Assembly: GCA_000697665.1 (NCBI GenBank)
Contig: KL197709.1
Coordinates: forward strand, 1,735,791 to 1,799,790
Reading direction: 5' to 3'
Source of the DNA: Jaapia argillacea MUCL 33604
Lineage: Eukaryota > Basidiomycota > Agaricomycetes > Jaapiales > Jaapiaceae
DNA: 64,000 nt
Every line of letters starts with the position of its first letter. Position 1 is the first letter of the stretch. The notes beneath the pieces are model-generated. The model saw nothing but the letters and a program-made list of their open reading frames with translations. It was not told where the DNA came from and searched no databases. Positions 1-64,000 of this stretch are shown here, one piece after another. A program made the translations under genes and the position numbers.

Positions 1-985
1 ATCAAACCATCAAAAGACGATTACCTCCCTTGCATTCGATCCGAATGCTAGTCGTCTTCTTACAGGAGGGTTGGATCATATGGTCAAGGTATACGACGTG
101 AGCACATACAAGGTAGTACATACTATGCGGTATCCTGCCCCCATCCTCTGCCTTGCCCTATCCGTACGTACCCATTCCGTTATATATAAGTCTTTGCTTA
201 TTCTGAGATTCCAACCCAGCCCGATGAAACACACATCGCAGCAGGGATGTCAGACGGAACACTCTCAGTCCGTCGACGCCAGCCCAAAGCCTCAGAAGCC
301 ACTGCATCTGACTCTCCATTCTCCGCTGCCGCTCTCCGCGCTGGCACCTTCGAATCCTTCCTCGGTGGTGCCATTCCTACCATTGGCCAAGGCCGTGTCA
401 AGAGCAAAGTCAAATCTAAACCTATAGGAGATGTAGACGAATTGCGAATAGAGAGCAAACGAAAGAAGAGATTAAAGGAGTACGATCGTTTATTGAAAAG
501 CTTCAAGTATTCGGCTGCCTTGGATTCGGTTTTGCGAAAGGTTTGATCGTTTTCGCCATTCCTCCCTGATAAAATGCTCAGACTCTTTCAGCAAGTCCCT
601 CCCGCAACCACGTTCTCGCTTGTACAAGAGCTCATTCATCGAGATGGCCTTCGGAGTGCCCTCTCTGGTCGAGACGACGTCCTATTGGAACCCATCCTTC
701 GGTTACTATTAAAGCATGTTACGGATCCCCGATTTGGAGAGATGGTTTGCGACATTGCAAGTTTGGTCATCGGTATGGCTCTCTTCTTTTTCGGTTTGTA
801 TGCTTATTCTGACCGTCCCTTCAGATATGTATGCTGCGGTTCTTGGCCAATCCCCTCTCATCGACTCCTTATTCCTTCGATTACGCAAAAAGGTTGCCCT
901 GGAGCTTCGATTTCAGAGAGAACTCGTCAAGACGAAGGGTGCCCTCGACATGGTGTTTGCCTCCGTTGCTTTGGCTGTAGTGTAG
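1..985 (+). CDS. UTP15: U3 snoRNP protein UTP15, 3' part
   Basis: This is the C-terminal portion of UTP15, a WD40 subunit of the t-UTP/UTP-A subcomplex of the small-subunit processome, which acts in the nucleolus on pre-rRNA transcription and processing. The first exon (1-163) reads through the end of the WD40 propeller (LTGGLDHMVKVYDVSTYKVV). After an intron at 164-219 comes the linker and the UTP15 C-terminal helical domain: the basic KRKKRLKEYDRLLKSFKY motif, then the segments on both sides of introns near 541-591 and 773-824. The stop is at 983-985. The start and first propeller blades lie beyond the left edge. The neighbour CTNNBL1 is convergent, only about 50 bp away. The identification rests on the well-conserved C-terminal domain and is firm; the exon junctions follow clear GT-AG signals. 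Confidence 0.92.
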
Positions 986-1037
986 ATTCGACTTGTTTAT
1001 ATATTATGCAGATACATATACTTGGTCTGGCCGTCGC

Positions 1038-3490
1038 TCAGCACCCTTCCAAGAAACCGATTAGGGCTGTGAGGATCTCCTTTTGCGATGGTGCACGGGC
1101 CATGTCTTCTTCGGGTGCGGGTTGCTCAGCTTCATCGACATTGTCGTAGTAGATCTGGAGAGTCTTGGCAATGTCCTTCAACGACTTGCTTCGACGATCA
1201 AGCATCTGCTGGACGTGGCTTCGAATCTGTGAACAATGTGCACGACCGATGAGCGAGTCAACGGTAGGTAATCGCGGGCTGAACATACGCCGTCGTCTTC
1301 CATAACAATCCAGGCCAAGATATAATCCACTGTTTGTAGAGTGTAAAGGCCTTCATCCAAACGTTGCAGGTACCATGCTTCCTCTTCCTCGGGGCCAATC
1401 TCTTCTCCTTCGTCCAGTAACTCCTAGAAGGGTGGTCAGTGGTCCACCGCGATCGACTATCAGGAGCTACTCTCACCCGCTTCTCGATCTCGATGTTGGC
1501 CTCCGCTGCCTTCAATCTCACCTGGGCAGTTTCCCTAATTTCGAGGAGTTTGTCGACCTTTTCATAGTTGCTTTCCACAAATTTGGCTAGTACTCGTACG
1601 CGAGCTGGCCCATCTGAAGGAAGGTTGGAAAAGAGAGATGATGTGATACTGAGAACATGAGATGTGTCTTCAGAAGCTGGGGTTGCCCCAGTCTTGTGCT
1701 TCTTAGAGCCCTAAAAGACCGATGTCACTTACAACATAGACTGAAGAACGAATGTTTACTTACCTTGCCCATGAGTGCCGCAAACAGACTCTTCAGGCCC
1801 AATGCTTCGACGAAAGTTTCGCAAGCAGTTGTACCAGCCGAACCTGACATGGCGTGGTCGAGGACCTTGATGGCTCTTGAACGGGACTCCATTTTCTCCC
1901 TGCGATCGATCTCAGTCAAGTAGGAAGTTGACAGCAGCAGTTGGAACGAACTTCATCATGAGCACCATCAAATCGACACCCTCGCTCTTGAGGAATAGGT
2001 CCTTAATCTCAGGTTCACCTAGAGCCGAGCACAAAGTATCGAAGATGTTCTCCATAAATTCTGCTTCATCGGAGTCGACAGGATTTCTACGTCGGAATTG
2101 CTGGAGGGATATATCGTCAGTACAATGCACAATGAAGGAAGGCCGCCTCACGAACTGAGAGTACAGTCAGCAACGTTTCGACGCCATCTTGCTTCCCAAA
2201 TTCCAACCTGTTCGGTCGATTGTTTTGTAATAAGATGGACAATATCTCAGCTGCATAGCCTCGATTCTCGTCATGCTTTTTTACTTGCAATCGCGCGAGC
2301 AACCATGATAGTAGCTTCGTCTTTGTGATAAGGAGGCCAGATAACTGGGGATTAAACCCAAGGACGTTCTCGAAGACACCTGAAAAGAGCACATGTCAAT
2401 GAGGAGTAGAAGCATCATCGGAAGACAGACCTAGGACATGGAAAACTCCTTGTCGGTCAGATTCTTCATCTTCTTTCAGTCGTCTTAGGTTGTCGACGAG
2501 GAGCTCCAGGATAGATTGTTCAAGCTACGTCCAAGTCTATTGAGCTACAAAACTGTGACATTTTTTAGGGGCTCACCAAGGCTTCAATTAGTGATTTCAA
2601 TGCTGCCTCTTTGTCCTGCTGCGCATCCTCGTCTTCATCGCCCTCGTCTCCAACATCCTCATCCGTCAGCTCGTTCACCAACTCGACGATATCAAGCGCA
2701 ATGTCGGCGTTCTCGTGGCTGAGCAACCCCACGAGCTTCTCCACCGTACCAGAGCGGACAAGCTCTGGATATGCGAGGACAGGAACTTGAGCCAAGGGTA
2801 GAAGTGCCTTTATTGAAGTGTCCAAGTCAGCTTCAGAATCAATGAACCTAGATACAGTTGTTAACTAGTCAGGTCATCGAATAAGGTGACATACTTTGTA
2901 GGGTCATCGGGATATTTCGACCGCTGGTCTTGGTTCTTGTCCGCGGCTCGTTCAAACCGCTGTATCAGTCTCCGGATACCAGTTATTGATAGTTCTTCAA
3001 CCTGAGGACCGCCTGCATTCAGCATAACATTAGATAGACCACCCCAGCAGCAAAAGTACGCACGTCTTCCCGAACGCCTTCCCCTCCTGACTTGTCAAAG
3101 ATGTTCAAAATTTCCTTCTGTTCCGAGGTCAAACCTCCACCAAAGAACCTTCCATCCTCGTCCTCTTCCACGAAATAATCTGCATCTCCTCCAGGCGCAA
3201 AGTCTTCGCTCTCGTCCTCGTCCATCGCCTCTTCATCCTCTTCATCACGCACGGTAGCTTTGCGGACCTTAACTCTGTCCCCGTTCGTGGGCACGCTGGC
3301 TTGGCCTCCGGTCGAAGAAGGTGAGTCGTCCAGTTTCATTCGCTTCAGCATTTCTGGGGTAGGTGCTTGTGGCATCTTCCTCTTATTTCCCCCAGTGGGC
3401 AGCTTTGGGACCTGTTCAAACGTGCTGAGATATAAGTTATGGAGGGTCTGAAACATCAGTACGAACTTTGAAGAGTTTGTCAATATCCAT
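1038..3490 (-). CDS. CTNNBL1: Beta-catenin-like protein 1 (CTNNBL1 family)
   Basis: This is an Armadillo-like nuclear protein associated with the Prp19/CDC5L complex of the spliceosome. The first exon encodes MDIDKLFK, and a 60-70 nt intron joins it to VPKLPTGGNKRKMP, the family-typical start. Next come an acidic stretch (DEEDEEAMDEDESEDF), the block ELSITGIRRLIQRFERAADK and the helical repeats (AYPELVRSGTVEKLVGLLSHE, NELTDEDVGDE). The C-terminal exon ends in HVQQMLDRRSKSLKDIAKTL and IYYDNVDE, matching the conserved C-terminus of the family. About ten short introns break the gene. The start at 3490 is chosen because it gives the canonical MDIDKLFK N-terminus; the longer open frame upstream has no family support. 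The basic patch near residue 20 (KRKM plus KRMK) looks like a nuclear localisation signal. Confidence 0.93.
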
Positions 3491-4232
3491 AGCTTAGAGA
3501 AGTAGATGATGACGAGCTTGAAATTGCACGAATGCAACTGGTTCGGTGACGTGAAGCCCTCCCAAAGCTAACGGAGGTTCCCAAGCAAGATGAGCGCTCG
3601 AGTGGTAGTAGCTCTTGGTGCAGGATCAATTCAACTATAACGTGCGAAGCTTTCGGTCATAGAAAGGGTTGCTGATTCGTTGGTTGAAGAAGTTGGCTGA
3701 AGGCCTCACGCTCTCATGATCAGGTCGTCGACTAACATTGGAATGAAAATCCCTTAGGCTCCACGTAAGGATCCAGGCATCAAAACACGATAACTATGAT
3801 TCAACACAGGAAGCATGGATCGTCAACAGAGAATGAACACGACGGACACTACCACTACATAACGGTCAAGCTGTTGGGGGAGAGTGCCATCTTCAAAGTA
3901 CTCAACCAACTGGTGATCACTCATTTTCTGGAGGTCGTCACGATACGAGGTCTCCGGAGCACGCGCACAGGAAATCAGGTTGTAAGACTCACAAGGACAA
4001 TCTCAAGTAACTTGGGGTGAAGGTGCATGGGAAGAATGGAGCTTCGGAAAGGCTGCAAACCAACACAAGCAGCAATGGACTTCGCGAATGAGAGTAGGCA
4101 TACGAACCATAGAACATGATGCATAATATCTAACCAGCGACATGGAATGATACGAAGCAAACAAACTGTAAGTCCAGCCAAATCTACTTGAGAATCTCGG
4201 CGTACTCTTGCATTATTGTCTTGCCAATATAT
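3491..4232. other. Intergenic region, no gene seen
   Basis: The 742 bp between the start of the CTNNBL1 gene and the stop of the RBM42-like gene contain the promoter of the former and the 3' region of the latter, both on the minus strand. Short open frames exist (for example 3796-4020 on the plus strand), but they have no recognisable domain, coding-like composition or splice structure. I see no RNA gene or repeat. Confidence 0.6.
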
Positions 4233-5041
4233 CTAGTATGGCTTCTTCCTGTTCTTCTTCAACTCTTTCTCGAGTTGTCGAGCCTTCCTATGACCAATCT
4301 CTACGGGTCTGATTGCGTTCTGGTCAGCCTTCTTCAGCTTGACAGGACGATTGCCGACATATTTGCCTGTTCAAGATAAGTCAATGACGCATCGATGAAG
4401 GGTGCGAAAGGAAAAGCTCACCATCCATTTCTTTCCATGCCCTAAGGAAATCTTCCGGGTCAGAGAAGGCCACAAACCCATACTTTGCCTGTGATTGTTC
4501 ACATTAGGTCCATATCCAGGGTGACAGTTGATGAGGCTCATACCTTTCCATTGAGGCGATCTCGGATGACACGGGCCTTCTGGAAGGAAGGATACTTGTT
4601 GAAGGCATTCGCCAGGACGTCGTCAGACACATCATTGCTGAGATCACCAACAAATAATCGGAACCAAGCTGCAGCAACGGAGTCAGAGCTTTGATGGAAC
4701 ATATCGACGAGGTACGTACACGAGTTCCACTCGAGCAGGGTCTGGTCCTCCCAGACCTTTCCTCCCCCCTTACGCAGAACGGTAGTTCGCTTCCCGCCCT
4801 TGGCTAGCTTTCCACCGGAACCTCCTCGCTTATCGATGGCGGCTCCTGGCACGTAGACACTTTGTTGAGCAAGGATACCAACGTCGTATTCGTAAGCGTT
4901 GGCTGGGACTGGAGCAGAGTGCGACGAAGATGGTCCCGCGATAGGATACATTGGGCCTTGATAAGGCTGGTAGTAAGGATTCACATCGTTGCTACCTCCC
5001 TGTTGCTGTTGGTAGTAGTTCTGTCCAGAGTACGGGTCCAT
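4233..5041 (-). CDS. RBM42: RBM42-like RNA-binding protein
   Basis: This is a small RNA-binding protein with one C-terminal RRM and a basic tail, as in RBM42, which is linked to mRNA binding and hnRNP K. The N-terminal half is a Tyr/Gln/Pro-rich low-complexity region (MDPYSGQNYYQQQQGG). A linker (GKVWEDQTLLEW) precedes the RRM: RNP2 FRLFVGDLSNDVSDDVL, then KARVIRDRLNGK, RNP1 KYGFVAFSDPEDFLRAW, and the tail VEIGHRKARQLEKELKK-NRKKPY. The gene has about five exons with 50-60 nt introns. I chose the ATG at 5041 because MDPYSGQ begins the low-complexity region; an in-frame ATG at 5128 would add about 29 residues of no family character. The gene is divergent from RPL5, with which it shares a 338 bp promoter region. 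Confidence 0.88.
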
Positions 5042-5379
5042 GTTGGAAGTGGCACTGAGTGGTGGCAAGGAGCAGAGCGTTGTGACGCATCCTGTCACAC
5101 GTTTCGGATCAGATGAGTGACATTCCATTCTGGGAATTAAGGTTCATTGTGGCAAATCTCCAGCACAAGCAAACTCTGCTCGCCATCCGTCAACACCGTC
5201 CCCGACGTCCTCAAGGTGTGTATATTATCCTTTCTATCAGGCTGTTTGGCATGCAGAAAGCCATTTGGTGGAAAACCATGATCGCTTCGCGAATTTCTGG
5301 CATCTGGGAGGATGGATGGAGGCGTTCCGCGCCAGATGCGTTGTGGAACCAAGTCTGACCCAAGACCTCTGTCTTCCAG
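5042..5379. promoter_or_regulatory. Bidirectional promoter, RBM42-like / RPL5
   Basis: This is the 338 bp gap between two divergent start codons, so it must hold both promoters and 5' UTRs. Open frames in it on both strands have no family character. A short AT-rich stretch (gtgtatattatcc) at about 5217-5229 is the only core-promoter-like element I noticed; it is a weak call. Confidence 0.5.
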
Positions 5380-6524
5380 ATGCCGTTCGTCAAGAAAGTC
5401 AAGTCCGACGCATACTTCTCTAGGTACCAAGTCAAGTACCGTCGCCGAAGAGAGGGCAAAACCGATTGTGAGCACAAACGTCTTGGATATCTGACCACTG
5501 TCTCGAATCCTTTGTACAGACTATGCCCGGAAACGACTCATCACGCAGGCCAAGAACAAATAGTATGCCTCCACTCTGACCGTAACGCCTATGATATTAA
5601 CCGTAGAACTCACTCAGCAACGCCCCCAAATACCGTCTTGTCGTCCGATTCACCAACAAGAACATCATCGTTCAAATCGTCTATGCTCGTCTTCAGGGTG
5701 ACTTCGTGTTGACCGCGGCGAACTCCCGCGAGCTTCCCCGATATGGCATCAACCACGGTTTGACAAACTGGACAGCAGGTGTGCCCTTTGGTTTGAATCT
5801 GCTAAGAACAATATCTCACTATCCTGCAGCTTATGCGACCGGTCTTCTTGTTGCTCGACGTGCCCTGACAAAGTTGGGCCTTGCCGACAAGTATGAGGGT
5901 GTTGCCGAGCCCGACGGCACCATTGTCTTGACCGAGGCTCTTGACGAGGAGGATGCCCCTCGCCCATTCAAATGTTACCTCGATGTCGGTCTTAAGCGCA
6001 CATCTACTGGTTCCCGAGTGTTCGGCGCACTCAAGGGTGCTAGTGATGGTGGTCTTTTCATCCCTCACTCCGAAAAACGTTTCCCTGGATATGACACTGA
6101 GTCGAAGGAGTTGGACGCTGAGGTCCTGAAGAAGTACATCTTCGGTGGTCACGTCGCTGAGTACATGGAGAGTTTGGAGGAGGAAGATGACGAGCGGTCA
6201 GCTTGTTCCCTGTCATCCGCTTTCGTTTGGTTGTCTCACCTTTCCTGTAGATTCAAGAAGCAGTTCTCGACCTACCTCGCTGATGGTGTTGGCTCAGAAG
6301 ACATGGAGGAGATCTACACTAATGCTTACGCTGCCATCCGAGAAGACCCCACATTCCAACCCACCGAAAAATCGACGGACTGGAAGTCCGAGAGCAAGAA
6401 GCACAGAACGCCCAGGCTCACCCTCGCTCAACGCAAGGAGAGGATCCAGACGAAGATTGAGGCATTCCAATCGGGTGGCGGAGCGGCAGCCCAGGAGGAG
6501 GACGACGATGAGGACGACGAGTAG
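5380..6524 (+). CDS. RPL5: 60S ribosomal protein L5 (uL18)
   Basis: This is eukaryotic uL18, which binds 5S rRNA and enters the large subunit as part of the 5S RNP. Exon 1 encodes MPFVKKVKSDAYFSRYQVKY and the basic RRRREGKTD. An intron at 5468-5519 splits a Tyr codon, and a 44-nt exon encodes YARKRLITQAKNKY. The next exon encodes NAPKYRLVVRFTNKNIIVQI and the conserved GDFVLTAANSRELPRYGI and GLTNWTAAYATGLLVARR segments, with an intron inside NWTAAYAT. The last intron (starting near 6197) leads into FKKQFSTYL and a C-terminal tail of Lys/Arg followed by EEDDDEDDE. The length, about 300 residues, is normal. Four or five introns in the first half of a ribosomal protein gene is typical of Agaricomycetes. 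The 3' end is convergent with MED17. Confidence 0.97.
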
Positions 6525-6691
6525 ACATTTCATCATCATCATTTCGTTTATGTGCTTTGTACGCCGGGCCAACATTCAAAAGGCTCTTTCAGGCTATACT
6601 ATGCCTATGCTCATGCACTGCATCCACACATTCCTGCGAAAGGTCACCCTCATGAACAAGCCACAGATGTCTTGTCTGCTGCAACGCGATA

Positions 6692-8930
6692 CTATCGTCC
6701 CAACGACATACTAATGGTTTCCCGTACCCATGCCAGGAGCAACAAACCCGGTCTCTCCTTTGCGTTGTATGTAGCCACTATACCACCCGGGTGTCCATCC
6801 GAACTGTCCAAGCGAAAAGCAGAGCACATGATTGTGAATCCTTCGCCGAAAGACACCCGGAAATTTCTGAGGAAATGTGAGATGAAAACCATATAGGAGT
6901 CAAAGTCGGACTTACAGGACACATCCTTCCCATCTTCCGACGCTTCGGCCGGCGACGAGATCGACAAACCAGATGCCGTTCACAGACGAGCACATTTCAG
7001 TTCCAACGTCACATATTCTCCCAAGCAGACACCTCTCCACCTCATCTGCGAGCAATTGGCACAGTTGAGGGATCGAGGATATAGATATGGTCGCTTGGGG
7101 AAGGTGAGCTGTTAATGAGGACGGCGAAGCAAAAGTGAACCGTATGGTGTCCCTGAGCGAAGTCAGCCTCGATCGCTAATGCGGACGAAGAACAGAAGGC
7201 ACCTTTCGTCGATCCTAACTACCGCCTGACCACTGACACTCCTCAGACCGTCCCCGTCCAACAATTTGACAAGAGTTTCCCCACTCTCACCTACTTGATT
7301 AAACCTGACTTTACAAGGGACACCAGCTCCGATCAGACCTTGAGCGAGCTTATTGATCTCGTCCTGCACTCGTTTACAAAACACTTCATACTGCAGGATG
7401 TCGATGATGGGTTGTAAAAGGGGAGGAGGTGAAGACGAGACAGACGGGCCAGCGGTACGCACTGCCGAGGCTGTCCCCAGGCGAGCCGATTTCGCATGCG
7501 AATGTGCGCGGAGCAAGAGGACGTGGAGAATGGCGTAGACGAGGTCGCATTTGGCCCCGTTTTGATCACGACGCGGCTGGAGTGATTCCACTGAGTCGTT
7601 GTCAACCTGGATGGTGCATCAGCTGGATGTCTCGGTACCATAGAAACAACAAACTCACAAGCTCAAAGCGTAGCTCGGAACCTTGTGCCGCCTCGATGAC
7701 AATAAGTCGTTCCGAAACCCTTGCTGATGCAGTTGGAAGATTTCCTGCTTCCCGGATCAAGAAGGAAAATATTTCTTGTTCAACGACTTCCGTTTGAGCT
7801 GCTCTTAGCTCCCCATCCAAAGTTTCACTTGCTTCCGTTCGGATGAAATTCTCGGATGAAGAGCGTTGCCCAAAATCGTCGATAGTATTGATACATATGC
7901 GAAGGCGCGTCCGTTGTCGGTGAGGGAATACGAGGGAGCCACTCGTCGCCTCGTAAGTGATCATATGCCCAATGGCTCTTCTTCGGAAACCAGGAGATGC
8001 TGCAGAGAGGCCATCAGAGGAGTAATGAGGGAAGAAACACCCCAATACGAACATTCTTCCAGACCGAAGGTAACCAGGAAATCCTTGGAAGTTTTGTCCG
8101 CACCCTTTCCCGTAGGTGCGCCGAAAGGGAGAGGTGCTGGTATCAGGCCCCAATTTCCCCTCCGGATTCTCAGGGCGTCGAGCCAATATTGATCCCCTCG
8201 CACTCTCCCCCTCTCGATGCTATCCGCTGCTCCTGTAAAGAGACTGGCAGCTTTTCTGAGGGCATCATCTTTCCCTCCTACTGTCAGCTGCGCGTTAAAG
8301 CCTTGGACTGAAGGAATGGGGGATGGCTTGGTGACAACAGAGGCTGACAATGTTGGCGCTGGGAGAGCTGTCTGGGCTGGTGGCTGCTGAGCGGGTAAAG
8401 GTGAGGAAAGTAGAAGGGCCAGAAGGTCCCTCGCATGCGACATCTCTCCAAGTGCAATACTAGCATTATTCAATGCATCCTGTCGATGAACAAATCATGT
8501 CCCACTCACTACAACTGTGGCATAAGCTCCATGCGCATCTTGAAAAGTTCTTCTGAGGTCATAGGTTGATTTGATGGTGTTTCATTGGGGGACTCTTCTT
8601 GCTCGAAAGTGTCCTCGATAGCCTCTTGAGGTTCCTCTGTTAGCCCATGTCCCCCGGACAGCCGAGATGGATCGTGGTCGAAAAAATCGACTCCTCGTTC
8701 CAAAAAAATCCGTCGCAGTCTTTCACCCAGAGTCTTAGCAGGGTCCTCCCTCCTATCATTCGGAATGATACTCCAGCAAACAAGCACCAAGAATTCAAGG
8801 AGACGTACGGCTCGTAAACATGCTGGCCTTCCGGCGTGATATCGAGCAGCACTGGGATATGGTCACCATTATCATTTTTGTACGGCCTTTCCAGTGACAA
8901 CTTCAGCTGTTTCCACGGCAAGTCGTCCAT
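6692..8930 (-). CDS. MED17: Mediator head-module subunit MED17 (Srb4)
   Basis: This is a subunit of the Mediator head module that links transcription factors to RNA polymerase II. The N-terminus is MDDLPWKQLKLSLERPYK, followed by VLLDITPEGQHVYEP, the block AKTLGERLRRIFLERGVDFF and an acidic linker. The core domain contains ALGEMSHARDLLALLLSS, KDDALRKAASLFTGAADSIE and the conserved DQYWLDALRIRRGNWGLIP. The C-terminal part includes CDLVYAILHVLLLRAH and ends in LLLLAWVRETISMSLGR. The last intron (donor GTAAGT, about 6890-6940) joins the final exon. The start at 8930 gives the fungal consensus; the in-frame ATG at 8969 would add MPITPSAASIPPP. The length is about 640 residues. The gene is divergent from the Zn2Cys6 factor and convergent with RPL5. 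Confidence 0.9.
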
Positions 8931-9192
8931 CGGGGGTGGTATTGAAGCAGCAGATGGTGTAATTGGCACAGAAACAACCCCAAAAGGCGGAGGTGGGGTC
9001 GCGTGTGTGGTTTACGATATTCCCAGATAACCTCGTGGCGTTCGAGATCAGACTCTTCGTAACCTTATGTCCCTTGCTGCATGGAGTCACTGAGAACCCG
9101 ACAAATCCTCGAGGACCATATTCTTTGATTCTGTATCATAGCCAGTCTCTGCTCATCGTCTGTGCCCTCTTCGATTCAATCTCCTTGTCCGC

Positions 9193-12100
9193 ATGGTCAA
9201 GTCCGCCAGCAATAATACCCCACCCGTTAGCGCTTCCGGCTCAGCAACTGGCAAGCGGAAAAAGGAGGAAGACGATGCTGGTGGGTCGTCTCTAAAGAAG
9301 CCTCGCACGCGGGTGAGCTACTCCTGCGGTGAATGTCACCGTCGGAAGCAAAAGGTTGGTTGTCGTCGCATTGCATAAACCCTTCTGACTCCACCCCGAC
9401 AGTGCGACCGCCAAGTTCCTTGCTCTCATGTACGTGAAGTCTCCCAGTCCTCCAACATTGATTGAGACATGTCGCAGTGCGTAGCGCGAAAGGTCCCCGA
9501 GCTATGCAAGGCCTACCAACCCGGAAAATCAGACCAGGACGTACACATGCGACTGGCAAGACTTGAACGTATTGTCGAGATGGCTCTCCCTCAGTTCTGT
9601 CAAGGGGATCCCTCAACGCCTTCTCTAGAGCACAATGAGTCTATGGACCGGCAGAGATCTGAGTCGACTGGCCCTGAAGACGGTGACCGGTCCCCACCTG
9701 AAGACCAGGATCCTAGTGGGGGGATATTTCAAAGTGGGAAGTGGTATGGCCACAGCGCATCCGGGAGTGTAGCGCCTGCATCACTGCTCGAACAGGTACG
9801 TATTTGAGCATTAGTCTTCTTAATCTCGGAAGTGATATCATCCCCAGCTACAACACGTGGTTGTGACCGGGTCCAATCCTGAGAGTAGATCGCATGAGGG
9901 CCCCTTCCATTCACCAGCTATGAGCTCGATGAAGTCTGAAGCTGTCCCTCCTATATCTGGCTATCATCAAGACTCTTCCTTGGGCGCAGCAACGGCGATT
10001 ATCGAGTCTGTTCGACAGGACTCAGAAGCCTCTGCGGCCGACAACCTCAAGAGTCTCGTTCAGGATTGCGGTGTTTCACCCCACAAGATATCTGAGCTTC
10101 TCCAAGAGCTTCCTCCACAACGATTCTCGGACGTCCTCATAGACTATTATTTTGACTCTGTGTGAGTTAGCCTCAGCTCTTCTACTTTTTCGTGACCGAC
10201 TTCCTCCACCAACAGAAACTGGACTCGTTACCCCCTTTCAGAGAGAGATTTTCGTGTTGCCTACGCCTCCATTTGTTCCAACAGCGTCGGTATGAATCCG
10301 AACGATGTCAGATTCCTCCCACTGCTGTTTGTGGTGTTGGCGATTGCTGTGAGGCTGGCTCCGGAGCACATCGCGGGAGACGCGCGAACCAGACGGTTGA
10401 CGTCCTTGCGATACTACTGGTCTTGTCAGTCCTTCCCCATTTGCATCACCTTTCCTACCCTCACCACCTTCACTCCACAGCGCGCCGGTCAGTTCTAATT
10501 GCAGCTGCGATCCAACCTGATTCTTTGGAGATGGTACTCACAAGGCTTTTGGTTCGCACGTTCACCTCCATTTTCATTTCGGCCTTCTGAAGCCTTTTTA
10601 GAGTGCGCGGTTCCTGACATTTGATCGCCGTATCACGGAGTGCTGGAGTCAATTAGGCGCAGCAGTGCGAACCGCTCAAGCATTGGGGCTTCACAGGGAC
10701 GGAGAAGCTATGGTAAAGAATTCGCGCGCCTATCTTTGTCCCTATTATTTACGACGCTGTTCCAGGGAATGGATCCTGCCCGTGTGGAGTACAGGCGCCG
10801 CATATGGTACGGTCGATGTTATTTGTAGTCTGAGGCGCAATGGGCTCATGTTTCCTCAGGGCGTATCTGTACCATGCTGATCGGTCATATGCTCTTGTCT
10901 TGGGGAGGCCAAACGCCATCCAGGATGACTATACATCGACACACCCACCACTGAATATCGAGGATGAGTCTACGTTGGTACATATCCGTCCCTCCACCCC
11001 TCCACCCCTTTCGATTCCCACTCGAATGACATTTGTCATACTGCGGCACGCTCTGGCGTGCATCATTGGTCGAATGGTACATCACTTTCAGCAAGTCCGC
11101 ACAAGTCACTATTCCGATGTTCTAGCCCTCGACGATGAACTCATGAGATTCGTCGATACTCTCCCTGCGCATTTTTCCACGGAGCCAGATACCTCGATGG
11201 ATATCTCCCACCCATACATCCCAGTACACCGCTATCTTCTTATCACCGAGGTCTGGTTCGTTAGGATAAGCCTCCATCGTCCTTATCTCCTCCGACGCTT
11301 AGGATCTGATCGCTATGCTCGCTCCCGGCAAGCGTGCTTCGACTCCGCTATAAACGACTTCCAAGTTCGAAAGGCGTTTAGAGAGCACATCCCTCGGGAA
11401 ACTCGCGATTCTTTGAGCAATGCGTATCGCGAATTTCAGACTGCTATGGTTAGCGGCATGTACCTAGTGTTGGACCCACGGGGCAAGTTTGCGCAAGCCA
11501 TGCATGCCATCCTGGATGCGTTTTTGTCGGAGCATGAAGGAGTCCGAGACATGGACGAGACAACCCGAAGGGAACTGAAGATAATCGAGTTCCTGAAAAC
11601 CAAGTCCATCAGTGCTCAGACAAATGGGCACGGTAACGGTACAACTGGGGTGGGTCACCTCGAGGCTGTCAATGGTGTGAGCCCTCACATGGATGCTCAG
11701 CTATTGCTTGGATTACAGCAATCAGCAACCCCTGTTCGTAACTCTCCTCTATCGCACGCAAAGCGCCCATCTTTCCCTTCGTTAGTCACCCCTGGCCCTT
11801 CGACCAAAGTCACATCACCTCCGTTGTCATATCGTAGCGCGACAGCCTCTGGCTCAGGTCGGCTTCCCCCGTCGGCTTCTCATCGTATTCCTCAGAGTCA
11901 GCATACCGATACACACCATCCTTCGCCCACAACTTCCGGCAGCCCGGGTGCCGACGACGAGTCCACCGCACAATCTCTCTTGGACCATTGGTGCAACTCT
12001 GTCAGTGGTGGATCTCTGGAGAGCTCGAGTGGAATGGCGAGTATGGGCTGGAATACCCCCAGTAACCCTGACATGTCTGGGTGGTTTTCCGGGCCCACTC

Positions 12101-12204
12101 CCCCAATAGTTGGGAGTGATATTGGTAGCATGGGTCCCTTGGATGGTTCGGATTGGACTTACTGGGAGACGCTCGTTAACCAGATTCGTGGTCCAGTTGC
12201 TTGA
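9193..12204 (+). CDS. Zn2Cys6 fungal transcription factor
   Basis: This is a nuclear DNA-binding regulator of the Gal4-type fungal family with a middle fungal-specific transcription factor domain. After a basic linker (KKPRTRV, about residues 35-41) the zinc cluster reads C-x2-C-x6-C-x5-C-x2-C-x8-C. It is assembled from three exons; the middle one is only 27 nt (9403-9429, CDRQVPCSH). A dimerisation-like stretch (MRLARLERIVEMALPQF) follows. The middle domain contains YPLSERDFRVAYASICSNSV, ECWSQLGAAVRTAQALGLHR and YRRRIWAYLYHADRSYALVL with GRPNAIQDDY, diagnostic of the Fungal_trans domain. The C-terminal 250 residues are Ser/Pro/Gly-rich and end in DWTYWETLVNQI. The length is about 850 residues with eight or nine introns. 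The target genes cannot be inferred; the neighbours are not a pathway cluster. Confidence 0.9.
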
Positions 12205-12389
12205 GAGTGATGTCTTCATTATTGCCGTACGTCAGAATGTTGCTATCGTGTCCTTACTTCTTGCATATTGTACATTATGCCTCATTCTATGTCTCCTGTG
12301 TATCACTTCTTGTTGTTGTGTTTCCTTCCTGGTATAGAGCCCTATTGTTTTCTAAAAGAACGAGCCAGGGCTGCGGTTGTAAAATATAA

Positions 12390-13527
12390 TTATAGAACCA
12401 CCTGCGCTACCAGAGCCCATGCGGCCACCCATATCGCCTGTCGTCCGAAATGAAGCTCTCTTCCATTCTTTCCGCTTCCGTTCGCGATATGCAGACTACC
12501 GTCAGACACCCCCGGCATCCGAGAGTCAGGTGCAGGTTGGGGTGGACGAAACTGATGTGCTGGGGTGGCTTCGGCATCACCACGAATGACTGAAGTCGAA
12601 TGTGTCTTGTCCGACCGACGCGCGGATGATGTGGAAGAAATTCGATCGCCTTTCATAACACTGTGACTAGTCTTCACGGCATGTCGGGTTCGAGTAGATT
12701 TAGATTCTGATTGAGGGTTCAGGACCGACTGTGTGTGAAGCGACTTCTGTCTGTGAGTCTGAGCGTCTTGCGGAGGAGGTATCGTGGGGACTACTTCAAG
12801 TGTGGTATGGGTAGGGGCTACCGTAAAAATAGAGGAATTGGATGGGCCTGGTACAGCTTCGGCGGCAATCAAGCTTGAAGATGGATCCGATGAGCTACCC
12901 TGGGATTGGGAGCCCCTTGCGGACACGAGTTGCCCGCTGCCCCAAGGAATAGGGTCCCCGTTTGGTTGTGTAGGATTCTCTGGAGGAGTGCTCTCTCCAG
13001 AAGACGATGCGATCTTCATAGCGGGTAAGTACCCTGAGCTCCGAAAGGTGGGTGACACTCACTGCGAACCGTGTGGTCCATTGTCGATCAGTCGAATTGC
13101 CACTGTTGTTGAACTAGACGAGCATCAACACCACAAAGCACGGACTTGGGCGTAAATGCGTACTTGGTAGAAGTAGATAGATGAATACGGCGAGACCTGT
13201 GGGCAGGTCCAGTTGTAGGGCGAGAGGGACGAGTCCGTGCCGTCGACACCAGATGCCACGTTCGTAACAAGTCTCATGGCATCGTTAGAGCCCGACATGA
13301 GATCTAATCCGGTGTTGCAATTATAAGTCCAAAAGCCAGGGGAATTCTGAGAGGATTGGACGGATACCTATGCTAAATTTCGCCCAGCTGTCGGTCGGAT
13401 CTGCATTCCATTTGATTAAACAAGTACTGCCAGCAGCGAAGGAGTCTCCAGGACCCGGTGCAGTTGGTACAAGAACCGCATACGCAGAAGAGAAACCAAA
13501 GAATAAGTAGAGGACGAAAGGCGACAT
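12390..13527 (-). CDS. Kre9/Knh1-like secreted, GPI-anchored Ser/Thr-rich protein
   Basis: This is a predicted secreted wall or membrane protein of about 320 residues. It begins with a signal peptide (MSPFVLYLFFGFSSAYAV) followed by a Kre9/Knh1-type N-terminal Ig-like domain: PTAPGPGDSFAAGSTCLIKW, then LMSGSNDAMRLVTNVASGVD, SLSPYNWTCPQVSPYSSIYF and NSTDRQWTTRFAIAS. The rest is a long Ser/Thr/Pro-rich region with no fold. The last residues (FGRQAIWVAAWALVAQVVL) form a hydrophobic tail right after a small-residue stretch, as expected of a GPI-attachment signal. Three introns of 50-60 nt interrupt the Ig-like domain; acceptors were chosen to keep the NSTDRQWTTRF frame. The biochemical role is not known for basidiomycete members; Kre9 in yeast affects beta-1,6-glucan. 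Confidence 0.82.
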
Positions 13528-14074
13528 GATTCACTGCGAGGATCGTGTCAATGGGACAGGTGCTGTCAAAGCTGTGTGAGATGAAGATGCTGCAGATAGC
13601 CTGTATTCTGCTAAGGAAACGAGTCGGAATGTTTTCTAGAACTGAGCCGGCGCAGAAAGCAAGAAGGATACAGGGAAAGGATCGCTGGCTGACATGGAGG
13701 GATTGCAACGAGTTGGTCGGAGTCCGAGTGGTCAAAACTCAAACCAGCTTGAAGTGCACGGGCCACAGGTCACCAGTCACCACAGATATTGGGATCGAAA
13801 GCATTCTACGATAGCTAGCAAATGAAGGGATTCGGAGACCCCAGCATCGATATTAAGCAGGTAGGACTCTGATAAGTGGTCAATAGATCGACGCACTTGT
13901 GAGTTCTTCATATTGCAGCTGATTGCAGGGGAATGCATGAAGTGGCATGCAGCGAGTCGACGTCACATTAGTCACGCTGCTGCTCCCTCCTTGTGGCTCT
14001 CTACCACTTCATTCGCACTTCATTCAGGTCTTGTTCGACTCTACATTCAGCTAGCAGCGCATATACAACACACC
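13528..14074. promoter_or_regulatory. Divergent promoter region, Kre9-like gene / VPS24
   Basis: These 547 bp separate two divergent starts. No coding pattern is convincing on either strand: the open frame 13545-13814 lacks family character. No clear TATA box or tandem factor sites were recognised. Confidence 0.5.
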
Positions 14075-14942
14075 ATGCAATCTATCAATCGATTTCTGTA
14101 CGGGCCCACACCCGAGGAGAAAGTCCGAGCATGGCAATCCAAACTGCGGTCGGAGAGTCGTACTCTCGATCGAGAGATGAGGCAGGTGTGCGATACAACT
14201 GTCTAAGCATCCCCACGAATTCTGACTGGTCTCCCAGCTAGATGCTTCATCGAAGAAAGCTCGCACAACCGTGAAGCAGCTGGCTACCAAAGGGGACGTA
14301 AAGTCTGCTCGAATATTAGCGCGGGAGGTCGTTCGATGTCGAAAGCAGATTGATCAGCTGTCCGTGAGCAAGGCACGTTTGGGTTCTATCGGCAGCCAGC
14401 TACAGCAACAACTCGGTATGCCCCAGCTTCTCTCCTCTTAGCACGTCCGACTAAGATGGGACTGTGACATAGCTATGGCGAAAGTGACTGGGTCTCTACA
14501 AAAGTCCACGGAGATAATGAAGCTTTCCAATTCTCTCATCAGACTCCCCCAGATCAACGAGACAATGCGAAATTTGAGCATGGAAATGATGAAGGTGTGA
14601 AATCCTTCCTTCGGTCCTGCAAATGATCCTTATCGTCTTGACAGGCTGGGATCATGGAGGAAATGATGGAAGATACGCTAGAGGTGGAAGATGACGAGGA
14701 GTTGGAGGAAGAGGCTGACGCCGAAGTGGATAAAGTGTTATTCGAGCTGACAGATGGCAAGCTGGGACAGGCGGGGAAAGTTGGCACGGAACTACCGGTC
14801 GGTTACTACGCATTCTCACAATCGTGGCTATCTGCTGACTGGATGTGTGGAGCAGAGTTTGGACGACAAACTGGAGGACCAGGAGACAGAGCGGACGATG
14901 GAAGAGTATCGAGCACAGTTGAATGGTTTGCTCAGTGGATGA
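14075..14942 (+). CDS. VPS24: ESCRT-III subunit VPS24/CHMP3
   Basis: This is a Snf7-family charged protein that caps ESCRT-III polymers on endosomes during multivesicular-body sorting. Exons join to give MQSINRFLYGPTPEEKVRAW, LRSESRTLDREMRQ, then LDASSKKARTTVKQLATKGD, VKSARILAREVVRCRKQIDQ and KSTEIMKLSNSLIRLPQINE. These are the basic helical hairpin and linker of the family. The acidic C-terminal half (DTLEVEDDEELEEEADAEVD) precedes KVLFELTDGKL and the final helix EERTMEEYRAQL-like region that would carry a MIT-interacting motif. There are five introns. The ATG at 14075 (context caccATGc) gives the standard MQSINRFLYGP start. The product is about 225 residues, normal for the family. Confidence 0.92.
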
Positions 14943-15181
14943 TCCTAATGATATCCCTTTTATTTTTTGGATGGACTTCTGGCTTGACTCGGATGTCGCG
15001 TCCTGTACATTATACCTGTTGCGCTTTTGGTTATATGTTGAGTTGTTGACTTAGAATGACATCACTCCACGCGGTTCACATCTTTAGTCCCACACGTGCG
15101 GGTTCCGGATTGCTCCTACACTTTTTGGAATCTTTTTGAAAGCTGGGAACAAATTCTTCAACACTCTCTCCGTTCTCCAAA

Positions 15182-17046
<1,865 letters not shown>

Positions 17047-17659
17047 GCTTTGGGTCTTTGCCGTGACTTGTCATAGAGGTACCCGCTGTATGGCCCCTTG
17101 CATAGACGTAACTTAGGATCGTCAGGTAGTCATCGGGTGTGCTCCATTTTTGAGTCCCTACACGAGTTTCACCACCAATCACTCCGGTAAATGATCAAGG
17201 CCGTGTTGCGAACTATTCCATTACAAGCTTGAAACACTTCCGCCCTTCGCAGAGGCATGCTGCAGCTTAGCGGGCGTCTAATGACTACCAAATGTGAGTT
17301 TTGTGAGTGTGGGAACTTGGAAACCGGGTAATGAAATTTAAGATGTGGCAAAGAGCTGTGCCCATTGCGTCCTCGTCTTTCCGCAACGACGATAAGCAAA
17401 ATCCCATTCCGAGCCCACCGCAGGCATTCACTCCCATAATCCCACTGGCCCCGCAGGGCAAAGCCTTCAACAATCCCGAAACCCCACTCCAACTTTCAGG
17501 TATGTCGTTTCGATTCTCATCAGCGTTGCTACGCGGTTGCTCACGCGCACATATCCAGTCAAGACAGTACGAACTCGCTATAAAAAAATTCAGAAATCCA
17601 AAAACAACTCATAACCACCACCACAACACATCTATTATTCACTTTTCATCACGAACGAA
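17047..17659. other. Intergenic region between IDH2 and SSD1
   Basis: This 613 bp gap holds the IDH2 3' region and the SSD1 promoter and 5' UTR. The last 60 bp before the SSD1 ATG are A/C-rich (caaccacc-type), as in many fungal 5' leaders. No other gene is supported; the open frames near 17307-17663 have no domain. Confidence 0.6.
17579..17585 (+). promoter_or_regulatory. TATA-like element upstream of SSD1
   Basis: The sequence TATAAAA lies about 75 nt upstream of the SSD1 start codon and is followed by an A-rich, C-rich leader. The position is right for a core promoter with a short 5' UTR, but a chance match in an AT-rich stretch cannot be excluded. Confidence 0.4.
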
Positions 17660-20600
17660 ATGACTGACGAATCCACGTCTCAACCCACGTCTCAAGCCCA
17701 ACCCATTGCGGCTAAGAAGGAGGACAAGAAACCAGCGCAGAGCAGTGGGCCTGGTCAGAAGGGGAACAATAGCAGAGCTCCGAGGCGGACGAACTCGAAG
17801 GGAGGCTCTGTCTCGGGCGGAGGTGCAATAGGTCCGGGAGCGACTGCTCAACCTATTCCACGGCCTTCATCTGGCGCAAGCATCAGGAAGACTCCTTCGA
17901 ATCCCACGGCTGCAGACTCTGGTTCTGACACCGCGAAGAAGGGTCCTGAAGGCAAAAAGTCGGACCAGCAGCGTGGAAAGAATCAGAGCGGCAGCGGCGG
18001 CGGGCGTTCCGGTGTTCACCGGAAAGGGCAACAATCTGCCTCTCAGGGCGGTCGACCTGCAGCCAATGTCACCAAGGCTCCAGTTGGTAACAAGGCAGAT
18101 AGTCCGGAGCAAGCGTCTCCTCCTGCTACTTCCCCAGCTGCCGGCCCTGCCATTGGAGAGAGTGACGCTCTCTCATCTCTCCAGCGCGTTATCGCAGATA
18201 TGAAGACTACTTCACCTCCCGCACCGATGAATATGATTCCCAGTGCTGGTATGCAGCCTATGATGGGCGCTCATACTATCTCCAACCTTCCGCCCAACGC
18301 TCCTGTTTTCCAACCTGGCGCCGCCGCCTATCCTGGACTCGGCAATTCTGAGCCCCCGAGGCATCGCAAAGCCGCATCTTTGGGGGCTCCGTCTCTTTCC
18401 ACCAACTTCGGCTCGTATTCGCCTCATCTTGGCGTCATGATGGAAGATGCCGAAGATCTTCACGGACACCGCTCATTCGAAGAGGGCGAAATCCAGGATA
18501 ATATGTATTATCAGCCTACTCACCAGCCGAGGGCACAATCCCAGAGTTTCACTGCTCCTCGATTTGCTGCCCTTGCCGCTCAGCAGCAAGAGCAGAATGA
18601 GTTGATGAGCCCCACCGGTCGTCCTCAGCTCGCTCCAGGCTTCACTTTCGGTGGCAGGCGACGCGCCAGTTCCAATTCTCCCTTGGCATCTCTTGGCGAA
18701 GATGACGGAGGGTTCCAATTCCCCCAACAACAGCAAAACCAACAGCAACAACAAAATTATCAACTTGACCAGGACGACGGGAGGAAAATGGACACCGGCG
18801 CCGGTTTCACCGGTTTGATGGCTGAACAGGTATGAACAACACGCTGTAGCCCAATCATTTGTTCGTTTCTAATATTACTACACCTCTAGATCGCCCTCCA
18901 GTCCCAAATTGAAGCTTTGCAACAGCAGCAGCAAGCGTTGTACCAGCAGCAACTAGCGCAGAACCAAGTGATGTCGTTCCAAACTCCCGGTTTGGCGCCC
19001 AACCGCCAGACAGCCCATCGTCGTGTTCACAGCACAGTCCCTGTCGGAGCTAGTATGAATAATCTCGGTGCTCTGGGTACTCCCGTGCTCCCGAATCTCG
19101 GAAACCTGAGCATGAGCATGAGCATGGGGCTCGATGGCCAGGCGCAGGGTATGCCCCGTGGCCATGGTAGGCGTCACAGCGTCAACGTAGTGAATAAGCC
19201 GAGTGGACATGGTAGTTTCGGTTCTATCAGCTACCCCAGTCCTTACACTCAGGATGGCTTTGACGACGGCTTCGTCCCCCCTCCCGGCTTTGGTGGCGGG
19301 CATTCCCGCCAAGCTTCTCGAGCTGATTCCAGCTGGCGCATTAGTAAGTGGCTTCATTCACGTACTCGTCAATCCTAATGTTATGATTTCCAGACGGTGG
19401 TGTTGGTGGTGTCCAGCAGAATAACAATTTTGCGTCGGATCTCGCTCAAGCGCAAGCCCAACTGCAAAGTTTGCAACAATTCCGCGCTGCCGCTGGTGGT
19501 CATCATGCCAAAATGCCTTCCTTCAGTTTCCCTAATATGCTCCCCAACATCATGGCAGCGAATATGATGGGTCTCGGTCTTCCGGGAGTAAGTCTTCTTC
19601 AACAACAACAACAGCAGTTCCAGTCCCAGCTACAGCAGCAATCCAGCCAACCACAACGCAAGTCGTTGTTCGCTCCTTATCTTCCTCAAGCGTCCCTTCC
19701 GCCCCTTCTTGCGGCCGGGAAGCTCGTTGTTGGTATCTTACGTGTTAACAAGCGCAATCGGTCGGACGCCTATGTATCCACCGAGGTGCTCGATGCCGAC
19801 ATATATATCTGTGGCTCCAAGGACAGAAACCGCGCTTTGGAGGGGGATATTGTGGCCGTCGAGTTGCTCGATGTCGACGAGGTGTGGTCCACAAAGAAGG
19901 AGAAGGAGGAGAAGAAGAGGAAGAAGGAAGAGAACGCTGCCTATGACATGAAATCGTCCGCTGGTCGCAAGGACGACAAGAAGAAGGACGATGTGGAAGT
20001 AGAAGGGCAGGGCTTGCTTCTCTTTGAAGACGAAGAGTATGTCTCCCTTCTAGAATCTTTGTATCCCCGCTGATCCATCTGTTACAGGGTGACAGATGAA
20101 GTTAAACCGCAATTTGCTGGCCATGTCGTTGCTGTAGTGGAGCGTATGCCGGGCCAACTCTTCTCAGGCACCCTTGGTCTTCTTCGACCTTCGTCTGCAG
20201 CCACGAAGGAGAGGCAAGAAGCGGAAAGACGAGAGCGAGAGGGGGATCGCGGCGACGAGCCCCGACGTCCCATTGAGCGTCCTAAGATTGTTTGGTTCAA
20301 GCCCACTGATAAGCGCGTGCCCCTCATTGCTATACCAACGGAGCAAGCCCCTCCGGATTTCGTGACCAACCCCGATGCCTACGCCAACAAGCTTTTCGTA
20401 GCTTGTATTAAGCGTCATGTTAGTCATTTCCATTTCCCCATCCCAACGTGCTGAGCCATCCATTTAGCCCATCAGCTCCCTCCATCCGTTTGGCACCCTC
20501 GTTGAAGAGCTAGGACCTATTGGCGATATTGAAGTCGAAACCAGCGCTCTTCTGAAGGATTGCAACTTCCCCACTGAAGAGTTCACCGATAATGTGCAAA

Positions 20601-22811
20601 AATGCGTTCCTCCAATCCCTTGGACGTGAGTTGATTGACCTTCGCCCCGCAAGGCCGTACTAACATCGACTAGCGTCCCGGAGAGGGAGGTCGAGGTCCG
20701 CAAGGACTTGCGAGCTGAACGCGTTTTCTCCATCGACCCGGATACTGCCAAGGACCTTGATGATGCTCTCTCTATCAAGCTCAATGAAGATGACACATAC
20801 GATGTTGGAGTTCATATCGCTGACGTATCGTTCTTCGTTAAGCCCAATACCGCCTTAGACCGGGATGCGCGCAAGCGGGCCACGAGTGTCTATCTCGTGC
20901 AACGGGCAGTGCCCATGTTGCCCCCAACTCTTAGCGAGGAACTTTGCAGTCTGGTGCCGGGTCACGAGCGGCTTGCTTTCTCGGTCATCTTCACCATGAC
21001 CAAAGACGCAAAGGTCTTGAACAAATGGTTCGGGAAGACAGTTATCAAGTTGGTTATTTTACTGGCCTCTCCAACTCAGACGCTTGATATACCTTATATA
21101 GGTCTGCTGCTAAGCTCAGCTACACCAATGCCCAAGATGTCATCGACGGGAAGACTTTAGGCAGTGTCCCCGTTGCACCCGAGCACAATGCACAAGGTAT
21201 CGAGCATGACATCAAGGTGCTCAACGGGTTAGCCCAATACTTGCACAACCGCCGTTTCCAAGCCGGTGCTCTCTCCCTTGACTCAGCACATCTCGCTTTT
21301 GCCCTTGACGATAAAGGTTTCCCCATCGATTGCTCTCAGTATGAACGATATGACGCCCACAGACTCATCGAAGAGGTTCGTTGTTTCTTGGATCGCGCGA
21401 TTTGTCACTCATTTGAGTTGTTATAGTTCATGCTACTCAGCAATATTGCCGTTGCTCGGCACATCGCTGTTCATTTGCCTGAGCAAGCCCTCCTCCGTCG
21501 CCATGACCCTCCTATCGAACGTAGACTTGTGAGTATTTATTCACGAGGTGTCCCCAAACCAGCCTGATGTTTTTACAAAGAAACTGTTCTCTGACCGCGC
21601 TGAGCGCCTTGGGTACAAGATGGATACGTCCTCGTCCGGTGCCTTGATGCGCTCGTTCGATGCTATCCGAGACCCTACCGCCCGCAGAGTCCTCGAGATG
21701 CTGATCTACAAAGCCACTCACCGTGCTAAATATTACTGTGCTGGAATGTTGGACATCGCGAAGTATCATCACTATGCACTCAATCTCCCTCTTTACACCC
21801 ATTTCACGTCACCGATCCGACGCTATGCCGATATCCTTGTTCATCGCCAACTCGAGTCGATCTTGCAGGGTGGAAGTGAGTACTTGTTTCAATATCTTTT
21901 TCGCTACTTACTAAGAAATTTATAGCGGATCCAAAGTTCACCATGGATCGCGATGCTGTCGCCAAAGTCGCTCAACAGTGCAACATGTCCGTGGTTCACA
22001 ATTCACTCCCCGTCGCCCGATTACTGAAGGAAATACTTCCCACAGAAAGAAGGACTCGGCCAAGTTGGCACAGGAACAATCCGCCCACCTTTATCTTTGC
22101 GTCTTGATATCCGACCTCACTTATCGCTATGGCCCTGTTGTCCGGCAAGCCCGAGTTGTCGGAGTGTTGGATGCTGCCTTCGATGTTCTGGTGCCTGAGT
22201 TTGGCATCGAGAAGAGAGTTCATGTCGATCAAATGCCCATCGACGTAGGTTTCCCCTCTAGAAAATCAGGCTTTTGTTTATGATCTTTCTCTTTCCAGAA
22301 CCATGTCTACGACGAACACACGCATACGCTCCAGATTTACTGGTCGAACAAAGATGTCATCACCTGGCTCGCAGAGAACAGCGACGATGAGCATCTCAAG
22401 AAGGTCAAGCAGAATGCCGAGCAACACGCCCAGAAGATGGAAGTTTCCTCGCGTTCCTTCCATGATGAGAAGGCTCTCTTTGACGAAGATGACATAGAGG
22501 AGGACCAGATTGTTATCGGTCGTGTTGCTGATAGGCAAGAGCAGGAGACCTCCCAGCAGAGGCTCCTCTCCCTAGCCAAGATGAGGCCTGAATTTGAAGG
22601 CCTGAAGAGCACTCCTTCCGGCCACAAGATCCAGGAGATCAGAGAGTTGCAGACTGTGCCGGTATGTTATCGCCTCTGTCCACTTGCGTCCTTTTGGTAC
22701 TCACCATTTGGCACTCTCAAGGTTATTGTCACTGCGGACCTTACGAAGAGTCCTCCAGTTATCAAGGTTTACAGTGTGAACCCTTATGCCGGAACGCCAT
22801 CAACCAAATGA
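17660..22811 (+). CDS. SSD1: SSD1/DIS3L2-family RNase II-like RNA-binding protein
   Basis: This very long protein (about 1,450 residues) belongs to the Ssd1/Sts5/DIS3L2 branch of the RNase II family, which binds mRNAs for wall and growth proteins or degrades uridylated RNA. The first 600 residues are disordered and Gln/Ser/Pro-rich (QQQQNQQQQQNYQ; MQQQQQALYQQQ). Cold-shock domains start at SLFAPYLPQASLPPLLAAGK and RVNKRNRSDAYVSTEVLDAD. The RNB domain contains VFSIDPDTAKDLDDALSIK, HIADVSFFVKPNTALDRDAR, FTSPIRRYADILVHRQLE and the later blocks DVLVPEFGIEKRVHVDQMP. The four acidic positions used by active RNase II enzymes are all present (see findings). A charged Lys/Glu insertion (KKEKEEKKRKKEE) lies between the cold-shock regions. 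About thirteen introns lie mostly in the 3' half. Confidence 0.92.
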
Positions 22812-23365
22812 CTGCCTAACACACAAGGCACACGAACTAACGTTTCTCCAAGAATGGTATGATGTACGATATTTCCATGTTTGAAGTTCCTCTTTCGACC
22901 CTGCCTTTGTTGTTGTTCTATTACAGTTGTGTCGACTTTCGCTGCTGGTCGCATTCCTGTTGACTCCTGCTTATTCGTCGTTCTCCCCTCCCCTCCCATC
23001 ATCAGTTGTAGCCCTCCTGTAGTAGTCTTGGGTTTGGCGGAATGTAAAGTCGCGTTCGTTGACACTATAGCTCGTCGGAGTGATCACACAACTTCTCGAG
23101 CAAGTGAGGAAATGAGCTCGTGTCATTTCGTGGTGGCCTTTCGAGGCACATCCAAACAATAGTTGATACAAGATATATATGATACTGGTAAGGATGTAAT
23201 ATCTATTTATGCTACAATAACTGAACGAGTGGCGTGGTCGAGATTAGATATGTGCGGATAGTAAGGGAGGGCAAGGGGGAGCGAAGAGCATTCTCGCACC
23301 AATATCATCGAAATGCAAAAAAATCGTAGAAAGAACAAAATACAAGAAAGCAGGCGGAAAGGATA
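22812..23365. other. Convergent intergenic region, SSD1 / BTB gene
   Basis: These 554 bp lie between two convergent stop codons and would carry both 3' UTRs and terminators. The open frames here lack any family character. The stretch next to the BTB gene is A-rich on the plus strand. Nothing else is recognised. Confidence 0.6.
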
Positions 23366-24977
23366 TTAAATCCATTCAGCAGTAGGGCGTGAGCGTAAAG
23401 TTGCATAGCCTTCTTTCCGGACTTCGCTACTGGTGCGGAGAGCTAACTGTTCCCTCAAACCAGGGGATACGGCAGCGGGAACCGGATCGCTCGCAGCCAC
23501 CGTCGCACCAGGACTTTTGGCTGCAGCGCTAGCCGTCGTATTAGACGAGTACCTAGATTCCTTGGATTCACTCGAGTCTGTCCTCTCGATACTCTTTTCC
23601 CTCGAACCCGTACTCATGACGAGTGTTTGGACGGAATGAATCGAAGTTCCGTTCGCACTTGTGTTGCTCCCTCCCCTCCTATGCGTGTGTGTATAATTGG
23701 GTAGCGAGAACGATTGGCGAAGTCTGATCTCTTCGGTGCATAATTTGTAGAGTTCCTCGAGGCCGAGGTAACGAGCTTCGTCTCGGAGTTCCAGTAGGAG
23801 GTCCAGACGAGAGGACGCTTCGTGCCTGGGAAGGGAGGGCAAGAGTTGAACAGCTCGTGGGAGAATTGGAGACGAGGAGGGAGAGCGGAGGTAGTTTAGG
23901 ATGTGAGCGTATCTGTGAGAATAGCAAAAGGTCAAAAAAGAGGTCAGGATCAAGATAGGTGGTGGGTACGTACGAGGCACTCGGTCGATCAAGGAAGATA
24001 TGGATACTCGATGAAGATTGCGATAGCAGACCAGACGCAGTGAGATGATGGTGGAATATCGAATTGAACGAGCTATCCGCGTCGCTGTGAGTCGAGTGAA
24101 GGGAGGACCTGTCGGAGTCGGGTAACAAGGACTGAAGGTACGTTGCAAGAGACGAAGGTCGTGAAGTGAGCGTGCTAAACGTCGTGCGGTGCGTCGCGGT
24201 GCACGTTTCCAGCGTCACGATAATCTTGGAAGGATCAATGGTGCTACTTGGCAGTGAGGAAACGAGGATAGCTTCGAAAGGAGGTTGTGGGGGTGAAGAA
24301 GAAAGATGGGGAGGAAGAGGAGGGACTGGGGGATTGTACTCTGAGCTCGGTGGGGAGATTGGCTTGAGAGACGGACGAGGACGGGCGGAGGCGGATTCTG
24401 CAGGCGCAGGAGGTGGTGGGCGGGAGGGTGCAGGTGGGTGTGAGAGCGTTTCCCTCATAGGGAGGTGAGGAGAGCTCTTCGCAAAGAGTGGAAGTGGTGG
24501 CAGAGGTGGACTCGATGGCGGTGAGGGTAGGGTGTCGTTGCCCTCTTCCTCTTCCTCAATCTCCCCATAGATATCATCACTATGCCCAGTATCGCTATCC
24601 TCCAACTCCATGTAAGACACCTGGATCCTGGATCCTGCCAGGGCTTCTTGCGGTGTCCGCACGATAGTCGCACCCAAACCTAACGCGCCATGCGAGGGAG
24701 CGGAGAGGTCAAACCCGTTTGACAACTTTGGCTCTGATATCCGTACAGGTTTGGAGGCCTGCTGAGGAGCACCCGTAGAGTGGGTAGAGCCAGATGATGA
24801 ACCTCGGCTGAGCCAGTTCATAGGATGGATATTAGATAGGGATGGCTGGCGGCGCTTAGGGGGGGTCTTGGGTGGGGAAGGGGGCCGTTGGGCGTGCTTT
24901 GGTGGGGATTGGCTTCGTTCCAGCGAAGGACGTGGATAAGAAATAGAAGAAGAAGGAGTCGGACGGTGGGTTGCCAT
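23366..24977 (-). CDS. BTB/POZ (T1-type) domain protein with Pro/Ser-rich N-terminus
   Basis: This is a protein of about 517 residues in two exons. Residues 1-260 are disordered and rich in Pro/Ser (KTPPKRRQPSLSNIHPMNWL, then long runs such as PSPPSSPPLPPLPLF). From about residue 270 a T1-type BTB fold appears: IIVTLETCTATHRTTFSTLT, SLATYLQSLLPD, IHIFLDRPSASYAHILNYLR, and the helices RLDLLLELRDEARYLGLEEL and YKLCTEEIRLRQ. This matches BTB proteins of the KCTD/potassium-channel tetramerisation type that are common in Agaricomycetes. One intron (donor GTACGT, near 23915-23975) splits SASYAH. The Ser-rich C-terminus (SSNTTASAAAKS) ends in RSRPTAEWI. Partners and substrates are unknown; cullin adaptor activity is only a family possibility. 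Confidence 0.82.
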
Positions 24978-25234
24978 GTTGAGATCGTTGTGGAGGGCGT
25001 CGAGCAAAGAAATTGAGGAGACAAGGAAATGGGAAAAGATTAAAAGGGCAAGGAGAATGGGGAATGGAGGTGAATGGATTGCGCATGGGAATAAAAGGAC
25101 AATGGCTTCAGAGCGACGGACAGCAGCCACAATGCACTTGCACAAAGCACAAGGCTATTGTTCCTCCTTCCTCTTTGGGAAATCTTGTACTTTGATTACT
25201 TTGATCGCGACTATTGTCGCTTCTCCCGCCCAGT
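24978..25234. promoter_or_regulatory. Bidirectional promoter, BTB gene / Rpr2-like gene
   Basis: This 257 bp region lies between two divergent start codons. It is purine-rich on the plus strand near the BTB start and pyrimidine-rich near the Rpr2-like start. No specific factor site is recognised. Confidence 0.5.
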
Positions 25235-25963
25235 ATGGCTGCATCCTCGTCGACTACAAAATTTCAGCTCACCCTTCCCCTCGTCCTCCATTCCATATCT
25301 CCTGGCCTAGCAGCATATCATGTATCCAGAGCCCGAGCACTAGGCGTAGACGATCCTGCCCTTGCGACGTCCCATTGCAAAAGGTGTGGAGGTTATTTAT
25401 TTGATGGGACGAGTGAAATTCGGGTCGTTCGCCCGGGGATATCCAAGAGGCGGAAACTGTCGCGGAAACTATCGAAAGACAAGGATTCCGACAGTCGGGT
25501 TGTCAGCAAGACATGCCTGACCTGTGGTTATTGTGATGAAGTGACCCTGGACCGTGGCAATGCCACTTTGTTCCCGATGCCACGAAAACGGACCAAGACT
25601 TCCTGCTCATCACCTCAAGGCATCATCACACTACCAACAGATCTCTCACATGCTCGGAATGACCTGAATCCTCCCAAGTTGGCATCCATGACCCCGTCAC
25701 CCCTTCCCTCACGCTCAGCAAGCCAAATCCCTACATCGAACCCGGTCAGTCGACCCTCATCACTCCCTCCAACCGCGAAATCTACTCCAGAATCATCATC
25801 AGTTCCAGGGAGTTCCAAACCTGCCAGATCGAAAGGACGGAACAAGAAGACAGGGTTACAGGATATGTTGGCTCGCAATCGGGAGAGGGAGAGGCAGGAG
25901 CAACAGAAGAAGGCTGGCGAAGGCAGTGCCGGCGGACTCGCTGCTTTTCTTAGCGGGCTGTAG
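25235..25963 (+). CDS. RNase P/MRP subunit, Rpr2/Rpp21/Snm1-like
   Basis: This is a single-exon gene for a 242-residue protein with the Rpr2/Rpp21/Snm1 zinc-ribbon domain, found in nuclear RNase P (tRNA 5' maturation) or RNase MRP (rRNA processing). The N-terminal helical part (LPLVLHSISPGLAAYHVSRA) is followed by the first Cys pair (SHCKRCGGYLFDG) and the second pair (KTCLTCGYCDEVTLDRG), about 55 residues apart. The C-terminal half is disordered and Ser/Pro-rich and ends in QDMLARNRERERQEQQKK-type charged helix and GGLAAFLSGL. I chose ATG 25235 over the in-frame 25214 because MAASSSTTKFQ directly precedes the domain. Whether it is the RNase P Rpr2 or the MRP-specific Snm1 subunit cannot be told from the sequence alone. 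Confidence 0.82.
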   Translation: MAASSSTTKFQLTLPLVLHSISPGLAAYHVSRARALGVDDPALATSHCKRCGGYLFDGTSEIRVVRPGISKRRKLSRKLSKDKDSDSRVVSKTCLTCGYCDEVTLDRGNATLFPMPRKRTKTSCSSPQGIITLPTDLSHARNDLNPPKLASMTPSPLPSRSASQIPTSNPVSRPSSLPPTAKSTPESSSVPGSSKPARSKGRNKKTGLQDMLARNRERERQEQQKKAGEGSAGGLAAFLSGL

Positions 25964-26373
25964 CCTCCTTAGTGGATGTACGGAATGGACTATGCCACCA
26001 TATCGATCTTGTGCCATCCCTATGGAGGCGATCTCGACACCGACATATATATCACCGACAACTGAGTCTCATGCGGCCCTGCCAGGTTCACCAACTCTTC
26101 TTCATCGACGGTACGAAGTTGAACATGTGCGCATGACCTCTTCGATCTTCTGTCGTTGCTGCGATACCATGGTGCCACAACTCCGTATGTCATGGGGAGG
26201 GACTTCATTTCCAACCAGCCGAGACTGGCTAATCTGGGGAAGGGATTTGTCGTTCCAAAGACGATGGTAGAGGAACATGTACAGTTCATCCAAGATTCAT
26301 CCAGCTAGAAGGGTAACAAAGTGGCAAACACTGCTACAGGCATCGGGGGCTGCTCAAGGTTGATGGGAGTAAA
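25964..26373. other. Convergent intergenic region with exon-like stretch
   Basis: This 410 bp gap lies between the stop codons of the Rpr2-like gene and the unknown gene at 26374. On the plus strand, about 26125-26306 reads in one frame as a coding-like peptide (HGATTPYVMGRDFISNQPRL, then ANLGKGFVVPKTMVEEHVQF and a stop). The upstream part of the same frame has stops. It could be a terminal exon, a decayed gene copy, or chance. No domain was recognised. Confidence 0.35.
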
Positions 26374-27934
26374 TCATGGGAGGTCGCCATCAAGGAAGGA
26401 GAAGTCAAAATCATCAAAGGTGGTATCCTCCTCCAAGAGTTTATCGAATTCGTCCATTACACGGGTCTTCTTCTTGGTTGGCTCACCCGTGACTTCTGTC
26501 GATCTGTCTTCTTCAACCTCCTCCTTCACATCGACCTTCTCAAATTTGACAAGTCCCGAAGCACGTTCAGAAGTTCCTTCCTCCCTTGGTGTCTTCGCAC
26601 TCTGCACATCCGTCTTCCTCAGCCCCAATACCTTGTCGCATCTAATTTGCCCCTTCTCGCCCCACCCTCCGACCCCCGGCCTAAATTCAGCATATAACCC
26701 AAAACCCTTCCTATTCAACTCTTCTGGGTTATAGCTCTCCGCTAGTAAGCGCAGAGCGCCGATGACGTGAGGTGTAGTTTGTCGGAGGGCTCTGGTAATG
26801 TAGGAATATGCGCTCCCTGGGGAAACGGGACCGGAAGCAGAGAGGGCACGCCACGTATTTGACGCAGTTTGGTATAGCGGACTACAGAGAAGATCAGCAT
26901 ACTTTGTGGATGGTCGTGGGGGGTGTACTCACATCCTGAGATATCCGATCGTTCCATGGGCACATCAGAATGTGTGATCAGATAGGAGAGCTGTATAGGA
27001 CGTACCGCCTACCCATGAGATCGACATAGGGCTGCATACCATCTTTCGTAGCCTCGACGATCTCAGATTTTTTACTGTCTTTATAGACCCCTACCGACAC
27101 ACCCCGAGTAATGGCGTTCATCTCAGTATAGACGGAAGCTTCACGAGACTAGATCAACACCAAGGACGATCAAGGACACAAAGATCAGACACGCTCACCG
27201 ATACTAAGTGCTTCTTCCCTCTTGAACCCCATTCTCTCCGCGACGATGGTGGACCAAGCCATCATAATGGGTGCTCGGTTGACAACAGCGAACTTGGATC
27301 GAAGAGCCTACGCTCGACCAGATGCATGTGAGATGTTATTCGCAATGTATTATCGAGACATCCCACCTCTTCATTGAGGGTTTCGTTGAACTCGAGGCTA
27401 CCAAACGCCGCCCCTTCATCAGGTGGTTGGTCCTGTAGAAACTCGTTCCCGTCACTCTCTCGTTTGCGCTTCTTTCTAGGCGATGAAGAAGCCTAATGGT
27501 AGACCATTGATGGTGTCATGAGCGTCCTAGCTTGGCGAAGAAAGGACAACGCACCTTCGCCTTTTGTTTGGAGTTCGACGAAGGACTGTTCACCTCCGGT
27601 GTGCTCACAATGGAAGGGACAGTCGACTTCGGCGATGACTTGAATCCAGCTTTACGAATCGCGGCAAGAACGAGTTTCCTATCTTCCTTGTCCTCTACAC
27701 CAGCGAACTTGAGCTGGAAATCAGTCAATCGGCCTAAAGCGTCTGTCGTGTTATAGGTCTTGAATCTGACGAAATGTCACCCCGAGTCAGTGGAGGTGCT
27801 GGGCGCATTGGAGAGCCTGACATTTTGCCAGCGACAGCCATCGCCCTGGACATAGGGACATTGTTGGTCGTTAACACCTTGAGAAACGCAGGAAGTGTCA
27901 ACTTTTGTGAAACAAGTTGAGTGTTGTCGGACAT
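26374..27934 (-). CDS. Conserved Agaricomycete protein of unknown function
   Basis: This is a protein of about 390 residues in roughly seven exons. It starts MSDNTQLVSQKLTLPAFLKV and LTTNNVPMSRAMAVAGK. A middle linker carries a basic patch (SPRKKRKRESD, probable nuclear localisation signal). The best-conserved core follows: FAVVNRAPIMMAWSTIVAER, MGFKREEALSIASVYTEMNA, then QPYVDLMGRRIP, AYSYITRALRQTTPHVIGAL and LNRKGFGLYAEFRPGVGGWG. The tail is acidic (FDKLLEEDTTFDDFDFSFLD). I recall similar proteins in mushroom genomes annotated only as hypothetical, and I do not recognise a named domain. The basic patch plus acidic tail suggests a nuclear protein, which is inference. It lies upstream of glutamine synthetase on the same strand. 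Confidence 0.75.
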
Positions 27935-28159
27935 CGATATCGTTGGTAATGATCCAAGGTTAGGGGCTCCGCTCCAATGATCCTAAGCTTCTGTTGTTGG
28001 AAAGAAGTCGCGGATGCAAATCTTACAACTCTGGTATAGCGCTCGGGCTGCACAAATGCAGAGGTTCCACGGATAGAAATAGGTATTACAAGTGCAAAGA
28101 GGGAATACTACAGGGAACGGGGACTCATAATAACTTCTAATTCTCATTCATCACGCCGT

Positions 28160-29489
28160 TTACTTGTCAAGGATAGTGGTCTCGACGATGATGCCAGTGA
28201 CACGGTAGGGATCTGAAAGGAAATCAGCGGCGAAGTATGTAACAGATAATGGTAGACATACCAATGTTGGAAGCAGGGCGACGATCCTCGAGGTAGCCAT
28301 AGCCCTGAGCGGCAACATGCCTGGGAACACGAATCGAAGCACCACGGTTGGCAACACCGCTGCTGAAGGTACCGATGTGTCCGGTCTCGTGACGACCAGT
28401 CAACCTCAGATCGTTATCCTCGCCATAGACAGCAATGTGCTCATTGTGTTTCTTCGACAGCTTCTCAATCGCAGCGTCGATCGCCTTCATGCCTCCTGGC
28501 TCACGCATAGCCTGTGTGCTGTAGTTGGTATGGGCACCAGCACCGTTCCAGTCACCCGCGAGAGGCTTGGGGTGGAAAGAGACCTTGACGCCCCACTGCT
28601 CAGCAATGCGAACGAGGAGGTAGCGGGCCATCCAAAGATGGTCGCCCATGGAGATGCCCTCACAAGGGCCGACCTGGAACTCCCATTGAGAGGGCATGAC
28701 CTCCGCGTTGATACCGCTGATGTTCACGCCGGAGTAGAGGCAGGCACGGTAGTGCGCCTCGATAAGGTCGCGGGCGAAGACTTTGCCAGCACCTGTCGAA
28801 GAAAACATGAGATTGTGGTCTAGGAAGGCTCGAAAATGATGAAAGACTGACCGGCACCGCAATAGTAAGGGCCCTGGGGACCGGGGAAACCACCCTTGGG
28901 CCAGCCGTAGGGAGTCCCATCGAGGTCGAAAAGGGTATACTCCTGTTCAATACCGAACCAGGGTACCTCAGCCTTGGCGAGTTCCATGACCTTGTTGGCG
29001 TGGTGACGGAAGTTGGTTCGGTTAGGGGTGCCATCATTGTTGTAGGTCTCGGCGAGGACGAGAATGTTGTCACCTCCTCGGAAGGGGTCCTTGAAAATGG
29101 CAGCGGGACGAAGGTAGACGTCGGAGTCGTGACCAGGGGCTTGGTTGGTTGAAGAACCGTCGAAGTCCCAGATACGGAGCTGGCCGATATCGGTCACCTT
29201 TTTGCTGACAGTCTGTGGGGGGTTGAGGTCAGCCAATACGTCTGGACGAAGATCGGGGAAATCGAAGCAGAGATCCTCGTCTGAGAGGTTGGAAAGAAAC
29301 GACGTACCGTAGTCTTCGAACGAAGACCGCCATCTCCGTCAATCCACACGTCTGAAGAGGAGTAGATAAGTAATGCAACGTATAGATAACGAGACGTGTG
29401 AACTTACACTCAGCTTGGACCTTCTCGCCTTGGGGAAGAGCAAGGAAATGCGCCAACAAGGCGGGATTGTATGTATCGGAGGGAGCCAT
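28160..29489 (-). CDS. GLN1: Glutamine synthetase (GSII)
   Basis: This is the cytosolic eukaryotic glutamine synthetase, which makes glutamine from glutamate, ammonia and ATP. The N-terminal exon encodes [20 protein letters not shown] and GEKVQAE. The catalytic domain contains [40 protein letters not shown] and [20 protein letters not shown]. It continues with [56 protein letters not shown] and the ATP-binding block GSRVPRH-type ([20 protein letters not shown]). It ends [23 protein letters not shown]. The metal-binding Glu residues of QEYT and NAEVMP are intact. The length is about 355 residues with five introns, the last one just before DPYRV. The open frame continues 77 codons upstream of ATG 29489 without family support. 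Confidence 0.97.
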
Positions 29490-31180
29490 ACTGGGTGATT
29501 TTCTATGAGGTCTAAGTAGTTGTACGAGTGAGAGAAGGATGGAGATGCAGTTCGCTGATGGCCTCTTTATCAAGGTCTCCTCTAAAGTGGCTATCCAATA
29601 ACAGACTTTGTACTTGTTTGCCCTTCCAGGGCACACGACCGGCGAATCCGGTTCAATTCGGCAGCCCTTCACCGCCATTGGCGCCCGACTGCCAAGTCCA
29701 ATGCTTTTACTCACCGCCATGCATTTTCACATCTTTCAATCACCAGATATTCGAACTTGATGCAACTGCAACTGTTTCTCTCCCCAACCTTTACCTCTTG
29801 CTTTTTTTCAAGCGAACCCCCTGCCCAACTCCTCTTTGTTCGTACACCAGTTTTTCCGAAGGTGTTGTCTTATCGGCCGATCTCTGCTCGTTTCTGGTCT
29901 GGCCACATGAATAGATAGACACCGTACGTACCGCCTTCCGCCGCTAGACGGGATATGGGTACAATTGAAACCCCTCCTCTCCAAAAAACTCTGCTATTTC
30001 ATGTCACCTCTCTGGAGTGCTCCGCTGGCCGCGACGTCCACTCCGATGCCACGCTTCCCGGACGCAAGTACCGCACAGCTCGTTCTCCGCTCCGATCTTT
30101 TTTGCGTTTGGGTCCAGATGGGGTCTTGCATTCTTTCCCCATCGATCATCGACGACGGATCACTGTTAGCCATCTCCGAAGATCTGATCGCTCTCCTGTT
30201 CTTGTACAGGAGGTTCCGCACCGGCCATCGAGCCCTCATTGCCCGATTACACCCCCACTGTTTCACTTTGCATTTTGTACCCCACTTCCTCCTTCCCGCT
30301 GAGCCTCTCTACGCAACCCCAAGTTTCAAGCCTCTGATCGGCGCATTTTGATATGTAGGAGGATCTTCCCGAATTATAGATCAATCTTCTCCTGAGTCCT
30401 GTACTTAGCTGATGATGACCGGAATGGCTTGGGGAATCCTTCATACCACAACGGTCGAGGTCGACTTTCTGTTGGCGAGTCCAACACACGAATTGGCAAT
30501 CCGTCTGATAGTGAAGTCTTCTATCGCTGGAACCAACGACAATGCGAGATAAGAACCTAGTCCCATGGTCAGTCACAGGATCGTCCAGTTGCTCTTATGG
30601 TTAAGTCCACTGTCATCCTGGTGTCAAGACCACTCGGTATTCAGGGCGCACATATTAAGCAACATACTCACCGCCTGGCAACAGTGATGCCACCCCAGTT
30701 TCGAGCGGACCGAGAATACGAAACATCACACATGCCTGAGATGTACTTGAGTTCCGACGAATTGACGGACCGAAGTCAAGACGGCTGAATGGCGAAGCTT
30801 TGCATTGCTGTGACTGTTGGGGTTTACTCTGGCCCACAAGTTTTGACCAATCAAAGGATGGGTGTTTGGACGGGCATCATGTCCAAAGGATCTACTTGCC
30901 AGGACCGGAGTCCCTCCAACCATCTGATGGCCGTTGTGACTTGTGAAAGGATGCAACGAGCCAAGCTGTGTACTTAGTCAAGTGGAAACTTGTGACTTTG
31001 GGCGCATCAAAAATGTGGTCAGAATTTCGCCAGGTCCTGAAAGCCTGTTCGCAGCGGTGCATCAAAATCAAGGGTTGAGGACCGTACGATCGGTAATGAA
31101 AACTCTAAACAACATCATGTGCCAAGCAGGCACTCCTGCCCCGAAGGGTCAGCTCCCTCTCCCGAAAGGCCGCGGCTGCA
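29490..31180. other. Long intergenic region, no gene identified
   Basis: This 1.69 kb gap is among the largest in the window. It holds the glutamine synthetase promoter and 5' UTR (a pyrimidine-rich leader just upstream of 29489) and the 3' region of the ERJ5-like gene. Several open frames of 60-130 codons exist on both strands (for example 29955-30302 plus), but none has coding-like composition, a domain or a splice pattern. I found no tRNA-like A/B boxes, inverted repeats or transposon ends. Confidence 0.55.
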
Positions 31181-32625
31181 TCACCGCTTCCTGACGGCTT
31201 TTCGTCTCTTCCCACCTGCTTTCACCGCTGCAGTCGCACGACCATTCTTGAGCGCTCCATTTGCACTACCATTCGTGCTGCCAACATCCGAAACCTCGCC
31301 CGTACTCGTGAGGTCATTGTCATCAACCTGGAATCCTTCCACTGTCTCGAGTTCAGAGGCCGAGTCGTCTGAATCTTCTGTTCGCGATGATTTCTTTGGG
31401 ATGTACTTTGCGGAGAGGGAGGCAAGAAAGGAGATGAACCATGTTCGGCGAATAGAGGGAGGTGTGGCGGCGGATGTGTCTAACGGCGTCAAAGATCCAT
31501 CGGACTCGAGCTGTATATTTGGGAAAATGTCAGTTCATCCACAGAGCGAAAGTGATGGAATGAAACATACGATGAAAACATCATTGCCTTCGACGACCAT
31601 GTCGACTGTCTTACCACCGATGACGTTGCCCTCATCATCAACGCGAGTGGGACCACCCAGGTTCACTCTAACCTGTGCCAATAAAGGTCGGATCAATCCA
31701 TGTCGGCGGAATGAGAGAGCGAGAAAGGTCAGGGCGACGAACTTTTCTCTGCCCCTCTAAGGGAATCATCTTCGCTCCCCAGGCAGCAGTCTTTGCGTCG
31801 GTCACGAATTTCTCGATGCGCGCCAAATCACGCTTATAGTTCATATTATGAACCAAATATTGTAAACCGGATGTCAAGATGGTCAAGAATGCAAGGACGG
31901 TCTACAGAGAGGTGATGAGGTATAGAATGCGGAGACCTAAGATCAAACATACCACAAGACCAGGACGGAAGCGAGAATAATAGTAACCAGTACCTTTCCA
32001 TTTCGGAAAGCCATTCTTGTGGAAGAAGTCGTATCTGTTGAAGGAAATGTTAGGACTCGTCGGTGAGGATGACTGGAGCAACGTGCCGCTCACGACCCTC
32101 CGAACTTCTCAGAATTGAGGCAATAACGCCAAGTCTAGCAAAGCGTTCGTGAGCCCCCTTCACACCTGGGTTCTTGTCGGGGCTAATGTAGGGAGAAGGA
32201 GATGCGTCATGAGAGGAAGGCAAGGACGAATTGCGGAACGCACTGAAGTCTAACGCTCTTCTTCCTGTACGCCTTGCCAATTTCCGTCGTGGAGGCAGTG
32301 GAAGGGATATCAAGCCACGAGTAGAAAGTCGTGCCCTTGCCTAAAATGACGTTCAAGCAACAGTCTACTGGAATATCGGGCATATCGCATACCTTCGGAC
32401 TGCTCAACGGCAGCTGCGAGATCGAATATCTCATAGTCTTCCTTTCAAACAACAAGGGGCTCGTTGCCAGTTCAATTGAGGTTGAGAGAACGAAACGCAC
32501 CTTCGTCCATCTGAACAAACGTCACAGTTAGACCGCATTGAAAAGCCGATAGAAAACATTGGTACTCACGCTAATACTGATGTTGCAACCGCCAGCAAAG
32601 CAAAAACAGCAAACAGGAGCTTCAT
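31181..32625 (-). CDS. ERJ5: ER-membrane J-domain protein, ERJ5-like
   Basis: This is an endoplasmic-reticulum J-protein that stimulates Hsp70 (Kar2/BiP) in the lumen. The signal peptide is [19 protein letters not shown]. The J-domain reads [20 protein letters not shown] and [16 protein letters not shown], then [20 protein letters not shown] and [20 protein letters not shown]. The HPD His codon is split by an intron at about 32183-32243 (CA|C), so HPD is intact after splicing. A transmembrane helix follows ([20 protein letters not shown]), then a cytosolic tail with [20 protein letters not shown] and the motif [20 protein letters not shown]. The C-terminus is basic ([11 protein letters not shown]). 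The length and order match the fungal ERJ5 family (human DNAJC1-like). It is divergent from RRN7 across a 184 bp promoter. Confidence 0.88.
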
Positions 32626-32809
32626 AATGGCACTCCCGGAAGACTTGCTGTTCAAGGGGATCTTGGTGACTGGGGAGAGGAAAACAGCAATGCTGCCACG
32701 AAGCCAAAAACCTTGAAATCGAAGCCCGAATGACTGCACGTGATCGCTATATTCGACGCCAAGACCAAGTCCTCGAACTTGACCAGTCAACTTGTTTGTG
32801 GCGGCCATC
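32626..32809. promoter_or_regulatory. Short bidirectional promoter, ERJ5-like / RRN7
   Basis: Only 184 bp separate the divergent start codons at 32625 and 32810, so the two genes must share a compact promoter. No TATA-like element is evident. Confidence 0.5.
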
Positions 32810-35124
32810 ATGGCTCGACGTCGCTGCCCAGTATGTGGGTCCAAAAAATGGCACAAAGAGCCGTCCAGTGGCCTTATTATATGCAGCGAGGGCCATGTTC
32901 TGCAAGTTCGTCCTTGTCTCTCCATTTTATACGAAACTCCAATCTCGTTCAAAGTAGAATTACCGGAATGAAACAATCGAGGCGACTGAATTCGGACCTC
33001 ATGCCGTGACGAGGAGGACACTCAAATCCAACAGGAAGAAGAAGGAGAAAGGCAGTAGAGCCGATCCCAAGCGTATATATTCTCTCCATCCATATTTCCA
33101 GTAAAGCTGACTTTGCTATCTACAGTATATCATGGCCCCAGAGCTCGCTTTCACTACTTCCAGTGTCTCCAACTGATGCTCCGAAAGCAGATCGCGACAC
33201 TGACTGCTTTATGGGCATTACCTCCCGAGTTTGAGGTCAGTGTGTTCCGTCACTTCTTTTACTGTTTTTGCCAATGCGATATGCAGATCGTATGCAGAGA
33301 TATATGGGCTCTCCATCTGAGTCTTCTTCCAAACCCTCCGTCCGCAGAGCCGCTCCACTACGCACAGGAACAAGGGGGTATGAATACATCGAAAGATGGC
33401 GAGGCATCCCTCCCCACCAAGTCTTCAGAAGATAAAGGATCAGGCCTCGAGGACGAACTGCGCGTGGAAGGCGAAGAGAACGACCCATCATCGTCTTCGT
33501 CAGACACTGAGACCGAAGAGGAGCCCCATGAAGACCCAGAATTGGCAGCTTTGATGAGAGAGCTGTCAGAGAGCTCGTCTTCCGAGGTTGAAGTCGACCC
33601 GACCTCCCAGGAACCCGGAGATGGCGGCAAAGGAAAAGTCAAACGACAATACTTTAAATGTGGTCAATATGAAACGCCTGCGAGCAATCTCGCAGTTTTA
33701 ATGGTTGCCTTTTGGACCATGCGAATGCCTGTCATGTATGCGGATATGATAAGGTATCGTCGTTGCCCTTCCCAACCTCCCTTGCACAGCTATTCTGAGA
33801 ATAACTGTAGATTGGCAGAGTCCTATGATTTGCCGTACCTCGATCCAATCTCCCGAAACCTGATACCTCCGTCGATGAGCCTTCATCTCACAAAGCACAC
33901 CACCGCAGCTTTATCTCCCCATGTGAGTGCCCTCGGTCGATGTCTCCGCTTACACGCAATTCTTAGTTGACACGGCGTTGAAAGTAGCATACACCCAGGG
34001 TTCTTGCACTCCACGCCCAGAGCACTAGATTAGCCAAGCTCCTGTATTCGTCCTACGGCATTTCAACGCCAGAATTGAATGCAGCTCCCCTTCTTTGGCG
34101 GGCTGTCTGTGGGTTGGGAGGCACACGTACGTCCCCATTTGCGTCATCTGTGCATCTTGACCGATGCCTGTCTTCTTAGCAACCCTTTATAACCTTACTA
34201 AAAGCGTCTCTCGTACTCTGTCCTTGAACCTTACAATCCATTACTCTCTCGGGCCTCAGCTCGAAAAGTTGAGGCACACAGATCCCGACTTTTACCACAA
34301 ATACGACAATGTGCCACCCGAAGCCGCACTCGTGGCAGCTGTCGTGGTGGTTTTAAAGATGACGTATGGGTTGGACGGCAGGGAGAGGTCGGTTCCTTGC
34401 TTCGCTTTTCGCTGTCTAACTTAAATGGATTGACTAGGACACCGCTGTCTGGGAGAGAGCCTGGGTGTTCTCTGCCGAAGATTGATGAATACATCGCACA
34501 TATCCGCAAGCTTGAAGAAGCGGAAGAAAAGAATGTCCATGACATGTTGACATCTACTTCACAGATGTCAGGATTGTCGTCTTCCGAGTCGGCTATATTT
34601 AACTCATAGAGCTTTATACAGGAATGTGATTGAACTCGATAGCGGCCAGCTCGATGCGTACTTAGACTTCTGTGATAAAGCGTTGCTCGGCACTCGAGAC
34701 TTCAAACAAGGTGAGTCCATGCGTGTGATGGGATGTATTGTTGGCACAAGCTGACTTATACTTGTCAGAGCCTTCGGTTCTGTCCCATCTTTTTCCATTG
34801 AAACGAACAAATCCGGAAGCACCAGAGAATCCGATCTTGAAACCGCAGCACCCTTCGCTCTCAGCATCAGTCCCAGACAATACCAAGAATGGCGACGAGC
34901 TTCGTCCTGGAGAATCGTACCGGATATACAACGCGCGGGACATTTTCGGGACATTGCCGGGTGAGTATGAGACTGTTGTGCAACGAGGAGGGAGATGGGC
35001 GGGTGTGAGTGACGAATGTGTAAATGCCATCGTCGAAAGATTCGAGAGAAGACTAGTCAGATGGTGGGAAGGTGTCAAGAGGCAAGAGAAAAGGAAGAGT
35101 GCAGGTGAGAATCGGGAACGATGA
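32810..35124 (+). CDS. RRN7: RNA polymerase I initiation factor RRN7/TAF1B
   Basis: This is the TFIIB-like subunit of the Pol I core factor/SL1 that recruits Pol I to the rDNA promoter. The short first exon encodes the zinc ribbon, with Cys6, Cys9, Cys25 and His29 (MARRRCPVCGSKKWHK; CSEGHVLQ). After an intron come NYRNETIEATEF and a basic segment (RRTLKSNRKKKEKGSR). The next exon gives LYHGPRARFHYFQCLQLMLR and KQIATLTALWALPPEFE, the first cyclin-like fold. A long acidic Ser/Glu insertion (SSSSSDTETEEEPHEDPELA) precedes LAVLMVAFWTMRMPVMYADM and AESYDLPYLDPISRNLIPPS. The last part includes EAALVAAVVVVLKMTYGLDG and ERFERRLVRWWEGVKRQE. The length is about 640 residues. The zinc-ribbon exon ties the gene to RRN7 firmly even though the N-terminal exons are short. 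Confidence 0.88.
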
Positions 35125-35716
35125 CAATCTTGGATCTGTGAACCGATGCAGCGAAGCTTGGGACGCGAGGGTAGCTTTCACAAAGGGGGAAATGCGAGTG
35201 CCGTGTGCATCGCACTGACCTGGCTTGCTTGCATGGCGTTACGGGGATGTACAAGTCCCGAGCAGGCGAGGGTAATTTAGCTTGGCGCTGTGTAGTTTGT
35301 GTGTAGTAATTCGATAAAAAGTGGCAGACGGCATGAGACTGGGGCGTGGCCTCGACGTCGGCAGTGCGGAGGGTGCTTGTGGCGTACGTGAGAACGGTAG
35401 CGCGGGTGTGTGATGTGATCGGCTAGCCGGCCGTTAACTGATCGCGTAGCATTTCGGTAATATCCTCCTTATTCTTGTCCTGACCCGTGCTCGACCTTTT
35501 TTCCTCTTCAATACGGGGCTTTCATCTCCCCCGGTTCCCTTGCTGCGTTGTCGTGGTATCTCTCGTGCTAACCGCCCACCGCTCGTTCTGATTACCTCAA
35601 GACCTCCAGCCACATATACCCTCCTTTGCCGCCCGATCTGTCCATAGTTCAGCCACCCCCTTAAGGCTAGCTTCTGGCCTATGTACGCCGACTAAGACTT
35701 TCTTACCTGAGCTCAC
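35125..35716. other. Intergenic region upstream of 35717 gene
   Basis: This 592 bp gap contains the RRN7 3' end and the promoter and 5' leader of the next gene, which is pyrimidine-rich from about 35460 to 35716. No open frame of interest is seen and no repeat was noted. Confidence 0.6.
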
Positions 35717-38439
35717 TTGTCTCTTCCCCTGTCTTCGACCGCTATGCGACGTATCGTATCTGCTTTTTCTCGGCGCTCCGAAAAGAACAATTCTGGTGCC
35801 TCGCCAGAACAGAATCAGCACCAGAGTCAAAGCTTGTTCCATCGAAGCCCTAGCAAGCCTTCACGTCATCCGCCTAATGGCCTTATCGCTATCAGCACCC
35901 ACCCATTGCCGGAATTGCAGCCAAGCTCACGCGCGGAGGGCTCATCAGAGTCTTCATCTAGCGGTTCAGCCAGCGTTCGTACACCTGAAGACGATGGTGC
36001 GGGCACAGCGCACGATGTACCGAAGAAGGCGCTGATGGGTTGGCTCACTCGCAAAAAGTCGGCGCCTCCACAACGGTCAACTCCTTCGAGCATTCAGCAG
36101 TGGTCGACGTTGCCGCATTCACCACAGCGGCAACCCGTCGCACAACAGCCCACTCGCCAGGTATCCTATGATCACCATGATTCAGATGACGATACGTCAT
36201 CGGACTCATCGGATGAATCTGGGGGGCCGTTATTCACACCTCGTCATACCGGTGTCAAGATCGCCTCTGCTGCAACCGTTTCGCAGTCGAAGTCTCGCCT
36301 GCAGCACTCAATATCACAACGTCTGATTCCAGTCAGCACACCTCCACCGTGCCTACATTTACCATCCGGCCCTCTGTTCCCTCGATCTTCCAATCCCTCG
36401 CGAAAAATCGATTTTCCGGAAACAACGGAGACGCTTATGTATAGAAATCATTTGCGGCGCCGCCTGCAGGACCCTTCCATCACCGCCTCGGAACTCCAGT
36501 CCATTGTACCCTTCGCATCTAAATCGACGCCGCCACCTAAGGGTCGGGATCGCGCTCAGTTGCCGTATGCGTCGGTTGCGGTACCTGATCCAAAACGCGT
36601 GGAAAGGCACAGTGAAGGGTTGCGCAAGTGGATAGATCGCCCATGTTTCGAGGATCGCATGGTCTTGTGGGAGCCTGATCAAAGCGGTGCGGACTTGAGG
36701 TGGAGGCGAGTGCCAGGAAATGGGAAGGGTTTGGGAGTTGCTGCCATAGAATATTCAGTGGGGTTGGAATGCCTAGCAGGCTTTGAATTCGGAGAAGGGC
36801 CAGCCGACTCTTTATTCTCGCCTTACCCGTCGCCCCTAGCAGATGAGTTGACTATGTCATCTTCCGCGTCGAGCAGTTCATCGCAACTTTCTTGTACGTC
36901 TTCCCGCACTTCACTGTGACCAATTCTGAGACGCTGACCAATACATTTTTAGCCCAAATGGCGCACCATATCCGCAGCGAACCTCCTCTTCCTTCACCCT
37001 TGCGAATTCAGATTGACCCCTCTCCTCTAATTTCGATATCGTTATCCCCTGATTCATCTCCTCTTACTCCTCCGACACACGCATCGCCATTCATTCCCGA
37101 CAAGACAAGTCTCACCGTCCCAGTCCCTCAGCGGCGAGCCAAGCAAGGTGTCCATTTTGCCGAGCCCGAAAAGGACTCTGACGACGACGCAACCGATCGC
37201 ATCCCTTTGGGCTATGCAATGCGGGTAAAGAAACAGCGTGAGGAGAAGGCTCGGTTCCTCCGGGACGAAAAGGAGCGCAGGCTGCTTGAGGATGAACGAA
37301 AAAAGCAGGAGGAGGAGCGGAGGAAGCATGAGGCTGAGAGGAGGGAATGGGAGCGAGAGAAGAAAGCTTGGGAAAAGGAGAAGAAGGCGATTGAGGAAGA
37401 GCGGATGAAGATTGCATACAAGGAGGAACTCGCTGCGTCACGGGCGAGACGGGAGAGGACACGTAACGTGGACAGTGGTACCGATGAACTAGGCAGGATG
37501 GAGGAGAAACACACCAGACCTGCATATGATTCTTCGCGCCCCTCTACTGGACGCCAGGGATCTCTACCTGTCCCCTCGAATACTTCAAGCCCTGCAACTG
37601 GATCTCCGTCTTCTTCAAGACCACAGAGCACCTCTGGTCCGCGATCTCGCCCAACTTCCATCCATTCAGCCGCAGCCTCATCGGAGGATGTTCGCATGAA
37701 GGACCGTGGCCGAAAGAGCAGGCGACAGTCGATGGCATCTGAAACCGGGAGCCATGTCTCATTAGCGCCTTCTACTTACCCTCGACATTCCATCCCGCCA
37801 ATGGTCCCTCCTATGCCCATGATGCCAATGATGCCCGTAGCCGGCTACAACACTGGCATGCCAACCCTTGCGATGGACAATATGCCCCTATTGCCACCTT
37901 CAGCTCCCTTCATGCAAGGAGGCGGCCAGCGTTCTCGTTCTCGTTCTGGCTCAACCAACAACTCGAAGCGGGACAGTTCTATTTCGTCGCGCTCGTCTTC
38001 CAATTCTCGTCCTCAAAATGTGATTTCTTCAAGCCAAAGCGCCGAGCGAGTCGCCTTGCCTTCGAATCGACGACAAACCATGACATCACAAAGTGGTCAC
38101 AGGAGATCATCCAGTGGTAGCGACGAACCGAGCAGATCCGCTAACGGATCTTTGTCAAGCGCATCTCGCAGCTACTCCGGACCAGAAGTCGACCGTCGGT
38201 ATTCTAGCCTTCGTGGTACGACGATGCTGCCCCCTTCTGCCTCACAATCCCAAAGACCCACCATGTATTCGAGTGTTTCCTGGGGTGGGCCTTGGGGTGC
38301 ATATCCCGTTGCTTCTGTTCCTATGACCCCTATGACTCCCACTGGTTTCATGGGTACCCCCATGCCTATGCTTCCCCCTGGTATGGCCTACGGACCAATG
38401 CCTCAACCGGTGAACCCACGACAAAGTGTTATCTTTTAA
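35717..38439 (+). CDS. Large disordered coiled-coil protein, unknown function
   Basis: This two-exon gene encodes about 887 residues (or 878 if translation begins at the in-frame ATG 35744, MRRIVSAFSRR). The single intron is 36894-36952. The N-terminal 220 residues are Ser/Pro/Gln-rich. A folded-looking segment follows: TETLMYRNHLRRRLQDPSIT, ASELQSIVPFASKSTPPPKG and WEPDQSGADLRWRRVPGNGK. Residues about 500-590 form a strongly charged coiled coil (EKERRLLEDERKKQEEERRK; EWEREKKAWEKEKKAIEEER). The C-terminal third is Ser/Arg-rich and ends with Met/Pro-rich repeats (MPMMPMMPVAGYNTGMP; PMTPMTPTGFMGTPMPMLPP). I recall Agaricomycete hypothetical proteins of this layout, but no named domain. A scaffolding or cytoskeletal role is a guess from composition only. 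Confidence 0.78.
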
Positions 38440-39042
38440 TGACTTTTTGATTTCTTTCATGGTGCTATATGGACCTTCTTTTGACGGACCGTTCTTTATC
38501 ATTGACTCGATCCCTGCGCATTCTTCCGGACTTTGGGATCATTGTACCAAAGTCATTTGCATCACACCCATCACCTCACATGCGTTAACTTATAATTTGC
38601 ATGCCGCCGTTCGTTTATCTTCCCGTCCTTCGCCGTTCCTACCCCCCCCATATTTGCCCCCTCCACCCTCCCCCCTTGCATAACATCCTATCAATAGTAG
38701 TATTAGTTACACGTAGTGGTTCTTCGTCGTCTTGTGTAGGTAATAGATCGTGGTTGAGCAAAGAATGCACTGTCGCAGCACTTCTTTCTTTCATTGGTCG
38801 CGTTCAAGTAGTGTTCAACCTTCAGGGACAAAGAAGGGTGAGCCCAAAGTCGAACTGCTGTCGATGATACGCAGTCGATCTGAAGGTCCAATGAAGTTTC
38901 AATTGTCTGGATACCGGTGAAAATCGTAAATGCCATTGCAGTGGGTGGGGGTGTCGCTCGGATGGGAAGTGGTACAGAGAGTGTTACTTGGGATGACGTG
39001 CAAATGCAAAACAAATAAGATAGATGAAAGATACTTAATAAG
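38440..39042. other. Convergent intergenic region
   Basis: This 603 bp lies between the stop of the coiled-coil protein and the stop of the CENP-A gene. It includes C-rich and T-rich tracts around 38620-38700. It would hold both 3' UTRs; no gene or repeat of note is seen. Confidence 0.6.
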
Positions 39043-39759
<717 letters not shown>

Positions 39760-40063
39760 TCAAGAAATATTGTTTATTGCCAGCGTGAATAGAATAGTGG
39801 AAGCAAGAATTGCTGTAAAACAGGAGGTATCGCAAGAGCAAAGCGTTTCGCGTCTCGACGCGTTGGTCAGGTTCAAGTTGGAAGCCCACATCATATCAAG
39901 TCCATATTTGGAAGGCAAAGGCAATCCCTCCCCTCCTTTGTCTTTGTGGCGTCGAAACGTGAACACAGAGGCCACAGTCGACATTTTCCTTTGTTCAACC
40001 TGAAACAACAGCTAGTATCTTTGAGAGAAGAGAGGTAGACAAAATACCAAAATCTATATTTTC
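39760..40063. promoter_or_regulatory. Bidirectional promoter, CENP-A / Gfd2-like gene
   Basis: This 304 bp region lies between two divergent starts. One plus-strand frame is open across most of it (39770-40003), but it has no family character. Cell-cycle promoter elements could be expected for CENP-A; I did not recognise a clear MCB-like (ACGCGT) site, though the sequence gacgcgttgg at about 39858 is close. Confidence 0.4.
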
Positions 40064-41609
40064 ATGCCTTCCGCCGTCGTCACCGGTTATTACAGGTTCT
40101 CCGACATTTTCTTCGAATGGTGAGGTCGAACGACGAGAAACGCTACTCGCCACTCAGAAATTCTAGGCATCAAGTGATCCCCAATCAAGAGGAAATCAGT
40201 CCATTGAAAGCTTTACTCGCTTATGATTCTCTCGTCCATCGAGATCACCCTTTGAGAAAGGAAGGGATAGATGGGATCGAACTTTTCATGGGTGAGTTTT
40301 CCAGTGTCTGGGTCTACAATTCATCCACGAGCTACGAAAAGGGACCTTGCACAACGCCGAAACACGTCTCATGTTCTCATCTGCCCAAGTCGAATATATC
40401 CGATATTGGCTTCACGCCATGAAATTGACGAAGTCGCCCATCCCGATACCCAGTGCTGAATCTCTTCTGACGGAATCTAGCTTGAGAAATGTCTCTCCCG
40501 TCGTTTATAACGATGCTGCCTCTCTGAAGAAGGCCCTGAAGGTGCGGACGCTCAAAACATCTGGGATGTTTGGAACAGCCGCTCCATCTTGCGCTTATAG
40601 ATCATCGAGAAGAATAACAAGCGGCTCAAATTTATCGACGACGTCCTCGTAGGTCGCCGGCACATGTTTGAACGTGTCCGCACCTTCTGGTCTGAGAAGT
40701 CGAGTGCCTGGTGTGCCATGGACTTTGAATCCTGGGAGAAGGACCACACAGTCCTGACAGAGTTCGGCTGGACGATCCATCACTGGGAAAATGGCTCACC
40801 AATTGTGGAGGATGGTCACCTTGTGATTGAAGAGCACAGGTCATACTATAATGGCACATTCGTCCCTGACCACAGAGAGGTGGCATCTCAGCTTATCACT
40901 CTCTGGAGATTCTGACCTATCAAATCCTAGAACTTTCTCTTCGGAGAAACCCACCGTGTCAACAAAAAGGGGTTCAAAGATATAGTATGTGGGATCATAG
41001 AGAAGTGGTCGACCAAACAACCTCTCTTTCTCGTCTTTCATGATCGCAATCAAGACATCAAGTGAGTGACTACCCTCCTTATAAATGGTCTCCCATGTTC
41101 AACATAGTTTAGATATCTGAAGTCGAGCGACGTTGGAGCGCAGCTGGACGGTCTGAACTACGAGCTTCCTGACGTTCTACCCGACGAGGGTCTTTTCGTC
41201 GTCGACACCGCCGATCTTTTCTCCGCCCTGGAAGGGGACTCCGCAGGGTCTCGGAGGAGCTTAGAGCGCGTTTGCCTGTTGCTGGGCATCCCCGTCCGTT
41301 TTCTGCACAATGCTGGAAACGACGCACATGTTTGTCTACTTTGACCTTGTCGAGGTCTTCGTTCTCTGACCTTCCCGTGAACAGTATACTCTCGAGGCGT
41401 TGAAGGCAATGGCCTCGGGAGACCCTGTTGATCTTCAACGGGACAAACGATGGCCAAATAGCACAGCGAAAACGAATGGAATAAAGGTTGAATTCAAGCC
41501 TTGGGAAGAAACCGATGACTACGACGAGGATCTGGAAGCCCTGATGCCTCCCTTAAAGGATGTCGACCTAGGGCCAGCGAATGAGACTCCGGTGAACGAC
41601 GCAACGTAA
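40064..41609 (+). CDS. Gfd2/YDR514C-like DEDDh-fold (RNase H-like) protein
   Basis: This protein of about 425 residues carries the Gfd2/YDR514C C-terminal domain, an RNase H-like fold related to DEDDh 3'-5' exonucleases and to Neurospora QIP. Exons give MPSAVVTGYYRFSDIFFEW, HQVIPNQEEISPLKALLAYD, LVHRDHPLRKEGIDGIELFM and RLMFSSAQVEYIRYWLHAMK. The nuclease-like part has motif I AMDFESWEKDHTVLTEFGW (Asp-x-Glu kept), GTFVPDHREHYNFGETHRVN, and VEKWSTKQPLFLVFHDRNQD. The His/Asp motif is HNAGNDAHYTLEALKAMASG. The C-terminus is acidic (ETDDYDEDLEALMPPLKDVD). The acidic Asp and Glu plus the His-x4-Asp suggest possible catalytic competence. No RNAi gene lies nearby, so a role in RNA silencing is only one option; Gfd2 in yeast is tied to mRNA export. 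Confidence 0.8.
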
Positions 41610-41793
41610 CGTGGATGCTTTGTTAGCTACTTTGTTAGCTACTTTATGGGAGCCTGAATCTGTATTGTCACCGTCATTGCATGTACCATCACTTTCTTCT
41701 CTTCGACACAATCTAAATAGTCACAAAAAATCTCATTCCGCTCAGCAATTATGGTATAATAGTCTACGATCGTATTCTTGGCTCTGAATGGAA

Positions 41794-43615
41794 TCATTCA
41801 TCCTTCGAGTCGTCATCGTCATCGTCATCGTCACCGTCGTCCTCATCATCAGATCTATCGTCAGTTAGTTGACTAGGAGCCAAAACAGCTCTGAAGGTGC
41901 TGTCGTCAGCGGAATAGGAAGTGCGAAGCAGAGATTCGGCTCACTTGTAAATTATACGCAAGATCAAGAAGTACCAGAACAAGTTCAGGACTTGCAGGAT
42001 GAGAATTGGAATAAAGATCTGGTATTGGAGCCATCCAGCCATCCAAACACCCTCTGGTGGATTCCATTGTCTGGTGTGCTCACTACGTATGGTCAGATCA
42101 GGTGATGTATGCCAGAATGAAAATTTGACGTACGGAAGGAGGTCGAATTCATACCAGACAGACCATAACATGACAAGGTTCAGATAATGACGGAAGTATC
42201 TGAGGAAGTAAGTTGTCAGGTCCACTTCAGTTGAAATAAAGAGGTGTGATACTAACGTCCATACGCAGGTGAATACACCGAATGCAACAATTTTTAGTGG
42301 GCTTCCGAGATAATTGAGGAGTTTTGAGAACTATTGGGTGATTGAGTCGGACTTTGGGTAATTATATATTTGATGACGAACCGCCAAGAATGTGTCTGGG
42401 ATATCCATGCTCACGAAGACGGCATTACCCATCAGGGTATGATTGACTAGGTAACTCCAGCTGTAGCAATAATTTAGATATTCCGATCCGATGAAGTCAA
42501 GGGGAAAGGACACACCCAATCAACCACAAGGTAACAATGTGATGAATGACCAATTCCTTGAAATCCTTACGAGGTTTCTCTAGTCCCATCGTGAGGACAA
42601 TGAGCTGTTGCAGCCAGTAGGAGAACTGAACAAGATAGTAGCATTTGAGTTCTGGCTTCATCTGCCATTGCGGATAATCTAGGGGGATCCGTATTATGGG
42701 TCGTCAATCACGAAGAGGGGAAGATGTGCGTACCAAGCCAGAACCACTGCGTGTTGTACCACCATGTCTTCTGTTGAGCCATGATACGCTAGAGGCGGTT
42801 TAGCTACGTCGACAAGAGAGCTCAGTATAAAATACTTACAACACCCCAAACCCCGAAGAACCCCCAATACAACCAAGCATAACCCTGTTCTCCGAATCTG
42901 TCCAACTTGGCTTCTTTCCTGATCCCAAAGTACCGCGCGATTGGCCTGAAGGTCTTCAAGGTGATGAGCTGCCTGATGAATGACCAAACGACCACGTAGT
43001 ATATGATGAACAAAAAGTCATTGTAGCCCTTCTGGTATCGCGGATCATCTGGGGCCGACGTCGGGATATAGTGAGAGATAAAGAGCAGTGGAGCAAAAGG
43101 GTTGGGTAGGTCTGGGGCGACGAAGGGAGCCATGATTGACCAATTGGCCCACAGAATGACGGGTATCATGAGCATTTTGAATGAGGACTCTACAAGACAA
43201 GAGTTGTGAGTTGACAGGCAACGAACGTGTAGTAGTGCGTACCCGGTACAACAACCCATTGTAAGCTGCATAAGTCTGCCAAGAAACCACCAGAGGAAGG
43301 TGTATCTCCCTGCGCTCCCTCAACCGCACGCTTCCGCTTTCCGTTGGCAACGCCGTTCGGGGGTGTAGGACTATTGGACGCGATAGGGCTAATAAAACTT
43401 AGCCAAAGAGTTACGATGACAACGACGCGTGAACCTACGTTTGGGGCGTGAACCCGCCCACAACATGATGAGATGGGTCGGTCCTGCTCAGTGAGGAGGG
43501 ACATATATAATGTGTTGGAGAAGTGTTGCGAAACGTGGACGTACTCAATCTTTTGGAGAGATTCTTGGATCGAACCTGCTCGAGGCCGGCGTTTGGTGGC
43601 GTTGTGCCCTGCCAT
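41794..43615 (-). CDS. LAC1: Ceramide synthase, LAG1/LAC1 type
   Basis: This is an ER multi-pass acyl-CoA-dependent ceramide synthase with a TLC (TRAM-LAG1-CLN8) domain. The product is about 420 residues in nine or ten exons. The start MAGHNATKRRPRAGSIQESL precedes a membrane segment (FKMLMIPVILWANWSIMAPF). Then come YNDFLFIIYYVVVWSFIRQL, GEQGYAWLYWGFFGVWG and MAQQKTWWYNTQWFWLDYPQ. The Lag1 motif reads DFKELVIHHIVTLWLIGWSY with the adjacent His pair needed for activity, followed by NAVFVSMDIPDTFLAFSKLL and FRHYLNLVMLWSVWYEFDLL. The tail is strongly acidic (SDDEDDGDDDDDDDDSKDE). An in-frame ATG at 43654 would add 13 residues; 43615 is chosen because it gives the basic MAGHN start of the family. 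Confidence 0.92.
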
Positions 43616-43668
43616 GTCTTTGCCAGGTAAACGCTCAAGAGCTGACACTGACAAGAAGCAAGAGGTGA

Positions 43669-44040
43669 ATGTTTCGACCTGCGCCGCTGGCTGTTACCAA
43701 AAAGTTGGCGTCGCTTAGCTCTTTCCGTTTAGGGAACTCACCTCCGCCACGGTGCCATCTGATACGACAAATCCATTTTCATACGACTTCATATGTCGAC
43801 GAGATGTCGTCGAGAGAGGCATATGGTGGATATGATAACAACGACGGCGACTCCAGCTCCCCATCAGATACATATATCTCTGGTATCTATTACTCTAATG
43901 GTATATGGCTCTCTAGGATGACCCAGGGGTGGCAAGGTCGGCGCCCGATGACGCCGTGCTCAGAACTAGTATCGGGTCTGGCTGGGATCAAGCCCAATGA
44001 GTTTGTCGGTCAGCTAAACGAAACGCATGGATCAGCTTGA
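43669..44040 (+). CDS. Possible small protein with mitochondrial-like N-terminus
   Basis: This is an uninterrupted frame of 123 codons in the gap between the ceramide synthase start and the kinase-like stop, where it overlaps the last 9 bp of the latter on the other strand. The first 42 residues are Arg/Lys/Ser-rich with no acidic residue (MFRPAPLAVTKKLASLSSFR, RCHLIRQIHFHTTSYV), as in a mitochondrial presequence. The rest is Ser/Gly-rich with SGLAGIKPNEFVGQLNETHG at the end. I do not recognise it. It begins only 53 bp from the ceramide synthase ATG, so it would need a very compact shared promoter. It may equally be a chance frame. Confidence 0.3.
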   Translation: MFRPAPLAVTKKLASLSSFRLGNSPPPRCHLIRQIHFHTTSYVDEMSSREAYGGYDNNDGDSSSPSDTYISGIYYSNGIWLSRMTQGWQGRRPMTPCSELVSGLAGIKPNEFVGQLNETHGSA

Positions 44041-44993
44041 TTCAATGGCGACCATTGCTTGGCATGCAAAATTGGAAGATACATGTACCATGACTTGGAA
44101 ATACAAGCTCCAGGCTGACTCCATTTCCCACTTCAATTCCAGCTTGTTGACACGCCCATCCAGTCTCGTCAGCGCAACATCGAAATCGATGATGACCACT
44201 CTGCCGTCAGCAAGCACAAGGTGATTTCGGGGATTGATATCACGGTGGTGAATTCCAGCTTCGTGGACTCGAGCGAGACTGCGCAAGGCGTTCTGAGCGA
44301 CAGGAACAGTGATGTTACTGACATTAAGTCTCGAAGCGTCAGGGAAATATTCGAGGAGGATGGCGTTGGGGGGGATGGGATCGGCAAGGAATGAAACAAG
44401 CCAGCCGGCGTCCTCGTCGACGTGGAGCTTGAACCAGCCGTAACACTTGGGCACGAAGCCCTTGGCAGAAACACCGTAGTGTAGCAGATGCTCGTAAACT
44501 CGTCGTTCATTCTCAAAGCGTGATTTTCCATCCAACCCATGCTGCGCAAGTTTCTGAATGGCTGGATCGCGCTCGTGACTTCGGTACTGGACAATCGGTT
44601 AGGTGTGAATAGTGACAGTGTTAAACGGACACTCACAACTTTCAGAATGCAAACCTGATTGCGGTAACGGACCTTAAAATCGCCCGAATCATAGTAGGCT
44701 TCCGAATTAAAGCCACCACCCATATCCTGGAGGCAGGTCAACTCCGAACACTCTATCGCAAGCTCCGCCAGCGGGGGCACAGGATCAGAGAGGACGGGGA
44801 AATGATGAATTCGAGGATCGGGGCGCTTATGCTGTTTCCAAACGACGTGGAATGGGTTATCCCCATAAACAGGGAAGTTATTCAGAGGGTTATCGCGAGT
44901 TTGCGCCCACTCCCGACGCGCATTCGCGACTGCCTCTGGGTTAGCATAGCGAGGGTCGGGGAGGTGACTCTTGATAGCAGAAAAATCGTGCAT
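44032..44993 (-). CDS. Fungal protein kinase-like protein
   Basis: This is a protein of about 300 residues with an atypical kinase (protein-kinase-like/APH-type) fold, of a kind often expanded in Agaricomycetes. The N-terminal region (MHDFSAIKSHLPDPRYANPE; ARREWAQTRDNPLNNFPVYG) is followed by a nucleotide-binding part (CILKVV, likely Lys-bearing strand) and, after one intron, KSRFENERRVYEHLLHYGVS. Then come VPKCYGWFKLHVDEDAGWLV and ILLEYFPDASRL. The catalytic loop is HHRDINPRNHLVL and the metal-binding segment is VVIIDFDVALTRL. The third residue of the usual DFG is Asp here (DFD), as in other fungal kinase-like proteins. The tail after VNKLELKWEME looks non-conserved. The substrate is unknown. 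Confidence 0.78.
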
Positions 44994-45473
44994 CGTAGGG
45001 TTGGAGGGAAAAGATAGTATTAGAGGCTAAAAGACAGGGATGGATATAAACATAGTTGAAACGAGAGGTAACGGTATGCCGATGTCCGATGAACCCGGCA
45101 GTCGCAAGAGAAGGGCGGTGATCCACTGAGACGGTTAGGCGCCCCACAGCGAATGCCTCGTCCGGTGGAGATGGGATCCTCGCACTGGCACAGACGGTTC
45201 CCGTAGCGTCGAAAACCAGCCATCGATCCTCGTCTCTTTCTTGAAATGTGTCGCATCTTCAGCTCCTTGCTCCACAGAATCGGCGAGGCAAGCCAGCTGA
45301 TAAGTAGTCCGCAAACGAGAAGCAAAGATGAGCGCCGTGTGTCACCCAAAATAATGATCATATGAACTTCTGATCGCGTGCACGCGTTTCTCTCTCGGCC
45401 TCCTTACACATTTTGCACCTCAGCCTTTGACGATTTCGTCGACGTCTCCGAAGGCCCAGGGAAGACAATAGAA
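44994..45473. promoter_or_regulatory. Divergent promoter region, kinase-like gene / REX3
   Basis: This 480 bp gap lies between divergent starts. A minus-strand frame (45020-45361) is open with a hydrophobic N-terminus (IIILGDTRRSSLLLVCGLLI), but it is not continuous with the kinase-like gene and lacks a recognised domain, so I do not call it a gene. Confidence 0.45.
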
Positions 45474-47418
45474 ATGTTCTCAGTACTGGGATTGTTCCAC
45501 AAACTACCATGTCCAGAAAAGAATAACTGCAAACGGCCAAACTGTATCTTCTCGCACAGACCAGACGTGCCAGAACCTCCACCCATTCACATTCCAGTTT
45601 ACGAGCCAAAACCCATTGCATCTACTTCGACGTCTAGTTCGTCTTCGTCTCCAAAGACTAGCGTGGTCCCCGTGAAACGTCCCGTTGTAAACGAGACACC
45701 ACCCAAGTCGCCCTATATCCCCAACGGAACCTTTAATGGAGAACCACCTCGCAAGCTCCAAAGGGTCGGCACGACTCAGAAATCAATAGCGGTGCCCACT
45801 GCGAGGGCTACCTCGGTAAGTCATTGGCAATGGTATCCAGACCTTACGACGGATCAATGACCCACCAAAGACTGGTGTCCCTATCCTCAAAGTCAATGCG
45901 GCGACCTCTACTGTCGCGATTCCTGTTAGGCAGGTAAGTTGTCTTAGTTCGGACTCCTTGTTTATGAAATGACCGCCCTGCACATCCAGGCAATGCTCAA
46001 GACACTATATGAGCATTTCGCGGTGCTCTACCAACAGATCCTTCCCATGGATCCAACTCTCGCATCAGAACATGCTTTGAAGCAAGAAGAAGAAGTCTAC
46101 AAGAAATCCATGAAACTGACTTACCGTAATGTACGGGTTCCCCTTGTCTGGCATTCATCGTGCTGATTCTCCCGACTCTCTAGGCTGTGATCTCGTCTGT
46201 AGCTGCACTGAAACGACGGGCGGTCCCAGACTCTATATCACACCCCTCAGTCGGAACAGAAGACGAAATAGCAGCACGTGAAGCCACACGCAAGTCATTG
46301 CAAGCCCTCCGTCTCACAAGAGCCCACTTGGAAGTCCTGTTACTGTCCTTAGATGATATGAAGAAGTGGGGTTATATCGTTGATGTGCCAGAAGGTGTGG
46401 TAGGAGGATCCCGGCCCAGCGAAGAGGGGAATATCACAAAATGCGAACGATGTGGCGAACAATTCAAAGTCAAACGTCGCGAGGAAGCTGATGAATGTAA
46501 CTTCCATTGGGGTCGACCTTACTCCAAGACAGTGAATGGTATGTTCGAACTGGGGTAAATTTCTGGATATTAATGGGATTTGATAGGCGAGAAGATGCGG
46601 TTATACAGCTGTTGCTCGAGACCAACCAGTTCCGACGAAACTTGTGCCCGAGGGCCTCACGTATTCTACGAATCGAGCCCTGAGGCTCTGCATAGTCGCC
46701 ATCCATTCTCTCCTACCCGGCCTTCCACTACCGCAAATGGGCGGGATACTGCCTTGGAAGTGGTTGCACTGGACTGTGAAATGATTTACACCACCGGTGG
46801 CATGAGAGTTGCCCGCGTATCGGTAGTCGACGGACACGGAAAAGAAGTCTTTGACGAGCAAGTCAGAATGGATGATGGAGTTGAGATCATGTTCGTCCCT
46901 TCTCTTCTCCTGTCATCTGCGTTTCTGTATGACGTCTGATTACAGAGACTACAACACTCGCTTCTCCGGAATAACCGAGGAAGAGCACTCCAAGGCCCTT
47001 TTGCCACTTGCATCGATAAGAAAATCTCTCGACGCATTCATCAGTTCCCAGACTATTCTGGTTGGTCATGCTCTCGAGAACGATCTGAAAACCTTGCGCA
47101 TGATACATCATCGTTGCGTGGACACAGCAATACTGTTCCCCCACCAAGCCGGGGCCCCGTACCGTCGTTCCCTGAGAGATTTGTCTGTTCCGTTCAGTCT
47201 AATGGTTGTGACATTTAACTGACGCCTCCGATAGGGTGAAGCAGCATCTGGGAAAGGTCATTCAAGCTGGAGGTGGTACATCCGGCCACTCTTCACTGGA
47301 AGATTCGATTGCGACCTTAGACCTCGTCCGATGGTTCGTCTTGAACAAGCCAAAACCGACACCCAAACCAACGCCAAAGCCAACGGAAAATACCCTCTCC
47401 TCTCTTTCGGACCTTTAA
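45474..47418 (+). CDS. REX3: RNA exonuclease 3-like (REX3), DEDDh exonuclease
   Basis: This is a 3'-5' RNA exonuclease of the Rex3 type, which trims stable RNAs such as MRP RNA in yeast. The N-terminus has a CCCH zinc finger (CPEKNNCKRPNCIFSH), followed by a disordered Ser/Pro linker. A helical region (AMLKTLYEHFAVLYQQILPM; EEEVYKKSMKLTYRNAVISS) and a second Cys/His motif (KCERCGEQFKVKRREEADEC with FHWGRP) precede the nuclease. The DEDDh motifs are VVALDCEMIYTTGGMRVARV, IVGHALENDLKTLRMIHHRC, VDTAILFPH and SGHSSLEDSIATLDLVRWFV. The C-terminus has PTPKPTPKPT repeats. The length is about 540 residues with six introns. I chose ATG 45474 (MFSVLGLFHKLPCPEKNN) since it directly precedes the zinc finger, as in homologues. 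Confidence 0.9.
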
Positions 47419-47646
47419 TGGACACAATCTGCATCATGTACCATACCCATTATCCACCAGATACCTGTATTACATCATGATAAACTCGTGAAGACCGCGT
47501 CGATCGGGGCTGTGAAGGAGGATCGTCTGCGGTTTGTCTCTTCTCCAACCGAATGACCGATTGAATCCAGCTCAGGAACGCGCAAAGTTGGCACCTAATA
47601 CAAGTGCAAAACGACGATCAACGAACGTTGCGTATTCGTCACATCA

Positions 47647-48508
47647 TTAATGCATCATTCCTGTTGTAATTAGAATCTTGGGGTACATGAATGGCTGCCA
47701 ACTCACCAACACGGGACCCTAATCTCGCCATAGTGTCCTCGCTGTTCTCCTGTTCTTCGATACCATCAGACTGGGTAACCTGCATTCAAGAGAGGGCGTC
47801 GGTGTTGAATTCAACGATAGACGATGATCTAGAACGGACCACCCTCAGAACAGACTTCTTGGATGATTCCTGTAGCTCGCCAGAGATGATCAACTCGTCG
47901 AGGATCTGTGGAATAATGAGTGATATTTAATAACGGTAGTGGCAACGCATACGGCATAGGCTTTCTGGAAGTTGAAAATCCTGTTGATAGAAATGCATTG
48001 GGATGGGACTCCGGACGTTACTAGCTCACGCGAGTCTCTTACAGGTCAAGTTCGCAAACCTAGCATGTGAGGATTAAGGCAAGCCACAAAACAGTCAAGG
48101 AACGAAGACGCACATTCCCAAAGTATCTGTCCAACACCTCCACGTAACGATGAATTATCTCCAGAGTGATCAGTTCGTTGTCGGCTGCGCCGATACCGCA
48201 TACAAAAAACAGGGAGGCGTAGCGTCGGTAGACAACCTTCGAGTCTTATGAAGGTTAAGTATCCTGTAGACGAATACGAACAAATGACTGTACCCTTGTA
48301 TTCCAGGAAGTTACACATCCGTGTCCGTCGAGCGAGGACAAGTTGGGTCACATCCTTGACAATCTTAGCCTTCTGCTTTGGGGGCATGGTAACGAACCAT
48401 TTCGCCAGACGAACTTTGCCTAAGATAACACAGAACGTCACAGTCTGCAACGGATATCAAGGTGGTTGACAGGCCTTGACGAGAAACAAGCAAGATGTAG
48501 CTGATCAT
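47647..48508 (-). CDS. APS1: AP-1 clathrin adaptor sigma subunit
   Basis: This is the small subunit of the AP-1 adaptor, which sorts cargo between trans-Golgi and endosomes. The first exon encodes [11 protein letters not shown], then [20 protein letters not shown] and [20 protein letters not shown]. Further exons give [40 protein letters not shown], the 17-nt exon for CELDL, then [40 protein letters not shown] and [19 protein letters not shown]. The last two introns were placed to keep the conserved RVVTQSD and RVG ends. The first intron (48420-48474) has a GC donor. The length is about 160 residues, normal for the family. The gene is convergent with REX3. Confidence 0.9.
48043..48059 (-). 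other. 17-nt microexon of the AP-1 sigma gene
   Basis: The 17 nt encode V-C-E-L-D-L (last codon split) between an acceptor ending in gctag and a donor GTAAGA. It is required for the conserved [17 protein letters not shown] segment of the sigma subunit; skipping it would shift the frame. Confidence 0.8.
48420..48474 (-). other. GC-AG intron in the AP-1 sigma gene
   Basis: Exon 1 ([11 protein letters not shown] + G) must end after CAAG to keep the frame into KVRLAKWF. The intron then begins GCCTGT and ends in cttag, 55 nt. No GT donor in the region gives the required phase with a plausible length, so a GC donor is the simplest reading. Confidence 0.65.
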
Positions 48509-48807
48509 GGTGGACGAAGTCAAGTACTGTGCGGCACGTGCTACTTCAAGTTATGCACATGTGGAATCCATGGATGCGCATTGTGCAGCGAAGATAGAGA
48601 TGCGGAACGAAGGATTTCTCCAAACTCATAGGCGGGGAATACAACCAGGTGTCTTATGATTGCAATAATGGGATACAGGGGATATCATCATACATGAGTA
48701 CAACTTCGTCACTTCCAAAATCCGGATCAGCCAGGGGGCTCGTAGTAATACGACGTCGACAAACCGACAGTATACACGATTCTAGACAGACTTCTAACCA
48801 AATGCGT

Positions 48808-51800
48808 CTAGTACGGGGTGTTGACGATCCCAGATCGGCTACGCGAGGAGTGTCCACCGGGAGCGAGGGACACGCGGGAGGGTTTAAGTAGATTTCGCTT
48901 GTTAACGGCCAGAACATTGTTCTGCAGGGCAATAATCTGTTCGGGGTGTCAGGCTTGTGATCCTTGTAATCCACGGCAGAACGAGAATGAACGTACAATC
49001 TCTTTGTCGTCTCCGAACTTGAAGTTATCTTGGACAACCAAATCTTCGTATCTGGGAAGAAATTGTCAGTGGGCGAGGCAAAACTTCAGGGGACGATTTA
49101 ACGCACTTCTTGATTTCATATTTATCAAGTTGTCCCTTCTTCACCTTCTTGAAGTCCCACATGATGACGTACTGTCCGGTGGACGTGACAATTGCACTCT
49201 CTTCTTGGCCTTCACCAGCATTGAATCTGCGGATAACAGTCAACCTTCCACTGAAGAATAGTTCGAGCAGATGACAAACCGAGCAGGTGTGAAAGAAACC
49301 TCATTGCCCATATAGACAACATGCTCAGAACGAAGCTGCAGCCTCTTAGGAATAGGCTTCGCGCTCGCAGGGAAGCTCCTATCAAAGCCCAAACTGCCGG
49401 TGTACCTCCCTTCTCCAATGAGAGTGTCGATGAGTAAAAGATAAGTCTTGGTGGTAGCAATGAGGTATCGTCCATTTGCGGTGACATCGACGCCAAGTAT
49501 AGGATCTCCGAGTGGCGGCAAGGCAGTCTTTGCATTCTTCCCGATGGAGTCGAATAGTCGAATGTCCCCCTTCTCGCTTGCAACTGCAAGCTGACCAGAG
49601 GCAGTGGTAGCCACGTCCGAGAACTTGTTCTTGGATACATATTGTTTCAATTGAGAGTCAACCATCTTGTTACCAGAGACACGGGGATCGATCCGGAAAA
49701 GAGCATTGTGAGAGGCACCGACGAGTGTCTGCTCTCGGGTCGTTTGGGCAAATTTGGTGTCGGGAGCGATGTGGTCGACTGTAATGCTGTCATGGACCTT
49801 CCACTCTTCGACAATCTTCCCTCGCTCGATATCCATGCTAAAGAGCGAGTTGGGTTCGGCTGGGTTCATCACGACCATCTTGGTGTCTTGGTCGTGCAGC
49901 ATGACCTGAAGCAGAGCGTCAGATCATACAGACTTATGGCATGAAAAAGCAGTACCTTCTTCGGTTTGAACTCTTTGCCTTTGGGGGTGGCAAGATTACT
50001 GATCGTCGCATTGTACTTGACTTGGTTCTCGCCAGAATAGCTGAAGACTCCAATCTTGTTTCCTCGTACAACGTACGATCTATCACCCTTGTAACCAACC
50101 ATCAACTGCGAGTTACGTTCACCCTTGGTAAGGGGTTGTGGGAGATCATCTTCGTCAGGCTGAGGCTCATCCTCTTCCGATCCGTCCTCACTTTTGTCTA
50201 TAAAACGGTAATCAGCACCACGGGGTCAAAAGATCAAAGTGGCGTCGCCAACCTTCCAATACATCCTCGACTTGGTCCTCCTCATCTTCGCTGTCTTCCT
50301 CACCGTCCTCCATCTCCACATCCTCGGTGTTGGAGCTTGTGACATAGGCTTGTTCGTCAGCCTGTCGACATATTTCACTTCCATACAACCGAGCGAACAG
50401 CGTAACCACGCACCTTCATCTTATCCCAAGGATACTGGTGTAAAGTCTCCCACAAAACCCTCGTAAACGCATTGCCAAAGCCCTCAAAAGCTTCCGCGTC
50501 CTCGATCCTCACACACCAACTACTCTGCCTATTCTCCGATAGATAATTCCAAGTGAGCGACTGCATCTTGTGAGACCACCGCTGATTCATATCGCTCGTG
50601 ATCTTATGCATGAGTAATTGACCATCCTCGTTTGACGCAGTCAGCAAATACTCGAAACCGGCGTTTGGTCGATGAACAATGCGAGCGACAACGTCAGCTT
50701 GTTTCATGAAACCCTCTTCTTGGAGATCCCACAAGTAGAGCTGGGCTTCGGCTTCTGCGATCACAGGGAATACTGAGGCGGCAGCAGCTTTCTTGGGCTG
50801 CACAGGGGGTTTTGGTGGAGATACTGGTGCCTTCCGAGGAGGAGATGTGGGCTGCCTTTGTGGAGCGGGTTCCTTGACGGAAAGGGATTGCATGGGATCA
50901 TTCAATGATGTCTCATCCTTCGATTTCGCCTTGGACCTAGAAGTAGCTTTCCCCTTGCCCTTCTTCACCGGTGGACTGAATCAAACGAACAGGTTCAGCT
51001 TCAAATGGTTACTTATGAAGCAAGATCACTCACTGCCAAATGAACTCTTGTAACTCAGCATCGGTCGCAGTATCACCACCTCTCCTGTACTTCCTCTCAA
51101 ACATGGCCTGATACATACAAGTCTCAAAGAACGCTCGAGTGGGTTCGTTCGTCCCTGTAGCCTTGAATTCATAGACTTCATCGACGTCCCCATCAAGATC
51201 TCTCCAGACCAACGTTGGCTCTCCCTCCATCTCGCCAGTTCGGAACTCCAATTCTTCGCTTATAAGGAACGTCTTTTCGGGCTCGTCTGCTAGAATAGAT
51301 TAATATCGCATCAATAAGTATATGGAGTGAGATGTTGAATGTCGGTTACACCGAAGTGGCAACAAGAGCGGAGTGGGATAAAAGCGGATGATGAATACGC
51401 ACTCTCGTCTGTATCGTCTAACAACTCTTGATCGCCATCTTCGTATACACGGGCTATCACGAGCTGAAAGTTGTGTTCCAAAGAGGGAACACGACGGATG
51501 GTCGCCATCGCATCAGGGTAACTAGTGCCCCAGTTATCAGTTCACCCAATTTGCACTTGAGATTCGGAGACATACATGCATTCTCTAGAAGAGCGGATGT
51601 TCCCTGGTCTAACGAGGAACAGCTCGCCAGTCGAGATCTTGACGACCTCCGCAGCGTTGGTGTCCTCTGCAACCAAGATCGGGTTAGCGTCCCAAGTTTC
51701 ACCCGCGGAAAGAACTCACGCCAGACTTTGCCAAGCACTGTGATAGAGCTGAGTTCTGAAGCTGAGTGCATAATGGCAGAGATACTCACAACTTCTAAAG

Positions 51801-51808
51801 ATGTTCAT
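48808..51808 (-). CDS. VID27: VID27 vacuolar import and degradation protein
   Basis: This protein was named for yeast Vid27, which is linked to vacuolar import/degradation of gluconeogenic enzymes; it is cytosolic. The N-terminus is MNIFRSLLGKVW, then DTNAAEVVKISTGELFLVRP and a PH-like region. A central segment (WRDLDGDVDEVYEFKATGTN; RAFFETCMYQAMFERKYRRG) leads to a Lys/Pro-rich linker and VIAEAEAQLYLWDLQEEGFM, SSWCVRIEDAEAFEGFGNAF and TRVLWETLHQYPWDKMK. An acidic stretch follows (DKSEDGSEEDEPQPDEDDLP). The C-terminal VID27 WD40-like domain contains LMVGYKGDRSYVVRGNKIGV, DLERGKIVEEWKVHD-like (IERGKIVEEWKVHDSITVDH), SGQLAVASEKGDIRLFDSIG and GQYVIMWDFKKVKKGQLDKY. The last exon ends RSRSGIVNTPY. 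The length is about 830 residues with nine introns. Confidence 0.93.
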
Positions 51809-51971
51809 GGTGGTGGTGGGTCGTGGAGATGGTGGTAAAGAACAAAAGCAGGGGAAACCGGACAAGGAGGCGCGCCGTGACTCCAAACCGCGTGACGTCA
51901 CACTGGAAACGCGTCCAACTCTAACCAACACATTGCCATAGCGTTTCCACTTTGACTGGCAAGGGTCACTC

Positions 51972-52453
51972 ATGTCTTTCTCTCCACGTTCGCCAGTGAC
52001 ACCTGGTTCGGGTATTTTCCTACTTGATCACATAAATCTTGTGCTTACCCACCTTTGAAGGGAGCCACAACGACCCCGTGACTCCAGAGTCGCAATTCCG
52101 AAGTAGACGAACATTCCCTTCCAGCCTTCACGTCGCAGGCGAGGTTCATATTATCATTCCTCTCATTATTCCCAGCTCCTCTGACCCAATACATATCGAA
52201 ATGACAGTACACCCAATCATCCGACAACTCGCCCACATCTTCCACCTTTTCGACGAGCAGTAGCACCCGCCAGGCCGACCCTCTCACTTCATCCCTCACG
52301 CGACCATCCTTCCGAACGAGTACCATGCTTCCATTCTCTACTCCTCCTGGACCTTTTGGTGGCAAGCTGATCATTCGTTCGGATCCCTCATTGGTGACTT
52401 GTTTTGATCCCGCGGACAAAGAGCTCTATGCTCTTTGGGCGCCGAAGAAGTAG
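51972..52453 (+). CDS. Small spliced protein of unknown function
   Basis: This three-exon reading (51972-52011, 52061-52131, 52208-52453) gives a protein of 118 residues: MSFSPRSPVTPGSGSHNDP, a Ser/Thr/Pro-rich stretch, and a more ordered C-terminus (PFSTPPGPFGGKLIIRSDPS, LVTCFDPADKELYALWAPKK). No single-frame read covers it, so it is easily missed. The first intron is 49 nt with GTATTT donor; the second (76 nt) has a weak donor GTCGCA and could be drawn differently. SPRSP/TPGS motifs resemble proline-directed kinase sites. I cannot name the family. It is divergent from VID27 with only 163 bp between starts, which supports a transcription unit. Confidence 0.5.
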
Positions 52454-53401
52454 GCTTTTTGTATGTTTGTCGACAACCTGCGACATTTGTGCAGTGATTA
52501 TTAAGTTGCCATCCATTTTTTGTGATGAGCATGATGATTACAACAGTTCCCAGCCGTTTTAGTTTAGTACTCGACAAGGAGGTTATCTTTCACGACATCG
52601 GATGCTCCAAGGGGCACAAATCTTCCCTCGAGGGATCTTTTCGCGTCACCTGTACTCGCTAGAGAAAAGATGGTTGTCTGGTCGAAGCCATAGCCAATCC
52701 ACTGGTTACTTGTTTCTTATCCGGCCTCTCAGGCACGTCTCCCCCCTCCTCAATTCTGAGCTCGATAAGCCATCAAGTAACCCACGATCTACTACTAGTA
52801 GAGTGAGGTATGTATGGATCCCGCGACGTCCCTTGAGGTCTGAGACGTTGGTTCGTAGACCGCTGAACAGTGGGTGTGCAACCTTCCGACTGAGACACTC
52901 GCTGTGAAGGTCGAAGCTGTGGTCACCCTGAAGGTATTGGCATCTTTGACCGGAATCTTTGATGGCTCTGACTCGGGAACGGCTGTCGGGCGAGGAGGTG
53001 CATGCAATAGACGACATTTCCCCTTGCGTGTCGCCTAAGGCGTATCGTCCGTTTATGTAACATGTACTCGACCGTTGTAGGCGTCTCTCATACGTGGAAC
53101 TCAATGGCCTAGCAAAATGGCTGAGCCGTTGTAACGTTCGCAGCTCGGCGCAAAGAAGTTGTGACATGACAAATGGTGACCTTCACCGCTTCGTCCAATG
53201 GCTTTTCCGGCCAAGTCCCCCTTTTCACAGTCATTTCACGAGCCATTGTGCATTCGCGAAGCCACTGCACCCTCGCGGAAATTCGCAGAGAACCTTGATA
53301 TCCCCGTTGGCAATCGTCCAAGGATATAGAGAAGTGCATTCGATCACTCCGTGAACGGGAATACTGTATTTGGCCTAAGATCCTCCATTGCGCTGAGTTA
53401 A
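52454..53401. other. Intergenic region, no gene supported
   Basis: This 948 bp gap has several open frames up to 153 codons on the minus strand (52706-53167) without domain, splice pattern or coding-like composition. I see no repeats or transposon ends. It presumably contains the 3' ends of the two flanking genes. Confidence 0.5.
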
Positions 53402-53997
53402 TCACTCCTTCACTGGACACCTCGTCGCTGTGAAGAATTCAATCCAAAAGATATACAAAAGGGGATCTCTCGGTTTGCGCTTGACGCGAATGGGATCGCA
53501 GCAAATGGCTTCGACATCCAAAGTCTTCCCTTCTCGTTCGACTCTTACACCTTGAAAGGGATTCTGCTCGTACCACGCGTCTTTTATGGAGTCCTGGACA
53601 TTTCGGTCACATTAATATTATATCCCTGTGGTATGTGCACACAAGTTGTCTCATATTTTCGAGCTAACTCATGATGAATAGTGAATCTCGGAAGGGATGC
53701 TGGACTTCTCAACAGGTACTCGTTCTCATGCAGATGCACGAGAATGACTCCTGTGCAGATACCTTTCACCAAATCCTTCCCCCTTGCATTGGTGGTGAGA
53801 TGCATGCGCAAATTGATGAGATTGACTTGTCCCCTCCTCCCCCCTTCTAGGAAGACGCCTTTTCTTTCGTTTATGAAGCAGGTGTTTTTCACCGTGATGT
53901 CACGATTGGTTTCCAGACCATCGTCAGCCACCAGAGACTGGTATAAGTTCGAGTTCCCAATTTGGTACTTCCCCCCAGCTTGAAGTTGAACAACCAT
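53402..53997 (-). CDS. Small protein of unknown function
   Basis: The first exon reads MVVQLQAGGKYQIGNSNLYQ, FINERKGVFLEGGRRGQVNL and FTIHHELARKYETTC. A 47-nt intron (about 53579-53625, GTGCAC to CCAG) joins it to DSIKDAWYEQNPFQGVRVER, TLDVEAICCDPIRVKRKPRD and PLLYIFWIEFFTATRCPVKE, then stop at 53402. The second exon is strikingly protein-like and keeps the frame to a clean stop. The total is about 180 residues. I do not recognise the family; additional introns in the first exon are possible. Its start codon overlaps the start of the plus-strand gene at 53996 (see findings), so one of the two starts is probably misplaced. Confidence 0.55.
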
Positions 53998-56162
53998 GTC
54001 GACTCCAACAACCCCACTTCACAAACTCACTCCCAATCACCCTTCCACTCCTTCTCGCTGGAAACAGCTTCTTCCAAGTAAACCCCCTTACCCGCCACCC
54101 GCCCGCCCTCAGCGCGATCCTTCTCGCGAATCTCGACAACAATTCGAAGAGAGAAGGGACCAAAGACGGAAGGAAATGGATAAGATACGGAAGTCGCATG
54201 CCCAGAAGAAGGAGTATATGGCGTGGGTGGAGTCCCGGTCGCCTTCTGAGAAACTTGTTGCGGATGCTCGAAGAATCGTTTGGAATGGGAGTCGTGACCC
54301 TTCCCCCGAGCATCCATTCGTCCCTTGCAACAGGTCCTCTTTGAAGCGACGGAGGCCTTCCGATGGCCTCGGCGAGCCAGATGCAACTGATCTGGCTGCC
54401 TTGGGACCCCGACCGTGCGTCGTCTCACCGCCGTAGTGAGTTGATTCCGTTCCGTCAACCTTCCCGAGCCCACTTTCTGATGTACAAAAGGCCGACCATG
54501 TGTTACGGCGCAGATACGATTACTTCTCGGCGATAGGGTCTATTGCTCGCCAACATACAGCTCAGGTAAGCTCTTCTACAAATAGATGGCAACCATTGTC
54601 TGACATTTGGAACGAAGGTTGAATTTACAGCCGCCCTCCATCATTTGGCGATGGGTGTCGTCCAGAGTGCGACAGAGTTGTTCCGACAATTGTCGACTAC
54701 TATGCCCTTTCCGTTGGAAAGTTATCACGTCTTATTGAGACAATGGCGCAACGCCACGACCCAAGAAGGTGACGGAAAACCACTGCAATCACCAATAGAA
54801 CCAAAACAATTACCACCCCTAACGAAGCGACACATTCGGCGTTCGCGTCGATATCGCCCGTACCCGAAGAATCGAACGGATATGTCGGGACCACGACGTC
54901 GGTCCTCTTCCACCGTCGATGCCCCTCTGATCGATGTCTTCGACATGTTAGAAGTCATCATTCTGTTCCAACGCTGTACGCTTGGAGATACTTCACCACA
55001 TTTCGACCCTGTTCAGCCCTGCCGCTCGGCCGCCTCCATGCCTTTCAGTGCCTTCGGCGACGCCCATCACGTTGGACCACTGCGCGATCTGACGAACCTG
55101 CCTGATGAATCGACCCCCTTGACGGTGTCCTATTCATTCGACGACGAGGCCGATATTACACTCGTCGGGACAGAGCCGATCCTCATCGACTCGCCCTCTT
55201 TCGAAGATGTCAAGGCTATCTCGAAACGTATGGCTCATTTGTCCATCCACCCCGATTCCGATGGAAATTCGCTCGTTGACGACGAGATGAACACCGAGGG
55301 TTTATTCTCTGTTGACCCAGGCGCCCGGTCTCCGTTGCAAATGCTGGACCATTCAATGGATTGGAAACCTACGAACACATGCGATCCAATCGCTGCGACG
55401 GAGTCGATGTCAGGCGTGACTCCCACCCCTCAGCACATCCAGTGTTCCTCATCGGTGTTGTCCGACATGCACGCAGAGGAAGTTGTTGGTCACGTTGTTT
55501 CGTCCTATCAACACGAGACCGAGCAAGACCGGGCACAAGAATCACTCGATCCATTCTACAACACACTGCACACCCTCAGCACCGTTCCAAGGCGCAATCG
55601 ACCACGCATCAGGCTGCGATTTGCCGACCATTCCGTCGTACTTCCTGGGGATGGGAGCAAAGCAATTGTTCATGCTATTCAGTTCTCTGCCCCCCGTGGA
55701 GCCAATGAAGGAGAGGGAATGGATGTAGATTCGTTTGATGATTGGGAAACTCCTGAATCGCCCAAAGGAACAATGGGAGGGCCTGGAGTCGAGGAGGGAG
55801 AAGATGTCGAAGAGGAAGTGGAGGAGGAGGAGGAGGAGGAAGGAGGAAGTCCTGGGATGGGTGTGGAGGATGAGGATGCGGTTGGAGAGGAGGACGAGGA
55901 TGGGGATAACGATGAGGATGAGGATGTGGATGAAGATGAGGGTGAGGAAGAAGATGACGACGAGGATGGCGAGCAGAAGGCCGAGGTGCATGAGGGAGAG
56001 GATGACGACGAAAGAGAAGAGGAAGATGAAGATGAAGATGAAGAAAAAGAAACTGATAAGGCATTGCAAGAAAACCAGAGAAAATTGTTGCAAATGATGA
56101 AGGATTTGGAGGCGTTGAAAAGAGCGAGGAAGGTTTACCTTGAGATTCAAGAGCCCGGATGA
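53996..56162 (+). CDS. Unknown protein with very acidic C-terminal tail
   Basis: This is a protein of about 660 residues. Exon 1 (MSTPTTPLHKLTPNHPSTPS; then RRDQRRKEMDKIRKSHAQKK, WVESRSPSEKLVADARRIVW) is Pro/Arg-rich. An internal exon gives RYDYFSAIGSIARQHTAQ and joins, through an acceptor at ggaacgaag (about 54618), VEFTAALHHLAMGVVQSATE. The long last exon includes TRHIRRSRRYRPYPKN-type basic residues (PPLTKRHIRRSRRYRPYPKN) and FADHSVVLPGDGSKAIVHAI. It ends in about 110 residues of nearly pure Glu/Asp (EEEVEEEEEEEGGSPGMGVE and further) and a short helix (NQRKLLQMMKDLEALKRARK). No domain is recognised. The basic-then-acidic layout resembles nucleolar or chromatin-associated proteins, which is inference. 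The first exon's start overlaps the minus-strand gene start. Confidence 0.72.
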
Positions 56163-57239
56163 CATTGCCAGGTGCGTCCACTATCTTATCCCCCATCGTC
56201 ATCCGCTTGACAGTTGTTGCATTCTTTGATGCAGATTGCGAACGTCATCTCGAGATTTCACTTTTTTATTTTGTCCCAGAGCATTCAAACTTTTCTTTCG
56301 ACGGACGTCAAACACCCAGATCAATCGTCTCATTTCTTTTTTTATTATTCTCCACTTGGCATATCTGCCTTTCGACTTCCTTCTACCCGAGAACCGTGAT
56401 ATCCTCCGAGCGATATTTCCTGTGGTGTCGACGAGCCCAGAGCCAAGTTACCACGACATACGAAGCACTGGCCACCACTGGACATTCTCTCGCGGCGGCG
56501 AGCTCTTCACCTCTCCTGGCAGCAAGAAGGCCCATGGTTCGAGCTAGTTGTCTTCAGTATCGACGAGCCCAGCACAGGATTTCACGACACTCCTCGTGCT
56601 GAGCTCGAGTCCAAAGTCCTTCGACGCAAAGTTCTTGTGGTTTCGACAAGTCCAGAGCCGAGTTATCACGACACGACGCTCTGCCTACCACAAGACCATT
56701 TTATCGACGCAGCAACACTCCGTAGCTCAGCTATTCGCAAATCCAGAGCGGAGTTATCACGACGCAACACTCTGGCTACCACCAGGTCTTTCCTCAACAC
56801 AGAAACTCCCTGTAGCTCATCCGTCTGCAAGTCCAGAGCCGAGTTATCACGACGCAACGCTCTGGCAACTGCCATATATTGGATTTCGTGGCGTCGACAA
56901 GCCCCAAGACCACTAATCACGATTAGGTGGCCGCCACTTGGTCTTTCGAGCTTACGACTGCACCCTCCCCTGCTACGACCTGAAGAGATTCGCACGTTCC
57001 TCAAGCGATCTTTTGTGGTGTTGAAGAGAACATCGCCTACTTGAACAAGACTGCCTCGGACACTCAATATACCAATTCCACGCTTAACCTTGGCACTGCT
57101 ACTACTACCCTTATTTCTGGCGCTGCTTTTCTTTTTGCCCTCGGCTACACTTGCCCGTTTCTACTTCTACTTGCCCCTGTTTCAGTCTATGTTCCTATCT
57201 TCCTGTCGACCCAACATCTCTGGCCTTGGCTGCTTGACT
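56163..57239. other. Intergenic region containing the 56417-56925 repeat
   Basis: This 1.08 kb stretch follows the acidic-tail gene. Apart from the tandem repeat it contains a T-rich patch (about 56330-56350) and C/T-rich sequence from about 57070 that runs into the next small gene. The long open frames here are by-products of the repeat. Confidence 0.55.
56417..56925 (+). repeat. Degenerate tandem repeat (minisatellite), about 85-90 bp unit
   Basis: Five to six copies of a core near CCAGAGCCGAGTTATCACGA recur at about 56437, 56569 (poor), 56652, 56743 and 56833, with a trailing partial copy at about 56912. Spacings are roughly 132, 83, 91, 90 and 80 bp. Copies starting 56743 and 56833 are most alike, including the flanking GTAGCTCA and CTCTGG. 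Several units also carry TGTGGT-TCGACAAG-like heads. The unit reads as PEPSYHDATLW-like peptide in one frame, but spacings of 83 and 91 change frame, so it is probably not a coding repeat. Confidence 0.7.
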
Positions 57240-57657
57240 ATGTCCTTTCCACGCACTGGATTTCTCGAGGAAACTTTCTGGTCATATCCCACCGGACTCC
57301 ACTTGCCGGTGACTCAACCACTTCAGACTTCACAATCAACCTGGTCCTCAAACCCACCCCAAAGCACCCTATATCCCGCCCAGCCACAACCACAACGACT
57401 ACAACAATATTACTATCCCAACAACGACAACCTTCTCATCAATCCTCGCACACAAACATACAGTACTCCCTTCGGCCGTCATCAATTTGCCTTGCCGGAT
57501 CAGCGAAGCCAACTGCAGCGCGCACATGTGTAAGGGTACCAAGGCTGAGCTCTAACCAATTTTTTCCGCGATACAGGATCCTGAGACGGTGGCTTTGGGC
57601 ATGTATGGCTGGCAGCAAGAAATGGAGCGTTCGTGGTTGGACGCCTTGGGCCTTTGA
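57240..57657 (+). CDS. Small protein of unknown function (uncertain)
   Basis: Two exons (57240-57527 and 57577-57657) give 122 residues: MSFPRTGFLEETFWSYPTGL, a Pro/Gln/Ser-rich middle (PAQPQPQRLQQYYYPNNDNL), QTYSTPFGRHQFALPDQRSQ and, after the intron, DPETVALGMYGWQQEMERSW LDALGL-stop. The intron is 49 nt with donor GTGTAA, a GTAAGG donor lying two bases further. Composition (Tyr/Gln/Pro, few stops in the frame) looks coding, but no family is recognised, and an alternative 215-codon frame overlaps the same region. It may be part of a longer gene whose other exons I could not place. Confidence 0.38.
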
Positions 57658-58043
57658 AGAGTCGAGGAAGGGATGCTGGAGAGTCTAGTTGATTTGGTGA
57701 GTGTCTTTATTGTTTGGAATCATGTATTTGTTGGATGCTGACTTCTTCACCGGCTTTTGTAAAGACATGAGCGCTCTGGTTTCTGACTCGGTTGATGTCC
57801 GTTGAGGCAGTTCTCGTCGTTCTCGTTACGGTGAGTATTTGCGATTCTATGCGCCATTGCCATTCGCTAACTAGTGGTGGTTCTTGGGCGGAGGGCAATG
57901 TGGTCGTCACGATCACGTTGCCCTCTTTGTAGTATTCTCGCCTGGGTACTGGTGAGGACTTTCTCTAGACTGAGTTACCGACCAGGTACGCCTCCCTTCC
58001 CACTCCTACTTCATCACCACCTAACCACCCCTCACTCCAGATG

Positions 58044-58618
58044 TAGCTCGCCGTCATCCAACTAGAATATGAAAACCTCGGCAAGCCCGGAGGAGAAGGT
58101 GACGACCGCGAACACCACCAACGCCGCTGCCCCATTGCCTATATGCCACTGTCTATGACGGACCCCCGTGTAAGTATCGTGGATTCTTTGTGAGCCGTGA
58201 TGCCAAAGTATCCTTTTTCGCTTGTGTTGTTGCTGTTTTTGTTGGGGGAGTTGGTTTTGGTGGGGGCGAGGAGATGAGGGTTGAGGGGGTTGCGATGATG
58301 AGTTTGGGCACATTGCTATGCTGGGTTTATAACGACATTTCTATGGCTGGGGGTTGGTGGTTTGGGATTGTGATTGGGATTGGGAGAGGTGGTCTGGATG
58401 TGTTTGTTGAGGGAACGAGATTTGTGGACGACGGTGGCTTGATAGCTTGTCAGGGCCGGTGTGGGAGATCTGGACGGGGATCTAAGGCGACGTTGGAGAG
58501 GTCGATGGGGTTTTGTTTCATGCCTATGGCACACGTATACCTATTTTTCTTTGACATTTATCATTTTACCTTTTGCACGTCAGATCGACCTTACATACAT
58601 TGTGAACGTTTCCTTTGA
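58044..58618 (+). other. Exon-like stretches, gene structure unresolved
   Basis: About 58044-58171 reads LAVIQLEYENLGKPGGEGDD, RREHHQRRCPIAYMPLSMTD-type residues and PR, with an acceptor-like atgtag before it and a GTAAGT donor after it, which is strong exon character. From 58190 a frame encodes a hydrophobic, Gly-rich protein (VSFFACVVAVFVGGVGFGGG; GWWFGIVIGIGRGGLDVF) to a stop at 58618, and AATAAA follows at 58634. I could not join these, nor the small gene at 57240, into one convincing gene; the sequence between 57658 and 58043 has stops in all frames. Confidence 0.3.
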
Positions 58619-58753
58619 ATTGTATAGAATGAAAATAAAGCCTTTCATGAGCACGATATATGCATGGACAGGAAACGAAAATCTAATAGAGTACATAAAG
58701 AGTACAACGTTCTTCATGATCTACAACTCAAAGTACATGTCGACAGTCCACCT

Positions 58754-59806
58754 CTACTCTTTCTTGAAAATATCAGACCAGACGACCCTCAACTCCTCCA
58801 ACGTGGAGACAACGACCAATTTGTCGTCCTCCTCAGCATCAACCCCACTCCCACCATCCAACCGTTCATTGTCAATCTCCCTAATCCTACCACCTTCTAC
58901 AATCTCCAAGCCATGTTCGCTAAAATGGACACAGCGAGACCAGCCTGCACGTTTGGCTGCTTCTACGTTGGCGCGGTTGTCGTCTATGAAGAGGGATTTT
59001 TGGGGGGTTGTTTGTGCGATCTGGAGGGCCTTTGTTGGGGGATAATGTGAGACGAGAAGGGAATGGGTAAATGAGGGAAGGGGAATGAGTACCTGGTCGT
59101 AAAACTCTTTTTCTGGTTTGCAGTAAAAGTTGGGTTGGGCGTAATCGCAGTATACTAGGCCTTCTATTAGGTCGTCGATGCCGAGGATCCGGAGGACTCG
59201 TTGTGCGTGCTATTTCAAGAGAGCGTGTTATATAACGATGGGTTGAGGGTAAATGGAAGAATGGACTTACTGTGCGGTAGGCGTTCGTCAATGCCCAAAC
59301 ACGGACCCTTGTGCGATCGATATCCTCGAATAGTTTTCGGAGGCCGGGGTCTGGTTTGATCATTTCTTCAAGGGGAAGAGATCCATCGCATTTCGCATCA
59401 AAGTCGAATGGATCTATGACGATTCAAAGTATGGGGCGCCTTGGTCAGTAAAGACCATGTTGGACACCAAAAGAAAAAGGATTACTTTACCAATGTCGTG
59501 ATGACGGACGAGACCTCGAATGGCAAGACCGTACTGGGCGTAATAGCGGAGATGGAGTTCGGAGGCTTCGTGTTGGTCAAACCCCATCTGCAGGAAATAA
59601 CCTGGGGGGTGTTAGAGGGTGAGATGGGGGGTGGGGAGGTGGGACAGACCGAGGATGCGTTTGCCCATTGCCTGAGAGATCTTCGAGCTCGCCGAATACA
59701 GCGTGTTGTCAATGTCGAACCACACGACTAGCCGCTCGTCCTGGGGTGCCCCGTTGACTTGCGTGGTCACGCCATTGATATGCACGGCAGCTCCGTTGAC
59801 TTGCAT
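58754..59806 (-). CDS. SDT1: HAD-family pyrimidine 5'-nucleotidase (SDT1/PHM8-like)
   Basis: This is a haloacid dehalogenase-superfamily hydrolase of the pyrimidine 5'-nucleotidase type, cytosolic, releasing phosphate from UMP/CMP-like substrates. The first exon encodes MQVNGAAVHINGVTTQVNGA and motif I VVWFDIDNTLYSASSKISQA (both catalytic Asp present). Following exons give MGFDQHEASELHLRYYAQYG, LAIRGLVRHHDIDPFDFDAK, motif II VRVWALTNAYRTHAQRVLRI, then GIDDLIEGLVYCDYAQPNFY, the Lys motif CKPEKEFYDQALQIAQTT, and motif IV NPSFIDDNRANVEAAKRAGW. The end is VWSDIFKKE. The length is about 280 residues with four introns. An open frame continues upstream of 59806 to 60091 but gives no family sequence. 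Confidence 0.9.
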
Positions 59807-60165
59807 GGTTGTGGTATAGATGGACACGTTGGTGGTGCAAGTGTGAAAGTGATGACACAAAGATATGACACATGCTACTATCACGTGAATAACCCTAACC
59901 TCGATATGGCCTGCATCCAATCGGGGAACGCCGAAGGATAGAGCAGCACACCCCGCCCAGCAGCGCTCAACGTCAAGACTATCCTCAAGACCGACATAGT
60001 GAGTATTGCCCGCCCATTTTACTGTGCCAGCATGCTCTGGGAGGTGTCTACGGTGCATCTGTCCCTTTGGATCGAGCGAATGGAGCGACAAACAGGGTGG
60101 ATGGCTCCAGTCACCTCCAGATGCACTTGGCCACTTGGGTAACTTCAGCTAACGCCCCCTTACAG
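59807..60165 (+). promoter_or_regulatory. Divergent promoter and 5' UTR intron of RPL6
   Basis: This gap separates the SDT1-like start from the RPL6 start. The RPL6 ATG follows directly after ccccttacag, and a strong donor GTGAGT lies at 59999. A 5' UTR intron of about 167 nt (59999-60165) ending right at the start codon is therefore likely, as in many ribosomal protein genes. Confidence 0.55.
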
Positions 60166-60840
60166 ATGGCCCGCACAAAGCAAGACACACCCGCCACCAA
60201 AGAAGTCAAGGTCGGCGGCGACAAGAACGGCTCCACCCGCCTCATTCCCACATCCAAAGCCCCCCGTTACTACCCAGCAGAAGACGTCCACCAACCAAAG
60301 AAATCACGAAAAGTCCCTAAACCATCCAACCTCCGCTCATCCATCACTCCCGGTACCGTCTTGATCTTGCTCGCTGGCAGGTTTAGGGGAAAGCGGGTTG
60401 TCTTCTTGAAGCAGTTGGAGAGCGGCCTTTTGTTGGTCACTGGCCCTTACAAGGTTAATGGCGTCCCTCTGCGACGAGTTAGCCAGGCCTACGTTATCGC
60501 TACCTCCACCAAAGTTGACTTGGGCGACTTCAAGGTCTGTCTTTTTTCTCCGATTTCCCTTTTTCCTTGGGTCCTCAAATCGGAATAGGTCAATACCAAG
60601 ATCAACGACGCTTACTTTGGCAAATCAAAAGCCAAGGGTTCCGTCTCAGCAGAACACGAGTTCTTCGAGGATGGAAAGGCAAAGGAGAAGGAGGCTTTCC
60701 CCGAATCAAAGGCTGCAGATCAAAAGGAGGTTGACAAGGCCGTCATTGCTGGTATCAAAAAGACCGAGCATTTGGCAAAGTACTTGAAGGCCACTTGGGG
60801 GTTATCCAAGGGTCAGTTCCCTCATAGTATGGCGTTCTGA
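60166..60840 (+). CDS. RPL6: 60S ribosomal protein L6 (eL6)
   Basis: This is eukaryotic large-subunit protein eL6, 206 residues in two coding exons joined by a 54-nt intron (60535-60588, donor GTCTGT). It begins [20 protein letters not shown] and has the basic [20 protein letters not shown]. The core then reads [60 protein letters not shown] and KVDLGDFK. After the intron come [40 protein letters not shown] and the C-terminus [23 protein letters not shown]. These are the standard eL6 segments. It is divergent from the nucleotidase and convergent with the amine oxidase. Confidence 0.96.
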
Positions 60841-61180
60841 TTCTGTGGCTGGGGTGGATTGGATTAGAGGGAGATAGAGGTTGAGGGAACCCCCCGCTTT
60901 GGTGGTCGTACTCGTACTCGTCATCCTCTTACTTTTGATTCGTTGGGTGGGCGGTTGGGGTCGCTTCCTTCTATGCTATGCTTTGCGTCGTCGTACTTCA
61001 TGACCACCATTTGTCCGTCTATGCTATGATGACAAAAACATCCCATGATCTCGCATCCATGGCGAGTTGTATTTTCGAGGTGCATCCGACGAAATGGCAC
61101 GGTAGCCAAACAAGGTGGACAGTAACCAAGTTTCATATTCAACGCAACACAGGTATTCGAACAAGTACCCCAATTCCACT
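60841..61180. other. Convergent intergenic region, RPL6 / amine oxidase
   Basis: These 340 bp contain both 3' UTRs. No gene or structured element is recognised; a minus-strand open frame (60921-61142) has no family character. Confidence 0.6.
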
Positions 61181-64000
61181 CTAAAACTCCAACTTAATCC
61201 TATGATACAACTCCGCCTCCCTCCTCATCTCCTCAATCCCCATACCCTCCTTAACCTTCCCATCAACCCCAAAAGCAGTCAACCCCCCATACTCAAACTC
61301 TCCCACCTTCTCCGGCACACAATTCTCCGGCTTCACTCCATAATCATCAAAAGTGAACGGAGCGCCGGGTGTGACGGGTGCACGGAGTAAGATGGCGTTG
61401 ATGGATTCGAGAGAGACGTCAGTATCGAAATAGTTGAGAGGTGTTAGGAAGAATGAGGAGGCTGCCATGTTGGTGCGGGTGTTGGGGACGTCTTCGGCTT
61501 GGGGCTGGTCAAATCCATTAGTCAGAGTTAAGAGAGGAGGGAAGGAAATAGGTACCAAGTGGTGCATCCCGACGTTCACCCAAGCAACCAAATCCTCCTG
61601 AGTGATATTCTCCCCATCAAAGAACTTGTGGAAATCCACAACAGGGTCCCCAGGCAAGTTCATATTCCACATACTACTCGAAGTAGGCTCCGTCTCCTTC
61701 CTCTTGGACACCGCAAGGTTATACCTCGCCCAATTCGCATTGTTCAACAGGCGTTTAGAGCCAACCACAGTCTACGATCAAGCGAGGGGAGTTAGAATCC
61801 CGAGCGACATGCTTATGCTGTGAGAAGGGCAACGTACGTTCCGAATCGGCGAATACCCAGGATGAATAGCATACCCCCTAGGGTTCCCCCACGAGTTCTT
61901 CTCCTCACTATTAACAAACGCATATCCACCCTGGAAATTCTCCGGCCAATTCAACAACGCCCCATCCTCATTCTCAATAATCTCTCTATTAATCTTTTGT
62001 TGGATAACTTCCGTTCCCCAATCTTCATCGAGCCACGGGTGCTCGACATGTTCGACGTGAGTCGTAGTGGAGAGGAGAGAGTTGGATAAGCCTGCTACGT
62101 CTAGATCGACCTTGTAGTTGATGACGTGATCGTGGAGGGAACCCACTGTGCAGAGGTTAGGAGTTAGGTCGTGTATGAGAGGAGAGGGAACGAACTGGAT
62201 GTATCACGGATCTGGGAACCGTATCCTGCTTGGAGGGGCTCCCAGTAGCCTCCTTGCAAGTAACCAGAGGCGGATAGGCGGACTTCGATAGTACCATCAA
62301 AGTGGAACATGTAGTCAAACTACAAACAAGCACGCCCATCAGTAAAATTCATGATCCGTCTTCAAGGGACTTACGACTGGAGACAAAACAGAGCGCCACG
62401 ATGTTTAACATGGGCTGTAGTCTGATGCAAGAGTGTGACTTACGATAGTCATAACTGATCAAGTCCACATCAGTCCAAATTCCTCCAACATCAACGAACG
62501 CACTCACTTTCCGACAGTACTGATACTCCTAATGGTCAAGACATACCCTCTAATCGATCCAAATTCGCCATCCATATACCCCGTGTGTCTAGAAATCGGT
62601 CTCCCACTATCCTGTTCGAAAATACAAATCGCGCGATCTCGAGAGATGCTGCCCAGAGGAGAATGGGTTGTGGCAGGGAGGTAGACCGCTTCGTAAGGAC
62701 AGTCGTAGCCTGGGATCATGTCTCGGACAGCTTGGCCCATGCCGAAGAATCGATCGAGCCAGGCGGTTGTGGCTTGCATCGGGTCGTTGCCGGCTAGAAA
62801 ACGGGTTAGTTAGTGCAAGAGGAGGAAATACCTGGGGGCCGTACCGTATTGCGCGAGGGCTTCTTGAGGTGCCAGCTGAACATTAGTAGGTTAGAACGCG
62901 CAACAACGAAACCATGGAGCGAGCGACGGTACCTCGTAGACCAGTCTCTCGTTCTTAAACCTGATATCCCAAAGACTCAATCCCATATCCCTATCGAAAG
63001 TTTAAGGTTAGACGCTAACTGGGTGGAGTGAACCACGAGGCTGACCTGTTGAAACCAAGGTATAATCCCCAACCCATCCAGCTGACATACTGTAACGTCC
63101 TGTCGACCCTGAACCTCAGGCCAGCGAAGGAAACTGAACGAGGTCCTGGGAGATGGTCAAGATCGCGAGGCTCCCCGATACGGTGCCTTGCGCTCCAAGA
63201 AAGGTCTTGTGTATCTCTCTGATCCGGACGATCAGGAAGTCGCTTCAATGTTCCGTTGTGGAAAGCATCCATGAAAGACTCCACCGAAGGGAAAACTTGG
63301 TGGTTATACACAATCTGCCAGAGGGCATATGAGGAACACCGCTTATGTCGATTTGGAATGGACTCACTTTGAGGAGGCTCCATTGAGAAGGATCGGTGCC
63401 GCTGACGTCCACGTAGTGGAAGAAGTTGATCGGGTGCAACCAAGGTCCAGGGATATTTCGTCGCCATGAGACCCACAATCGACGGAAGGAGCCATCGAAG
63501 CTGAACGGAGCACTCGCTCCTGCGATAAGGGTATCGTTGGGCAATCCGAGTGCCACACCGCCAAATAGTTCCTTTTTTGACGTCAAGACATCAGCGAGAT
63601 GACTTGGGATGACGGGGACGATATACCGACCTGAGTGGCCTCGGCTAGAAGGGGCATGTACTTGCCAGCCAAAGGAGTCAGCTCCGTTCCTCGAACGAAG
63701 CCACGGGCATGGTAAGGTATTTCATCGCGATGATAAATGTCCTTGAGTTCCTCCAGGCTTGTCTTTGAGGAAATCGGGAGCGGCCCAACGAGGTAGTCTT
63801 TAATGACAGGAACTGATCCATAATGGACAGTAACCCGCGCGTACTTGTCGGGAGGAGGGATCGTAGAAGGTGAGTTCAAGTATGCAACCGCCGCAGCCTT
63901 TGGTGGCTGATAGACCTCGATAAGGTAGATGAAGTTATCCGTGAGTTCTGCGAGGTCACTTTGAGTCAAATTCAACCCTCTATCCGGAGATTCGAGCCAT
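61181..64000 (-). CDS. Copper amine oxidase (5' end beyond the window)
   Basis: This enzyme oxidises primary amines to aldehydes with release of ammonia and H2O2, using copper and the self-made cofactor topaquinone (TPQ). The order of segments is GLNLTQSDLAELTDNFIYLI, ELTPLAGKYMPLLAEATQ, FHYVDVSGTDPSQWSLLK, RVDRTLQYVSWMGWGLYLGF and LWDIRFKNERLVYELAPQEA. The catalytic-base region is AWLDRFFGMGQAV, then YDCPYEAVYLPATTHSPLGS and AICIFEQDSGRPISRHTGY. The TPQ motif is TVGNYDYLFDYMFHFDG, with Tyr as first residue after Asn. Copper His pair: SLHDHVINYKVDLDVAG; third His: GMHHLPQAEDVPNTRTN. The C-terminus is complete (IEEMRREAELYHRIKLEF). At least a dozen introns, including the tiny exons at the TPQ site. 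The start lies beyond 64000. No signal sequence can be judged. Confidence 0.93.
62375..62376 (-). other. Predicted 2-nt microexon of the amine oxidase gene
   Basis: On the minus strand TC is flanked by tttgtctccag and GTAAGT. Its inclusion completes a CTC (Leu) codon between the 11-nt exon and the next exon, giving NYDY-L-FDYMF as in homologues. Skipping it makes a TGA codon directly after the TPQ motif. The flanking introns are 55 nt (62320-62374) and 67 nt (62377-62443). Confidence 0.7.
62444..62454 (-). other. 11-nt exon of the amine oxidase gene (TPQ codon)
   Basis: On the minus strand TTATGACTATC, with acceptor gatcag before it and GTAAGT after it. It carries the Tyr-Asp-Tyr part of NYDY, including the tyrosine that becomes topaquinone. 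The preceding intron (62455-62507) is 53 nt and splits the Asn codon (AA|T). Confidence 0.8.

Follow-up and report, generated by a model that had tools for sequence, protein, structure and literature searches.

Towards one end of a 64,000-nucleotide stretch of Jaapia argillacea DNA (hereafter the window), the two bases TC at positions 62376-62375 are very probably a genuine exon, spliced into the normal mRNA of a functional copper amine oxidase gene. Both the reading frame and a conserved motif need these bases, full acceptor and donor signals flank them, and the introns on either side are of normal size; the upstream one, intron B below, departs from the usual form in its branch point.

The gene lies on the minus strand and its 12 exons reach into the window from 64000 down to 61181, where the stop codon ends; the ATG is at 64326 in window numbering, i.e. 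outside the window, in flanking sequence taken from the genome contig. The exons join into a coding sequence of 2529 nt, made up of 842 codons and a stop codon and free of internal stops, and the introns measure, in gene order, 59, 53, 55, 57, 51, 53 (A), 67 (B), 55 (C), 50, 66 and 51 nt. Its sequence identifies the gene as one for a copper amine oxidase, as the preliminary description of this DNA had proposed: in a profile match with the spliced protein, residues 359-766 align to positions 2-406 of the 407 in PF01179, the Cu_amine_oxid domain (E 9.2e-122, 407.3 bits). A structure-sequence search returned 41 solved sequences, and the alignments to 3pgb (E 6.6e-137) and to the lysyl oxidase 1rky (2.4e-133) extend over most of the protein length with NYDY-x-F in register, which bears out the earlier claim that the joined pieces yield the family motif. 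NYDY occupies residues 515-518 of the spliced model and depends on the inclusion of exons 7 and 8. In copper amine oxidases the first Tyr of the NYD/EY motif becomes topaquinone, and by this family rule we take Tyr516, whose codon lies in exon 7, to be the cofactor tyrosine. His565, His567 and His733/His734 are presumably the copper ligands; in an alignment of the best 120 of 505 relatives the HxH pair (565, 567) is invariant and His733/His734 are conserved in at least 90%, and all four are present here. Activity and topaquinone formation are predicted from the family. By eye, a hydrophobic stretch resembling a single membrane anchor is seen near the N-terminus (residues ~31-51, exon 1, from 64326), and an eL6-like ribosomal protein in two exons lies downstream of the amine oxidase on the opposite strand (~60160-60840, plus strand).

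All features around the cofactor codon are on the minus strand. Exon 6 (62508..62793, 286 nt) ends ACT GTC GGA AA and is followed by intron A (62455..62507, 53 nt, GTGAGT...TCAG), which is in phase 2 within the Asn codon, scores 7.1 at the donor and 4.1 at the acceptor, and carries CTGAT 15 nt ahead of its 3' end. Exon 7 (62444..62454) is an 11-nt piece, TTATGACTATC, holding the last base of Asn515, the codons of Tyr516, Asp517 and Tyr518, and the first base of Leu519. Intron B (62377..62443, 67 nt, GTAAGT...CCAG, phase 1, donor 8.7, acceptor 5.5) separates it from exon 8 (62375..62376), the 2-nt TC that supplies bases 2 and 3 of Leu519, the codon being divided C/TC over exons 7 and 8. Intron C follows (62320..62374, 55 nt, GTAAGT...GTAG, phase 0, donor 7.8, acceptor 3.7, with CTGAT 19 nt ahead of its 3' end), and exon 9 (62196..62319, 124 nt) begins TTT GAC TAC (Phe-Asp-Tyr). 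Joined, the exons read STVGNYDYLFDYMFHFDGTIE within the 842-aa frame; the spliced junction in the model is GACTATC-TC-TTTGACTAC and the peptide across the cofactor site NYDYLFDYMFHFDG. The exon pieces and intron lengths given in the preliminary description proved exact, base by base, as did its GTGAGT/GTAAGT donors and AG acceptors.

When every GT/GC-AG route from TAT to TTTGAC is listed, allowing introns of at least 35 nt and a maximum of three of them, five routes stay in frame, and that through the TC exon is the sole one adding a single residue, which is what the relatives carry between NYDY and F. Its mean donor-plus-acceptor score per intron is 12.9, compared to 5.3 for the next-best route, whose GC donor scores -6.5 and whose product is six residues longer. 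Single-intron routes that end at other acceptors remain open in 30 cases, none of these acceptors scoring above 1.8. The earlier statement that every other AG runs into a stop is thus wrong, there being four further in-frame routes to TTTGAC besides these 30, all of which depend on weak splice sites and cost the protein conserved residues or insert new ones among them. When donor B is joined to acceptor C and TC is skipped, translation ends as NYDY-L-stop and the rest of the enzyme is lost; the TGA that had been predicted for this case is there, though three codons past the cofactor Tyr (the first of NYDY) and not directly after it. Keeping intron B while splicing C leads to a stop, the retained intron reading NYDYRKS; splicing B while retaining C reads NYDYLVS, with NYDYLVSPLKTDHEFY-stop; and the frame is shifted if exons 7 and 8 are both left out.

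Splice-site scores were taken from matrices built on 33 reference introns picked by eye: eight belong to the window gene and the others to its two paralogues (11 and 14), introns A, B and C being excluded. The reference introns range from 3.2 to 10.5 at the donor, from 1.5 to 7.0 at the acceptor and from 47 to 66 nt in size; all four sites of B and C fall inside these ranges, and B is 1 nt longer than the longest reference intron. Intron B has no match to the YTNAY branch-point pattern that 30 of the 33 reference introns contain, and its closest branch-like 5-mer is TTAAA, 28 nt ahead of the 3' end.

A site of this kind seldom arises by chance at this place. When the interior of the 124-nt interval was shuffled with its dinucleotides preserved, an equally strong 2-nt piece between AG and GT appeared in 7 of 20,000 shuffles; with all frame-mending lengths allowed (2, 5, 8 and so on, to a maximum of 20 nt), pieces of this strength appeared in 51 of the 20,000. 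The two strands of the window contain 477 AGNNGT sites, of which the TC site is the strongest. As a control on real DNA we considered 4122 overlapping 124-nt stretches, of which two contain an equally strong 2-nt piece and ten an equally strong frame-mending piece of 2-20 nt; because the TC site is the only 2-nt one of that strength in the window, the two stretches must both contain it. Across the 43.7-Mb genome, with both strands counted, the pattern YAGNNGTAAGT is found 419 times, or about 0.0006 times per 124 nt of one strand, and is not enriched genome-wide, its backwards control pattern occurring 1104 times. Such a site is therefore unremarkable on its own, and the case rests on its position.

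Other readings of the same bases have to be weighed against a 2-nt exon. The assembly could be in error, or the gene could have lost two bases, just before the GTAAGT at 62443, in which case exon 7 would be of 13 nt and followed by one phase-0 intron of 124 nt, within which CCAG-TC-GTAAGT would have arisen by chance. A paralogue on another contig does have a phase-0 intron at the same codon boundary, but the chance match would be of a strength reached in only those 7 shuffles, the fused intron would lie far beyond the 47-66 nt of the reference introns, both B and C have full donor and acceptor signals, and TATCGTAAG contains no homopolymer; we regard this reading as improbable. That the gene is decayed, with a frame-breaking lesion and no active enzyme produced, would agree with the frame stopping at NYDYL when the 2-nt exon is left out. 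We consider it very unlikely, given that the remaining 11 exons contain no stop and yield a frame of 842 codons when joined, that the protein is 83% identical to that of Heliocybe over residues 370-800, and that the histidines which are invariant, or nearly so, among the relatives are kept.

The main transcript might instead use weaker sites, such as the GTGGCG donor at 62399, which adds 15 residues, or an acceptor within exon 9, e.g. one ending at 62283. The open routes enumerated above make this conceivable, but routes that avoid the GTAAGT donors use donors scoring -6.5 to -0.6, the others have acceptors at the bottom of the reference range or below it (1.8 or less), and the products have conserved residues deleted or interrupted by insertions, so that such a form would be a very poor candidate for the main one. 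Finally, B and C could be parts of one complex intron, a stwintron, whose two-step removal would leave no exonic base behind. They are indeed two short adjoining introns in a fungal host, as is reported for stwintrons (PMC5639578), but a stop follows if the whole 124-nt interval is excised, and each intron has a complete donor and acceptor, neither interrupting the signals of the other. In a stwintron the internal intron interrupts a splice signal of the external one and no exonic base lies between them, which is not the arrangement found here; nor is that of recursive splicing at a zero-length exon (AG/GT, nothing kept), as two bases intervene and the frame needs them. We find the stwintron reading exceedingly unlikely.

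The used 2-nt exon agrees with a database protein of 842 aa (P0001), encoded on a contig that at 3,433,974 bases is as long as the one holding the window and identical to the spliced model letter for letter, which is support for Leu519 and the TC exon, not proof at the RNA level. Three amine oxidase loci were found in the genome: that in the window, L013 on contig C6 and L014 on contig C31. The C6 paralogue reads AATTACGATTACAAT, then gtatgt...ctcag, then TTCGACTAT, giving NYDYN/FDY, and so has one phase-0 intron, after the codon following NYDY, at the exact position of intron C, and neither A nor B. From this, intron C is probably the older and intron B the extra one. In the C31 paralogue an intron lies within the Glu codon of NYEY, and the window gene has its three introns in the NYD/EY region; all three loci have introns inside or directly after NYD/EY, at differing positions. 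To encode EDLVLWFN, the C6 paralogue also requires a tiny exon of its own, the 6-nt CGTCCT (L013:3955-3960), which is flanked by introns of 54 and 61 nt. Neither of two origins considered for the extra intron was retained. Tandem duplication finds no support in local alignments, whose scores were matched by shuffles in 383 of 1000 cases for B-C, 202 of 1000 for A-C and 964 of 1000 for A-B. As for an introner or repeat, the 206-nt stretch 62310-62515 matches itself alone in the genome within the limits of the search method.

Gene-finding programs often err at the cofactor motif in related fungi. Our statements on other species rest on annotated proteins, a scan of viral contigs for orthologous DNA having returned no relative. 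The relatives are the best 120 of 505 proteins, comprising P0001, 110 annotations from named organisms (a few species present twice, and a few non-agaricomycetes) and 9 sequences from SRA or metagenome data only. Counting as damage at least two gaps, or an insertion, in the eight-residue window 513-520, we find the motif damaged in 65 of the 110 annotated relatives, compared to a median of 1 of 110 over 400 such windows across the catalytic domain and a maximum of 19 of 110 away from residues 505-525. By a strict reading of the motif, 41 annotations are intact, 46 lack NYDY and 23 have NYDY but are broken after it. None of the nine SRA or metagenome sequences is damaged, all nine carrying NYDY-x-F. 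P0012 and P0046 look cDNA-like by their lengths, as their contigs are too short for the ORF plus introns such as those of the window gene. The two closest named organisms among the matches listed are Heliocybe sulcata, one of the Gloeophyllales, in which the motif is intact with Cys for Leu, and Neolentinus lepideus (82%), in which the protein jumps from IST to FDY. As a control family we took the best 120 of 1228 matches to the C6-type paralogue, a weak control in that these are mostly ascomycete proteins and metagenome ORFs; 107 of the 120 have the motif pattern and, by eye, the other 13 consist of 10 natural variants, two damaged proteins (P0125 and P0137) and one ambiguous (P0217).

Whether the 2-nt exon is old in the amine oxidase clade of Agaricomycetes (Gloeophyllales, Agaricales, Boletales, Polyporales), and so partly the cause of the damage in 65 of 110 relatives, we judge to be evenly balanced. 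We do not take the damage itself as proof of a shared 2-nt exon, since a clade-wide 13-nt exon 7 (T TAT GAC TAT NNN) between A and C could alone explain most of it; only the residues after NYDY or before FDY therefore bear on the question, and these suggest, indirectly, that the 2-nt exon may be shared as well. Of the 23 proteins broken after NYDY, eight continue with R, C or S and then a residue other than Val, compatible with an NGT phase-1 donor, two of the eight being ambiguous (P0084, CAY; P0108, NYEF-SES); four continue L-V, as a phase-0 donor after Leu would give, and 11 fit neither donor type in a simple way. Directly before FDY (or FEY, WDY), the 69 broken proteins include 14 with K, Q or E, as expected from a phase-0 NAG acceptor, while 11 have V, which fits AG/TN. 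For instance, Cyclocybe aegerita (P0096) and Agrocybe chaxingu (P0091), whose proteins are 87% identical with gaps counted, read NYDY-RES, which fits a C/GTGAGT donor, and NYDY-LVR, which fits C/TN and then a GTNCGN donor. Each thus gives one sign of what would be expected were both genes C/gtgagt...ag/TN/gtncgn. Similarly, Grifola (CNG ... RPQ-FDY) and Serpula (RNC ... DIK-FDY) show a phase-1-like start and a phase-0-like end. In P0047, P0097 and P0110, by eye, NYDY-H/N-GTIE fits a phase-1 donor joined to AG/AY within exon 9. Lentinula novae-zelandiae (P0042) was dropped as a phase-1 case: its G-A-S after NYDY fits, by eye, a phase-0 GC-AG donor (GCAAGY) where intron C lies in the Jaapia gene, so that the donor there may be other than GT.

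If the TC exon is used as we propose, B and C would be ordinary short fungal introns, each recognised through its own donor and acceptor, i.e. by intron definition. With only two bases between acceptor B and donor C they could hardly be handled simultaneously; once use of the exon is granted, their successive removal follows with near certainty. Removal of C first would give B a normal downstream exon, removal of B first would leave C with a 13-nt exon upstream, and either order would yield TAT-CTC-TTT (Tyr-Leu-Phe). The missing consensus branch point in B hints that C may leave before it. That the transcript is spliced in this way, and in which order, we infer from the genomic arrangement. 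For the plant gene APC11, Guo and Liu argued that exon definition is unable to serve a 1-nt exon and proposed stepwise intron-definition splicing (PMC4674806); as introns B and C are both of ordinary size for this genome, the same would apply to the Jaapia gene.

The TC exon is a candidate for the smallest class of exons, sited where an error truncates the enzyme or removes its cofactor site. The flanking introns are short enough to be transferred whole into a minigene, which makes the order of removal and the frequency of skipping directly testable. Additionally, a catalytic motif damaged more often than intact among the 110 annotated relatives will have misled function calls and enzyme mining.

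Among the literature matches listed there is no report of a fungal 2-nt exon or of a copper amine oxidase micro-exon, though several known systems are similar. In stwintrons, two adjoining fungal introns are likewise reported to be removed in succession, whereas here two coding bases remain in the predicted mRNA and no splice signal is interrupted (PMC5639578). The P450 genes of Phanerochaete, also a wood-decay basidiomycete, have many small introns and very short exons, the shortest reported there being of 6 bp (PMC1184071). Exons of a single base are described in plants, in APC11 (PMC4674806) and VPS55 (PMC8831610), so that the one-base plant exon mentioned in the preliminary description is real. 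These exons too are reported to be below 3 nt, essential to the frame and overlooked by annotation, with GTRAGT donors reported for VPS55 as a further likeness. They differ in being from plants and in having been tested via constructs, RNA-seq or RT-PCR, and the APC11 exon lies in a stretch initially annotated as one intron of 422 nt, well above the 124-nt interval of the Jaapia gene. Within fungi there is a likeness to the 1-nt exon of Fusarium CYP621A P450 genes, published in 2026: there too a fungal nuclear gene has a tiny exon within a conserved motif, the introns around it are of ordinary size, automated models are wrong at that place, and the exon was first inferred from the frame and from relatives (PMC12940212). 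It is of one base as against two, belongs to an ascomycete P450 and not to an amine oxidase, and is backed by 18 RNA reads and by the aligned DNA of many orthologues (PMC12940212). Placozoan mitochondria are reported to have a 1-bp exon (PMC5436844), and exons of 2-5 bp are recorded in Arabidopsis, Drosophila and human, as PMC12940212 relays from Volfovsky 2003. Two bases are thus no record, tiny exons as such being already known, and what is unusual in the Jaapia gene is the position of the exon at the cofactor codon together with the breadth of the annotation damage there.
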